Shown here in pieces: positions 1-64,000 of a DNA stretch of 64,000 nt (position 1 is its first letter; each line of letters begins with the position of its first letter). The notes under the pieces are model-generated. The model did not search any database, was not told the origin of the DNA, and was given only the letters and a program-made list of their open reading frames with translations. The translations under genes were made by a program, and so were the position numbers. The DNA is from Tilletiaria anomala UBC 951 (taxonomy: Eukaryota > Basidiomycota > Exobasidiomycetes > Georgefischeriales > Tilletiariaceae), in the NCBI RefSeq assembly GCF_000711695.1, contig NW_013547007.1, positions 62,001-126,000 of the forward strand, read 5' to 3'.

Positions 1-735
1 AGCGACTGGCCCTCCCAATGCCCACCTTTCCGACCGAGACGGTCATTCGCGATAACCTCGATGAGCGGCATCTCCGGGGAGTGGCCTTCCGCGTGTTTGA
101 CCTGCCCACTCTGCACTTAGCCTGGGAGTTCGTTGACTCCAATGAAATGTGTGCCTTGCTCAATCGCACAAGTGCGTCCTCCAGGTGTAAGGAAAACGAG
201 GTGAAACGAGACTGTTGCGACAGAGCACTGGAATCAACTTCAGAGTCCATCCATTCATTCGCCTTGCGTCGGACATAACCCCGTATAAGTGCGAGCGAAT
301 TCATTTTTTATCAGCTCTTCGGCACTTTACAAGTCTCTATAATCATTCTCCAATGAAAAGAAACAAATCGTTGCTTCATTGCCTGCTGGAGCTAGATCCT
401 TAGTCGTTGCCGAACGTTCCGGGAGGTTAGCTCCCCTCCATCGTGAGTCTAAGCTCTCGACCTCGGAATGTATTTTGCAGCGCTGCATGCAAAAAAGCGA
501 CAGCGCCTTGGACTCAGATCAAACCTATGCCGGGCTGCCACGTTCCATGCGCTCGCTGTTGCATCTAACGCCTCGACCCGTCCGATCGATTCACCGCTCA
601 GGCCTAACGTCGCCACGCCTTTTGGCAACTCCTTTTATCGTCTGCAGCGTCGCTACAGGCCACGCCGTTGCCACCGACAGTTACCCCTGCTCGCTTGCTT
701 CATTCGCGTTTCAAACTCAAGATCGCGCGAACAAC
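1..735. other. no supported gene
   Basis: Short open frames exist on both strands, but none has a recognisable domain or a convincing splice pattern. The right end is presumably the promoter and 5' leader of the hemerythrin-like gene. An upstream exon of that gene cannot be excluded. Confidence 0.4.
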
Positions 736-1589
736 ATGTATCACATGAATTTGGACCCGTTCGACAGGGTGAGCGCCTCACGCCTTTCTCCTGAGCGTCT
801 GCGGCCTCCTCACGACGCAGCGCGTAATAATGCATTCTATTTCGCCAAATGTGCTGACACGGGTTTTTATATATATTCATGGACTTCTTGTTCTCGCAGC
901 TGCTAGCCGGTATGCTCCCATTCCATCAGTCGTTCCGGCAGAAGCACGCAGCCTTGATGCAGCGACTCCCCGCCACGCAGTCGATGTCCCGGTTAGAGCT
1001 TTTGTCCTACTTCCAACTAGCCCTTTCCCTGGCGGGGCACCTGGAGGCGCACCACAGAATAGAGGAGGGTGGGTTGAATTTCCGTGGGCTGAGAGACACT
1101 GTGCCTTTCCTAGTCCGTTCGGTTTCCCGTACCTTATCGGCAATACTTGAACATTGGAATCGTCTCACCCGCCATGCGATGTCACAATGCCTTAATGCAA
1201 GTCTAATTTGATTGGTCTGCTTACCATATTTCTCTCTCCTGCTGGCTCCGAACAACCCTTCAGCATATATTTTCCCATTGCTTGCGCCTAAGCTGCCTCA
1301 ATTTGGCAAAGAACACCTTAAAGAGCACACAACGATGCACGTAGCGGTCGAGGAGCTCGAAAAATACAGCAGCGCATGCAGCAAGGAGCTCAGATCGCTC
1401 AAGGAGAACAAGGAGAATGACGCAGAATGGCCAAAAGGCGTGTACGATGAGGACAAGATGAAGAGCATCCTTGAGCACTTGCGGGATACTCTATTCGTTC
1501 ACCTGGCGCACGAGGAGGACAGCCTCAAGGCTGAAACACTCAAGAAGGCAGGCTTCACTGAAAAGGACCTTGCAACCATTCCCATTTGA
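736..1589 (+). CDS. hemerythrin-like HHE domain protein
   Basis: Three exons: 736-768, 900-1068 and 1264-1589, giving 175 aa. Introns 769-899 (GTGAGC...CAG) and 1069-1263 (GTGGGT...CAG) keep the frame. The product has the four-helix hemerythrin/HHE look: a His-containing first helix (LPFHQSFRQKH), the HLEAHHRIEE metal-ligand segment at about residues 57-66, a further His-rich helix (EHLKEHTTMH) and a C-terminal HLAHEEDS motif. Fungal members of this family are small soluble proteins thought to bind a di-iron centre; their reactions are poorly defined. The second intron removes a stretch that interrupts the conserved EE-x-xIFP motif, which supports the splice call. The start ATG at 736 lies in a 33-nt first exon and is the least certain part; family members often begin a little further upstream. 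No operon-like partner is evident. Confidence 0.75.
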
Positions 1590-2024
1590 GAGTGTCTCGC
1601 GACATGGGGTCGTGCGATGTAGAAGGAATTTTCTATTGTATCATAGCATTGGTCGCAGCATTTGGAGAAGACGTACAAGAGGCCCTATTATCCTCACTGC
1701 GTGTACTTTACATCCATCGGAATGACAGCCGGACAACCGTTCTTCGGGAGATCCACGTGGCCCAAATTGTTGATCACTTCACCAGTAGTGACACCCTCTT
1801 CGTGACGGTCGTGGCTGATCATGTCTATAGGGAAACTGATTTAGAAATTCTGGAGTGTCAGAGGAGTAGATTTGAAAGGCCGAGTGCCAATCAAAGGGGA
1901 GAACGCAACGTCTTTCCAAGAGCTAATATGAGTCCGTGCCAGAGAAAGGACGCGAGACACTGAGCTGTGTTTCTCTCCGTGGCCGCTTCGATCCGTTGAA
2001 CCTGTTCAAGCGAAAGCACTATGC
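1590..2024. other. no supported gene
   Basis: Open stretch between the hemerythrin-like gene and the left end of the minus-strand aldo-keto reductase relic. I see no conserved frame; it probably holds the 3' UTR of the upstream gene. Confidence 0.4.
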
Positions 2025-2381
2025 TTAGGGCTTGCTATTGACTTCCAATTGCCTGATCCTGCTCACGAAGGCAAAGGGAAAGAAATTGGGTCTCTTTTTC
2101 ATACCATGTTCCAATTCCATCCGCGCGATCGATGCGCACCCAAATTCATCCTCACCCATCTTCTCCCGTGCCGCATCGGCCGCCCTCTCCTCCTGCATCC
2201 GCGCCCAGTTAGCCCAGATCTTTATGTTGCGTTTTTTTCTCACGCTCAGCGAACTGAGTAGCTGTACGGAAGCGTCCTCAGCTAGTAAATGAGAATGCCA
2301 TTCATCCGGGACCAAAAGCCACGTCGATCGCGTAGATGTGAACACGCTACTGCTTCGGCTGCTCCTACTTCTCCAGACTCG
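2025..2381 (-). other. ORF tail downstream of the AKR relic, unrecognised
   Basis: The reading frame that carries the last recognisable aldo-keto reductase segment stays open to a stop at 2025. The part after about 2381 no longer resembles an aldo-keto reductase. It reads as a basic, coiled-coil-like stretch (WARMQEERAADAAREKM) followed by a hydrophobic-basic end. It may be an unrelated coding remnant, a last exon of an unseen gene, or chance. No function can be assigned. Confidence 0.2.
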
Positions 2382-3426
2382 CCCAACTGCGCGGCGAGGG
2401 GCCAGCGCAACACCAAGGCCGTTGCACATGGGGACGATATCCCTTTCAAAGCCTCTGATCGCATCGTCCCATTTGCCCTGGTACACGGAAAATTCGGCAA
2501 CGCCGTGCCGTAGAGCGAATCTTTACGCTTTCGAGACGATCTACGTGGACCTGTCCGACACCCAGAAGTAGAGGACTCTTTTGGATTGGACAAGCTGGTT
2601 GAGGCCTGGAGTCAAAGGAAATTTAGGACGCTTGCAGCCTAGAGCTGGACGTCTGAAGTGCGGGAATGCTCCATTGAAAACACCCTGCGTCACCTCCTCC
2701 CTGCTTGTCCTTCAAATCCCAACCATGGTCGCAGAGTATGTCGATGTAGCCCGTCTGCCGTTCTTTCACGCTGAATTCAGCAGTGAGCAATCCCGTTGTT
2801 CTTGTAGATTAATCACCGTCCTCTCTCGAACTCTCGACCGAGTGTTTCATGCTCTTTATGCTATTGTTTGTATATTTGGTGGCAATTTTAGCTCCGATGC
2901 TGTGATCATTCCAACTAGTCATGTACTAGGTCGCTGCAGGCGAATCAACGATTCAAAAACGGCCCGGAAATCAGATCAGTGTCATCTTGCTGATAAAATC
3001 TTGATGTAATTCTCCGAAGCTCACCAATCGCCATCTCGCACCTGTTGCCCGTCTTCTTCTTCCAGCTGGGAATAAATCGCTCGCTTCGGCCATTTTGATA
3101 CGAGTCGACTGCAAAGCATGGGGCACATCAGTCACCTGACGCATGAAACGAGTGCAGCGTTCCTCTTGAACAGGTACCCCATTCTGTGAAGCACCCGTAC
3201 AAATGAAATTTTCGCCCAGCTCGTAGAATTAGTCGAGCAACTTGTGCCTATCCGCCTCTTCGATGTTGCTGTTCAGAGCGTACTCCCGGTTGCTGCCGAG
3301 CGACGTGGCGCCGTAGCAGAGATGCGAAATGCGGACGCCTGCATTCGAGGAGAGTGGCCGGTGGTAGCTTCAGTTCGACGGAGCGAATGGTGCCGGGTCC
3401 TAGAACTTGCTCAGGCGGGTGCTCAT
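2382..3426 (-). pseudogene. decayed aryl-alcohol dehydrogenase-type aldo-keto reductase
   Basis: Family segments appear in the correct order on the minus strand. The N-terminal part, starting at an ATG at 3426, reads SNAGVRISHLCYGATSLG, the AAD-type opening. The next block at about 2741-2700 reads TGYIDILCDHGWD, the segment near the substrate loop. The block at about 2600-2382 reads LNQLVQSKRVLYFWVSD and YQGKWDDAIRGFERDIVPM. Between and within them are several stops (TAG, TGA and TAA in the first 80 codons; TAG and TAA near 2555-2535) and shifts of frame, and the middle of the barrel is not recognisable. Intact relatives are NADPH-dependent oxidoreductases of about 340-390 aa. Many of the stops are one C-to-T or G-to-A change from a sensible codon. 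It is a relic of a host gene; no spliced reading removes all the stops. Confidence 0.75.
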
Positions 3427-4482
3427 CTTGTTGATGGATAATTAAGGTCACAGAGCTAGGGGAGTGTGGCGAAGTCTAAATGTATACGGCACGGTACGGG
3501 TTGTTTGAAGAATCGCTGCTGCTCCGGTTAGGGGCTCGACGTGGCCAAGCTTGCCAGCCTCCTTATATTTTATACGCACAAGTTTGAGTACATGCTCACC
3601 TTAACGTCACAAGAATAACAAGGAGCAAAGAGCAGATCCTTGAGACTGAATACATTGCATCTCGTGAGCTCTCGAAGGATGGAAATGGTCTATATTGCAT
3701 AGAAACATATCGCTTGAACGAGAGCCTGCTCTGCTATTCTCCTAAAACCTGCGCCCTTGCAGACCAATGGAGCTGGCTTGCTGACAATGTGGAGAAACTC
3801 CGCGAATAACAGCGAACTGATGTATCCACACGACAAATAGCCGCGAGTAAATGAAATAGCAGTTCGAACAGCTTCATTATGCCCAATATTTCAGCTTCGA
3901 CGCACGAGCCCCAATGCGAAGCTTGCTTCCTGTCTTGCCCAGCCTTCTCAGCGATCACTCGCGTTTCGCGTGCTGTCGCCAAGAAGGTCGGTGAATGTTA
4001 GTGACATAAACGGTGCCGGAGGCGTAGAGTGGCTACAAATAGATGCAATCCAAAGGTCCAAACGGGCCTGGTATACCCCAAGCAAGATATGGTATCGCAA
4101 AAAAGGCGATTCTTAGATAAGAAATCAGGAGGAGCTTATGGTATCATTGGATATTAATGATTCATATTGGCCGCACTAGGCATTGCTGATCGCTAACCCA
4201 ATGGACGAGCCGGTTGTACTCTCCAGAAGTCCGAAGATGGTAGATCCGGAGCAGATGCGTTCGACGAACATCCCGCATGGCCCGCCGGAGGCGCTGCGCT
4301 GAATGAAGGAGCTGCCGGCGTAGTCGTTGGTCTGCTGTCAGATTTGACAGCAAGAGGGGGCAGCGGGAGGGGGCGGGGGACTATGGCCCATTTCTCCATC
4401 ATCGACGACACGGGCGATCCGGGGTTAGCTTGCGAGCCCTGCAATCTCCAACCTTTGGAACGAGGCTGGGGTGCTGGGGGCT

Positions 4483-4500
4483 GCCATTAGTACTAATGGC
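4483..4500. repeat. perfect 18-bp palindrome
   Basis: GCCATTAGTACTAATGGC reads the same on both strands. It lies in a gene-free stretch; no function is assigned. Confidence 0.7.
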
Positions 4501-4980
4501 TCAAGCCTGATGCGTGATGCGTGATGGCTAACTTAGCGGAGAACCAATAACCGGATGGCCCATGGAAGCCTACGGAAGCTCGTGAATATGTCAAGCGTGA
4601 CTCGTGATGACAAAGTCTACCTGTGTCTACATGTTTGCACACAGATTAACCTGCGCTCTGCATCATGTGTTATGCAACGGTCAGATATATTTTATATATG
4701 ACGCAGGTGATGTAGAAAGGGGGTCAGTGAATGGTTAAGGGTGAGACTGTCACATAGATGCGGTGAAGGCAGTGAAGCGGTAAAAATACATTGGCCAAGG
4801 TCAGTCAAGCAGCGTGGTGAAACGTAAAATTTTGTGAAAAGCAAAGACGAAAGGGAGAGATTACTTTGGGGTCCAGACTCCAAAGCCAAGAGGGCAGCGC
4901 CTATCAGAACTGATAAGAACTCAAATTCAGATGGTCATGAGGTACCGTTCACAGAGCCCAGAACTGCCGAGAGGAAGAAT

Positions 4981-5029
4981 GTCTGGAAGGTGATTCCGGG
5001 TGATTCCACTGAAATCACCGGTTCCAGAC
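4981..5029. repeat. hairpin-forming inverted repeat
   Basis: Outer arms GTCTGGAA (4981-4988) and TTCCAGAC (5022-5029) pair perfectly. Inner arms at 4996-5005 and 5013-5021 pair with a single bulge. It could be a small foldback element or a structured RNA segment, but no flanking duplication was identified. Confidence 0.5.
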
Positions 5030-5941
5030 AATCCACCTATGTCATTACTCAAAATTTCCGAATCCAGGGTTCGTAGTGCCCGACGGCTGAGGAAAGTTGA
5101 CTGAGAAATGGATGACAAACGACGACCTTGTCAAGGTGATGAGTTGATCCTGTTTGAGCACCAAACTTAAAAAGGGCTGCGACAGCACACTGTCAGCACT
5201 GTGACCCACACTCCGTAGTGAACAAGGGGAAATCGCAAGCCTGCCAGAGCCGCCTCCCTTCCCCTCACAGATGGTTAGAGTGTGTCACTTGTCATGAGTC
5301 GGGCCTCACATCTCGCAGCGCCACAGCCCTCCATTAGGGGCAGACCAAGGCACCCGAGTGGAGCCCCCCACCAAACAGAAAGCTGGTGGTTTGTTACCTA
5401 GGAACTAGGGGAGCGGCTTTAAGATATGTTCAGAGTTGTTGAGACGCGCTCCGTACATGGCATGAGAAGCAAAAAGTAAACTGTGAGTGTCTCATTCAAT
5501 GCACCTTTGACGATGGCTTGCTCCGCTTCTTCCTGCGTTCCACTTGTGCGCTGCAGAACTCGTTTCCGGGCTGCCGGGCCTGGCCTGGGCAGTGGACTGG
5601 CCTGGACCTGCAGTGCTACCTGGACTGGCTAGCGTCAGTCTGGCATCTGCAACGCTGTCTCTACTAACCGGCAGAGCAGAGACTGGAGTGAGGCGAGTTG
5701 AACGGGCCGTGGAGACAGCGAGGTAAGACTGCAAGTGGGACACTATTGTGTTGGCTGCATGAACGCGCCCGCCGTTTCGCAACAGTCAATAGACAACAAA
5801 GCGTCCCAGTCTGTTGTATTCCCTTTTGACCGATGGCCGATAACAGATGACATTCATCTCGTGTGTCACACCCAATCATCCTCATCGTCCTTGATTCCCC
5901 CTTGCAGATATCACACCGTCTTCAGTACCTTCCTGCTCATT

Positions 5942-5983
5942 CCGCGATGCGGCGAGGCAATAAACGAGGCCAGCAAGTATAAA
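5942..5983 (+). promoter_or_regulatory. CYP53 upstream region: CCG-N5-CGG and TATA-like box
   Basis: An everted CGG pair (CCG at 5942-5944, five bases, CGG at 5950-5952) stands 26 bp before a TATAAA at 5978-5983. These lie about 185 and 155 bp before the P450 start codon. Zn2Cys6 proteins typically contact CGG triplets, and such a gene is next door. A functional link is inference. Confidence 0.3.
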
Positions 5984-6137
5984 TGGGATATTCGGGTAGC
6001 AGGCGATATCCATTCATTTCTCTCCATTCCCCGTGATACGCTCTTGAAAGGTTCTCTTCACCGCCGGGAAGGCGTAAGGAACGCCCGATTGATCAAACAC
6101 CGCACCTCTGAAAGGGTTTCAAACAATAGTTGCCAGG

Positions 6138-8214
6138 ATGGTTGAAAGCGACCTCGTCGTTGCGCTCCGCAACCTGGGCACATGGTCTCTCTCATCGCTC
6201 ATCAACATCGTTATCACGCTCGCCCTCGCTGTAGCATTGGCCCACGTGGTCCCCTTCCTGATCAATTACTCTGCGATCGGCGTGCCCGGGCCTCTGCTCG
6301 CTAAGTTCTCCGACATCTGGCTCGTATTGCAGGCAAAGAGTGGACACCGGTCCGAGAATGTTCATGTTCTGCACAAGAAATATGGAAAGTTTGTCCGCCT
6401 GGCACCCAATCATATTTCCGTCGCCGATCACGAAGTGAGTAAACGATCAACTCAATGGAGATGAAATCCATCGCACCTGACTGAGTACACTTCTTCACTC
6501 TTGCTTCTTCCCCTTGCTGCTGCTGCTACTGCCATCATAGGCGCTCCAACCTGTATATGGCCACTCGACCGGAACCCTCAAGGCGCCATTCTACAGCGCA
6601 TTTGTGCCGCCGCGCCCCTTTCCTCGCGGCCTCTTCAACACGCAAGATCGTGCCGAGCATTCGCGCAAGCGCAAGATCGTCTCGCACACCTTTGCCCCTC
6701 GCTCGATTGTCCAATTTGAGCCCTTCATCCGTCGCGAAGCACATTTGCTCCTCGAGCGTTGGGACGAGCTTAGCGTCCAAGCGGAGGAGGAGGCAGCACA
6801 GGGACCGCGCGGCCTCAAGGGATTCGCATGGATCGACGTTTTGGAGTGAGTGTACGTGCGTCCACTGTTCACCGGACTCTTTGTCGCTCAATACTCTATA
6901 ACACACTTGCCATCAGGTGGATGAACTTCTGGGCTTTTGGTAAGTGATTCGTCTGCGGCCAGCGACGGCGTCCACCACGTGCAGGGACGCCAAGCTTACA
7001 ACCCTGCTCATACGCAGATACAATCGGCACGCTCGCGTTTGGTGCGGCGTTCGGTATGCTCGAAACGGGTAAAGACCGCGCGCGCGTCGAGTACGAGGAT
7101 CCATCGACAGGCAAAAAGACGGTCGACGACTGCTCCGCGATCAAGATCATCAACGAACGGGGCGAGTACAGCGGCACGATGGGCTGCGCACCCGAATGGA
7201 TCAGGCCCTACCTCGCCAAGCTGCCGTGGTTTGCGCAGCGTCTCAAGAGCGTCAAGGCGCTGACAGGTATCGCGCTTGCGCGGGTCAACGACCGACTGTT
7301 GAACGGCAGTGAGAGGGAGGACCTTCTTGCTATGCTCCAGGCCGCCAAGGATGAGACGGGAGAGCCGATGGGCAAGATGGAGCTCACCGCCGAAGCATTG
7401 ACACAGCTCATTGCGGGCAGCGACACGACTTCGTGAGTGGATGCCTAGCCGAATGATGAAGCAAGTGTGTGCGTGTGCATTTCAGGTGTCGCTGATCGCC
7501 TTCACATCGCTCGCTCTTGTACATGCCGCCAACAGTAACACGTCGTGTGCAATCCTCTACCACCTCATCACGCACCCGCAGGCGCTCAATAAGCTGCGCG
7601 CAGAGCTCGACAGTGCACTGAAGGATGCGGAAGAGGTACCTCTGTACTCGGACGTGAAGGAGCTGCCGTACCTCAATGCTGTGATCAACGAGTCGCTGCG
7701 CTACCACTCCACCTCAGGAATCGGCCTACCGCGGCTGATCCCCGCGCCGGGAACGCACATCTGCGGCAAGTACTTCCCCGCCGGTAGCGTTGTGTCGGTG
7801 CCAGCGTACACAATCCACCGCGACCCGAAGGTGTTCGGCGCAGATGCAGAGGAGTACAGCCCAGATCGGTGGCTTGCGAAGGGCGCGGCGCAGCGATTCG
7901 AAAAGTCGTTCATTCCGTTCAGCATCGGACCACGCGCGTGCGTCGGCCGCAATGTGGCGTGAGTGCACCACGGGGAAAGGAAAATGGGAGCGGTGAAATT
8001 TGCCGCTGAAACCCTCGATGACTTCTCTTTGTTTTTTCTCCGCCGCGCACATACATGTAGCCTTCAAGAGCTGGCGATCATCGTCGCCTCCCTCGTCAGG
8101 CGGTACGACTTTGAGCTGCGCGACCCGGGTATGCACTTTGACACGGCCGAGGGATTCCTGCGCAAGCCTCTCACTCTGCCTGCTGGTATTAAGCGGAGGA
8201 CGACGGCAAAGTGA
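6138..8214 (+). CDS. cytochrome P450, CYP53 (benzoate 4-hydroxylase) type
   Basis: Six exons: 6138-6434, 6541-6845, 6917-6939 (23 nt), 7018-7432, 7536-7958 and 8061-8214, giving 538 aa. The N-terminus has a hydrophobic membrane anchor (about residues 18-40), so the enzyme should sit on the ER facing the cytosol. Class motifs are complete: I-helix AGSDTTS at 341-347, ExxR at 399-402, and the haem loop FSIGPRACVG with Cys482. The KYGKFVRLAPNHISVAD and GLFNTQDRAEHSRKRK segments are typical of the CYP53 family, which para-hydroxylates benzoate with NADPH-P450 reductase as partner and feeds the beta-ketoadipate route. The subfamily call rests on remembered conservation, not a search; the P450 call is certain. 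A Zn2Cys6 regulator follows on the same strand 822 bp downstream. Confidence 0.9.
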
Positions 8215-9036
8215 GCGGCGTGCGTAACCTCCCAACACTCCGTTCCATCCATCAACAACGATACAAGCATTTCCCTCTCTCCCCGAGTTGCGCTGGCAAT
8301 GAACGCTGTTGGAGCGTCACTGTACCTCCGCAATCTTAGAAAGATCGAATCTAGTTTTTTTCCCTTTGGATTCCACATACATACAGTACAAAACAACGCA
8401 GACCGGTCAGCTGTCAACTCGCCTCGTGCGTGGCGGCGTGACCTTTGCTCCAACCGAATCGCAAGGTCGTCGCTGGCAATCCCCGGCTGCAGATGGCGCG
8501 GGCGGACAGGCGAAGGGGTTGGTTGTGTATATGTGTGCGCCAAGACGGATTGATGGACAGATGGGCAGGACGGAGTCTAAGACTCTCGCGACCCAAGGCG
8601 ATGAGACTTGAGCCTGCAACTTCAACTGTATCTGTAAATCCCGCCCACTGCGTTCAGAATCTGCAGTTTCACTGCACTCGATTCTCTCGTACGAATTTCA
8701 CTCGCTTGCGTCGGCCGGGATGATGATATCGCGCCTAGGGGAGAAGGATACTATGAGAATTGAATTGAGGTATTGCATTGCATCCGCTTCCATTTCATCA
8801 TCGCGTTACCGCGGCCGAAACCAATCACAGAAAGTAAGGTGCAACCGTCTCCACTCCACACGCCATATCCTCGTCACTCGACACTGTGTGTCTGTCGCTT
8901 CCCCTGTGGGGCAGCCTGCCCGGGACAGCTTGGTAGCCGGGAGTGAACGTGTGGCGTCGACTGTGTACACCGAGCGGCGGGCTACATATTTGTGGGCAAC
9001 ACGCCGACGCCTGGCAGACAGCATCCCCCAAAGACA
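8215..9036. other. intergenic, 3' of P450 and promoter of Zn2Cys6 gene
   Basis: No supported gene. A long minus-strand open frame runs through the right part and on into the regulator gene; it is treated as a composition shadow. Confidence 0.5.
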
Positions 9037-12000
9037 ATGGCTCCAGCCCATCAAGGAAGCCGCGAGCCAAACGCTCTGGCTGAGTTGAACGCTGACGCGG
9101 CCGTGGCAGCTGCGGCGCTGGCAGCGGCAGCGGCAGCCAGCGCCAGCGATGAACAGCATACACCGGCATCGCCGCGCGCGGATGACCACTCTGTATCCGC
9201 CATCCCAGACGTATGCGCTGGTGCTGACGCAGGCGCGTCTGCACCCGTGCCGAAACCTAAAGAAGATCGTATGCATGATGACGGCAGCGGCGATGACGGC
9301 AGCACCCCAGGCACGCAGAGCGTCCCATCTGTCGCGCCCACCATGACAGCGCAAGAGTTGCAGAAACTGGCCGTCGAGGCTGCTCGTCAACAGCAAGAAC
9401 AGCAGCAACGTCAGCAAAGTGCATCGTCCGAACAACAGATACAGCGAGCCCAAGCGCAGGGAAGCGACGCGGCAGATGAGTCGCGCTACCAGGACCTGCT
9501 CAGCGGATGGGCGGCCAATGCTCAGGACGTGGATGAGAACCAGCAGGCATACGGGGCCAATGGCGCAGACGCGGATGCGTCGATGGACGTGTCTCATCTC
9601 GCAGATATCAGCACCACTTCGACAGTAGCGGGAGTAGGGGTAGCAGCAACTGGGCCTGGCACGAAAGGGAAGCGTGCGGCAAACACTGATGAGACCGACA
9701 CTGAAGGCTCTGCGCGCAAGCACCCGCGCCACAACAACAGCCATTCCAGTGGCGGGTACAGACCCGGTGAGCGTAACAAGCGGATCACGCGTTCGCGCAA
9801 GGTGAATAGCTGCCTGCAGTGTCGCGCCAAGAAACAGAAATGCGACCGACAGCATCCCGTCTGCGGCAATTGCCAGCTGCAACAGGCGGGTAAGAACGGT
9901 GCGGTCAAGGGGCAGCACATCGCCTGCACCTACCTTGATGGACCTTTGCAGGCGCCTGTCAGCGGACATGGAGTGGCCGGTGCCGACGTGTTGCTAAATT
10001 CTACTTTTGCGAATGTCACCGCCCTGCCGTCGTCCAACCTCCTAGCGGCTTCCTCGTCTTCTTCCTCTGGTGTCCCGATCTCTACTGGAGCCAAGGTCGT
10101 CCCGCCAGGGCTACGCGACCTGGTGCGACAAGCATACACCATCTCGCGCACGCCGGCTCATGAGTTTCCCATGCGCGTCAAAGCTGCGCGCGCTGCTGTC
10201 GTAGGCTGGACGCTCGCTTCGCACCATCTCAGCCTGCCGTCTCCCAAGCGCGCTGTGGAGCTGATGGAGGTGTATGATCGGCACATTGCGTGGTACTGCA
10301 CAATCGTTCTGCCGGACCTCGTCACGCCACGTCTGGAGCATTTCCTAAAGTGGTTTCATGAAGCGCCGACCGCTCTGCCTGCTGACCCGCCGTTTGTCCC
10401 GCTTGCGCTATCGCTCATTGCGCTGGCGTTACAGGCGATCCGGACCACCGGCGACCCACTCTCGCGCCAGCACCTCGTCATAGATCCGGACCAGCAGAAC
10501 ACAAGCGGCTCTATGGCCGACATTGTTGTCGAGCCGTCGTGCTCGACAGAGCGCCAGCTGCTCGAGCTCGCCGGCCGCTGCATCGACGGACTGCAGCTTG
10601 CGTGTCCCTCAGCGTGGGCAAGTGCGTACCAGGCGCCGATCGACCTGGTCAAAGCGTCGGTGCTGCGTGCGCTCTGGCACCTCAATGAGCAGCACATCTC
10701 CTTCGCGGGGACGTGCTTCGGCGTCGCCGTGCGCCTCTCGTACGCTGCCGGCCTGCACCGCGACCCGAAGCACTGGAGCAGCATCAGCCGTGAGGAGGCG
10801 CAGGCGCGCAGGAACCTCTGGTGGAACGTTGTCTACTTTGAGATCACGCAGAGTGTGCGCAACAACACGCCGTCGTCCGTCACGCCGGGCTCGTTCGACA
10901 CGGAGCTCCCCAACGACTACGAGGCGATCCGCAACATCTACAACAACGCCATCCGGCACCAGCAGCAAGCTGCGCTGCTATCTGGCGTTCCCATCGACAG
11001 GCCGTACCAGCACCCGTCGCTAAACCGCGCGAAGGGCCTCACTGGCTTCTTCTCACTCGTGCGGGTGCAGCTACAGCAGGAGGCGCAAATGCAGCGCGCG
11101 AACCGCATGCCATCGCACAGCCTTGTCAAGACGATGGGCGTTGCGTGGGACTCGTTCCGCGCCGACTTGCCTGCAGGCATACGCGACGCATTCGACGCCG
11201 ACACGCAACGGCGCGAGGCGAACGCGCGCAGCGGACTCCCCGCCACGGGCATCATTACGCCCGAGACGCGCATCGATAATGCGAACGATCGCATCGATTG
11301 GCTTCAGCGCGGCGTCATGCAGCTCTGCTTCTGGCACGGCCAGATGACCATCCATCGCCCCTATGCGGACGACGAGTGGAAGCGAGAGGCCAGAGGGAAC
11401 CTCGAGAAGTGCTTGGTCTCAGCGTGAGTCATCGGCCAAGCGGCAAGGTGTCGATGTTCCTGATTGTTGCGGAAGCTGACGGAAACCATGTTGTCCTCTG
11501 CGGTTTCTCTCTTTCTGCTACATTCCAGTCAATGCATTACCTGGCTCGTCTCTGAGATCCTAAGGCGCGACCCACCATTTCTGCTCATTAGTCTCTGCTC
11601 CTACCACGTCTTTGCAGCAGGTGTCATCCTGGGCATCTTCATCCGCGTCGACCCGCGCAACGATACGGTCGAGCACCTGCGCCGGACGCTCGACAAGGCC
11701 ATCACGTGCCTCGATAGTATCGCGCACCGCTCCAAGTTTGGCAACGTCGCCGAGCAGGCCGACCGATACGCCACCGCGCTCAAAGAGATGGTCGCGCAGG
11801 ACGCTGACAAAAGGAAGCCGCCGGTCGTCCCGCCGTTCGAAGTGCGGCCCGAACCCGCTGGCGCGCTCACACAGCCACAACAAGAGCAGCACCAGCAACT
11901 CACCTCCAGCGGCCCGGACAGTGTACCGCCTCCTGGTCCGGCTCCCGACGCGCAGAATATTGCATGCCAAAATTCTGCCACGGCATCGGAGATCGACACG

Positions 12001-12501
12001 GCGAACCTTGAACTCCTCGGCAATCTCGCCGATGCCAGTGGCGCTGTCGTCGGCGTGCGCAACGTCGATGCAAGTGCGAATGCAGGTAATGATGGTGGTG
12101 ACAAGACGGACGGCGAGCGAGCTGCGAACCACCTCGCTAACTGGATGCGCGAACTGGACGGCAGCTTCAAAGAGAGACCATTTCCTGGTACAAACTACAA
12201 TTATGCGCCTGGTCCAACTGCAGCGGCGTCTGGTGTCATCGATCCTTCTCTCGAAGGCGGCAGCGGCGGCGTGTCTGCGCCATCTCAGAGCAACCAGCAC
12301 CAGCACGGTCAGCCTCAGACATGGCACGGGCAAGGCCAACAGCGGTCCTCGTCGGACCAGCAGGCTTTTTCACCCACCTCCTCTGATATGTCTTCCGTCG
12401 GCGACTTCGCGCAAAACTGGACTGGCTGGGAACGCTTCGTCGATTCCGTACTACTCCAAAAAGACGTCGGTAACGGCGATTTCCTCAGCCTCCTTTCCTA
12501 A
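9037..12501 (+). CDS. Zn2Cys6 transcription factor with fungal-specific TF domain
   Basis: Two exons, 9037-11423 and 11529-12501, joined across a 105-nt intron, giving 1119 aa. The N-terminal 250 residues are Ala/Gln-rich and disordered. A Zn2Cys6 binuclear cluster follows (Cys259, 262, 269, 276, 279, 297; CLQCRAKKQKCDRQHPVCGNC), preceded by a basic stretch. The fungal-specific regulatory domain lies at roughly 400-900, with the typical FAGTCFGVAVRLSYAAGLHR and RRNLWWNVVYFE segments. The spliced junction restores the conserved LISLCSYHVFAAGVILG helix. The C-terminus is Gln/Ser-rich, likely an activation region. The open frame extends upstream of 9037 only through non-ATG codons, so that ATG is chosen. 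The C5-C6 spacing of 17 residues is longer than the usual 6-9. Such proteins are nuclear and bind CGG triplets; the target is unknown, but the adjacent P450 is a reasonable guess. Confidence 0.88.
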
Positions 12502-13670
12502 CAAGCTGCCTTTCTTACTGTCAGCGCGGCTTTTGCGTCGAACCAGGTGTCATCGCAAAACAGAGACTGGCTGGACAAGGACAGAGCAACTGCATGTAGC
12601 CTATACGAGCGTGGATCCAATATACCAGACCGGATTGATATAAAGCAGAAATCTGTCTACAGAATTACAGGTGGCAAAATGGGTCGAGACTAAAAAAAAC
12701 AAGCTGCGCGCAGATGGCAAGTTCGAGCGGAGTTGACGTGAAGTGAAGATTGGCTGGAGCAGTAAGCCCAGACATCTGCTAAGTTGACAAGAATCCGCCA
12801 GGAGGTAAGATGAGTGTAATTCTGGATATATCTGATGGCATGCTGTCGAATTTTATTTGAAAAGGGTGGATGGGGACAGCGTATAAAGGAAGCGGGTAGT
12901 CGACGGCGGCTCAAATGTACCCTAACGAGATCCTGATGTGATCTACGTCCACCGAGCTCGACTCCCATCCGCGGGCAACAAGACGAGCAAGAGCCATGTG
13001 CGCTGGCCCAGCATATGCGGCTTTTGCTTCAGTTAGTATCAGCAGACCATACTCGGAGATCGAGACAGGCTGGCGCCAGAGTAGCCCTTGCTCATTGTGT
13101 TCATATTCGCTGACTAGACATGTGCTACCCGTCAACCTCCGGGCTGCACCTCCTACGACACGAGTTGCAGCCGACTTGGGAAAGAGCTCGACGACTGAAT
13201 TGAAGTAGTCCATCCGCAGGCGCCAAGCTCCCGAGCCTGAGAACTGCGAATTGAGTAAATATTTCGCACCATGGTACATATAGATAGTGAGCATTCGAGA
13301 TGCGATGAGGGTGTGAACTACAAAAGGTGTAATGTGTAGTCTAAAGAAACTTTTTCGACATTTGTTAGTTGTGTTGGTGCCTTTTGTCGGGGCTTTTTCT
13401 AATTTTTTTTTGTCGCGGGGCTCGATCCATTACGACGTCCGAAAAAAGGAACCAACCATCTCTCCCTCGGGGGCTATGCCGCCCTGCAGCAGTTGATCGT
13501 TCGTAGTCTTGCAACGTGCTTCATGCATCCCTCCCTCCCTTCGGTTTATAAGGTCACAGCGTTTTCATATGACCATTCTTCCTAGTTAGGGGCATCTCAA
13601 GTCGGCATTTCAAGGAGGAAAACGGCTGCCGTGAAGCACATTTTCACTTTCACCGTGTGCAACTGGCAAC
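12502..13670. other. intergenic with one unassigned ORF
   Basis: Apart from the minus-strand ORF at 12911-13294 I see no gene. The right end has a T-rich tract at 13392-13411 and pyrimidine runs consistent with the promoter of the Mtf2-like gene. Confidence 0.4.
12911..13294 (-). CDS. hypothetical 127-aa protein
   Basis: ATG-initiated open frame with a mixed, protein-like composition (for example MDYFNSVVELFPKSAATRV and EYGLLILTEAKAAYAG). No family is recognised. It lacks a signal peptide or clear membrane segment and could be a fragment of a spliced or decayed gene, or chance. It lies between two well-supported plus-strand genes. Confidence 0.25.
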   Translation of the reverse strand: MLTIYMYHGAKYLLNSQFSGSGAWRLRMDYFNSVVELFPKSAATRVVGGAARRLTGSTCLVSEYEHNEQGLLWRQPVSISEYGLLILTEAKAAYAGPAHMALARLVARGWESSSVDVDHIRISLGYI

Positions 13671-15149
13671 ATGCTGCGAAAGGTCGCGACAAGCGTCTCT
13701 GCGTGCCCGAGGTGCGCAGGCTTGTCTGCACCCAATTTCGGTATCAGAAGGCGCTTGATAGGCGAAAATGCCGGCTTCACTTCGATGCAGTGGCGTGCGT
13801 ACTCTGATTCGACACCAGCTTCCTCAAGTGAAGCGCAGCCAACTCCTCAAAACGGCGCAGATGTGTCACAGGCTCCCGGTTCAACGATAAACCACGAAGA
13901 TGTGTGCGCAGTTGCCGGCCCCTCGCAGTCTTCAGCGCAAAATCCAGTCCATGATCCGTTCTCCGCCATCGAATCCTCATCTCCCACAGACTCTGCAAGT
14001 CTGCCACCATTGTCGTCCCTATCACTGGAGGATATCAGAACGGTTTCCCGAACCGTCTCGCGCGAGCATCTTTTCGCCAGCGACAAGCATCTTCCTAGGT
14101 ACCGACGGCCGTGGGCAAGGCCTGCATCGCCACCCGGAGGCCAAAAGATGGTCCCTGAAGAAGCTGCCACTTTCAGAAAGCTGTTCATGCAGCTCGAAGC
14201 AGGCGGAGAAGCTGATTTGGTGCGGCAATTCGCCAACCTTCCCCGCCAAAAGCCTGGCAAAAGTCGGTACGCTGAGCTTGCAAGGGAAGAGCATGCATCG
14301 CGCGTCAGTGACGAGGAGCTCGAGAAAGCGCAGGATCGGATTAAAGAGGCCATCGTCGCTTGCGAAACCGAGCCGCAGCTCTGGCGCTGGGCCGAAGAGA
14401 ATGTCTGGGGGACACTGCGTCCTGAGGTCGAAGCCCCAGTCGCATCCGTGCAAATCGGACAAGAGACCGAGAACCCGAACGACGGTAACGTTGAAAGTGA
14501 GAGCAGTGGTGAAAGACTCCAAGCGACAGAGCATGACGGCCCACAATACGGCATGCGTACACCTTTCTATGCGACGGCTCTTGCCGAACTTCTCATCCGC
14601 TTCCGCGATACTTTTCAAAATCCACACACGGCTCTGGCAGTCTATCAGAAGACCAAATTGCTCGGAATTGAATCCCAAGTGTTTGGCTGCGGAACGCTCA
14701 TGTATCGCGAAGTCATTCGGACGCAATGGGGCTGTCTGCGCGACCTGCAGGGTGTTCTGGCGACAGTGCACGAAGCGCGGCGAAAGGGTGTGCTGTCTGC
14801 CTCAAGCAGAAGGACGGACAAGCTGGAGCAGGACTTACGGACACTGATCGAGCGGATCTCTGCAGCGGCCAGTGCGGAAGCTGCACCGAGCCCTGTCTCT
14901 TCACTTGCTCGGACCTTTGGCTCAGCCTTGGCTGGCTTCCCCTTTGGGCTGAGCGATACCGCCAGCGAGAGCAGGAAGCTTGACTTTGTCGCGGAGGACA
15001 AACTGAAACTCATCGATGCCATCGAGGAACTAATCGGCAACAAGAAAGGCCAACCCAGCCATCTGTCGCGTCAATTTGAGCTCCACACACCTCGGTCCAG
15101 TCGCCCCACGGCCCCAAGACGGACGAGAAGCATCGGGAGAGCACTGTAG
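13671..15149 (+). CDS. Mtf2-like mitochondrial RNA-processing/expression protein
   Basis: Single exon, 492 aa. The N-terminus is basic and Ser/Arg/Ala-rich without early acidic residues (MLRKVATSVSACPRC), as in a mitochondrial presequence, and is followed by a disordered Ser/Pro region to about residue 140. The C-terminal half holds the Mtf2-like domain, with HTALAVYQKTKLLGIESQV, FGCGTLMYREVIRTQWG and LRDLQGVLATVHEARRKGV, which resemble the conserved helices of that fungal family. Yeast Mtf2/Nam1 acts in mitochondrial mRNA maturation and coupling to translation, so a matrix role in mitochondrial gene expression is likely. The family call is from memory of the pattern; a helical-repeat protein of another family is the alternative. 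The gene is convergent with GET3, only 33 bp between stop codons. Confidence 0.62.
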   Translation: MLRKVATSVSACPRCAGLSAPNFGIRRRLIGENAGFTSMQWRAYSDSTPASSSEAQPTPQNGADVSQAPGSTINHEDVCAVAGPSQSSAQNPVHDPFSAIESSSPTDSASLPPLSSLSLEDIRTVSRTVSREHLFASDKHLPRYRRPWARPASPPGGQKMVPEEAATFRKLFMQLEAGGEADLVRQFANLPRQKPGKSRYAELAREEHASRVSDEELEKAQDRIKEAIVACETEPQLWRWAEENVWGTLRPEVEAPVASVQIGQETENPNDGNVESESSGERLQATEHDGPQYGMRTPFYATALAELLIRFRDTFQNPHTALAVYQKTKLLGIESQVFGCGTLMYREVIRTQWGCLRDLQGVLATVHEARRKGVLSASSRRTDKLEQDLRTLIERISAAASAEAAPSPVSSLARTFGSALAGFPFGLSDTASESRKLDFVAEDKLKLIDAIEELIGNKKGQPSHLSRQFELHTPRSSRPTAPRRTRSIGRAL

Positions 15150-15182
15150 CGCAGCACTAGAAATCATGATATTTCGATATGT

Positions 15183-16547
15183 CTAGACATTTGATGGCTG
15201 GTATGGCTCAATGAGATATTGCTGGAAGCGGGCCAGTGTGGTCAGCTTCACCCTTGGCAGCGCCATGCGAAAAGGGGGAACACTCACTGAGAAACTCTTG
15301 AGCTTTTCTACGCCCCTAATCTCCTCCGTGAGCAAAGGCATCCGCACAACGTGGAAGTCGTCCGCGTACAAATCCATCATTTCTCCCAGGTATTTGTCCT
15401 GCATCGCTTTTCGAACTTTGCAATGCTCGCAGTCAGACCCAGGGTTGGGGTACAGCAGCTGGTTACACACGATCGCATGTGTGTCGATCTCGTACTGCGT
15501 CAGCTCTTGCACCAGTCGCTCCGTCTCGTAGAGAGACAGGAACTCCGCAATGCACACGCAGACGAACGTGGTCTTGTCCTGAAAAGGAAACAACGCGTAA
15601 GGTGATAGTTAGAATGTGGGCAAAAGCTAGGACGACAGTTGGCTCAGAACTCACTGCATCCTTAAACTGCGTGTTAACCTCTGTAATGACTGCACGCATA
15701 GACTCTAGCTTGGCAAACAGGTCCTCTTGGTTTGGCGCCCCGCCTCCAAACATGCCAGACATCTTTATGCGCCCAAAAAGCCTTTAGTTTCAAGCACAAC
15801 TTGACACTCAAACGTTTCGCAGCTCACTTGATTGATCATAGGGCCAAGACTTCGCCCAAGGGTGGAAAATTTGGCAAGCGCCTTCTCCAGTACCGAAGGG
15901 AAGCTGAGGAAGCGTAAGGTATGACCCGTAGGCGCAGTGTCAAAGACCACGACGTCGTAGTCCATTGACTTGACAAGCTTCATGATCTCTGCGAACCCCA
16001 TCGCCTCATCCACACCGGGAATGGCGAATGCCAAATCTTGCATGATCGACCCCATCGCTCCGCCTTGAGAGTCCGCTGCAGCAAGAAGATCCGATCGGCA
16101 GACGACGTCCGTCAGCAGGTTGCTCATCGTTCGCATTACTGCAAAGTGGTAATTCGGTGCTCACATTGCTCGATCATCTCTTGAATGCTGCCCGTAGGGT
16201 CGATCTCCATCACGCTTAGATTGTCCACACCATTGACCTTGGTGGGTTCCTTGCCGAACTTTTGCCCGAACGCATCGGATAGGTTGTGCGCTGGGTCTGT
16301 CGACACGAGCAATACCCTGCGGTCGCGTGCCAGAAGGAGGCCAAGGGAAGAACTTGTGGTGGTCTTGCCGACCCCTCCCTTTTAACACCAGTGGACATAG
16401 GCGTATTGAGCAGAAATTCTCGAGTTGTCTATGGTGACGGATCGAGATCTGATCGACCTGTGTCTCTCTCACCTTACCACCGACAAAGATCCATTTGAGA
16501 CTCCTCTGCTCCAAGATGTTGACGAGCGTTGGCTCTAAAGGCTCCAT
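15183..16547 (-). CDS. GET3: GET3 tail-anchored protein targeting ATPase (ArsA family)
   Basis: Six exons on the minus strand: 16547-16473, 16378-16165, 16075-15828, 15762-15655, 15578-15288 and 15221-15183, giving 324 aa, the usual size. The deviant Walker A loop [10 protein letters not shown] is at 23-32 and is split by the first intron. [15 protein letters not shown] follows in the switch region, and the zinc-binding dimer motif CxxC is at Cys265 and Cys268. Get3 is a cytosolic homodimeric ATPase that carries tail-anchored proteins to the Get1/Get2 receptor of the ER. The third exon begins at SDSQGGAMG, matching relatives; an apparent 26-nt intron just upstream is a false choice. The last intron (15222-15287, 66 nt) is a multiple of three with no stop. 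Confidence 0.93.
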
Positions 16548-17938
16548 TGTTGCTGCTTCTTGGACGTCACCAAAAGACTGGATACAGAGCGCGAGTTTGA
16601 AGTCAAGGGTTGGGTACTCTCAAGCGTACAAGCCGAGCAATGTTTCGTCTTCGAGATGCTAAGGGGCCTAAAGGATTCGAAGCAAGAAGCGACGGCTACA
16701 CGATAGGATTACTTGGCAGTGAGGTGCCTCAGGACCATACATGGTCTCGTGCAGCAGTCCACTATGTTGAAACGCGCTCACTGAACGCCGCAGTCTGTGA
16801 ATGTGACGCAGCCGGGCGGTTGTGTCATCGCTTCTTCCGCCTCGCTTCCAGCCCGTTCCGCTCCACTCTAAGCACCAAACATCAACTTTGCCCCCAAGTG
16901 GCTTCGTCTTCCTCAATACTCTCCATCCTTCCTAAGTTCAACTGCACGACATATAAGGCTTGCCGGAATATATGGCTGTCTGACGATTCCTGGATAACAC
17001 TCAAAAAGCGTGTTTGGAAACCACGTAAGCAGCCACGCCTACGTACTGGACTTTCGACAATGAGGCACGAAAAGTCGCAAGGGCAACTTGCGGAGCTGGT
17101 CCATCACACGTCGCACACGCTACATAGACGAGTGACGAGTTGATGAAGCAGCATGTCCAATCGCAACTTTAACACGACATACTCGCTCACCATCCATATT
17201 TTGCCAGTCGCCCCTCAAATAACGATCATTGGCGATGCCATCACCCGGTCGATTGGGCTCATGCTCACTGGAGCACCAACGACATAGCCGCAATGTAATT
17301 GGAGCGTGCAGCACCATGTGACACGCCTATACAAGCGGCAAAGATGACCGACCACTGGGACAGTCTCCCTAACGACATACAGCACATGCTGCTGGGCTAC
17401 CGTGGCGATCAACCTTCTCGTCTCTGCTGTCTGCCGTGAAATACACGCATACAGCGGCAAGGCGCTTTGCAGGCACGTGTCGATTCTCTCTCTGCGTCAG
17501 CTGGCGCTCTTCTTGAACGAGTCCTCCATACCGCGCAAATGGACTGAGCGACCCGATGCAGACCATGGACCAGCTGAACCTGAATCGCGATTTGGAGAAC
17601 AAGGGCTTAAGTATCGAACTTGTAAACGTGCTCGCGGGCCGTACGCACTTACCTCTCCTGCAGCACGTCGTCAACTCTTCGGTGACAAACCTGTCCCATC
17701 TGGCCATCGGCAGGCTGCTCCTCAGCGGCGCTCAGTTGGAGATATCCGACAGGTTTGCCCACAGCGTCTGTGCCCCCAGAGTCAGCATAGGAGTCGTTGC
17801 CGATGTTCTTGCAGCCTTGTTTGCCGCGGATCAGTTGTAGTTGCAGCTGGACGTGCGTTCGGTGACGGGGCATGCCAACTATGCACTTGCGCGACTTCGG
17901 CTGCACGTGAAGGGACCAATCGAAGGTACAATGAATTT
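16548..17938. other. intergenic, no supported gene
   Basis: Lies upstream of GET3 and downstream of the HAD gene, both on the minus strand. Several open frames of up to about 190 codons overlap one another on both strands, none with a recognised domain. It contains copy A of a diverged repeat (16844-16960). Confidence 0.4.
16844..16960 (+). repeat. dispersed repeat, copy A, ending in a TATA-like box
   Basis: This stretch of about 117 bp aligns with 21776-21892 in the same orientation. By eye about four in five bases match, with a small indel. Shared blocks include AGCCCGTTC, CCAAGT, GCTTCGTC, CATCCTTCCT and TTCAACTG, and both copies end in CATATAAG. It looks like a duplicated promoter or 5' end rather than coding sequence. 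Confidence 0.65.
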
Positions 17939-18841
17939 CTAGTCTTTTGCATCTTTCTTGTACAATTGTACTAGTATAGGCAATGCATTCTGCCAATTTC
18001 GTACGTGAACGAGTACTTTTTCGCGTGCATGCAAATCGCGCTTGCCCAGCTTTCCTCCACGCTTCAGCCATTCTTCGGGGGTATTGACGCAATTGCCCAA
18101 GCCGATGCGTTCGAGAGTAGCTAGGAGACTCTCGGCCTCGCCAAAGATGAGACCAACGTCGACTTCAAGCAAGCATGCCAAGTCGGTGTTACTGTCACCT
18201 GCATACACACAGATCTGCTTGCCAGCCCTGTCCATTTGCGTGCGAATCCGCCTCATCTCCCTCTGCTTGTCCGAGGCGACGCGAATGCCTGAGCGACCCG
18301 GCGTCGACGATGCATCTTTGCTCTTTGTAAGCTTTCCCGTCCCAACCAGATGGCCGTGGCAGTCTAGCTCGATTTCATTGGCGCAGATGCTGTGTGGTGT
18401 GCAAGATCCGCCTCGTGGTGTCGCAAGTGCCGTCTGTATGAAGCGACCGGACCAGCCTACCGAGATTATATGTAGCTGGATCGCATCTCGAGACTCTATG
18501 AAGGCCGCTGCCTCGCTCCATCCTTGTCTGAACTCGACCAACTTTCGAGCCCGTTCATCCGCAGCCACAGGGTTCCAGCCCTTGAACAGCTGTGATTTCT
18601 CGACGCGGTCTTGGCTCTTTAGCTCCACCGCGTCCAGAGAATCAAGGAAATTGAGCTGATCGCCCAGTGTCGTTCCCTTTTCGTGCTGTAAGTTGTGCTC
18701 TTCCAAATCCCGCACGTACGCTTCGGCCAAAGCAGAGAAGCTTGTCCGTTCGGGGAATGTATCCATGTCCCAAGGCGGCGCAATGAGCGAGAGGGTGTCG
18801 CTGTTCGAGATAGTTTCGTCCCAGTCGGAAAAAAGGAGCAT
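17939..18841 (-). CDS. HAD-superfamily phosphatase (MtnX/CicA-like)
   Basis: Single exon, 300 aa from the ATG at 18841; the frame runs further upstream only to a non-ATG codon. The HAD nucleophile motif is at the N-terminus: DWDETISNSDT, with Asp6 and Asp8 as the catalytic pair. The motif II serine lies in IISVGWSG, and motif IV reads GDSNTDL towards the C-terminus. The cap region sits between them. Related fungal proteins are cytosolic small-molecule phosphatases similar to MtnX of methionine salvage and to phosphoserine phosphatases; the substrate cannot be read from the sequence. No partner genes of methionine salvage lie nearby. An upstream non-coding or short coding exon is possible. Confidence 0.78.
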   Translation of the reverse strand: MLLFSDWDETISNSDTLSLIAPPWDMDTFPERTSFSALAEAYVRDLEEHNLQHEKGTTLGDQLNFLDSLDAVELKSQDRVEKSQLFKGWNPVAADERARKLVEFRQGWSEAAAFIESRDAIQLHIISVGWSGRFIQTALATPRGGSCTPHSICANEIELDCHGHLVGTGKLTKSKDASSTPGRSGIRVASDKQREMRRIRTQMDRAGKQICVYAGDSNTDLACLLEVDVGLIFGEAESLLATLERIGLGNCVNTPEEWLKRGGKLGKRDLHAREKVLVHVRNWQNALPILVQLYKKDAKD

Positions 18842-19541
18842 CTTGGGCAGCCTGTTGGTAAATCTCTTCGATCCAACAGCGAAGGGAACTGTGCAGTTGT
18901 TTGCCCACAGGATCACGGTCTCCAGTCTTCTGCTTGGGCACGAGGCATGGGGTATGCGGCGCTAGAAAGGCTTCGAGCCTCAAGACTTAACGATGTACGT
19001 ACACGGCCCGCAGCGCGTAGTACAACCAGGCCAAGCGTTACAGTATCAGCGATCAGGTGTGTTAGCCCTTAGGGCAAGCTCGGGGCTTTGGGATCTTGGG
19101 TCTTGCGACTTGGGGCGACAGAGCAGGGCCTGGCAAGTTGAGTGACAGGGCGCAAGAGCGAAGAGCCCCCCCCCCTCACTCGGGAAACGCTTCATGGCTC
19201 GCTTGGGGCTCGCAATTCCCTGTGATTGCGCCCTGCCCTGTACTGACCCCGATAAATACTCGCATGGCACTTGCTTGACTGCGCCCACTAACTACATGGA
19301 TTGCAGTTGATTTGGGTCCTACGAGAGTTGGTTTAGAGTCTGTCATGAGACTTTGAGACATCCACAACCCATGGCCTTGTTTGTGTAATTTCCAGAAAAG
19401 AAACGCGCTTCCCCATGCTCTTCTGTTCCAGCTGCATCTCTTGCTGTTGTGTTAGTGTTGTTGTTCTTGATACATATGCATATGCATGTGCATATGCAAA
19501 AGCACAATTGGGTATTGGAGTCACATGTTTACTGGACTTTG
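18842..19541. other. intergenic between HAD phosphatase and velvet gene
   Basis: No supported gene. Both neighbours are on the minus strand, so this is the velvet 3' flank and the HAD promoter. It has a run of ten C at 19166-19175 and a pair of GCATATGC octamers. Confidence 0.5.
19478..19497. promoter_or_regulatory. paired GCATATGC palindromic octamers
   Basis: Two perfect palindromic octamers at 19478-19485 and 19490-19497, twelve bases start to start, about one helical turn. The pair is 640 bp upstream of the HAD phosphatase and just past the velvet stop codon. It could be a paired binding site or an RNA element; both are speculation. Confidence 0.3.
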
Positions 19542-20953
19542 TCAATCATCTTCCTCATCATCGGCGCCCGCTGCGACGCCTGCGGATTTCTTGTGATCCG
19601 TACGGATAGCTAGCTTGATGCCTTGGCTTGCGAGCTTGCGCGACAATGGCGTCGGAGCTACCTGCCCTGGGAATTTGCGCGGAGGATAGCAAGCTGCGGT
19701 CGCATTCAAATAAAAGGGAAGAAGGTGAATGTGACAGCTTGTGCCCAAGAAGAGGGCCAATTCCGGACGCACTAAACGGAGCGGTGTAAATTTCAGCCAG
19801 CATGAGAGACATGCCTTCGCTTATGCGTCCGGCGCTGGCAAGGAAATCATACCACCACGGTCGAGCCGCCCGTCAGCTTGCGGGCTAGCCCCAGGGCCAC
19901 GAAAATGCAAAGTACTCACGCATCTAAGCTGGTGAAAGACAGCTTCAAGCGGTACTCCCCTTCCATGCGGACACTGATGTCTTGCATCACGAAGAAAATG
20001 CACAGCTCCTCCTGCAGATTACGAGCTGTGTTGGCACTGCAGACCGGGTTTCCGATCAAGTTGCGCGTGACGCTCGAGGTTGTCATCAGCGCATTCGACG
20101 GTGCGCCTGCAGATGAGGAACCACCAGCGCCACCCCGAGGTGAGGCGCTTGGATTGCTGTCCAGCAAGGCAGCCGCGCGTGTGATGAAGAGCGACCGAGG
20201 GGCCAATGTGGTAGCGTCAACCAGATCCGCTGTCAGAACGAAGAGGGACGTGTCGAAGCTCCTTCACGGTGGGACCACGCTTCATGAGCTCCTGGAAACG
20301 GTAGCAAGTATGGATCCGAGGGCATGCTTACGTGGGATTCAGTTCGGACCCCGATGCGGTAGCTCTTACCGTCAACTTGACGACGAGGGCCGGGCTTAGC
20401 GGACGTCGGTCCTGCAAAGTGACAGCGGTTATCAGCCCAAGCTGTAATCGGCGATATGCACGACACCGCCCCGCACCTTGTCTCCAAAGGCACACACCCT
20501 GGCCCTGTTGGGCGACTGCTCGATGTGCAGGGTGTATTGTCTTCCCAAGCACCAGGATCCAAAATGCGGTACTTAGCATAATTGGCCATTTCTGTCACTC
20601 TTTTGGAGCAAAGGCTCACTTTCCATCCCTCTCTCCGGCATATCCACCAATGCTCGTACTTGCGGATGGCGGGACTGGCCCGTCCTGCGCACCCGATGCG
20701 ATCGGTATCCCAGATGCAATGGCAGTCTGAGAATGATAATCCGCAAGCGCCATCAAAACCATGTAAAGATTATAACCGGACGACCACTCACTCGTCCTAG
20801 GTCGGCAGGAGGAGCAGTGCCGTATACGGTTGAAGAAGCATCTGCAGATGCCGACGCAGCTGACGGTGGACGAGGTTGCTTTGGCGCGTCTACAGGAGGA
20901 TTAGCCTGCCCTAAATCATCGTCGTTAGACGAAGCTGCCCGTGGCCGCTTCAT
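19542..20953 (-). CDS. velvet-domain transcriptional regulator
   Basis: Seven exons on the minus strand: 20953-20792, 20726-20620, 20540-20477, 20411-20332, 20261-19920, 19834-19773 and 19693-19542, giving 322 aa. After a 90-residue disordered N-terminus the velvet fold starts at QYTLHIEQSPNRARVCAFGDK and continues, only when spliced, as DRRPLSPALVVKLTV, the family signature. It ends with FFVMQDISVRMEGEYRLKL and a YPPRKFPGQVAPTPLSRKLA block followed by GIKLAIR. Velvet proteins are nuclear DNA-binding regulators (VeA, VelB, VosA, VelC; Ryp2/Ryp3) of sporulation and secondary metabolism and act as homo- or heterodimers. The protein is little more than the domain, like VelB/VosA-type rather than VeA. 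An insertion of roughly 25 Ser/Gly/Ala-rich residues interrupts the domain centre. The acceptor at 20261 could shift by three bases. Confidence 0.9.
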
Positions 20954-21775
20954 CCAGGCCGCTCAGCATGCAAGAGCAAGCGAAAAACCTTCAATCGGGC
21001 ACGAATGATGTCCTTCCGAAGGGCGAAGGTGAGCCTTTCTTGTTGCACACTGATGCAGGCTCAGATGTATGCTTTCACCATATGGGTGTCAACTTCAATG
21101 CGCTACTTGCAGGTGCGGCTGACGATCGTGTTCGCACACAAGCACATTCCAGTGACTTCACAGGAATCTATCTCCGCTTTCTTGGAAGTCCATACGATCT
21201 CACGGAGAACAGTCAACGCTCGTCGCTCGTCCATCGCACGATGATAGTCGCGTTTGATTCAAAGGGCAGGACAGAGGTGATTTCACATTCCAGGCTTCAG
21301 AAGTTCAGAGTCCAGAAAGCACAGCCGAAAAGGGTTTACATATTTTCTAGAGCTCATCTGGTCATCACGGTCCGAGCTGGGGTTGCACAGTAGTTGAACC
21401 CGGTGCATACAGTGGGTGACCGAGAAGACCATCTCTGGGAATCAAAGATCGCTAAAAACGACAACGAACCTGTGGAAGAGGAGCCGACGACAGAAAAAAG
21501 GCACTTGACAGCAGTGGTGAATGTGGCATGTTAATGCATTCTGGGTTTGTTTGGCTTTCAGTTGGCGACCCAGCAGGCAGCGCGCCCTAGCGCTCCGGGC
21601 TCTGGCAGGCTCTGTCCTTGGAGGTTCGACAGGATTTGAAACTCAACGCTCCACCAAGCAAGTTCTCAGCACTCGGCCCTCAGCATAAGTTTGCTTCATC
21701 AGCGTCTCTTCCATGTCTCGCGCCTGGTGTTAAGTTTGGTATCATAAGGAGTTGTTGCTTCATACTTTGACAAGG

Positions 21776-21892
21776 GCTTCGAGCCCGTTCTGTTCCACTA
21801 TTCCAAGTACAAAGCATCAGCTTTGCCCCAAGTTGCTTCGTCGTCTTCACTACCGTACATCCTTCCTCAATTCAACTGTACCGCATATAAGC
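21776..21892 (+). repeat. dispersed repeat, copy B, ending in a TATA-like box
   Basis: Partner of 16844-16960, same orientation, ending in GCATATAAGC. The sequences after the box differ between copies, so the similarity stops at or just past the TATA-like element. Confidence 0.65.
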
Positions 21893-22919
21893 ATGTTTCT
21901 TACACAGTGCACACCGCGAGGACGGCGCCCAGGATCCTCAGCTCGATCCCAGTCATCATTCGAGGCAACAAATCTTTCTTAGTCATCATTGAACACACAC
22001 TTTTTCAGGTCTTCTTTGATTACCTGCTTCTTCATATGCTGGAAAATGTGCAAGGACAGTGTCATGATGGACAGGTTTGGACGAGTAACCATGTACCACG
22101 ACGCTGCTCTGCAGTAACTTCAACATGATCTAAAAGAAAACGTACAAAGCGCAAGAATGCAACAGCATATCGACAAAGAAGAGTACGTTTCCGTTTCCTC
22201 GACGAGCGGGCTGAACTCCTAGCGCACCTTTGTGAGAATAGAACAGGCTACAATCAAGACGCAGCCTGGGGCTCTCAAGGTAATATTAGAAGGGCCCTCA
22301 CCTGTTACAATGCTGCGGAGAAGGTGGGCAATCTCCTAATCCTGCAACGAGAAAGCCGAAGAAACTGTCCTCTGTTGAGGACTCGCTGATCAGCTTCACA
22401 CAGCAGCAAGGTGCTAATCAAACGACGCTCATCTACAATGACGCTGGTCAGCAGACAAACAATTCTAATCAATCTGGAGAAGCAGCAGTAAAGGCATGAA
22501 CAAGCGCCTGCACGGTGCCAGCCAAACCTCTCCAGATTCCTGACGAATTCCAACGCGCTTGCAGAGAGGGGACGAAGAGCTAATGAAGGGCGCACAGAAA
22601 GCGCACAAGGTTGAAGACGATCCACGAAATGGCCTGCAATCGCACCTGTTGGCGCGCCAGACCTTATCCAGACGAGATGGCTTGATGCAATTAGTTGGGC
22701 GAGGCGAATTCAAGTGAAGCAACTTGGGCAAAGGCGATGGGTTGTCCTTAAAATAATGGAAGGGAACGGGCTCGAAGTCCTTGTCAAGGCACGAAGCAAC
22801 AACTTCGTATGGCACGAAAATCAACAACCCCTCATGCCTTGCGCCTCACTATTCGCTTTCTTCAGCACACTTCACGAGCTACACCGGTACCGCACCGAAG
22901 CAGCTAGCATGTCAGCCCG

Positions 22920-22939
22920 CGTGGCAGCGGGCTGCCACG
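22920..22939. repeat. short GC-rich hairpin
   Basis: Arms CGTGGCAG and CTGCCACG (8 bp, perfect) enclose a four-base loop. It is not followed by a T-run and no gene ends here. Confidence 0.45.
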
Positions 22940-25310
22940 TGCCAGAATGCCAACGGCATCTACGGAAGTCAATACTCAAGGGCTCATGTCATTAACCCGT
23001 CTTCCGGTGCACTGTGCATTCGAAAAGTATTGATCCAAACGTTTTCCTCCGTTGTGACTGATGCTTTCCGGACCGACTGGCATGGCGAAGCACTTGGCTC
23101 AAGAGAATTAATCTAATATACACCCTCGATGTTCTTTTGTTTCAATATGTAAGTTGCAATCATTTTGATTAACGCATGCTTCCGCAAACGTATCAATTAT
23201 AAATCGGGGGACCTGCGTCGTTCGTCCTCTTCCAACGGGCCCCAAAAACAAGTTCCAGAATTACTCTTTTCATTCCACGTAGACATGGCTGGCTTGGGAC
23301 ACGGAAGCGTCTGAGCTCCTGTGGGACGCTTGGAGGCGTGACCAGGAGGACTATCGGGGTTTTGGTGACTGTCGGTAGAAGGCGTGGCGGACTCAACTGT
23401 GACAGGCCGCAGCGGGATATTAACTTGGCATAAGCTTGACATTTGGTATCTGACAATTGACAGACATACAGACAAACAGAGAGAAAGCGCCTGCAGAGCA
23501 TGGATGGTGGAAACTAGACGGCTATCTCTGGCTAAAAGATTGTATGTCTCGACCATTGTGTCTGCTTGTCAGACCTCAGTGCCATCGAATGGTGCTACAT
23601 AGTACACCCCACCCTCCTTTACTATGTGTAAACCAGGCTAAACCGTGTGGACACCAGATGACGCCCTGCGACAATTCTTTGAACGCCACATGGAAGCAGA
23701 GATGTGCGGTGGGTGAGCAAGGGGGCTGACTCTACTGGCTTAAGGAAGGGTGAGATGTGGTGAGGCGTTGATGGAGGACAGGAGGATCTGTCTGGCATGA
23801 AACGTCGGGGAGAGGGCCGAGGTTGTGAGGCCTGTGGGGATTGCAATGCCTGACAGCCTGCGGACAGCCGGGTAGAGCGGAGTGGAAAAGTCCCTCGGCT
23901 TTTAATTAACCCTTTCACACATGGGTTTGAACGTTTCACTCGAAGTTTTGCGCGAAGACCCCAGGGTTAATTGTGTAAAACCAGAGGTGAGGCCACGGAA
24001 TATGGTGCATAGTAAGTATGGGCGCTTGCTTGCTTGGTCAGCAAGTAACCTGGAGTTGCCTCCAGTTTCTCACTATATTCGCCTTTTAACGCAGTTATTT
24101 TCCATGTAAAGCCCCGGGTACATCAGCTTTGACGAAGCGATATATTCTGCGTGCCCTCCGGCTTCCCAGCGTTCCGACGCTTCTCAAAACATCTGAGGCT
24201 GCGCCAGCTGGACAGTAGCTGAACAGCAGATGGCGTCGGGGAGGGGATTGTAGACGTGACATGCGATCTATCGCAGTGGCCTTTGGTAGTCAGGAAGTAT
24301 TGTGGTTATTGTGGCTGCCCAAGCCTGCGGGGGGCTCGTTTGAGCTGTTGTAGAGCCTAAAAGCCACCTACATACCCACTACACCCGCGAACGCGAGCCA
24401 AATTCCGTGTAATCATTCGGGTTTGGTCTTGAGCACGTACATATGTACATAAATTGTTCCCTCACATTTCCCAAAGCAAGTTTGCTGAATTACATTTTCT
24501 CTTCTCCAAATCCCCCGGTCTTTTCATTTTTTCGGAGCTGCCGCACATACGCGCAGCGCGTGTTTGACTCCAACAACAGGCGCAATTTAATACAAACGCG
24601 CCCAGGTACAGCTTTAGGTCCATGCTACATATGTATATCTCACATATAGGCGCGAACCCGTATGAATGTCAGCCACATGTCCTGGCAGTTTCCTGGCCGC
24701 TCGGCCCTCCTCTGGCGGTGCGAAGGTGTGTAAGGGCTGTGCCACAGACTGGAGCATGACGGGTGCACTAGACTAATTTACGTTCCAACTTCACGGTTTC
24801 ACCATCTCCTTCATCGCCGTACCTCTGCGTCCCTCTTTCACATCAATGGTTCATTCCTGTCTCTCATCGCTGATCGCTCCCTTTCCATCGTTCATCGGTC
24901 AGCGCTCATCCGCTTTCCACTCACAGCTCACCACCCTCCCTCGGAAACCAGGAGCCTTGAGATACCCACTTTGCGCGCATTCTCGGTGACAGAAAGACAT
25001 TAGCAAGGGGCACGCCAGGCGCTGCCTGCAGCCTAACCATGAAGGTTTTAAATGGAAAGGTGGTGAACATGTTCAAGGTTCGGAGAAATGATATCTGAGC
25101 GCTGAGCATTCAAATGATGGACTATATGAAAGGCTCTCGAGCTTTAGCCAGGCCCTGCTTTCATGAGCGGTCCACAGCGTACATAAGCTTGAAGCCATAC
25201 GTTTGAGACCTGACAGTCCCAGCGATGCATTCGAACCAGGCTAGACATTGATCATGAAGTCAAGGGAGAGAATACTAAGGTACCGTCTGTTCACCCAGCT
25301 GTCCCGCCGG

Positions 25311-28300
25311 TCACCCTCGCCATTCAAAGCGGATCTCTCCTTGTGCGAGAAGATCATCATCTAAAACGTCATCGCCAATGTTTTCTTCTTCATAGCTGCC
25401 ACCTTCATCTTCGGACAATTGCCGTTCCTCATGCATTCCGTCACCTTCGAGGGACGAGACATCATCGTCTGAGCCTGCGTAATCATCCTCGTCCTCCGAT
25501 TCGGGTACTGCAGTAATGACCGGACCCACGAGAGGGCTGGTGGCCTGCACCGATGCTTGCGAACTGGCACCCGGCGATGCAGCTCGCCTGCGCCATGATG
25601 CGGCCCAGCTGGTGACGCCGCTGCCATAGCTCGACGGGGGGGAGGTGCCCGAAGGTGCCTCGTTTGCAAACGTCGGTGCTCGTTGAACTTCGCTAAATGC
25701 GCGCAGCGCAGCCTTGTCTTTGTCCGCACTCGCAGCAGCAATGTTATTGCCAGAGCTCCGGCGCCCGAGCCCCAGACTTGGCAGCCCGAAGCGGCTGAGT
25801 CTTCCACCAGACTGCTGATTACTGTTTGTGCTAGTATTCATAGACTCGCCGCTCAAATCACTCCGCACGCTTGTACTGCGGATGCTGCCGTTGCTTCGAA
25901 CACTGCGGATAGAACGTCCAGAGCGCGCGGACAGAGCCGGTGAAACCGGGTTGCTCGGCAAAAGTTCCTCGTCCGGAGGAAGCTCAACCTCGTCAAGAAG
26001 AGGCCGCCAGTAATTGAAGTCGTTGTACTCGCGCTGCCGTGGATGCAGCTCCTCCTTGACGGTAATGGGAGGGAACATTTGGTCGACCAGGTCCGTCATG
26101 TGGATGTATCTGCACAAACTCTGACTCAGCGAGCCAGACATTCACACGCAGATTCACAAACACTTACGAAGATTTGTAGCCTGCCATCTCCAGCAGCTCC
26201 ATCTTGACCTCACCGTTCGTATCGATCGTGAAAATGCGTGAGCTTGGGATGTTGACGCTGCGATAGCTCAGTGCATCAGTAATTCGATTGCCAAAGCCAG
26301 CGTAGAATGGTGTGGGGACCGTCATCGAGCTGGGACCCCCATTGCCAGCAGTCCCAGGGCCACCGGCTGGAAGATCGACCTTGCTCGGAACAGCTAGAAC
26401 CGCATGGTTTGCCGCCGCCGCCAACTTTGATTCTTCTTTTGGGGTCTGCGAGATGCGAGGATCGCAGCCGAATAGTCGAGCGATATCGCGCAAGCATGCC
26501 ATCTTGAAGACTTCCGGTTTGCGCAGGATCACTTCCCGATGCAAGCTGGCAATGAGGCGATCTGGACTCATGATGACTGGACCATCCGGCAGCTGGTAAT
26601 TGTCTTGCTTGATGCCCCGCAAGTAGTCTCTCGTGGTGTCCGCTTGTCCGATAGCGCGCGACGTCAAATACATGATCCGGTAGCCGTTGCGTGCAATGTC
26701 CGTATAGAGCTTGGCTACACCTTGATGCGTCCAGTCCCGACCGATCATTGTAAAGACATGACCCAGTGCATCCGACTTGGTGATGGTGCCGTCGATGTCG
26801 GAAACGACAATTTGATGCGAAGCTTCCCATAAGAAGACGCGCGCTGTGCACGTCGCCACTCCTGAGTACGACGACGTTACCGAGAATGTGATCGTGTTCG
26901 CGCCCTTTTTGAGGTTGAGGGACTTCAGCTGGTCCGATGTCAATCGCAGAGTCTTTGCGTAGACCTTGTTGGTGTGCGCTGGGCCCCCTGCCGCTGGGGC
27001 AGGCTTTCCGCTATCCTCTCTCGGCTCCGCATTTCGCACGTCTTGCCCGAGCACAAGAGCGGTATCAGTCGAGGAGCGACCCAGGCTGCTCCCCGTCGGA
27101 GGCTTCGCGAAGGTACCGTCCGCATCTCCTTGCGGAGTCTGCAACATTGGCGTGCTTCCCCGATTCCACCAACGCCGCCAGCGGCTGCTCTGCGCCACAG
27201 CGCCGTCTATTTCTCCAGGTGCCTCTGCGCCATCTGGCTTAGCAGGGAGGCTCTGACGGTATAGCGATAATGTTGCCATGACCGTCGAAGCGTTTTCCCA
27301 TGTCAAGAGGGTGCCATTGTACTTGACGACGAGGCGAACGTCGTTAACGAGGTCCGCGTCCTCCAAGAAGCGCCCATAGCTCACACGATTCTCTTCAAAG
27401 TTGTACTCGTCTGCATCTTGATCTTCGCCAAAGCCTTCATGCCAGCAAAGGCTGAGCTGGAAATGATAGACGGTCGTGGACACGAGGAGGGTGAAGGCGT
27501 ACGGATCGCTGTCTTCATGCGACAATATGCCTGTACCTTCGACAAGTGCAGCATCAGGCATGGAAGTCTCCATGGACGTTGCTCTGATGGGCTTCTGCAG
27601 GCCGTCTGAAGTGGCCTCCCTGCGCGTCGGCATCTCGCCCCACGCCCAGTCGTACTCTGGCGACTGCGCCCTGCCACCATCTTCGAGCGCTGCTGCTTCT
27701 GCTGACGCGCCCATTGCCGAAGAGGCAGACTGACTATCGCCCGGCAGCGTTTGCGCAGGGAGCTTGTTCGTCGCCGCACGTTGGACGGAGGAGCTTGTGC
27801 GTGCGCGGGGAGCGCCGGCCTTGTACTGCGTCTCCGAATCGCTAACGGACGCTTCCTGCCCATGGCCAATGCGGCCCCTGGACGCGCGGGTGGCGCTCGC
27901 ACGTGCGCGCGAGTAGGAGCGCGGCCGCTCCGTGTTTCTGCTCGATGCGCGCCGGCGGCTCGGCACGCCTTCAGGTAGTCGGTCTTCGTCGGATGTGATG
28001 GCGATCTCTGTCAGCTCGTCGTCGTCGCTGGGCCGCAGTCGCCCGTCGGCGTTGGTGGACATGCTGGCGGCTTTGCCCTCGTTCCATCTGGCGAGACGCA
28101 CGAGGTCCCGACTGAACTGGCGCGCGCTTGGATCAACGCTGATATCCCCCACAACGCCAAGCCCGATCCCACCGGCTCCCTCCGAGTCCGTTGAGAGCAC
28201 GTCGTCGTCGATGCCGCCGCTGCCGTTCGAGGAGCCGGAACGGCGCGAGCTGAGCGAGTCGTGCGAGCCCTTTTTCGGCATTGCGTTAATGTCATCTACG

Positions 28301-30574
28301 ATACTGGTCGCTGCTGCTGCTGCCACGCTGCTGCCAGACAGGTAGCGCGGATGGCGGTGCGGCTTGTCCAGGCGCTCCGAGTGACCGTGTCGGCCTTTGC
28401 CGCCATGGCGCCGCGACAACGGTAGCTCGTTGGCTAGACGTTGTCCCTCTGCGAACGCCAAGTCCTCGCCATCGGCTGTCATCTTGTAACCATCCATATC
28501 GAACATGTACGCAACATCTAATTTTTTACGCCGAAGTTGGAGATGGGTCAGCACCATCCGCCGGTGACTTAGTAAGCGACAGACTCACTCTCTTTGGCCA
28601 ACCCAGCCGGCAGTTTCTGAAGCTTATCCTTGTCGCCTCCATCCTGATTCTTAACATCCAATGTGCCAATACTCGCACTCGTCGTCGTTTCCCTACTCTC
28701 ACTGTTCGCCTTGAGAGCTTCGTAGCGCTTCTTCTTGGCCTCCAAGTCGGCGCGGATGCTGGAGATGACCGCTTGCTTGGCAGCTGAAATATCCTTCAAG
28801 CCCCTCGACATGGACTCGTCGGCAAGCCCGTCGAGAAAAGATTTGGCAGACTGCGCGACTGGGTACGTTGCTGGCAGCGTCGTCGCATTGGACGCTGAAG
28901 AGTCAGCAGGAGTGAGCAGCGGCAAAGACAACGACGACGCCTGCGTTGTGGACGCGCCTGTCGACGATGTAGTGATGGAGAACTTCGCGCTCGGTCGCAA
29001 GTTGTGCGTCGTCCCCTCTCCAAACGGCGCTGGATACGCGTCATCGGACTTGTCCCCGAAGGCCTCGGCATCCGCACCTTCACGTGTTGCTGCACCTCCA
29101 AGCGCCAAGGCATCCACTGCCTGCTCGCTGAGGTGCTGCTCCAGGCGTGTCGCTTCCATCTCCGCCTTGATCAGCTTCTCCGCATGATCCCTCATCTCCC
29201 TCTCGAGTTTCCCCAACTCCGTCTCGCGATGCACGTCTGCATGCCTGTGCAGCGGCGGATGCTGCTCGTCGTCCTGTTGTAAGTTCTCCTTAGACTCAGA
29301 CGGCTCGTTCGAAGTGCCCTCGCCGCGGCCGTGGCCACCATCAAGCTCTGAGGCGGTAGGCGCCGCATCGCCCTTGCTGTCTCCGTCGTTGCCGTCGTTT
29401 AGATTGTCTGCGGCGCTGATGCCGATGCTGCGCAGTGCGCCTCCGGCGCGCGATGTGGCGCCGCCGACACTCTCGAGGGCCGAGCCGCTGCCTGCGTGTG
29501 GCCCCGACCCCGTTGGCCCGCTATCGGATGTCAGTGGCAGGTCGCCCGGCACGCCTTGCTGTTCCGGCAGGGGTCGCTTGTTGGACGAGAGCTGCTCGCG
29601 CGTTGGCTCTTGCGGCGGCGCTGCGCCTTGATTCGGCTGCGAAAGGGTAGGGGACGGAGAACGTGCCGTACCCGCCTCGCTGCCAGTATCCTCGGGCGTG
29701 ATGACTGTGTCCGCATGATTCATTTCCTCGCTTGCGCAAGCGCCCGAGTCCGAGTCGGCCATCGCGCCAGGCGATGCTGAGTCCGCCACCGCACCACAGC
29801 CCGTGGCGATGCCGTCCATGCGGACGACAGGCTCTCCGAGGTCCAGTGCTTCAACATCAGCTGTACTGCTGCGCTCCAGGGGTATGGGTGTGAAGGCCTC
29901 ATCGCCATTCGCTTGGGCTGGCCCGGAGATCGGACTCATCGTTGCGCTGAGCACGGGCGAGGTGACCAGGTCCGGAGGGGCCGTTTCTGGGTCTGCCTCA
30001 AAGACAAAGAATGCCTCGCCCGCTTCACCGACTTTCATGGCAAACGGTAGCGGATCCGGCGACGAATTCAAATGGAGCGTCACCTGCGCACCAAGAAAAA
30101 ACACGGATGAGCAAATTTGTCAGCGATTGAATATAGACCCGGCATTGAGTCGCCGCCGAGCAAACGCACCTTGCGCTCGGCGGGTCGCAGGACGCTCATC
30201 TTGCCGAAGCGGACATGGAACGGTGTCGAGGCCATCTCGGTAACAATCTTCTTGCGTTTGCTCCTTGGCTGTTTGTGAGCGCCGAGGCTGTACAGCGAGC
30301 AGGCCACCGAGCTGGAGCTGCTGATAGGAGGGCATGAGGAAGCGGCTATGGAAGGCGAGGTGGGCGTGCCAGCCCTGCTGTTCCTGTGACTGGCTACTGT
30401 GCTGTGCACGGCGCCTGGCGTCTGTGCGGTATCATTCTCCTCATCCGAGTCGACGTCCACCTCGACCTGCCGTTCGACAACGATGACATCGATGGCGCCG
30501 CTGAGCGTTGCCGGATTGATGTTGGGCGTGATGGTATTGTACACGCTGGACACGAAACGTCCGACGTACTGCAT
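25311..30574 (-). CDS. PAH1: lipin, Mg-dependent phosphatidate phosphatase
   Basis: Four exons on the minus strand: 30574-30170, 30083-28589, 28517-26168 and 26109-25311, giving 1682 aa. The N-lip domain begins at residue 1 (MQYVGRFVSSVYNTI) and spans the first intron (FHVRFGKMSVL, then VTLHLNSSPDPLPFAMKVG). The catalytic C-lip/HAD domain carries DIDGT with Asp1207 as nucleophile, within DIDGTITKSDALGHVF. The exon 3-4 junction makes YKSSYIHMTDLVDQMFPPI, a conserved C-lip end. Lipin dephosphorylates phosphatidate to diacylglycerol at the ER and nuclear envelope, setting membrane versus storage-lipid synthesis. The gap of about 1000 residues between the two lipin domains is Ser/Ala/Gly/Asp-rich and disordered, so the protein is about twice the length of yeast Pah1. 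The tail is strongly acidic. Regulation by phosphorylation of the linker is likely from the family. Confidence 0.93.
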
Positions 30575-31354
30575 CGTGAGCGCACGATTACGATGGGATG
30601 TGAGTGAGCCACGGCGTGATGATAGCCCTCCTTATTTTTTCGAATATCCAGGCCGGTTGGCACCTGGTCAGGTCAGTTCGTGGGGAGATGAGCAGGAGCG
30701 TAGCGTCGGCAGCGGCTTGCAATGCTCCACCTCGAGGCTTGAGTCGGATGGCGGGGAGGGGAACGAGGATGCTTCAACCCTTGACTGAGACCGACACTAG
30801 CAGCAGCATCACTGCATCTCAGGATGGCTGAAACGATGGTTTGGGGGTTGGGTTTGTGTAGTGTGTGCATCTATCTCTCTGTCCAGCGGCACATTCAACC
30901 ACTCAACTCCAAAAGCCGGAAGAGATCACAGCCGGACACGCGGAGGAGCAATCATGGTGCCGGCACTGCACCAGCCTTGCACTCATATCGGCCCGCAAGT
31001 AGCGGAGATCTGGGGTTAGGGTTATCAGAACATCAGACCACTGAGCCCAGAGGGGACATCATCTACGGTCAAGAGCAGAGATCCCCTTAGTGGACCCCCC
31101 CCCAAATCTCATCACCTCACACCGCCACCCATATGACACGTTCAACCAAGCGGTGTGCAGTATTCAGGATGATGGCATTGTATTGACGTGTTGATGTACA
31201 TACAGCAGTCCCAGAACCTTTCCGCAGAAGCAAACGATAGAAAGAGAAAGAGAGAGAGGCAATGGAACGACCATTCACGGTACCGTCTGCCCGAGACAGG
31301 ATTGTTTCTTCGGACAAGCGCGATGAACGCAAAAAGCTTTTCTACCCCTGCCTG
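30575..31354. other. intergenic, lipin promoter and SAP-gene 3' flank
   Basis: No supported gene. It holds a run of nine C at 31095-31103, an AG-rich tract near 31239-31258, and a single telomere-like GGGTTAGGGTTA stretch at about 31013-31024, too short to matter. Confidence 0.5.
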
Positions 31355-33862
31355 TTAGCCAGTGGCTCTCATGCTGGCGCGCGCCCGTCCGCCCGCAAAT
31401 GCAGCCGCAGCGGGCCTGACATTGGCGCTGCTGCGCGCTTTCGCACGAGCGATCGGATCCGCTTTCCATGCCGGCATGCTCGCGCGCACCCTCTTGTTGC
31501 TTCCATCAGCAGCAGCAGTAGTAGTAGTAGTAGTGGCGGCGGAAGAGGAAAAACAAAAAAAAGAACTAGGCGCCGGCTGCCGGTTGCCTGCGACGCCGGA
31601 CGACGCCAGTACGGACGCTGCTCGTGGTTGCGCAACAGACGCCGCAACCATGCTCTTGCGCGGCTGTCGGAGCATCGCTGCTGCATTCGACACTCTGCCC
31701 TTGCCCCCAGGCCCAGCAGCGGCAGCGCGCCGCTTTGCCAGCAGCTTCTCCCTGTCGATGCGTGGCCGCGCAGCCGCCGGCGCTCGTGGAGGTAGCGGGG
31801 GCAGCGCTTTGCTCTGCCGCCTCACTCCTGCGTTACGCCCCTTGACTCCCGCCTGCGCGGTAGCTGCGCTCCTGCCCACATCACTTGAGCCTGCGCTCGC
31901 CAAGCGCGCCGACGCCGTACTCGAGTGCGTGGAGACGGGCCGCACGGACGTTGTCGCCACCGCAGCCGCCGCTGCAGCTATTGAATTGCCGGCACGGCGC
32001 GCATCTGGCGAGCGAAGGCCTTCAAGGGCTTCCTTGGCGCTGTATGGCTTGTAGCCAACAGGTTTGCGCGCCAGGCTGGCTTGCAGATCAAAGGTCGGGC
32101 GCTTCGGTGGCACCTGCGGCGCTGCAGACGAAGCTGCTCTGGTAGCGAGGTCCGGTGCTGTCCTGCTCGTCGTCATGCTCTCCTTCTTCGAGCCGAATGC
32201 ACTGCTCGCCTTGAGCTTGACCGATGTAGCAGACACAGAGCGGTTGGGCCCAGCGATAGCCCTGACATGTTCCCGCGCTTTGGCCTGCACCGTTACTCCC
32301 GCACTGGCGCCAAAAATCTCTTTGGCGCCACCCAGCGCTTTTCCGAGCGCACTGACCATCTTTCCGCTCAAACCAAACGCTTTCTTTGCCGTCGGCGCAG
32401 CCTCTCTGCCGGCTGCTGCTGCGGCGGCGGAGGTGTTGCGAGTTGCAGACGCTCGCCGCTTCCGCGCAGCATCTAGCACGGCTTTCCGGTGCTCCACCTC
32501 CAGTTGTTGCATGGCCTTTAGCGAGGTGTGCCCGCTGCGTCTTCTGCCAGCGAGCATACCAGCTTTGCTTGAAGCGGCGCCGTTGGCGCCCGCGCGCGCC
32601 GCAGACTTGCGTGGCACAGCAAGTAGCGCTGCACCATTGGCTGCAGCCGAAGAACCTGGTCGGGCGGCAGGAGTAGAGATTTGGATTTTCCGGCCAGCGG
32701 TCTGAGCACTCGGCACGCCCACGCTGACTGCTGTAGAAGCGCTGCCCTGCTTGGAAGAGCTGGATGTCGAGCTCCTTCTGCCCGCACTCCCTGGGCCACC
32801 CGGTGCTAGCGTCTGGCTGCTCTTGAGTCTTTTTGCAGCGTAGTGATTGACGATGCTGTCCATCTTTCCAAACGCCTTGCTATGAGCTCCTTGGAATCTG
32901 TGCTCTCCATCCAACTGTTTGGCTCTCTTGGTCCAGCCAGCTTTGACCAACTGGGCGCCACCGGAGCCGTAGGTCGGCGCTCCTTCGGATGACCCAGCGC
33001 AACCCGCGAGAGACTTGAAGGAAGGAGTGTTGAGTTTGATCGGCGCAGCTCCTGAGGCAGCAAGGCGAGCGTTCATCTCTGCAAGCACCTTGGCAGCTGC
33101 GCTCGAGAATTGCGCATTCGATGCTGTCCCAGGGCGAGCCATCGGACTCGCTGCGGGTACAGGAAAGGTAGGAGCCTGCGGCACTAGCGCTGCTGGCAAA
33201 GGCGAAGGTGCAACATGGGTAGCGCCAGACTTGCATGCTCTGGAAGGGCGGGGCTTGACGACGCGGATCAATGAAAGTGGGCGAAGCGGCGAAAGTATTT
33301 CAGTCGCCTCGTTGTCCCCCCATTCTCTTGTCAAGCTGAGGGAGTCGCCGCGTCTTCGTTTTCCTTTGTGGCCTGGCTGCACGCCATTGTCCTGGGAGAT
33401 TCCAGCTTCCATCTTAACTTCCACATTTGTGCCATTTTTCTCATTGTACTCTTCTGACGAAGCTAGAAATTGGCAAGGCATGAGGCTTTCCTCGGCGTTA
33501 TTTACTTTTTCTACCATTACGAAGCCATTTACGAAAGATGCTGGAGCTGCAGGTGCTGCAGGTGCTGCAGATAATTGTTCTTGTGCATGATCTTGCAAAC
33601 GCTTTACCATGTCGACGTTCTGTTTCAATCATTGTGTAGGGTCCAGATGATTTGTCAGCAAGAACCCTCTATCGTCTCAAAGAGCATCAGGGATTGCAGC
33701 GCTCACCTTTCCGCTTGCCTTCAGCCCGAAACGCTTGCACAATGAGGTCAGTTGTTTGCGCTGCAGACATTCGAGCGCCTCGGGATGCTTGAGGATCGAT
33801 GCCAATGCGTCTCCATCGGCATCGCCCTGGCCCAGACCGACATGACCATCTGAGAGGGACAT
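31355..33862 (-). CDS. SAP-like domain basic Ala/Ser-rich protein
   Basis: Two exons, 33862-33707 and 33619-31355 (intron 87 nt), giving 806 aa. Splicing joins LQRKQLTSLCKRFGLKASGK to NVDMVKRLQDHAQEQ, which forms a SAP-like helix-extended loop-helix at about residues 34-65; SAP motifs bind DNA or chromatin. The rest is low-complexity and basic, rich in Ala, Ser, Arg and Lys with many RRxS-like sites, and contains conserved-looking short blocks (SKAFGKMDSIVNHYAAKRLK; KPVGYKPYSAKEALEGL). The general plan, an N-terminal SAP followed by a long basic tail, recalls nucleolar/spindle-associated or chromosome-coating proteins, but no orthologue is recognised. A nuclear location is inferred from the SAP motif and the basic charge. 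Long open frames on the opposite strand are shadows of its Ala/Arg codon bias. Confidence 0.7.
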
Positions 33863-34552
33863 CTTTGCGGTGCTGTAAGCGTGATGAACAAGGTCGCACA
33901 CTTTCCGCCGAACTAGCTTTGGTAATTGCGATCGTGGTAGACAGAGAACGGACAGCTGGCGGTTAAGAAGCTGTATGCGCGCTATAATATCGAATGGAGC
34001 GTCCGCACCCAAGCATATAGATCCTTACAAAAGCTGCAAAGGTACCTGTTGTGTTGATCAAACACAGCCCATCAGCAAAGGTGTTCGTGCATCTGATTTG
34101 CCCACGCGACGCGCCAGTCCACCGCACGTGACCATGACCATCAGTTTTTTCCTCGCTGCGCCAGTTGCCGGCGGCACTGATGAAGCTGTGGCCCCAGAGC
34201 CCTGGTCCGCTGGCCGCCCAGCTGTCCCCTGAAAGCACGGTGGCTTGTGAATACTCCATGTTGCTTCAAGTCTCCTCCTCTCTGCATGTAGACGAGTACA
34301 CTTACTACACAATGTGCGAGGCAGCGACTAGGGAGCGGCCGGCAGCTGGGCGCTGAATATCTGCTGGGTAGCATGCTTTGACTCCATAACTACGTACCGA
34401 GCCTTGACCTGCCTCGATTCCTCCGCCAATTCCTCTGAGGGACATCGCTACTTCGTTCCGTTCTCCCTTCGCCTGCAAACCCGCATCTCACATCCTACGA
34501 CCATCGCTCCGACGCAAGCCCTCAAGCAAAACTATTTTTTCTGCTGTCCCTC
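33863..34552. other. divergent promoter region
   Basis: 690 bp between the SAP-like gene (minus) and the four-TM gene (plus). No supported coding sequence; likely a shared promoter. Confidence 0.5.
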
Positions 34553-35545
34553 ATGGATGACAGATCTCGCGACGCACCGCCGAGCGGCCCGCCGCCGGCT
34601 TACCAAACGGTGGTCCGAAAGGTGTACGCTGGCAGCATCCGCTTGCCAATGCTGGTTATCTGCATCATCACCGAAATCTACCTCTGTTGGTCGGGCGGAG
34701 CGCAGATTGGATCTGTACGTCGCTATGGCTTCACGGGAATGCTCGCCACGCTCTCCATCGTGCAAGGCTCGCTGTACGTTGGCGCTGGCATCATCGAATT
34801 CATCGGAGTCTTGGCCTGCGTGTTGGAGCGGATTCCTCTCGCTCGCATCTATGCCCCGCTGAGCATTGTGGCCCTCGTATCTACCTGCGCCAGTCAACTC
34901 ATCGGCATCGTAGTTCACTTCACCGAGAAACAACCGCTTCTTCAAGCGTGCACCAATTACAACACTGGCCGCACAGATCAAGATTGGTACAGCGGCTGGC
35001 TGCTTTGGCCGACCTCAGGCGATGGCAGCAGCGCCCCCATTTCGGCGCAGCAGGCCTCCAGTTACTGCAGCAAAAGATGGAGCGGTTCTTCAGCAGGTGA
35101 AATTATAGGCCTCATTGTGACCATCATCGTCGGACTCATCTTCGTCAGCTTGTCCTTCATGTACCTGCGAGAACTGCTGGATCCCGGCTCACTCCGCCGA
35201 CAAGCAGGACTTGAAGCGGTCATCCCGCTCAGCTCCTCAATAAACGGACAGCAGCAAGCATGGAACCACTACTATCCGCAAAGTAACAATCTTCAAGGTG
35301 AATCGATGTACCCTCCGCCTCAAGGGCCGCTTCCGGGAGAATATGGCCATGGCTTGGGTGAGCCGCTACCGCCAAAGTACTCACGAGAGATGGCACGGCA
35401 TAGCGTGGATGGGCCGGATCGCAAGAGTCTCAGTGGCCCGTTCGGATATGGGGCCTTTGAATCGCACGACTCGGTCAACCGGGACACTGACGAGGGAGAG
35501 GAAGAGGGCAAGGGTGATCAACGGCACGCAAGCAGCAGCAGGTAG
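34553..35545 (+). CDS. four-transmembrane protein of unknown function
   Basis: Single exon, 330 aa. Hydrophobic segments at about residues 30-48, 60-95 and 102-125 and at 183-210 suggest four membrane spans with a long cytosolic C-terminal tail. The loop before the last span contains cysteines (QACTNY and SSYCSKRW) that could form an extracellular or luminal disulphide. The tail is Pro/Gly/Ser-rich and ends in an acidic then basic stretch. The topology is tetraspan-like, but the tetraspanin CCG motif is not seen. No family is recognised. It is transcribed away from the SAP-like gene. Confidence 0.7.
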   Translation: MDDRSRDAPPSGPPPAYQTVVRKVYAGSIRLPMLVICIITEIYLCWSGGAQIGSVRRYGFTGMLATLSIVQGSLYVGAGIIEFIGVLACVLERIPLARIYAPLSIVALVSTCASQLIGIVVHFTEKQPLLQACTNYNTGRTDQDWYSGWLLWPTSGDGSSAPISAQQASSYCSKRWSGSSAGEIIGLIVTIIVGLIFVSLSFMYLRELLDPGSLRRQAGLEAVIPLSSSINGQQQAWNHYYPQSNNLQGESMYPPPQGPLPGEYGHGLGEPLPPKYSREMARHSVDGPDRKSLSGPFGYGAFESHDSVNRDTDEGEEEGKGDQRHASSSR

Positions 35546-36385
35546 ACAAGGAATCTTGGTATCTGCGCAATGCACGAGGATAGGGACGCCGAGAATGTGA
35601 GCGAACACCACGAAGTTTCAAGCCCTACAGAAATTACACGGCCACCTAGGATTTGGCCTCACCCATTCAGCCTGGTGGCCTTGTCCACAAACTGTTCCAC
35701 CTCTTTTCGGATTTTATCTTGGCGTATAACAGCTCTTGTAAGGGTTCATGTACTTTCTTTAAAGCTGGAGCAAGCCCCAACATCACGGACGGCCCCGCAA
35801 GCTGTCTCAGTTTGTGGCTTTGCACATTCCAAGATTATGTCGGCAGAGCTATGCGGTCTCCTTTCCTCATCACTGTTGCACCTTGTAGGCTTTTTACCTT
35901 CGTCGTCTATCGAAGAGAGCTGCAATGTGCAATCCACATACTGGGCCGGGTTGCTTACATAATCACCGGTCCGACGGTTATCAGTCCGATTAGAGCGAGC
36001 TCGCTATGGATGTTTCTTGACTGGTGTCTTATCTTAACACTGTTCCCAAGCCCTATTCGGCGAATCTGGCACCCGCACTGCGCTTTCGAGCGGGGTTGGT
36101 TGCCTTGGCATCCGGATTGTCCATATCTAGCAGGGCTGGCATACGGAGTTCGATGCACTAGCTCCTTCAGCCCTTCGTTTCAAACATCATGGGAACAAAA
36201 GGACGCCGCTCTATCTTGAGCCGTATCACCCTTCAGGACCATCACGCGACATCGATAAAGCTCCGTGCTGTGGATATAAAGTAGGGAACATACATGCCCA
36301 GCAGCTAGACTGACGTCTGTGCGACGAATCGGGAGGCGCTGCTACTGCTAACTTTTCCCAGCATCCTCGTTTGACCTTCCCGAAG
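35546..36385. other. intergenic, no supported gene
   Basis: Contains the 3' flank of the four-TM gene and the permease promoter. Overlapping frames of up to 188 codons show no domain. Confidence 0.45.
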
Positions 36386-38209
36386 ATGGAAGCGACAAAC
36401 GCAACTGCGAGCTGCAAAATGCCGGCTCTCGAAAGCAAGCCCATCGTTCAGCTCGACTCACTTGAGAATGGCTCAGCGGGAAGCCTAGTCAAGAATGCTG
36501 ATGCCGACTTGGCCCGCTTGGGGTACGAGCCAGAGCTGAAGCGGCACCTTGGCGTCGTAGCTGTGCTGGGTCTCTCGTTTAGCATCATCGCCGCGCCGTT
36601 CGGGCTCAGCGTCGGCTTCATATACGCGCTCATCAATGGCGGGCCGACGGCGATCCTTTGGGGCTGGGTGCTGGTCAGCTTCATCTCGGTCTGCATCGCT
36701 GCGAGTCTCGGCGAGATTTGCAGCTGTTATCCTTCAAGCGGAGGGGTCTATGTCTGGGCGGCATTTATTGCGCCCAAGAGGTACAGTGCAATCGCATCCT
36801 GGATCGTCGGATGGGTGTCGCTCGCCGCCAACTTGTTCCTGTCCCTATCGATCCTCTTCGGCGGTGCACAGCTCATTATGTCCGCCATTTCCACCTTCCG
36901 TAACCAAGAGTGGACTCCGGAACCATGGCAGACGATCCTCTGCTTCTTTGCGTGCGTTCTAATTGCAGCACTGGTCAACCTCTTTGGAAGCAAATACCAG
37001 TACTTGGAAATGCTCAATACCATCAGCATCTACTGGGGCGCCGCAACTGTCGTCATCATTCTCGTCACCCTGCTCACCATGGCGCCGACAAAGCGTAGCG
37101 GTGCCTTTGTATTTGGAGCGTTTGAGAATCGCGGCGGCTGGCCTGATGGCTGGGGTATGTCTTCCTCTGTGCTAACATTAAAGCCTGTACAAGACGCTGA
37201 CGTCTGACTTGACGGCTCTCGTTCTCCCAGCCTTCCTCGTCGGCCTTCTGCAGGCAGCATACACACTCACTGGGTACGGCACTGTGGCACAGTGCTCTGA
37301 AGAAACGCGGAATCCAGCAAAAGAAGTACCGCGGGCCATGGTCGGTTCCGTCATTGCAGCATCCCTTTCCGGACTGCTCTACCTTTTACCGATTCTCTTC
37401 GTTCTTCCGGACATTGACACCCTTCTCGACACCCTTCACGGTGTAGCGGCTGGACAACCCATCACTCTCCTATTTTACATCGTCACCGGATCTCCTTCTG
37501 GAGCCTTTGGACTGCTCTTCCTCCTCTTGGGCATCTTTTTCTTTGCTGGCGTTGGTAGCCTCACAGTCGCGCTTCGATGCATATGGGCGTTCGCCAGGGA
37601 CGGCGGCATCCCTGGACACAAATGGGCGAGTCGGGTGAACAAGACGTTTGAGATGCCAGTGAATGCCCTGATCCTCTCTTCCATCATTATTGCATTGCTT
37701 GGTATTGTAAGTCCGAAGACGAGCTCATCCGTCGTGAGCACCCACTAAATTATGTGGTTATGCGCATACAGATTTTTCAAGGTGCCTCAGCCGCCTTTGC
37801 CGCTTTCACCGGCGCGGCAACGATTTTGCTGTCAATGTCCTACGCCGTACCCATCTGCATCTCTCTCTTTCAGCGTCGGCGAAAGGTGCGCAACGCACCA
37901 TTCTCTCTCGGCATCTGGGGCTGGTTCGCGAACGTGGTTACATTTGTCTGGATCTTGCTTGCCATCGTGCTGTTCTCCTGTCCGACGACCAAGGAGGTGG
38001 ATGCGTCGACAATGAACTACGCATCTGCCGTCTCTGCCTTCTTTGCACTCATTAGCGCCGTCTACTATGTCATCATCGGCAGAAAGCATTATCGCGGCCC
38101 GCTCGGCGTCCAGGTCGACGACGCTGACGAGCATATGTTTTCTGCTGCTGTGTCTGCGCCGCTTAAGGGCAAAGCAGAAGTGACGACGTTCGAACATCGC
38201 AGCACCTAG
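36386..38209 (+). CDS. amino acid/amine permease (APC superfamily)
   Basis: Three exons, 36386-37154, 37231-37706 and 37772-38209, giving 560 aa with about twelve membrane spans. The first conserved helix reads HLGVVAVLGLSFSIIAAPFG, followed by SLGEICSCYPSSGGVYVWAA, the typical Glu-containing loop of fungal GABA/choline-type permeases. A later GYGTVAQCSEETRNPAKEVP block is the conserved APC motif. The protein should transport amino acids, GABA, choline or related amines across the plasma membrane or an organelle membrane by proton coupling; the substrate is not readable. The N-terminus (about 50 residues) and the C-terminal tail are cytosolic. The open frame begins at a TTG five codons earlier, so the ATG at 36386 is used. 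All junctions keep conserved helices intact. Confidence 0.9.
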
Positions 38210-38388
38210 TGCATCCCTTTGAGTCGCCGAAGAGCGGAGCGCGGCTGCGCTGCGCAGACAAGCGCCACGTCCTTGGGCAGCCTCGCCGCCTCTTCATTCA
38301 GCTACACGATTTCCAGACCGAACAAATCAAATGCTGGTCCTTGCCCACCTTCGTGCGCTGCTGCAAGCACCTCGCCTGTAGTTCACTC

Positions 38389-38763
38389 TCATTTAAAGTA
38401 GCATGCCCGTTGAACATCACAAGCACTACCCCTCTTGAAGCTTGAATGCTGATACTTAATTTGTGTTTTTCGAACAAAACTCGTCATCATTGCGGTACGG
38501 CGTGGGAACACCGCCATTGAGAATTGACGCAATCTGCTGTCCAAAATTGTAAACCCGCTGCTGGGCAACGGTCCGCCGTCTGGGTCAGTCTGCGGAACAT
38601 GGATTTGCTCGAAGTGAAATCGAGACTGTCCTGGCCCCAATGGCGCGACTATTGTTTCAAAGCGTTGGTTGAATGTGGACACTGGAGAAACCTTGTGTGG
38701 CTTTCGCGCAGGGTCCTTCCAAGTATTAAAGATATCCATAGAAGCAGAGTATCGTCCAGGCAT
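38389..38763 (-). CDS. hypothetical 124-aa protein, possibly a gene remnant
   Basis: ATG-initiated frame with protein-like segments (NTWKDPARKPHKVSPV, SRFHFEQIHVPQTDPDGG). After about residue 70 an adjacent frame (VYNFGQQIASILNGGVPTPY) looks more protein-like than this one, which suggests either an unrecognised intron or a frameshifted relic. No family is recognised. Its start lies just beside the WOPR motif cluster, so the two could share regulation. Confidence 0.25.
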   Translation of the reverse strand: MPGRYSASMDIFNTWKDPARKPHKVSPVSTFNQRFETIVAPLGPGQSRFHFEQIHVPQTDPDGGPLPSSGFTILDSRLRQFSMAVFPRRTAMMTSFVRKTQIKYQHSSFKRGSACDVQRACYFK

Positions 38764-38771
38764 TGCGCCCG

Positions 38772-38831
38772 TTTAAGTTTATCTTTTTAGGCCTCGGATT
38801 TTATCACATTAAAGTTTGTCTCTTAAAGTTT
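38772..38831 (+). promoter_or_regulatory. cluster of WOPR-type 9-mers upstream of the WOPR gene
   Basis: TTAAAGTTT occurs exactly at 38809-38817 and again at 38823-38831, with TTTAAGTTT (one mismatch) at 38772-38780. TTAAAGTTT is the motif established for the WOPR protein Wor1 and shared by relatives. The cluster is 1.15 kb upstream of the start codon of the WOPR gene. I noticed no other perfect copy in the window by eye. Autoregulation is inferred. Confidence 0.55.
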
Positions 38832-39435
38832 GTTACCGTATCATCTGCAACTTCCGCACTAATAGGTGCGTGGTCGGTTCACGCGGGGCACACCACCTGA
38901 CTTCCCCGCGACTCTCGACTGGCCATTGCTCCAATCCTTGTGTTTGCAAGCGTGGGCGCTCAGAGTAGACCAATGCGCAGAGCTGCAGAGGCACTTTGCA
39001 AAGACAGAGATAAAGGCCAGATCCATTCAAGTCTGAGCAGCGTGGGGGAGGGCCCCACGCCTTGGCAGCGCTGCACGCAGGGTCACGTGTCTTTCCGCCC
39101 TTCACAACACTGTGCGCACACTTTTTGGAGAGGACGGGTAGCCGACTTCCCTCCGCATCTGCAGCTAACAGTCACTGTGCAGCTCATGCGCTGCTCTCAC
39201 GGGGCCTCACAACTAATGCAAGCACTGATGAGGTTTGGCCTTGGCGCTCTCATGAGTCCCATGTCCACCACCGTATCCACCTCAAATACATGTAGCTGTG
39301 CTGTTCTCTCAGCTCGGTGGGCGACGCCAGAGTATCACCACCGAGGACAAAGGTTGATCCCAACAATTTCTTGTTGTCGCCTTCCAGTCCGCGGTTGGCT
39401 TTATCTCGCCCACCCTCCTTCCAGTCTCACCGCCA

Positions 39436-39446
39436 CTGGCCAAAGC
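39436..39446 (+). promoter_or_regulatory. near match to the VosA (velvet) element
   Basis: CTGGCCAAAGC differs at one base from the CTGGCCAAGGC element reported for the velvet protein VosA. It lies about 535 bp before the WOPR start codon. One near match in 1.77 kb is weak evidence alone. Confidence 0.2.
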
Positions 39447-39980
39447 CACTAGTGTCTGGACTCTGGTGGGCCGACCCGCTGGTCCGCCTTGCCATAGTGG
39501 CCCTCGCATAGGTAGGTCTTCCCTTACTCTCTTTCAAGAGAGACACGAGCGCCTGCATTGTGCTCGCATATGAGAGCCGACAAGCTGCAGTGGAAGAAGA
39601 GGTTGCACGACGTCCGTTCGCCACGTCAATTGCACTCCTCACAAAATCATCCAGTGTGCAACGCAACTCGCTCGCTTGACGAACTGTCATTATTCAGCGT
39701 CGCGTTTGCCCTGCTTTCCCCCGCCTTTCGTCCTCGTCTTCAGCTCGCGCACGGGCTACACTCCCCTTCACTGCACCCCCCTCTTTTCTAGCCCGCAACC
39801 TCCGCGTCACCTCTTGTGACGCTCGGCCAAGCGCGAGTGCGAGGAGGCCCTTTCTTTGAAGAGCCCCTTCGCTCGGTGACGGACATATACACCGAACCGT
39901 GCTCGCTGGTCTTCTCCCTCTCTCTTGAATCGCTCGAAAAGCTCCCCATCGCAGCAAGCTTTCCAGCTGGCGAAACAACC

Positions 39981-42900
39981 ATGCCATTTAGGCAACAGCA
40001 GCCAGAGAACGACCGCGACAGACCAGATCCAAGCCAGCACCCTCAACAATCGTATATCATGCCAGCGAAGCAGCTGCAGCTGCAGCAAGACTCTGACCCG
40101 TCCCAGCAGCAGCAGCAGCGAGCCCACTTTTCGGAATCTATGATACAATCCTACCTGCCTTATTCATACCCTGCCATGGTGCCGTATAACGTTCCGAACA
40201 CCCACTCCGCTCGCGTGTACGATCCGCCCGGCACGATTACCCCCGATACGCTCTCTCCCGGCCAGGCCAAGCGAGACGGTTCTCATCCACAAGTTTCCCA
40301 TTCCCCAAACAACCAGTCCTTGCAGGCTCCTCCCTCCACAGACGACCTTCCCTACCTGGTACTCGGGCTACCGTCATACAACGCAGTTTCTATCGCTCCA
40401 CTCGCTCAGGGGCCCGGCACCGATAATCCCAACAATCTTGCACCTCCCGACATTGCGTCTCCCCCGAATGTCGCTGCCCGTTCGCCATTGGTGCCTCACA
40501 CAGGCCATCCGGCTCCAGCTGGCTTCAGTCCGGCTCATCAACCTCATCATCATGAGCCATCGCCTTCTCAGCTAGAACAGGATAGCAAGTGCAGCGCAAC
40601 ACCCATTGCATCTGACTGCCGTCGCTCCTCCACCACGCAGAGCATCTCCACTGAGGCGCCGGCCGCTCACAGCAATCTGCAGCCGACGTACTTTGGCATG
40701 ATCAGGACGACTGCCGACGTGATCAGGTTGCTTGCTGCGACGGACCTGCCAAATGGCACGCCCAACAACCCGCCAAGGCGCATAATGCGCCGTCTGCTCG
40801 AATCCGAGCGCATCAGCCTCGTCCGCGCTGGCACCGTCTTTGCCTGGGACGAGAAGGAGGCTGGCATGCGCAGGTGGACAGACGGGAGATGTTGGAGTGC
40901 GAGTCGCGTCAGTGGCTGCTTTTTGACCTATCGTGAACTGGAAGTGCGCAAACAGTGAGTGTATTAGCCTGCCTTTCCTGTCTCTGGAACTGGCACGCGT
41001 GATCGCTCACAATCTTGTCTTCGTTCTTTTGGACCTCCAGTCGAAACGGCGCGCCAGGAGGGCCGACTGCTAACCAATACAAGGTCGATGGGCTCATCAA
41101 GCAATCTTTCAGCATGATCACAGGCTCCAACCGCAAGATGCACGTCATCAACTACTACACCAAGCGTGACCTCCGCGAGGAAACACTGCGTCGAGTCGGC
41201 CAGGACCCCCGCTTCGAGAACATCGACGGCAACGGGTGGCCCGTGGAGGTCGATGAGACCGAGTACCCCGACCCAGCGCTTGACCAGCAGGAAGATCAGG
41301 GGGCGACCAGCGATGATGGTCCGATCGTCCAGAGCGACAACATAACTGGACTCGTACATCGATTGAGCCCCGTTAGCAGCAGCAGCGACGGTGGCCACCA
41401 CGTCTCCGCTGCTTCTGTCAATGGGCTTACCGGCACGCACGGCCAAATGGCTGGCTCAGGCCTAGTTGTGCCCGCTTTTTCAATCAACAACAGAGGCGAC
41501 TACTCTCCCGGACTAAGCGACGGGGGTTCCTCTCAACAGTTCCAGCCTGGAAACGTGTACGGAAGCTCGCGCTACCCGTCGAGCGGTCACCAGCATCAGT
41601 ACGGCGCGGCAAGCAATGGTGGCGGTAGTGTCGGTTCGGCCAATCACGACTCTTCATCGAGAGGTTCGACTCGCTACCAGCTGCTCTCTCAGCACGAGTA
41701 CCAGAAAGGCCGAGAGCGGTCCTTGCCACAGTTATCTCGCCCGCACCACTTTGTGCCACACGATATTCGTATCGGCAGCGGCGTTAGCAGGATCGCAGGC
41801 GCTGCGAATGGCGATGCGCACGGTGACGGCTCTGTCAGCAGCGGCGTTCACGTCGATCATGATGCCCGCGCCAACCACCGGGAGGTGGCAAAGATGGTCG
41901 ATGTGTATACGGAGCAAAGCGCCTACTCCATGACTCCACTGGGCGAGGCGAAAGGCCTTCTCCCCATTGAACCCATCCCCGTCAAGTCGGGGCATTTCAT
42001 AAGCAACAATGCGCAGCAATTGGGTCTCATGCACGTCGGCAACGATGCATCGGCCAGGTTACACACCGAATATCCGCGCCTTCCAGCGCACAAGCGTCCA
42101 GTCGTCGACAAGAGCTTGTCGCCGGAAAGTCGCCCAGGTACCGCTGGTAGTGCCTCATCGGGCGCCTCACTCATATCTGTCCTGTCCTTGTCGTACCTGC
42201 CTCCTCTGCTCTTGCCATCGCTCAGCCCGAGCAGGAGCAAAAACAGCTTCGCTTTCCGCAGGCGCGAGCCGCTCATCCGGCCTGTCCACAGCAAGCGTTT
42301 CAAGTACGATACGCCTGCCGTCGGCTCGTCCGAAGGCAGCGGCTCCGAGTCAGACGGGTATAATCTCCCAACCAACTTGCCCTTACCACCACCGCGACGT
42401 CCACCGCTGCGACGTCTGCGCATCTCTTCCTTCAGCTATGCTCACGGCGCTGGTGACAGCGGGGAGAACAGCAGCTCGGGTTCATCGTACAGGTCTTCCA
42501 CCACCACCGCTTCGCACGACTCTATACCGTCCGCCGAGTCCAGTCACGGTGGTTCACGCGGCAGCGACGGCCCAGCATGGGAAGACCGCATTTCGGCGAG
42601 GCCGTCTACGCCCGCGGATGGCGCAGCTTCTGTCCTGCCGAGGCTGCTTAGGCTCGACTCTGGCGTGCACGCGCATAGCGGCACGACAATGTCAGTCAGC
42701 ATATCGGAGCAGGAGAGCGCGGTAGGAGCGCTGCTCAGCCTGTCGTCGAACGGCAGCGCCCCTGCGAGCGCCAGCTCAGCATTTGGCGGTGGCAGCAATG
42801 ACAATGACAACCGCCTTAACAGCGGGCATAATGCTGGCGAGAACGCTGCCTACCGCAGCAGTGACAGCAGCAGCATTGGCTCAATTGGCGACAACATGAT

Positions 42901-43039
42901 GACACAAGGTTTAGCAGCAGCGCTCAGCATCGCTGCCCTAAGCGGCAGCGCAGTTGAAGTTCCGCCGCTGAGCAAGATGTCCTCAGGGCTCGACGCGGCT
43001 GACTCGGCTGCGCTCTCGAAGCTCGCCGTCCGTCTTTGA
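39981..43039 (+). CDS. WOPR (Gti1/Pac2 family) transcription factor
   Basis: Two exons, 39981-40954 and 41041-43039 (intron 86 nt), giving 990 aa. The N-terminal 230 residues are Pro/Gln/Ser-rich. The WOPR DNA-binding region follows at about 235-380: YFGMIRTTADVIRLLAATD, then RRLLESERISLVRAGTVFAW and WTDGRCWSASRVSGCFLTY, then across the intron QYKVDGLIKQSFSM and KMHVINYYTKRDL. The remaining 600 residues are Ser/Gly/His-rich and disordered, typical of the family. WOPR proteins (Wor1, Ryp1, Sge1, Gti1, Pac2, Ros1) are nuclear master regulators of morphology, sporulation and virulence. The frame upstream of 39981 opens only with non-ATG codons. The half-domains separated by a linker and the intron position inside the domain fit the family. 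The upstream motif cluster suggests self-binding. Confidence 0.93.
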
Positions 43040-44720
43040 TGCGGTCTACGGATATGGCTAGCAGCGGGCGTTATGAAGAATCGAAAGAACCAGACAGGGA
43101 AGCTCAAACCTGAGCTTACAAAAATCGTGAAGGCCCTCCCACCAACACCCTGAATGCAAGGCTCAACATGCGCAAGCACACACGCAGGTATACATGACAC
43201 ATTCTCCTAGACTCCGGGATACCATCGCACAATCAAAAGAGCCGCAGACATTGATTTATTCGCGTTCGGTACCTCACCCTCTCTCATTTCTTTGGCTTTG
43301 CCTTTTACTGAGGCGAGCCTTTACTGTACGGGTTCCCCCTTTAACATGTATCAGTGTCCACCGGCTTCTATCGTACCATTGCACGTTCGATTCTCACTCT
43401 CTTTTCACGATTGCCAGACGTTTTGATTGCGTGCAGGGCATGAGGCGATGATGACAAGCTTGATGGAGTGATGAACGTGAGTGACCGAAGGAGTGAATTG
43501 GGGACGAATTTGGACAGTGCCCCAGTGCGCTTGACGGAAGTTTCTACACCTGGGGCTGTGGTGGCTGATGAGCGGAGGGAGCTAGGCACAAGACGCATCG
43601 AACGGATGGCATTGGCGCACTGCACATTTAATGCTTCGGGTTTCAGGACATGATAAGCGCCCCTAGGCTTTTCCAGACTTTAGGCACTGCACGAGAATTG
43701 CAATGCCTTCTCTCTCAGGGCCTTGGCTTGGCGCTGTGCACTGAAGCACACTCTCAGGCACTCTTATCTCGCTTGGCATAGGCAGCGCGTCTGTGAGCGT
43801 CTCAGCTGCCGTCAGAGGTGGCAGGCCATGGCAACCTTGACTGCTGCAATCCCGATGCGAGCTTATTCCTTGGTCGCGCTGCCGTGCCCCTTCCGGCTTC
43901 GATATCGCTCGCTATCCGCCCCCATCCATCCACTTCCATCTCGAGTCTCGACCTCGCACAGACTATCTCATAAAGGTCTCAACCATCCTTTGGTGGAATC
44001 CTAGGTGTCGTGGCATACACACAGCAGCCGCATAGAGGAACACCATCGGCATTGTACGGGGAATCATCGGCGTTCTCCTGACCCGAACAGGTCGTCCTTA
44101 GTTTACACGCATCCTTCCCTGTCGGCAAAACGATCAATGGCACGAGTGGTCAATCGCACATCCTCATCTGGGCGATCCACATCTCAACGCGAACGCCAAA
44201 GTCTGGCCTGCCTGCCGCCTGCGCGATAACGACGCTCGTCGAACATTGGACGCAGGTGTCGTTGCGGCCAAGCACACGTTCTTCCTATACAGTCTATCCT
44301 GCTCCAGCGCCTCAGCTGCTAACCCAGCAGTTCCATCAGCCGACCATTCATCCGGCTGCCCGATCCACTTCCGCAACGGCCTGCTCATATCCGGCGTCGA
44401 CACCGCTTCCTATTCTTCGACATTGGCTACCTCACTTCACTTCGCATCACATTTCTGTATTAACAGAAACATCTGCAGCCAAAGGCTTACAGCAAGTGGA
44501 AGGCGTGTCATCAGGCGAAATTGCATGGATATGCGCTGCTACCATTTCTGCTGCGACCTCGAGCAGCTGCCTCCGGCCCCGATCTGCTTCAGTCTTGTTT
44601 GAACATACAGGCCTGGCATCTAGGCAGAGCTTTTACCAGCTCATTTTCCCCTTCGAAGCGAAGAAAGAACGCGCGAGAACACTCGAGTGGCTGGTAAGGT
44701 GTGGGACGAAGGAAGCAAAC
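43040..44720. other. 1.68 kb without a supported gene
   Basis: 3' flank of the WOPR gene and upstream region of the seven-TM gene. A plus-strand frame runs without stop into the start of the seven-TM gene from about 44256, but it has no ATG-led coding character and looks like leader sequence. Confidence 0.45.
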
Positions 44721-46616
44721 ATGGCGTATAGCGGCCCAGACACGGGCAACATCACTATCAATGGTCTCTCGCCGGCATCGTGGGCACTAGAGATCTTTTT
44801 ACCGCCACTGGTCCCGTCCATCTTGGGGCAAGCAGTCGCCATCTTTGTCTGTTATTGGGAGGTGAGTAGTGCTAAGTGCGCTGACGATGGTCAAACAGGA
44901 TCGCTGACCAGTCTCTCGATTGGATGAACCTGCCTGCTTCCTCGCAGTTTGTTGTGCTCTTTCCCAGCGAAGTTCAAATGTGAGTGCTCTCCAATGCCAT
45001 CGAGCGTGCCATCTAGGTAGAGAGTGCTGATGAAGAACCTGCGTTTGATTGGCGACGCTCGCACTGCAGATGGCGAAGACTCATGCGGCGGCCCTTCCAC
45101 TGGCAATTTGCACCCTCGATGACGCTCTTCATGCGCTACACACTCCTCTGCTACGCTTCCGCCGCCGCGTTCACGCAGTACTCGACTACCATGACGGACA
45201 GCGCATGTACGGGCGCGAGCACCGTGTTTGTCATCAGTGTCATCTGCTTGAACACGAGCAGCGTCATCTGCATGGCTTGGCGGAGCCATGCAGTCGCCAT
45301 GGGCGTGATTGAGCGACCAAAGATCCGGTGGGCGGTCCGCGCATGTGTGGGGTTCATGCTGGTGAGTGAGAATGCACGCCCAGCTGCGCATCGCCAGACG
45401 CAAGCACATGCTGGAGCGATGCTGACGCTGCGCAGCTGCTGTTTCTGTTGCTACTGCTAATGCCATTGGCCTCCGGTTGTAGACCGCAGCAATTGTGCTG
45501 GTGTGGTACGCCTTCATCAACGCGCAATTCCACGGCTCCTGGACACCACGAGCAGAGAATGGCGTCTGTGTTAGCGAGTTTGCATACAAGATCAACAAGA
45601 CGGATGTCGCTTCCAGTCCAATTTTCTGGTACTACGTCGTGTCCATCCTCTTCGACGCGACATGCATGCTCACCATCTGCCTCTCGCTCAAGAAACTGGC
45701 GCGAAGATCATCCGGGTTCTCGAAATTGATTAAGCAGTGCGTGGGCCTCTCGGCTGCAAGGGAACTGGAAAATTGACGTGCTAACCATTGTTATTTGGGC
45801 ATCTCCTGCATCAGGCTAGTCTACCATAGCTTGGGATACTTCATCATTATTTTCCTTCTCTTCCTGCTGGGGATCATTTGGCTGCGAGTGCAGAATGCGT
45901 ACTGGGCGGCCAACTTTATCCAGATGGTCCAAGCTTCGATCGTCATTCGCATCCTCATCTCGGAGCAGAAGAAGGCACAGCGACCGCACGATACGAGTTT
46001 TCTCGAGGACGGCTACGCGTCTGGCTATGGCGCGGACACACGCACCTGTCCGGGCCTGGGAGCAGAAACGTACGATGAGGGATATGCGTCCGACTCGCGC
46101 TTTGGCCCCCATCAAGGGCGCTCGGCCATCAGCCGGCGGCCCGTCCTGTCGGGCCGAAGCAGCGGGCGGGATGAGGAGGAAGGGTACGAGATGAAAGAAA
46201 GTGTCAAGGATGAAAATTTACCCTCGGTTCAGCATCACGATCTTCCGCCCACACGGCCAAAGGAAGTAGATCTAGCGCCACATCGCCAGCATTCGGAAAC
46301 CGAGGAGCAGCAGGATCCGGCTCATGTAGAAGGCCGGAGCGGGAGTGAGCGTGGTGGCGGCGGCGGTGATAGTGGCATGCACGTACGCGCGCCTTTGCGA
46401 CAGCAGGACAGCGATTATGGAGGCTCGACAGCCATCTCGTCTGATGATGGCGTCGCCGCGGGCGCCAGGGGGTTTGCAGCATCGGCAGATAACCGGGGCC
46501 ACAGGGCGGACCATCCCCGGACGGCCCCCTCGAAGGTCAACACCACAACAAGCAATGATGGCGATGGCAACAAGCACGGCACGCAGTTCATCGCAGTCGA
46601 GGTACTGCAGCGGTGA
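44721..46616 (+). CDS. putative seven-transmembrane protein, unknown function
   Basis: Five exons, 44721-44861, 44948-44979 (32 nt), 45070-45361, 45483-45736 and 45815-46616, giving 506 aa. An N-terminal NIT sequon precedes the first hydrophobic segment (LPPLVPSILGQAVAIFVCY). Further spans follow in MTLFMRYTLLCYASAAAF, FVISVICLNTSSVICMAW, AVRACVGFMLTAAIVLVWY, IFWYYVVSILFDATCMLT and SLGYFIIIFLLFLLGIIWL, with a last partial one, so about seven in total. The plan is that of basidiomycete orphan 7TM membrane proteins, receptor-like in shape but without a recognised ligand or G-protein motif. The C-terminal 220 residues are hydrophilic, Asp/Glu/Arg/Ser-rich, likely cytosolic. Intron phases are all consistent. 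Confidence 0.72.
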
Positions 46617-47656
46617 TCGGCAGCAGGCAAATGAATTGCGCGCCGTCTATCTCGCCCCGCCCTGCCTGCTCCCTCTTCTGTATGAGACTCTCTTAGCACG
46701 GCAGAGCCATCGCACCTCCTCAGCAGCTTCAAGTCCCGCACGTCAGGGAGATCATATCGACTCAGATCATCTCTCTGTCCACTTTCGCTCTGTATCAACA
46801 CGACAGTCCGCTCGTTCCCTGCATTTTCGCCGCACTATTCACCAAATGTTGCGTTGCTCTTGCGTCCGACGCCGTCATGGGATCGCCCTTGTACGCGACC
46901 TTGCTTCCCTCCCCTGTGGCGCTGGACGGTTCTCCAGTTCAGCTTGGCCTGAGCATAAGGCCGATTCCCTTGTATTCCCCTTTATATATTTTTATCCGAA
47001 GGTGTTATTTTCTTTCGCATTGTAAAGCCTTCCTTGGGATGCAGCAGAACTGGAACCAGCAGTGTATTATACCAACAATGTCAGTGGGAACGCGGCCAAG
47101 CTAGGAACGTGGTTTAAATCAACTCGACGGGCTTTTCTGTCGTCGCTTTCCCGTAACAGCGACTTGCCTCTGTCGTCGCGCCAGGAAGTCTTGACCCATT
47201 GATAGATGGAGGATTATACATGCCATCATGTCAAATCACTGATTCTGCAATGCTCACGTTTCATACAGCGACAGATCGACCAGAGTGGAGATCCGTGAAC
47301 GCGCCACACCAGGCATTACGCCAGTCTCATCTCCCGTCTGTCGCTTCCGCCACAATTCATTTAGGTTGGCAGGCAGCTCCCTCCTATAACACAACGCCGC
47401 TGTTTGCTGTCGCCTTCATCATCCTGAAGCGATCAGGGTCATTACGTTACAAAAGCTAGCAAAGGACATCGCACGACCAAGCAAGTAGCTGTAGAGCATT
47501 GGGCCTGAAAAATCTCCTTGCCTTGGAGCTGTAGCTAGCAGCGCCTGCCGAGCACATCCGGCCCGATCCATTTTTCGAGCAGAATCGCAGGTCACGCGGG
47601 CTACACCTTACCTTCCCATTGCTGGGGGCAGGCAAACCTCACGACAGTCTGTCACA
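46617..47656. other. intergenic, no supported gene
   Basis: About 1 kb between two plus-strand genes, with scattered frames under 90 codons and a pyrimidine-rich stretch before the next start codon. Confidence 0.5.
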
Positions 47657-49398
47657 ATGTCATCCGCCGATGCATATGCGCAGAAAGCTCAAGGCCTGCG
47701 AAGAGGCAGCGGCAGCGGACAAAGCCAGAGTGCAACCTACTATGCGAACAACATCAGCGGCAGCAGCAACAACATAAACACACGTGGCAGTCAATATGGG
47801 AGCCAGAGGGGCAGCATACTGATGCCTAGCACATCGGCTCCGCGATTGGCGAACAATGCGAATGCGTGGGGACCAGATGCGGAGGAGAGCGAAGACGAAG
47901 GTGCGTTGGCGCAGCTCCATCACTTGTTTTTTATGCCCTTGGACTGGTGCTGAATGGCTTGCACGCTCATTTGAAGAGGAAGACTGGAACATCTACGATG
48001 ACTTTAATAACGTGCGGCCACTCTCCAGTGCCCCAGAGGCAGCAGGTTTGAGCAGCACCGACTATCAACGTCGAGCCTCGCAAGAGCTCGTCCGAACTTT
48101 AGGCTCGACCGGTCGAGCATACTCATCATCAACGATAGGCTCACCATTCCACGAGGATGAGAAGCGCACTTCGCTGCTTCCCTCTTCCGCCTTCGGATTC
48201 GACGTGCAGAACGGAGATCCGCGTTTCTCTCATCCGAAGCGCGCCTCGCAACTGGCATCGGGCGAAGACAAGGGGATAATGACACCCAGCAACGAAGAGC
48301 GTAACCCGTTCACGCAAACCACCTTGCACTCCGGCATCGAGCTGGTCACGGTCCCAGCTCTGGGGCAGGAGTTCACAGAAGAGGAGAGGCGAAAGATGAC
48401 ACGACCATATAAGCGGAAATCGAAACGCGGTGCAAAGAAGGCAAAGTTCATGATATGGGCTCGGGGGGAGAAGAAGGTTCTCGGCTTTCTGGATCCGCGC
48501 ATGCTTGTTTTCATCGCTTTCTTCTTCTGCATCATGTGAGATTGCGAGATTGGTGATTGTGCAGAAGAAACTGTGCTGACTCGCACAATTTGCCGTTTTC
48601 TTTGCCATGCAGCCTTGGCCTCGCGCTTTTCTTTGTGATTCCTCGGGTACCCAGTACGTCGCTGGACATACGCACGGGTGTGGCCGAATCGCCGGAGAAG
48701 CTGACTTTCCGCTTGCTGTTTGATCCATTTTGAACAGCCTTCCAATTCCTCACCGACAAGCCGTTCGACGCTGTCCCTGACGGCTCCGGCATGTCCATCG
48801 GCTATTCTCCTGCCGCGAATTTCTCGATGGACATGAAGGCCAATCTGCGCGCGGACAATACGGCAGGCTGGATTCCATTGACACTGACGGACATCAAGGT
48901 CACCGTGAACAATGTCAACACCTACATCAAGGTTGGTGAGGGGACCATTGACAAGTACGTCTTCCCCGGCCGCAAGAAGACGACGTTTCAGCTCCCAGTT
49001 AGTTTCTCGTACCGCTCTCTCAACCAATCCGGCGACGCGACTTGGCAGTCGTTCCACCGTGCCTGCGGCCCGATTTGTGAGTCACAAGAGCTGATAATGG
49101 CGGTATAGTACCCGGATGTCGGTAGCTGAACCGCTCAACATTTCCGTTTTGTTTCACTGTCACACAGATCCAAACAGTCCGAGACCTTGTGGGTACAGCA
49201 GATGGTAACGAATCTGCAATCGGGTTTGATGATTGATATCCTTCGTTTTCGTTTCAATCTTTCGTATGTCCTTTTTATCGAAAAGATCTGAACCTAGAGC
49301 TGACGCTCGACTTCAACGTCCAAGGTCTCATCGGTCGCAAGGGAGCCAGCACGCAGCTTCCAAATATAGTATGCCCTTTCGAGTTGCAGCCAACGTGA
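47657..49398 (+). CDS. single-pass membrane protein with LEA-2-like lumenal domain
   Basis: Six exons, 47657-47900, 47977-48535, 48613-48653 (41 nt), 48738-49076, 49168-49188 (21 nt) and 49286-49398, giving 438 aa. A Ser/Gly/Asn-rich cytosolic N-terminus of about 245 residues, ending in a basic cluster (RPYKRKSKRGAKKAKF), precedes one membrane span built across the second intron (MLVFIAFFFCIILGLALFFV). The C-terminal 155 residues form a beta-rich domain with MDMKANLRADNTAGWIPLTL, TDIKVTVNN and LNLELTLDFNVQGLIG, resembling LEA-2/Tag1-type vacuolar or ER membrane proteins of fungi. It is therefore a type II protein of the secretory or vacuolar system. The stop TGA at 49396-49398 lies inside a good donor (GTGAGT); splicing there to 49492 would replace the end with only one extra residue. 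Function is unknown. Confidence 0.7.
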
Positions 49399-51305
49399 GT
49401 GACTGGTAGGAAGCGCGGCGGGCGCCTCTTGGTAACGTTCGCGCATCCCCATGTGAGAGAAGTCATTGATGCATCTGCTCCCTGTGTTCAGACAATGAGT
49501 ATGCGCAAGATGGGCATCGTCTCCACCTGCTTACTTTCCTATGACATTGCGATAGCAATGACGCGCACCCAATATTTTGAATACTCGAGACGACACTCAC
49601 ATCGCTTCCACTTGTGATTGGCCGGGTTGGACCCATTCACGCATTCAGCACACGCACGCCCTTGCACCGTCCGCACATACAGTGCTTCCCCTTCGTTCGC
49701 TCACTGACTCTGCATAGACGGACACTTGATCTTGGACTTTTGTCACGGGTTGTACTTTTGCACCTCTGCACTCATTTTGCTCGTCTCTGCAAGGAAATGC
49801 CGGTGGTGCATTGTGCTCGAAAAACGGAGCAGGCCCGGTGTATGTATTGCAGACAGCTGTTTCAAACCGATGTTTGTCGCCCTGACGCCATCCGCAAAAA
49901 GTCGATCCATAGGCGTGGACAGGCAGGCACAATGAAAAGAACAGCAGATCCTTGATGGCTTGATCAGCAATCCGTCTTTGCCAGGAAACATGATTAGGGA
50001 TTATGGAGATGCAATGATTAACCACTCCGCAGGCATCATGGGCAGCCGGCAACCTGGCAGTCAAAAGAGGTCAAAAGTTGCCAATGCCGAACGACTCATA
50101 CACCCCAAACGGCAAAACAGCCACTGATGGTTGTGAGATCCTGCGAAAAGTGTACCACTGGTGTTCTGTGGGAGAAGTCTGTGATGGAGTCGTTGTGTAT
50201 CCCTCGTCTCAAGAATCGCAACCCTGCAATGCTCAGCAGGTCATGGTTTACCGTTTAACGTGGTTGCATTTTCATGTTATGGGGATTGAGAGAGCGACAA
50301 TTGACAGGCATTCCATTTTACCTTCAAGTGCTAATAACAATACTGGTGCATTGTGCTGGAACCTACTGAACTTGATCAATCGAATTAAGCGGCTCTTCTT
50401 CGAAAGGCTCGGCACTGCGGTCGCGGTTCCCTATGCTGCGCTCTCTCATCTGCACGGCGTTCATCGTATCTTCCTTCTTTCGATTCCCTTTGAAGGCATT
50501 TCTTAGCAGCTCTGATCGTCTGATCCAGAGTCCTCTCCCTCAGCCCAGGGTACACGATCGCAGCCAACACAGAAAACATGCCATGTACTGGCACGCACCG
50601 TTGCATCTGGCGCATAAGAGACGCTCACGTGTTTCTTGTTCAGACTTGCATAGGAAGAAAGAGAAAGAGGATGCTCATGTCGGCTCAATGAGGCAAATAG
50701 GATAACACCGGAGTGACCGCGGCATTGCCGCGACTGCCGCCGCCCATCCTCGCGCTCAGGAATTCAATAACCTAGTGATTGGCTCATCTGGCTCTTGCTC
50801 ACTTCATCGATTCGTCGATGTGCAGATGCGGCTCCCCTTCTCGTTTTCCTGAGCCGACGGATGAAGGGTCACCCTGGCTCGCACCTTGTCGGATCTACAT
50901 ACAGACATGCACCGGCGCATCGCGACTGATGACTGACTTCGCTCACTTTTCCACAGCTCCAGTTCCACTGTTCACGCTGATGGCGACGAACAATCTGCGC
51001 ATCTTTGTTTGTGCGTCAATTGTCCGACAACTGCTGATCGAGCGTATTTCTTCCCTACAATAGCAGCGTCTGTAAAAAAATGCAACTTTGCAAGTTGCAG
51101 GTCTTATCCTGTTCTACGGAGCGATGGTTGTCAAGGAGACTCAAATGATGCACATAAACCGCTTTAACCGATTACTTTGCACCAATACATGATCACGATT
51201 GACCATACTCGCTTGTACCCTTTCTGGAATTTTGGGCATTCCAGGTTGCAAGTTTTTTGCGAAGAAGGGCCAGACTGGAAGCAAGAGAACAGTCGCGAAA
51301 ACGTC
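49399..51305. other. 1.9 kb without a supported gene
   Basis: Overlapping frames of 60-142 codons on both strands show no domain. The right end is the presumed promoter of the next gene. Confidence 0.45.
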
Positions 51306-52985
51306 ATGGTGTGCACTACCACCTGGTGCGGCGCCAACTTCGAGACCCTCGCCGCGGGCCTCGTGGGGCCCCTCATCTTCCTAGGCCTTGTTGCGCTTTG
51401 GTGGAGACTGTACCGAAGCAAAGTTTGGTTGCGCGAATGGAGGGCGCTCGAGAATGCGTACGCGAAGAAGCTGCAGAGCAGGGTAAAGTCTTCAGCATCT
51501 GCTTCTCTCGTTGTGGATGTTGCCAACCTAACGGTGGTACAGCCCCAGCACGAAGGAAGTATGGAGAGGACACGTCTGCCGTTTGCAAGCGGATCGCACG
51601 GTGACTGCGAGAGACATAGCAGCATCAGTACACTAGCTGGTATTGGAACGGCATCGTCAAGCTCAAATGATGGGAGCAGCCCAGGCTGTTCTTCAATTAC
51701 CGTACTGCACCTGGAGCCGGTAGGCATCGCCTTGCTGCAGTCAGATCAGCTCGCTAATCCAAGTCCGCCCACACAGAGCCGGCGGCAGCTACAAATACCA
51801 CACCCCCTGGAACGGCATTCTTATCCACGCTGTTTGCCAGAGCGGGATTTGGTATCGGGTCAGCCGAACAATCCAAGGAGCTCGTTTCCTAAATGTCACT
51901 CCCCGTACGTCTCCACAGTTCATGGTAGCTCAAGACGTCCTGAAAGCGTATTCACAAGTGTTCCCGCCACATGTTCATTTGTCTCTGGCCGACGGGCTAG
52001 CAGTACGCTGCGATCGGCATTTCCAGCAGCCAGGGTATCTCCATCATCAGCAGCTGCGGCCCCAGCGTCGGCTTATGCTCCACAACGCCCTGCGCCTGCG
52101 CCCATCTTGTCACGACACTCCGCAGCGCCGCTTTTTGGTGTCACGCCTCGAGGAATCAGCTCACTTGACGAGTGTCAGGCCGTGTCATTTTCTCGCGCTC
52201 TGGGTGCAACACAAGCTCCTGTCGCGGTTTCGTCTGTGACGGCAGTGGTCGCGAATGATAGCCTCTGCGCGAGAAGCTTACAGTCCAGTGCCAACACGTC
52301 GAGAAGCGGCAGCGGAAAGCAGCTGTACGAGCCCCATAACCAGAACCAGCATCAGTATTACCACCACTCCCGCACACGGCGCAGGCCTTCATCCATCGGC
52401 ATGACCTACCGCGGCCTGCAGCGCCAGCAGCCGGTTCAGCTTGCTGATGCACTTGCTGCAGCTCGTGATGGTTCTGCTGCTGCTGCTGGCTCTGCGCTGC
52501 CGCCTTCACATTCAAGGCCGTACGACATGGGCGTTCAGGTGGGCAACGGCAGCAGCAGTACCGGGCGCCTTTCGGGTACCACAACCGTGGGGAACGCGAG
52601 CGGATGGCCCGCCTCGGGTCAGCCGCCGTTTCTATCGAGTATCGATAAGAACGCCTTGCATCGGCGCAGCGAGCAAGCAGCGTTAGTGATGAAGTGCCGC
52701 AAAGCTGAAAGCGGCGCGCAGTGGGGCTGGAGGTGGCATGTGCCGTCGAGCAGCTGCGGCGAAGAGGGGGAGGGCAAGGTTGATATGGAGAAGAGCAAGA
52801 AGAAAAAGAAGGTGACGGTGCAGGGACAGATGAGCTCTGCAGGATGGGCGATGCATGGGGTCAGCTGCCAAGAGAACGCCAGCATTGTGTTGACGCATAG
52901 ACGACTGGCTACTACAACGAGCTGTTCGGATGGCTCATCCGCTAGCGCTGCTGGGATGGGCCCTGCCGGACCGTACTGGCGATGA
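51306..52985 (+). CDS. membrane-anchored Ser-rich protein, unknown
   Basis: Single exon, 559 aa from the ATG at 51306; an in-frame ATG at 51189 would add 39 residues. Near the N-terminus, after two cysteines, there is one strong hydrophobic segment (TLAAGLVGPLIFLGLVALWW, about residues 12-31), followed at once by a basic stretch (RLYRSKVWLREWR), so it is a signal anchor with the bulk in the cytosol. The remaining 500 residues are Ser/Ala/Gln/His-rich and disordered. A lysine-rich patch near the end (KSKKKKKV) could contact acidic lipids or act as a nuclear signal. No family is recognised. The plan, a short anchor plus a long disordered cytosolic tail, recalls fungal plasma-membrane sensors and septal or polarity proteins, but this is only a resemblance. 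Confidence 0.6.
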   Translation: MVCTTTWCGANFETLAAGLVGPLIFLGLVALWWRLYRSKVWLREWRALENAYAKKLQSRVKSSASASLVVDVANLTVVQPQHEGSMERTRLPFASGSHGDCERHSSISTLAGIGTASSSSNDGSSPGCSSITVLHLEPVGIALLQSDQLANPSPPTQSRRQLQIPHPLERHSYPRCLPERDLVSGQPNNPRSSFPKCHSPYVSTVHGSSRRPESVFTSVPATCSFVSGRRASSTLRSAFPAARVSPSSAAAAPASAYAPQRPAPAPILSRHSAAPLFGVTPRGISSLDECQAVSFSRALGATQAPVAVSSVTAVVANDSLCARSLQSSANTSRSGSGKQLYEPHNQNQHQYYHHSRTRRRPSSIGMTYRGLQRQQPVQLADALAAARDGSAAAAGSALPPSHSRPYDMGVQVGNGSSSTGRLSGTTTVGNASGWPASGQPPFLSSIDKNALHRRSEQAALVMKCRKAESGAQWGWRWHVPSSSCGEEGEGKVDMEKSKKKKKVTVQGQMSSAGWAMHGVSCQENASIVLTHRRLATTTSCSDGSSASAAGMGPAGPYWR

Positions 52986-53429
52986 CCGGAGAGGATGGGC
53001 GAGGGGATGCTCGCAGTACTCGTACTCTCGTGCATGCAACTTGCAGAATGTAGTTGCAGTGGACACTCGAAATCGCCTGTTTCCTTTTTCCATTTCCATG
53101 CTGCTCATGCTGCGTCCAAACTGATTGTATGCGTTCTCGACATTGTTTCCAATTTCGAGAGCTCCTTTGTGCAAAGGGGGAGAGATGTTATTTCGCGTTG
53201 CACCACACATGTACAAACGCCACGACCACATGCAATTAAAGAATCCGCAATCGTCACTGTGCATATGCCACTTGGCTATCCACTGGGACAGGCCATGCTA
53301 CAGTGAAGCACGACACCTTCTTGCTTGCTTGCAAGCACGCAACCATCCCTGCCTCCTTGACGACTGCCATAGGCGCAGCTGGAAAGCTGCCTGCAACGGC
53401 ACGCCAGACGCAAAGAGGACAGCAACGGC
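52986..53429. other. intergenic, no supported gene
   Basis: 444 bp between two plus-strand genes; no coding signal seen. Confidence 0.5.
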
Positions 53430-55226
53430 ATGATGATCGCACGCTCCTTCTGCTCGCTGCGGGCCGCGGTTCTCGCCTGCCTCTGCCTCTGCTTGCTCAG
53501 TGCGCAGGGGCACGCTCAGTACTTTTGTGAGTTCGCCTTCGAGCTCTGCTTCTCATTCATTCACACTGGTCTCGCAGTACGGTCTGATCTAACACTCTTT
53601 GTCGCCCCTCGGCCTCCCAACGTGCTGCTCGTCTTGGGCCTCGAACAAACAGCCCAAGGCTGGTCGCCTGGACAGCCTCGTCAACCACCGCAGCATGACA
53701 AGCAGCAGGCTGCTGCGGCGTACGGATCCAACTTAGGCTGGTCTCCGAATGGATGGAAGCGCGTACCCAACACATCGGGGGCCAAAGTCGCTCGAAACGA
53801 GTCGGTAATCGACTCTCTTATTCGCGTGCGTTTATTCAAGCCGGAATACTTTTCTTGTACTGCTTGCGATGGAGACTGAACATCCCTGCATGCCGCTTCC
53901 TGTGCACTCGCCTTGTCAAGTCCGGCCTGACGACCTTCCTGCGCTGGTCTGATGACGACGTCGATGTCGCGCGCGCCTACCGTGACGCGCAGAAGAACCC
54001 GACCTTCCACCCCCGCGTTGAGGTCCTCTCCACGCCCGAGACCCCAGACATCGCCGACATCCTCGGCTTTGGCCCGCCCGTCGCCGACGAGGATGAGAGC
54101 GTCTTTACCGAGGTAAAGCACGCGGTCGTCAATGCGTTGCCGGAGCGCATCGGCGGGACCCGCGCCGAGCCATGGGCGATCCTCATCTCGGCCTCACGGC
54201 AGGACAAGGAGTCCCAGAACCAGGATGTCGTCTTCAACCGCACCATACATGCGCTCTTCCCGGACGCTTCGCTCGGGCTGCCGCAGATTGTGCAGCCGCC
54301 TAGCGCGAGCGGTGAGGACGACAAGGGCGACGAGGACGTCGCTGAGGGGTACGAGATCGTCGGCGGCTTCATTGTCCCCATCGAGGATAGCACCAAGGAT
54401 GAGGCACAGCGCGCGGCGCGCAAGGCGAGGAAACAGAAGAAACAGAAGGAAGAGCAGCTCGAGCAGCTCGAGGGCGTCGAAGTCTTGTCCGCGACGCAGG
54501 CCGCTAAGCGTGAGAAGCTCGCCGAGTTCGTCCGCCCCGCGCTCGACTCGTGGCGGTTCGGGTACATCGACTTTTTCAACAACACCGATGACATTGGCTG
54601 GCAGTGGTTCCTCTGGAAGGTTCCTGTCATGGTCATCGCGACGCCGAGCACGTCCCCGGAGCGCCTGTACGATCTGCGCTTCTGGAAGCTAGCCTTCGCC
54701 AAGCCCAGGCCGGACGACATGCTCTCGTTCCTCGGTAACCCGGGGCAGTGGCAGGCTTTGCCCGTCTGGGACAGCAGCTTGGCGCCCGGCGGTAAGCGGC
54801 ACGTCATCCTCCTGCGCATGGCAGCATTCTTCAAAAAGTACATCTACCCCTTCTTTGAAGTCGTGCCTGGCTGGGCGATCACGCTGGTATGTTCCGATGC
54901 GCCTTCTGCGAGACCCTTCCTTTTTCTGACCTTTCGCATGCGTCTCTGCCTCGCAGGTCATCGGCGGCGCAGCTTCCATCGTGCCGAGCCTTTTGCACTC
55001 CGAGGACGACAAGAAGCTCAAGGCCGCGCACGAGGCCAAGAAGCGTGGCAAAGCGGCAGAGGAGGCTGTGAAGCAAAGCATGTCCCGGGCGTCTGCATCC
55101 GCATCATCAACAACCAGCAAGGTAGCCTCTGTTGCAGATGCGGCGGACGACCCAACAGCCAATGCAATCGCTCCGGACACCTCAGCTGCAGGGACGCGGT
55201 CGCGAGTTCGGAAAAGCCGCAATTGA
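53430..55226 (+). CDS. secretory-pathway (probably ER) membrane protein, unknown
   Basis: Four exons, 53430-53526, 53578-53825, 53921-54886 and 54957-55226, giving 526 aa. It starts with a clear signal peptide (RAAVLACLCLCLLSAQGHAQ, cleavage near residue 30). A lumenal region follows with a VAPRPPNVLLVLGLEQ segment, a Gln-rich patch, and a larger domain with DAQKNPTFHPRVEVLSTPET, GGTRAEPWAILISA and FNRTIHALFPD, the last containing an N-glycosylation sequon. A Lys/Glu-rich coiled coil lies at about 290-315. A C-terminal hydrophobic segment (FFEVVPGWAITLVIGGAASI) spans the last intron and is followed by a charged Lys/Ala-rich cytosolic tail. This is a type I membrane protein, most likely of the ER. 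The lumenal domain looks conserved, but I do not recognise a named family. The splice frames all close correctly. Confidence 0.7.
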
Positions 55227-55490
55227 TGGCGTCTACGCCTCACCCCATAGGAATGGAGCGCCTTTGCAGAGGCTGCGCAAAGTCATGCATGTACTTAGAT
55301 GAATTTTTTTTATTTCAGTCCAGAAATAGGGTGATAGCATGGAATTCTGATAATTACAGGGCATCAAGCAGATTTATCGGGTATCGTATCTGTACGTGGC
55401 GGGTTCGTCGATCTTTATGCAGAATGTAAAAAAGTACGGGAGATGTGTGCATGCAGTTGCGCAGGTATGAAGGTGGGAGAAAACGCCGCT

Positions 55491-56685
55491 CTAGAGGCTT
55501 TCTTTCGCCTTCGTCTCCCTCCTGCGCTGCGCGGCCTTCTGACCGGATCCAAAGATGCCCAGCAGCCCGACGAGTCCGAAGATGCCGAGGTAGGTCGACC
55601 CAGTGCCTACCATGGCGCGCAGCCAGCCCCATGCGCCCTTCTTGATCCACGGCGCAGAGCCTGCGTCGCTGAAGGACCGCAGCGATGCCTGCAGCGAGCT
55701 GAGCGTGAAGCTCTGCAAGTCGCGCTCGAGCGATCTGGTGAACTCGTTGAGACGCTTCGCGGGTACGTTGAGTTGCGCCGCAAGTGACGCGGTGTCGCGC
55801 AGCTTGAGCGCCGCCAGTAGGCGCTTCGTGTCGATGCTCCCGTATGCACCGTAGCTGCCCCCTTCCGAGCTGCCGCTGGAGAACCAACCGCTTGACTGGG
55901 CCGGCACGAGCGGCCGGTGGAGCGAGAAGAGCGACGCAGCAGCTCGTGAAGAGATCGATTGGAGCTGTTTCGACACCGCTTGCAGATTCCCGCCGGCCGA
56001 CTCGGTCGCTGCGCCTATTCGCGTTGCGAGAGCATGCGCCAGTACGCTCGACATCGTCGACTTCGGCTGGCACAAGGGTGAGAGGAGAAGGAGCAGCATG
56101 ATGTAACCGCCAATGATGCTCATTGTAAGCGCTGGGATCAGACCGCGAAGGTGTGCGTCTTTGTTCCATTTAGTCCACTGCGATGAGGCAATAGCGGAAA
56201 GTAGACATTTGTAATGCAGATTCTTCAGCAAAGGCAGTTGCAGGTATATGCCATAGAGGCTCGAACTTACATTAGGAGTTACACCTCGCGTGGGCAGTAA
56301 AACGAGGTAGGCGAGCAGGACGACGGTCGATGTCAGAAAGACGAGTGTGACCAGTCCAAGGGTCCTGCGAGACGGCGTAGTCATAAGTGTGGCGTCAGCC
56401 TATCCTTCTTGTTCCAAATGAAATGGGGTTGACGCACCTTGTCCAATCCTCGCCACCGTGCGTTAGTACGTGCAAAACACTCCCATGCACATCGAGATAC
56501 CACACTGGGATACCGCCAAGCAGGATGAATTTGGCCTGCTTGGTCACATTGACCCATACACCATCTTCGCGCTCCGCCAGAGCCGCAGAGATGGAAGAAT
56601 GCTCCCCGACGACTGTTGAGGCCGACGAGCTTGCAGGCCCGCCATCATTGGGGAGCTGGGGAAGCGCTTTGCTGCGCCGTGACAT
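55491..56685 (-). CDS. two-TM or multi-TM membrane protein, unknown
   Basis: Three exons on the minus strand, 56685-56438, 56364-56271 and 56177-55491, giving 342 aa. The ATG at 56685 is used; the frame opens upstream only from a TTG. After a Ser-rich N-terminus comes a WVNVTKQAKFILLGGIPVWY block, then membrane segments LGLVTLVFLTSTVVLLAYLV and ALTMSIIGGYIMLLLLL. A soluble Ala/Ser/Leu helical region follows, then a third weak hydrophobic stretch (GSTYLGIFGLVGLLGIFGSG) and a basic end (AAQRRRETKAKESL). Intron 2 (56178-56270, 93 nt) has good GTAAGT and CAG ends but no stop and is a multiple of three, so retention would insert 31 residues between the two main spans. The convergent neighbour ends 264 bp away. 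No family is recognised. Confidence 0.65.
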
Positions 56686-57119
56686 GGTAAGATTGCTAAG
56701 CAAGTAATTGAATGCGGGTCGTCTTCAGTGGCCGCTCACTCGGTCGGCTCACACGCGGCGTCGAATGCGCTGCAGCCGGCGCAGCGTGACCGCAGGCTGA
56801 CAGTGGTCACTGATAGCAAGTTGCGTCCGCCGAGGGACTCGTGATGTCAGAGAATGATTGATTGGTTGCAGGGATGCGACTTGTGATGGTCTTCTCTCAC
56901 TTTTCCTTCTATTTCTCTCTCCCTCGCGTGTGCTCATCATCATCCTCTTCTCGTTCCGCTTCGCTCGCTTTTTCTGTTCGGCCCACGGCTTTAATGTTTC
57001 GATGTATTGATTCTCTTCAAGCTCACACTCAGTCCACCCAATTTGTGCTCTCCCGCGTTGGACAGGGGCAATCCAGCGGCAGCACTGCATCAGGACCTGA
57101 CCTGGACGGCTGAAAGACA
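56686..57119. other. divergent promoter region
   Basis: 434 bp between the minus-strand membrane-protein gene and PAM18 on the plus strand. No coding sequence is supported; probably a shared promoter. Confidence 0.55.
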
Positions 57120-57796
57120 ATGCTTGCATCAACATCGGGGCGTGCAGCCTTGCGGCTGCTCCGGCAGACCCCGTCCTCATCCTCCTCACCATCTCCACTG
57201 GTTGCGGCGACGTCGTTGCAACAAAGTCTTCGCCGACGAGCACTGCATACCTCTCCAGCGGCGCCGATGAGCTCGACTCGGGCACTTGCCATGAGAGCCA
57301 GCCAGCCGCAGTTGATCGCCACCCCGATCCTGATCGGAGCTGGGCTCGTAGGAGTGTGAGTGCGCAGTTGCGGGCTCGTCTATCTTAGACTTGGATCCAT
57401 TCGCCATCAAGACTAGAACTGAGAAGTGACCTTTCTGCTATCTCAGTGGCCTTGCGGCACGTACTCTGCTCTCTTCTTCCAAGTCGGGCAGCGACGCCAT
57501 CAAAGGCCCCAGCGGAAAGTGGATCAAGGGCGGGTTCAGCGCCAAGATGGACAAGAAAGAGGCAGCACAGATCCTTGGGTTGCGAGAGACGGGGTTGTCG
57601 AAAGCTAGAATTAAGGAGGCTCATCGAAGGATGATGATCGCCAATCACCCGGATAGGGGGGGAGCACCATACCTTGCTAGCAGTGAGTACACCATACATC
57701 GTGATGTCGCTCAAGAATGAAATGCTAACGTTTTCTCTCCGCAATCCAGAGATCAATGAAGCGAAAGAGCTGCTCGAAAAAGTCACACTGCGGTGA
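57120..57796 (+). CDS. PAM18: PAM18/TIM14, J-protein of the mitochondrial import motor
   Basis: Three exons, 57120-57355, 57447-57682 and 57750-57796, giving 172 aa. The N-terminus is Ser/Arg-rich without acidic residues, like a presequence. One membrane span (LIATPILIGAGLVGVGLAA, about residues 64-84) crosses the first intron. The C-terminal J domain begins with KWIKGGFSAKMDKKEAAQIL and carries HPD at 146-148, then GGAPYLASKINEAKELLEK, the Pam18 ending. Pam18 sits in the inner membrane with its J domain in the matrix, where it stimulates the ATPase of mtHsp70 at the TIM23 channel, controlled by Pam16. The 50-60 residue N-terminal extension before the span is longer than in yeast but common in filamentous fungi. 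Confidence 0.92.
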
Positions 57797-57940
57797 CAAG
57801 GCCAGCGTCATCTCTCGCTGCAGCAGCAACAAACTCTCACTGCCCAGGTCTAGACAAGCTATATCTGTATCATACGAAAGCTGTTCCTCTAACTTTGTTC
57901 TACAGCATTGGACAGCGTTCGCTCCTTCTGCTGCAACCCT

Positions 57941-61094
<3,154 letters not shown>

Positions 61095-61715
61095 GTTGAC
61101 TGTGTCTTGACGTAAGCTGCTTGATACGATGCCTTCTATTGAGCGAAATGCTATCAAACTCCGTTGACAGAGTCTCAATGGAAACAGAGGTAGGCCGTTT
61201 TGCGGAAGGGTGTTCCGACCAAGCGATGGCTGCTGGAAGGCCGGCTCCTGGGTACCATCCGCGTTCTCGTCTGCGCTCGACCCTTTCTCGGCATTCGCGA
61301 GTTTTCTTGCTTTCCAATCGCTTGTCACTTGAGTCTTGCTGGATCCGGCGTGCTGATTTGCATCCTGTTGAAGTGTTCGAGCGAACAGGATCAGCTGAAT
61401 TGTGTCGGATGGGAGTCGGGATGGAAAGGTGACCTGGCGTTTGGCGAAAGTCGCGCTTGCCTGGTCAGCTGCATGTTGGAACGCAACTTGCTCAATCTCA
61501 TGTCCATCGACTCCCCAGCTCCGTCTTATTCTCTCTTAACAATGTCTTTTCCATTCTGCCAAGTGTCAACTCATTCCAGGAGAAATTCTGGTGATAAGCG
61601 AGGCAGTAGACTAAGCTCAGGAATGGTGTTGTGCAATTCTGCTACGCTACAATCTTGAAATAGGTGGTGCTAGGTATCAAATGCTCATCTGCCTGTCGGT
61701 CTACACTTGCTCGAT
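61095..61715. other. intergenic between RCO1-like and ATG26-like genes
   Basis: Both neighbours are on the minus strand. The RCO1 frame stays open upstream to about 61328 but without another ATG, so an extra 5' exon of RCO1 cannot be excluded. No other gene is seen. Confidence 0.45.
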
Positions 61716-64000
61716 CTACACAACGTCGTGCGCGACTTTCCGCGCGAGAGCGAGCTCTTCCAACTTGGGCGCCAATGCTGTAGCCCGGCGCTTGTCCTCA
61801 TCCTTCGCCGATTGATATGTCCGTCTAGAGGTTTCGTCCTTCGGAGCTCGTCGCAACGGCTTTTCGACTGTGCCGACTCGTTCAGGTGTTGATGCCCCGT
61901 CCGAATCGTTCTTGACTTTGAGTTTCAAAACTGATGGCAGTGACATACTTGGCAACCCGTCAATCTTTGGTAGGCCAATTGGCGGCAGGCTGGGAAGGCC
62001 AGAAGTTAGTCCACGAAGACCACCAGTGGATTGGCTCTTGTGTCGAACGCCCTTAAGGGCAGAGTCGCTCCCGCTCTCGCTACCCTCGTCCGAAATGGAA
62101 GTTGGAGACCGGATCCTCTTGAATGCACGCTGGATAGCGCTCGATCTTTGAAATTCTCCATGGACTGAACTTTCCTTTTCAGCATCTGACATTTCTTCCG
62201 GGGACTTGATTCGCTCAAAGGATGAAGCAGACTCGGGGGTCTGGCCTGCTGAGGACGCGGACGTGCCATGGCTCTCAGATGAGGGGTGCTTTGAAGGTTT
62301 CAGTAATGATTGACGCATGCGCAAGCTGTTGTCTGCAGAAGTTGTCTTCATATTGCCAGAAGAGGCGTTGGACATTAGAGAAAAGAGAGAAAGCGACGTT
62401 GAGATCCGCGACGAGCGTTGCGCGTTCTCGGCTTTCGCTGGTTCTCTGAGCCGAGGCGTTCGCTTTGCGCGGTTGATATTTTGGTATATCTGGATGTCCA
62501 GGACGGCAACGAAATAGCATCCTCAGGATCAGCGCCACGGCTCACATTGTGAGCGCACACTCAGCTGCCACTCACGAAGGAGATCGCTGTCTCCACCCCA
62601 TGTTCTGCGCGTATGCGCTCTCCTACCTGTGATGCCTTCTCTATCATGATTTGGCTTTTGGCAGCCTTCTTCAAAGCGGAGCAGATGTCGCTGGTATCCA
62701 AGGAAGCGACTCTGAGTCCTGCGCCTAGCTTGTGTACCCTTTGGGCCCAAAAGAACTGTTGGCAAGAATATTATGGTTAGACGGCGCCCATCGGTAGCTA
62801 AGCACACGCAAGAGACGCTCACCTGGTCACCAAAGAATGGCTTTATGAGCGTGACCAAGCCGGCACGAATTGAAGCACCCGTGGTACCTGCCCCGCCATG
62901 ATGGAAGGCAATGTCGATCCTGGGGAAAAGCCAGTCATGGGGAATAGAGTCCACTACGAAGCACTCTTCTGGGGGCTTGACGCTGTCTTCCCCATCCTCT
63001 TTGCCCTTCTTCTCAGACATGCGGCCGGACCAGCCCTTGGCGATGATCGCTCTGACATCTGCTTTTACGACGGCCTAACGAAGGAGCAGGACGTGGGTGA
63101 GGGTCTATAGCCTTGACTGCCTCGACCCGGAAGCTTTTACTCACTTCGTAAAGACTCTGAGAGAGCCCTGCAGGGTCGTCCACTATGGAAGAGTGCAACG
63201 TAAGCGGATGAGGTCTTCATGAGCACACACCAATATGCGTAAATCAAGTGCTGCTCACCGACGATGGATCCAAACCCGCAGTAGACTATCTTCTTTCCAT
63301 CCGCCTTTGCCTTCTCAAGGAAGTCGATCAGCTCCAGTGGCGCTTCCCATTCATTCTGCAGCGTGTCCAAGAACCAGTATCCACTGACGCAGACATGGTC
63401 GTCCCAATCGTTTGGAATGGGTACTACGGCCCCGCTGAAGTTGTACAGGAAAGGAACACTGTCTTGGTCAAGCTTTGCAAAATCAGTCGACTTGAGTCCT
63501 AGCATATGTTTTCGCCAGCGGTTCACCTGACTTGAAGTCGCTCGCCAAAAGACTGGAAGGCGGGGCAATTGAGCTTGAGCAATGCATATCTGGGGAAGCG
63601 AAAAGAGGCTCACCTTGATCGAAAATCGTGTAGCTGAGGGAATTGTACGAGGTGCCCATATCGACCGGCGGGACTGAGAACGCCTGCGGATAGGCATTCG
63701 TCCTGGTCCATGGCATTGTAAAAGCCCGGAAGTACGGAATACCCAAGCGTTCTGCGATATGAATGCCAGCCATGGTCTGCGGCGCCTCGATGATAGCATC
63801 CGCATCGTAGCAGCCTTCGAACACTTCGCGCAAGAGCTCGTCGAGCCAGGCACGGAATTTACTCACACTCTCCTTGAAGAACGCCGGACTGAACAGTCTG
63901 TGCTCGACCGCGAGCTTCATCAAGGCACCTGGGTCGCCACCCGCCAATCGAAAATCGATACCGTGCTTGGACACCCAGCCTTCGTACTCTGGGTGCGAGA
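61716..64000 (-). CDS. ATG26: ATG26/UGT51-type sterol 3-beta-glucosyltransferase, 5' part off the window
   Basis: C-terminal six exons of a minus-strand gene: 64000-63614 (continues beyond the window), 63552-63259, 63182-63145 (38 nt), 63074-62823, 62755-62576 and 62489-61716. The visible GT1 catalytic domain has [20 protein letters not shown], then [20 protein letters not shown] and [11 protein letters not shown]. The UDP-sugar binding C-domain follows, with [45 protein letters not shown] and [13 protein letters not shown]. The domain ends at [12 protein letters not shown]. This enzyme glucosylates ergosterol using UDP-glucose; relatives carry GRAM and PH domains N-terminally, which would lie outside the window. 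After the catalytic domain there is an unusually long Ser/Lys/Asp-rich tail of about 240 residues, all in the last exon. Confidence 0.92.

What the first reader, a model, noticed from the sequence alone, without database searches (positions are those of the whole stretch)
38772..38831. WOPR gene carries a cluster of WOPR-type 9-mers in its own upstream region
TTAAAGTTT occurs exactly twice (38809 and 38823, 14 bp apart), with a one-mismatch copy at 38772, 1.15 kb before the start of a WOPR-family gene. TTAAAGTTT is the established binding motif of Wor1 and is conserved among WOPR proteins; Wor1 binds its own promoter in a positive loop. A perfect 9-mer is expected by chance well under once per 1.8 kb on either strand. 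The arrangement suggests that the autoregulatory switch is conserved in this basidiomycete. Binding and the loop are inference.
Basis: partly seen in the sequence, partly recalled or inferred. Interest (0 to 1): 0.75.

Follow-up and report, generated by a model that had tools for sequence, protein, structure and literature searches.

The report
Paired WOPR motif upstream of pac2-like gene

Summary
TTAAAGTTT lies at 38809 and 38823 (+), the only exact copies in the window. The 18.41-Mb genome has 33, and no other same-strand pair of its 8-base core within the spacing searched. The 1,771-bp intergenic stretch should hold 0.003 copies. The third copy (38772) is chance level. The two perfect copies form a 14-bp near-tandem repeat (12 of 14), so they may be one event.

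The genome is Tilletiaria anomala UBC 951. Its two WOPR genes fall into two clades; the window gene is the Pac2-type one, not the Wor1/Ros1-type. The latter, on contig C25, has no exact motif in the 11 kb upstream. A conserved autoregulatory switch therefore does not follow. Self-binding by a basidiomycete WOPR protein is already published for Ustilago maydis Ros1 (PMC4917244).

Best reading (0.5): a WOPR-responsive element of the pac2-type gene, read by Pac2, by the Ros1-type paralogue, or both. Main rival (0.35): chance plus local duplication.

The parts
38809..38817 (+). exact WOPR 9-mer TTAAAGTTT, copy 1
38823..38831 (+). exact WOPR 9-mer TTAAAGTTT, copy 2; with copy 1 a 14-bp near-tandem repeat
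38772..38780 (+). one-mismatch copy TTTAAGTTT; at chance level on its own
38393..38399 (+). partial site TTAAAGT
38726..38731 (+). partial site TTAAAG
38210..39980 (.). intergenic stretch between the amino-acid permease stop (38209) and the WOPR ATG; TTAAAG occurs here 4 times, all on +
39981..43039 (+). Pac2-type WOPR gene, 990 aa, one intron 40955-41040 (GT-AG); identical to database protein K437DRAFT_45028 of Tilletiaria anomala UBC 951

Best explanation
The pair at 38809-38831, perhaps with the partial sites around it, is a WOPR-responsive upstream element of the T. anomala pac2-type gene. One or both of the two WOPR proteins of this fungus (Pac2-type itself, or the Ros1/Wor1-type protein on contig C25) bind it and adjust pac2 transcription. 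Shown: the sites, their rarity, their place upstream of one of two WOPR genes, and the clade of that gene. Inferred: that a WOPR protein binds, which one, and the sign of the effect.
For: 33 exact copies in 18.41 Mb, so 0.003-0.008 expected in the stretch; the only same-strand pair of the 8-base core within 3-33 bp. The chance that the single pair falls upstream of one of the two WOPR genes is 0.0002-0.0005. Partial words are also in excess: TTAAAGT 3 against 0.063 expected from 652 in the genome; TTAAAG 4 against a mean of 0.37, with 0 of 229 comparison windows reaching 4. Both T. anomala WOPR proteins keep the RWTDG..WS.SR block of the solved WOPR domains. The permease upstream points the same way, so the stretch is the promoter side of the WOPR gene only, unless an undetected gene lies there. 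Precedent: Ros1 binds its own promoter (PMC4917244).
Against: The doublet may be a single duplication event (12 of 14 bp identical); counted once, the coincidence is 0.3-0.8%. The control word also has one close pair among 75 sites. Motif sites show no sign of being regulatory genome-wide: the word is rarer than its reverse (33 against 75), its coding context equals the control's, and paired TTAAAG is rarer than the control (10 against 50). Genes near the other sites are a mixed set. No orthologous promoter was available. Pac2-type binding to this word is not shown in what I read. The comparison windows overlap and mix coding with non-coding DNA.
Confidence: 0.5

Rival explanations
1. Chance plus local duplication: one TTAAAGTTT arose by chance in an AT-richer patch and was doubled by a 14-bp tandem duplication. 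No WOPR protein uses it.
For: 12 of 14 bp identity between the units. Doublets of 11 bp or more at 11-30 bp spacing occur at about 69 per Mb: 19 in 276,124 bases, among them the window's own and three rows of one GAAA array. The control word has a close pair too. Local AT is about 58% in the 171-bp patch.
Against: Even one exact copy in this stretch has a chance of 0.003-0.008, and a further TTAAAGT lies outside the doublet (38393). None of 3000 shuffles of the stretch and none of 5000 of the patch gave two copies.
Confidence: 0.35
2. The pair is an element for some other, AT-preferring regulator, and the match to the WOPR word is incidental.
For: The identical part of the repeat is 11 bp, longer than the 9-mer, so a different or longer word could be the functional unit.
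Against: It needs a second coincidence: that the word of an unrelated factor equals the WOPR core upstream of a WOPR gene. No candidate factor was tested.
Confidence: 0.12
3. The sites belong to an undetected gene on the minus strand (frame 38389-38763) rather than to the WOPR gene.
For: An open frame of 124 aa begins with ATG at 38763, 46 bp from the nearer copy.
Against: No Pfam family at E up to 0.1. In the protein search 2 candidates shared words with it and none scored E up to 10. No RNA family in 38200-40000 at E up to 0.1.
Confidence: 0.03

Closest known systems
Ustilago maydis Ros1 bound to its own promoter (PMC4917244; passages, section 11)
   Same: Ustilaginomycotina; WOPR gene with Wor1-type sites in its own upstream region; several sites together.
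   Different: Ros1 is the Gti1/Wor1-type gene, with six ChIP-bound regions in a long upstream region and a gel-shift probe 2.9-3.1 kb upstream. The window gene is the Pac2-type paralogue, its sites are 1.15 kb upstream, and no binding data exist for it in what I searched.
Candida albicans WOR1 positive loop (PMC5786334; passages)
   Same: WOPR gene with WOPR sites upstream, proposed as self-control.
   Different: Wor1-type gene, 8-kb promoter bound at several places, shown by ChIP.
Fusarium FGP1 and SGE1 upstream words (PMC3364952; passages)
   Same: WOPR-type words 557 and 644 bp upstream of WOPR genes, proposed as possible sites and untested.
   Different: Single inexact copies, Wor1-type genes; those authors report no enrichment of the pattern upstream of regulated genes.
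U. maydis pac2, UMAG_15096 (PMC3164652; passages)
   Same: Pac2-type gene of a related fungus, by name and by my clade assignment.
   Different: Known there: raised in tup1 mutants, and overexpression abolishes prf1 expression. WOPR sites in its promoter are not mentioned in the passages read.

Membership tests
WOPR (Gti1/Pac2) family | Gti1_Pac2 domain (PF09729), both halves | tested here: met
   First half 86.6 bits over the 23.6 cut-off; second half alone 16.9 bits, under the cut-off but in the right order; full-length database record carries PF09729.
Pac2 clade | groups with Pac2-type rather than Gti1/Wor1-type proteins | tested here: met
   28 against 28 rows, branch 100/100. Rows were picked by me from the two hit lists and labelled by list. 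Which side is Pac2 rests on the other side holding the 626-aa Cryptococcus protein, the length given for Rcv1, placed with Gti1 in PMC6243373, and the Ros1 layout. S. pombe Pac2 itself is not in the tree, and database names are unreliable: 'pac2' is also written on some hits of the other list.
Wor1/Ros1 clade (the gene type with known positive loops) | membership of the Gti1/Wor1-type clade | tested here: not met
   The window protein lies on the other side of the 100/100 branch; the C25 gene is the one that meets it.
Autoregulated WOPR promoter | WOPR word in own upstream region beyond chance | tested here: met
   weakened by the tandem-repeat structure
Autoregulated WOPR promoter | the protein binds the sites and changes its own expression | not testable with these tools
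   no binding or expression data held
Autoregulated WOPR promoter | sites conserved in orthologous promoters | not testable with these tools
   no fungal DNA found in the two collections scanned; metagenome collection capped at 0; own genome has no relatives held

The most novel reading that the evidence does not exclude
The two WOPR paralogues of a basidiomycete are wired together: the Ros1-type regulator binds the pair upstream of pac2 (alone, or with Pac2 feeding back on itself). If Pac2 here represses a prf1-like mating regulator as overexpressed Pac2 does in U. maydis, entry into sporulation would shut the mating and filament programme. It would also place Pac2-type genes, not only Wor1-type genes, inside WOPR feedback.
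Probability: 0.25. Interest if true: 0.6.

Novelty: new member of a known kind. Interest (0 to 1): 0.35.

Why it matters
WOPR proteins govern cell form and sporulation in many fungi, and a Gti1-type and a Pac2-type copy occur together in almost every fungus studied (PMC6243373, passage). How the two are connected was not reported in the listings and passages I saw. A rare, exact, paired WOPR word upstream of the Pac2-type gene of a dimorphic, teliospore-forming smut relative is a concrete place to test whether one paralogue controls the other.

Tried and rejected
Mobile or repeated element: 38600-38950 matches only itself in the genome. Hidden RNA family in 38200-40000: none at E up to 0.1. 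Hidden minus-strand gene: no domain, no homologue. Inverted pairs of the 8-base core: none in either arrangement. Paired TTAAAG on one strand: 10 in the genome against 50 for the reversed control, so the short core is not clustered genome-wide. Genes near the other 31 sites: I scanned one long ORF at 30 of them (not always the longest; one locus with only a 127-aa ORF was left out) plus a second ORF at 10. 18 of 40 list a Pfam family, 15 of 40 over the curated cut-off, of mixed kinds; 1 of 40 is a sequence-specific regulator (Zn2Cys6, L031). Coding context of motif against control sites: no difference, 4 of 30 against 4 of 29 score as coding (30 of 33 motif sites, two of them the window's own; 29 of the 30 fetched control loci out of 75 sites, one lying too near a contig end for the script). 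Orthologous promoters: none reachable (no match; 37 pattern matches, none a relative). Place of YHR177W and Wor1: long branches, paired with each other, nearest to gti rows by path; left open. One paper calls YHR177W a Pac2 homologue (PMC11855946) while its RWTDG block reads like the gti rows, so I do not use it as proof that Pac2-type proteins bind the word. The primary motif papers (recalled as Lohse 2010 and Cain 2012) are not held under the ids I tried. Whether UMAG_15096 is in the Ros1 ChIP tables could not be looked up: supplement look-ups are capped at 0.

Full report
What was claimed. TTAAAGTTT twice, with a one-mismatch copy, 1.15 kb upstream of a WOPR gene, read as a conserved Wor1-type autoregulatory switch in a basidiomycete.

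The sequence. Both exact copies are where stated and are the only exact copies in 64 kb. The inexact copy is not informative: 6 such matches in the window, 5.44 expected. The gene starts at ATG 39981, has one intron (40955-41040) and ends at 43039, giving 990 aa. The upstream gene is an amino-acid permease in the same direction, so the 1,771-bp intergenic stretch is a promoter only for the WOPR gene, unless an undetected gene lies there. The one candidate I tested, a 124-aa minus-strand frame, has no Pfam domain and no homologue.

The organism. The spliced translation is identical over 990 aa to a hypothetical protein of Tilletiaria anomala UBC 951, on a contig of the same length as the window's, 240,240 bases. 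The genome paper (PMC4056295, whole text) describes an 18.7-Mb genome of a dimorphic, homothallic, teliospore-forming smut relative isolated from decayed wood. The copy searched here has 18,410,546 bases in 202 contigs.

How unusual. The genome has 33 exact copies, fewer than the reversed word (75). At that density 0.0032 copies are expected in 1,771 bp, or 0.008 if all lay in intergenic DNA (the intergenic share of 37% was worked out from gene density and median gene length in PMC4056295). The same-strand pair is the only one of its kind; inverted pairs are absent. The chance that the genome's single pair falls upstream of one of its two WOPR genes is 0.0002-0.0005, before allowing for how many regulator-and-motif combinations a reader could have noticed. 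TTAAAGT, 652 in the genome against 1326 for its reverse, occurs 3 times in the stretch (0.063 expected). TTAAAG occurs 4 times, all on the plus strand, against a mean of 0.37 in 229 comparison windows, none of which has 4. Those windows overlap and mix coding with non-coding DNA, which makes that comparison generous.

Against this. The two copies are a 14-bp near-tandem repeat (12 of 14). Doublets of 11 bp or more occur at about 69 per Mb (19 in 276,124 bases, some loci overlapping; the 19 include the window's own and three rows of one GAAA array). The control word also has a close pair. If the doublet is counted once, the evidence is a 0.3-0.8% coincidence, plus a 0.2% chance for two or more TTAAAGT; these two figures are not independent. 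Motif sites elsewhere look like control sites in coding context, and the genes near them are a mixed set.

Which WOPR gene. The genome search found two genes with the Gti1_Pac2 domain. A 56-row tree of rows picked from the two hit lists splits 28 and 28 by a 100/100 branch. The C25 side holds the 626-aa Cryptococcus protein; that is the length of Rcv1, which PMC6243373 places with Gti1, with Liv3 on the Pac2 branch (passages). The C25 protein also has the layout described for Ros1, an N-terminal first half and a long linker (PMC4917244). The window gene is therefore the Pac2-type gene and C25 the Ros1/Wor1-type. Database names alone would not settle this, since 'pac2' is written on hits of both lists, and S. 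pombe Pac2 is not in the tree. Contig C25 carries no exact TTAAAGTTT. In the 20 kb read around that gene there are two one-mismatch sites, both in the 11 kb upstream, about what the window's density predicts. The gene in which a Wor1-type loop would be expected thus lacks the mark at this stringency. This does not exclude a loop there, because many Ros1-bound regions in U. maydis lack the motif (PMC4917244).

Mechanism. I favour a WOPR-responsive element of pac2 (0.5). Shown: sites, rarity, position, clade. Inferred: binding, binder and sign. Both T. anomala proteins keep the RWTDG..WS.SR block of the solved WOPR domains, so either could in principle read the word; that this block makes the base contacts is recalled, not tested. 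In the passages I read, binding is reported for Wor1, Ryp1 and Mit1 (PMC4567300; Ryp1 also PMC3720256) and Ros1 (PMC4917244). For Liv3 the passages of the ChIP paper name no DNA word (PMC7537855). Cross-control by the Ros1-type protein is therefore at least as plausible as autoregulation. In U. maydis pac2 is raised when Tup1 is lost and overexpressed Pac2 abolishes prf1 expression, while pac2 deletion alone has no effect on filaments or infection (PMC3164652); Ros1 binds the tup1 promoter (PMC4917244). A Ros1-to-pac2 link would fit that circuit but is not reported in the passages I read.

Novelty. Self-binding of a basidiomycete WOPR protein is in print (Ros1). Searches for Pac2 autoregulation or paralogue cross-control showed no such report in their listings or in the passages read; most subscription papers are not in that library. 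If real, this is a new member of a known kind: a WOPR promoter with WOPR sites, for the less studied paralogue.

Noticed in passing
L031:1501-1509 (G000:C110:29604-29612): Another exact TTAAAGTTT lies about 0.5 kb upstream of a frame with a Zn2Cys6 binuclear-cluster domain, the only sequence-specific regulator seen among the 40 ORFs scanned near the other sites.
   Followed up: no
genome G000 (whole): Words starting TTAAAG are about half as common as the same words read backwards: TTAAAGTTT 33 against 75, TTAAAGT 652 against 1326, paired TTAAAG 10 against 50. The cause is unknown; avoidance of TTAA or of in-frame stops is one possibility.
   Followed up: partly
39816-39980: The reading frame of the WOPR gene stays open upstream of its ATG back to a GTG at 39816.
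   Followed up: no
38389-38763: A 124-aa open frame on the minus strand, beginning with ATG close to the motif pair; no domain and no homologue found.
   Followed up: yes
G000:C11:146158-146210: The control word TTTGAAATT has its own close pair, 44 bp apart on one strand.
   Followed up: no
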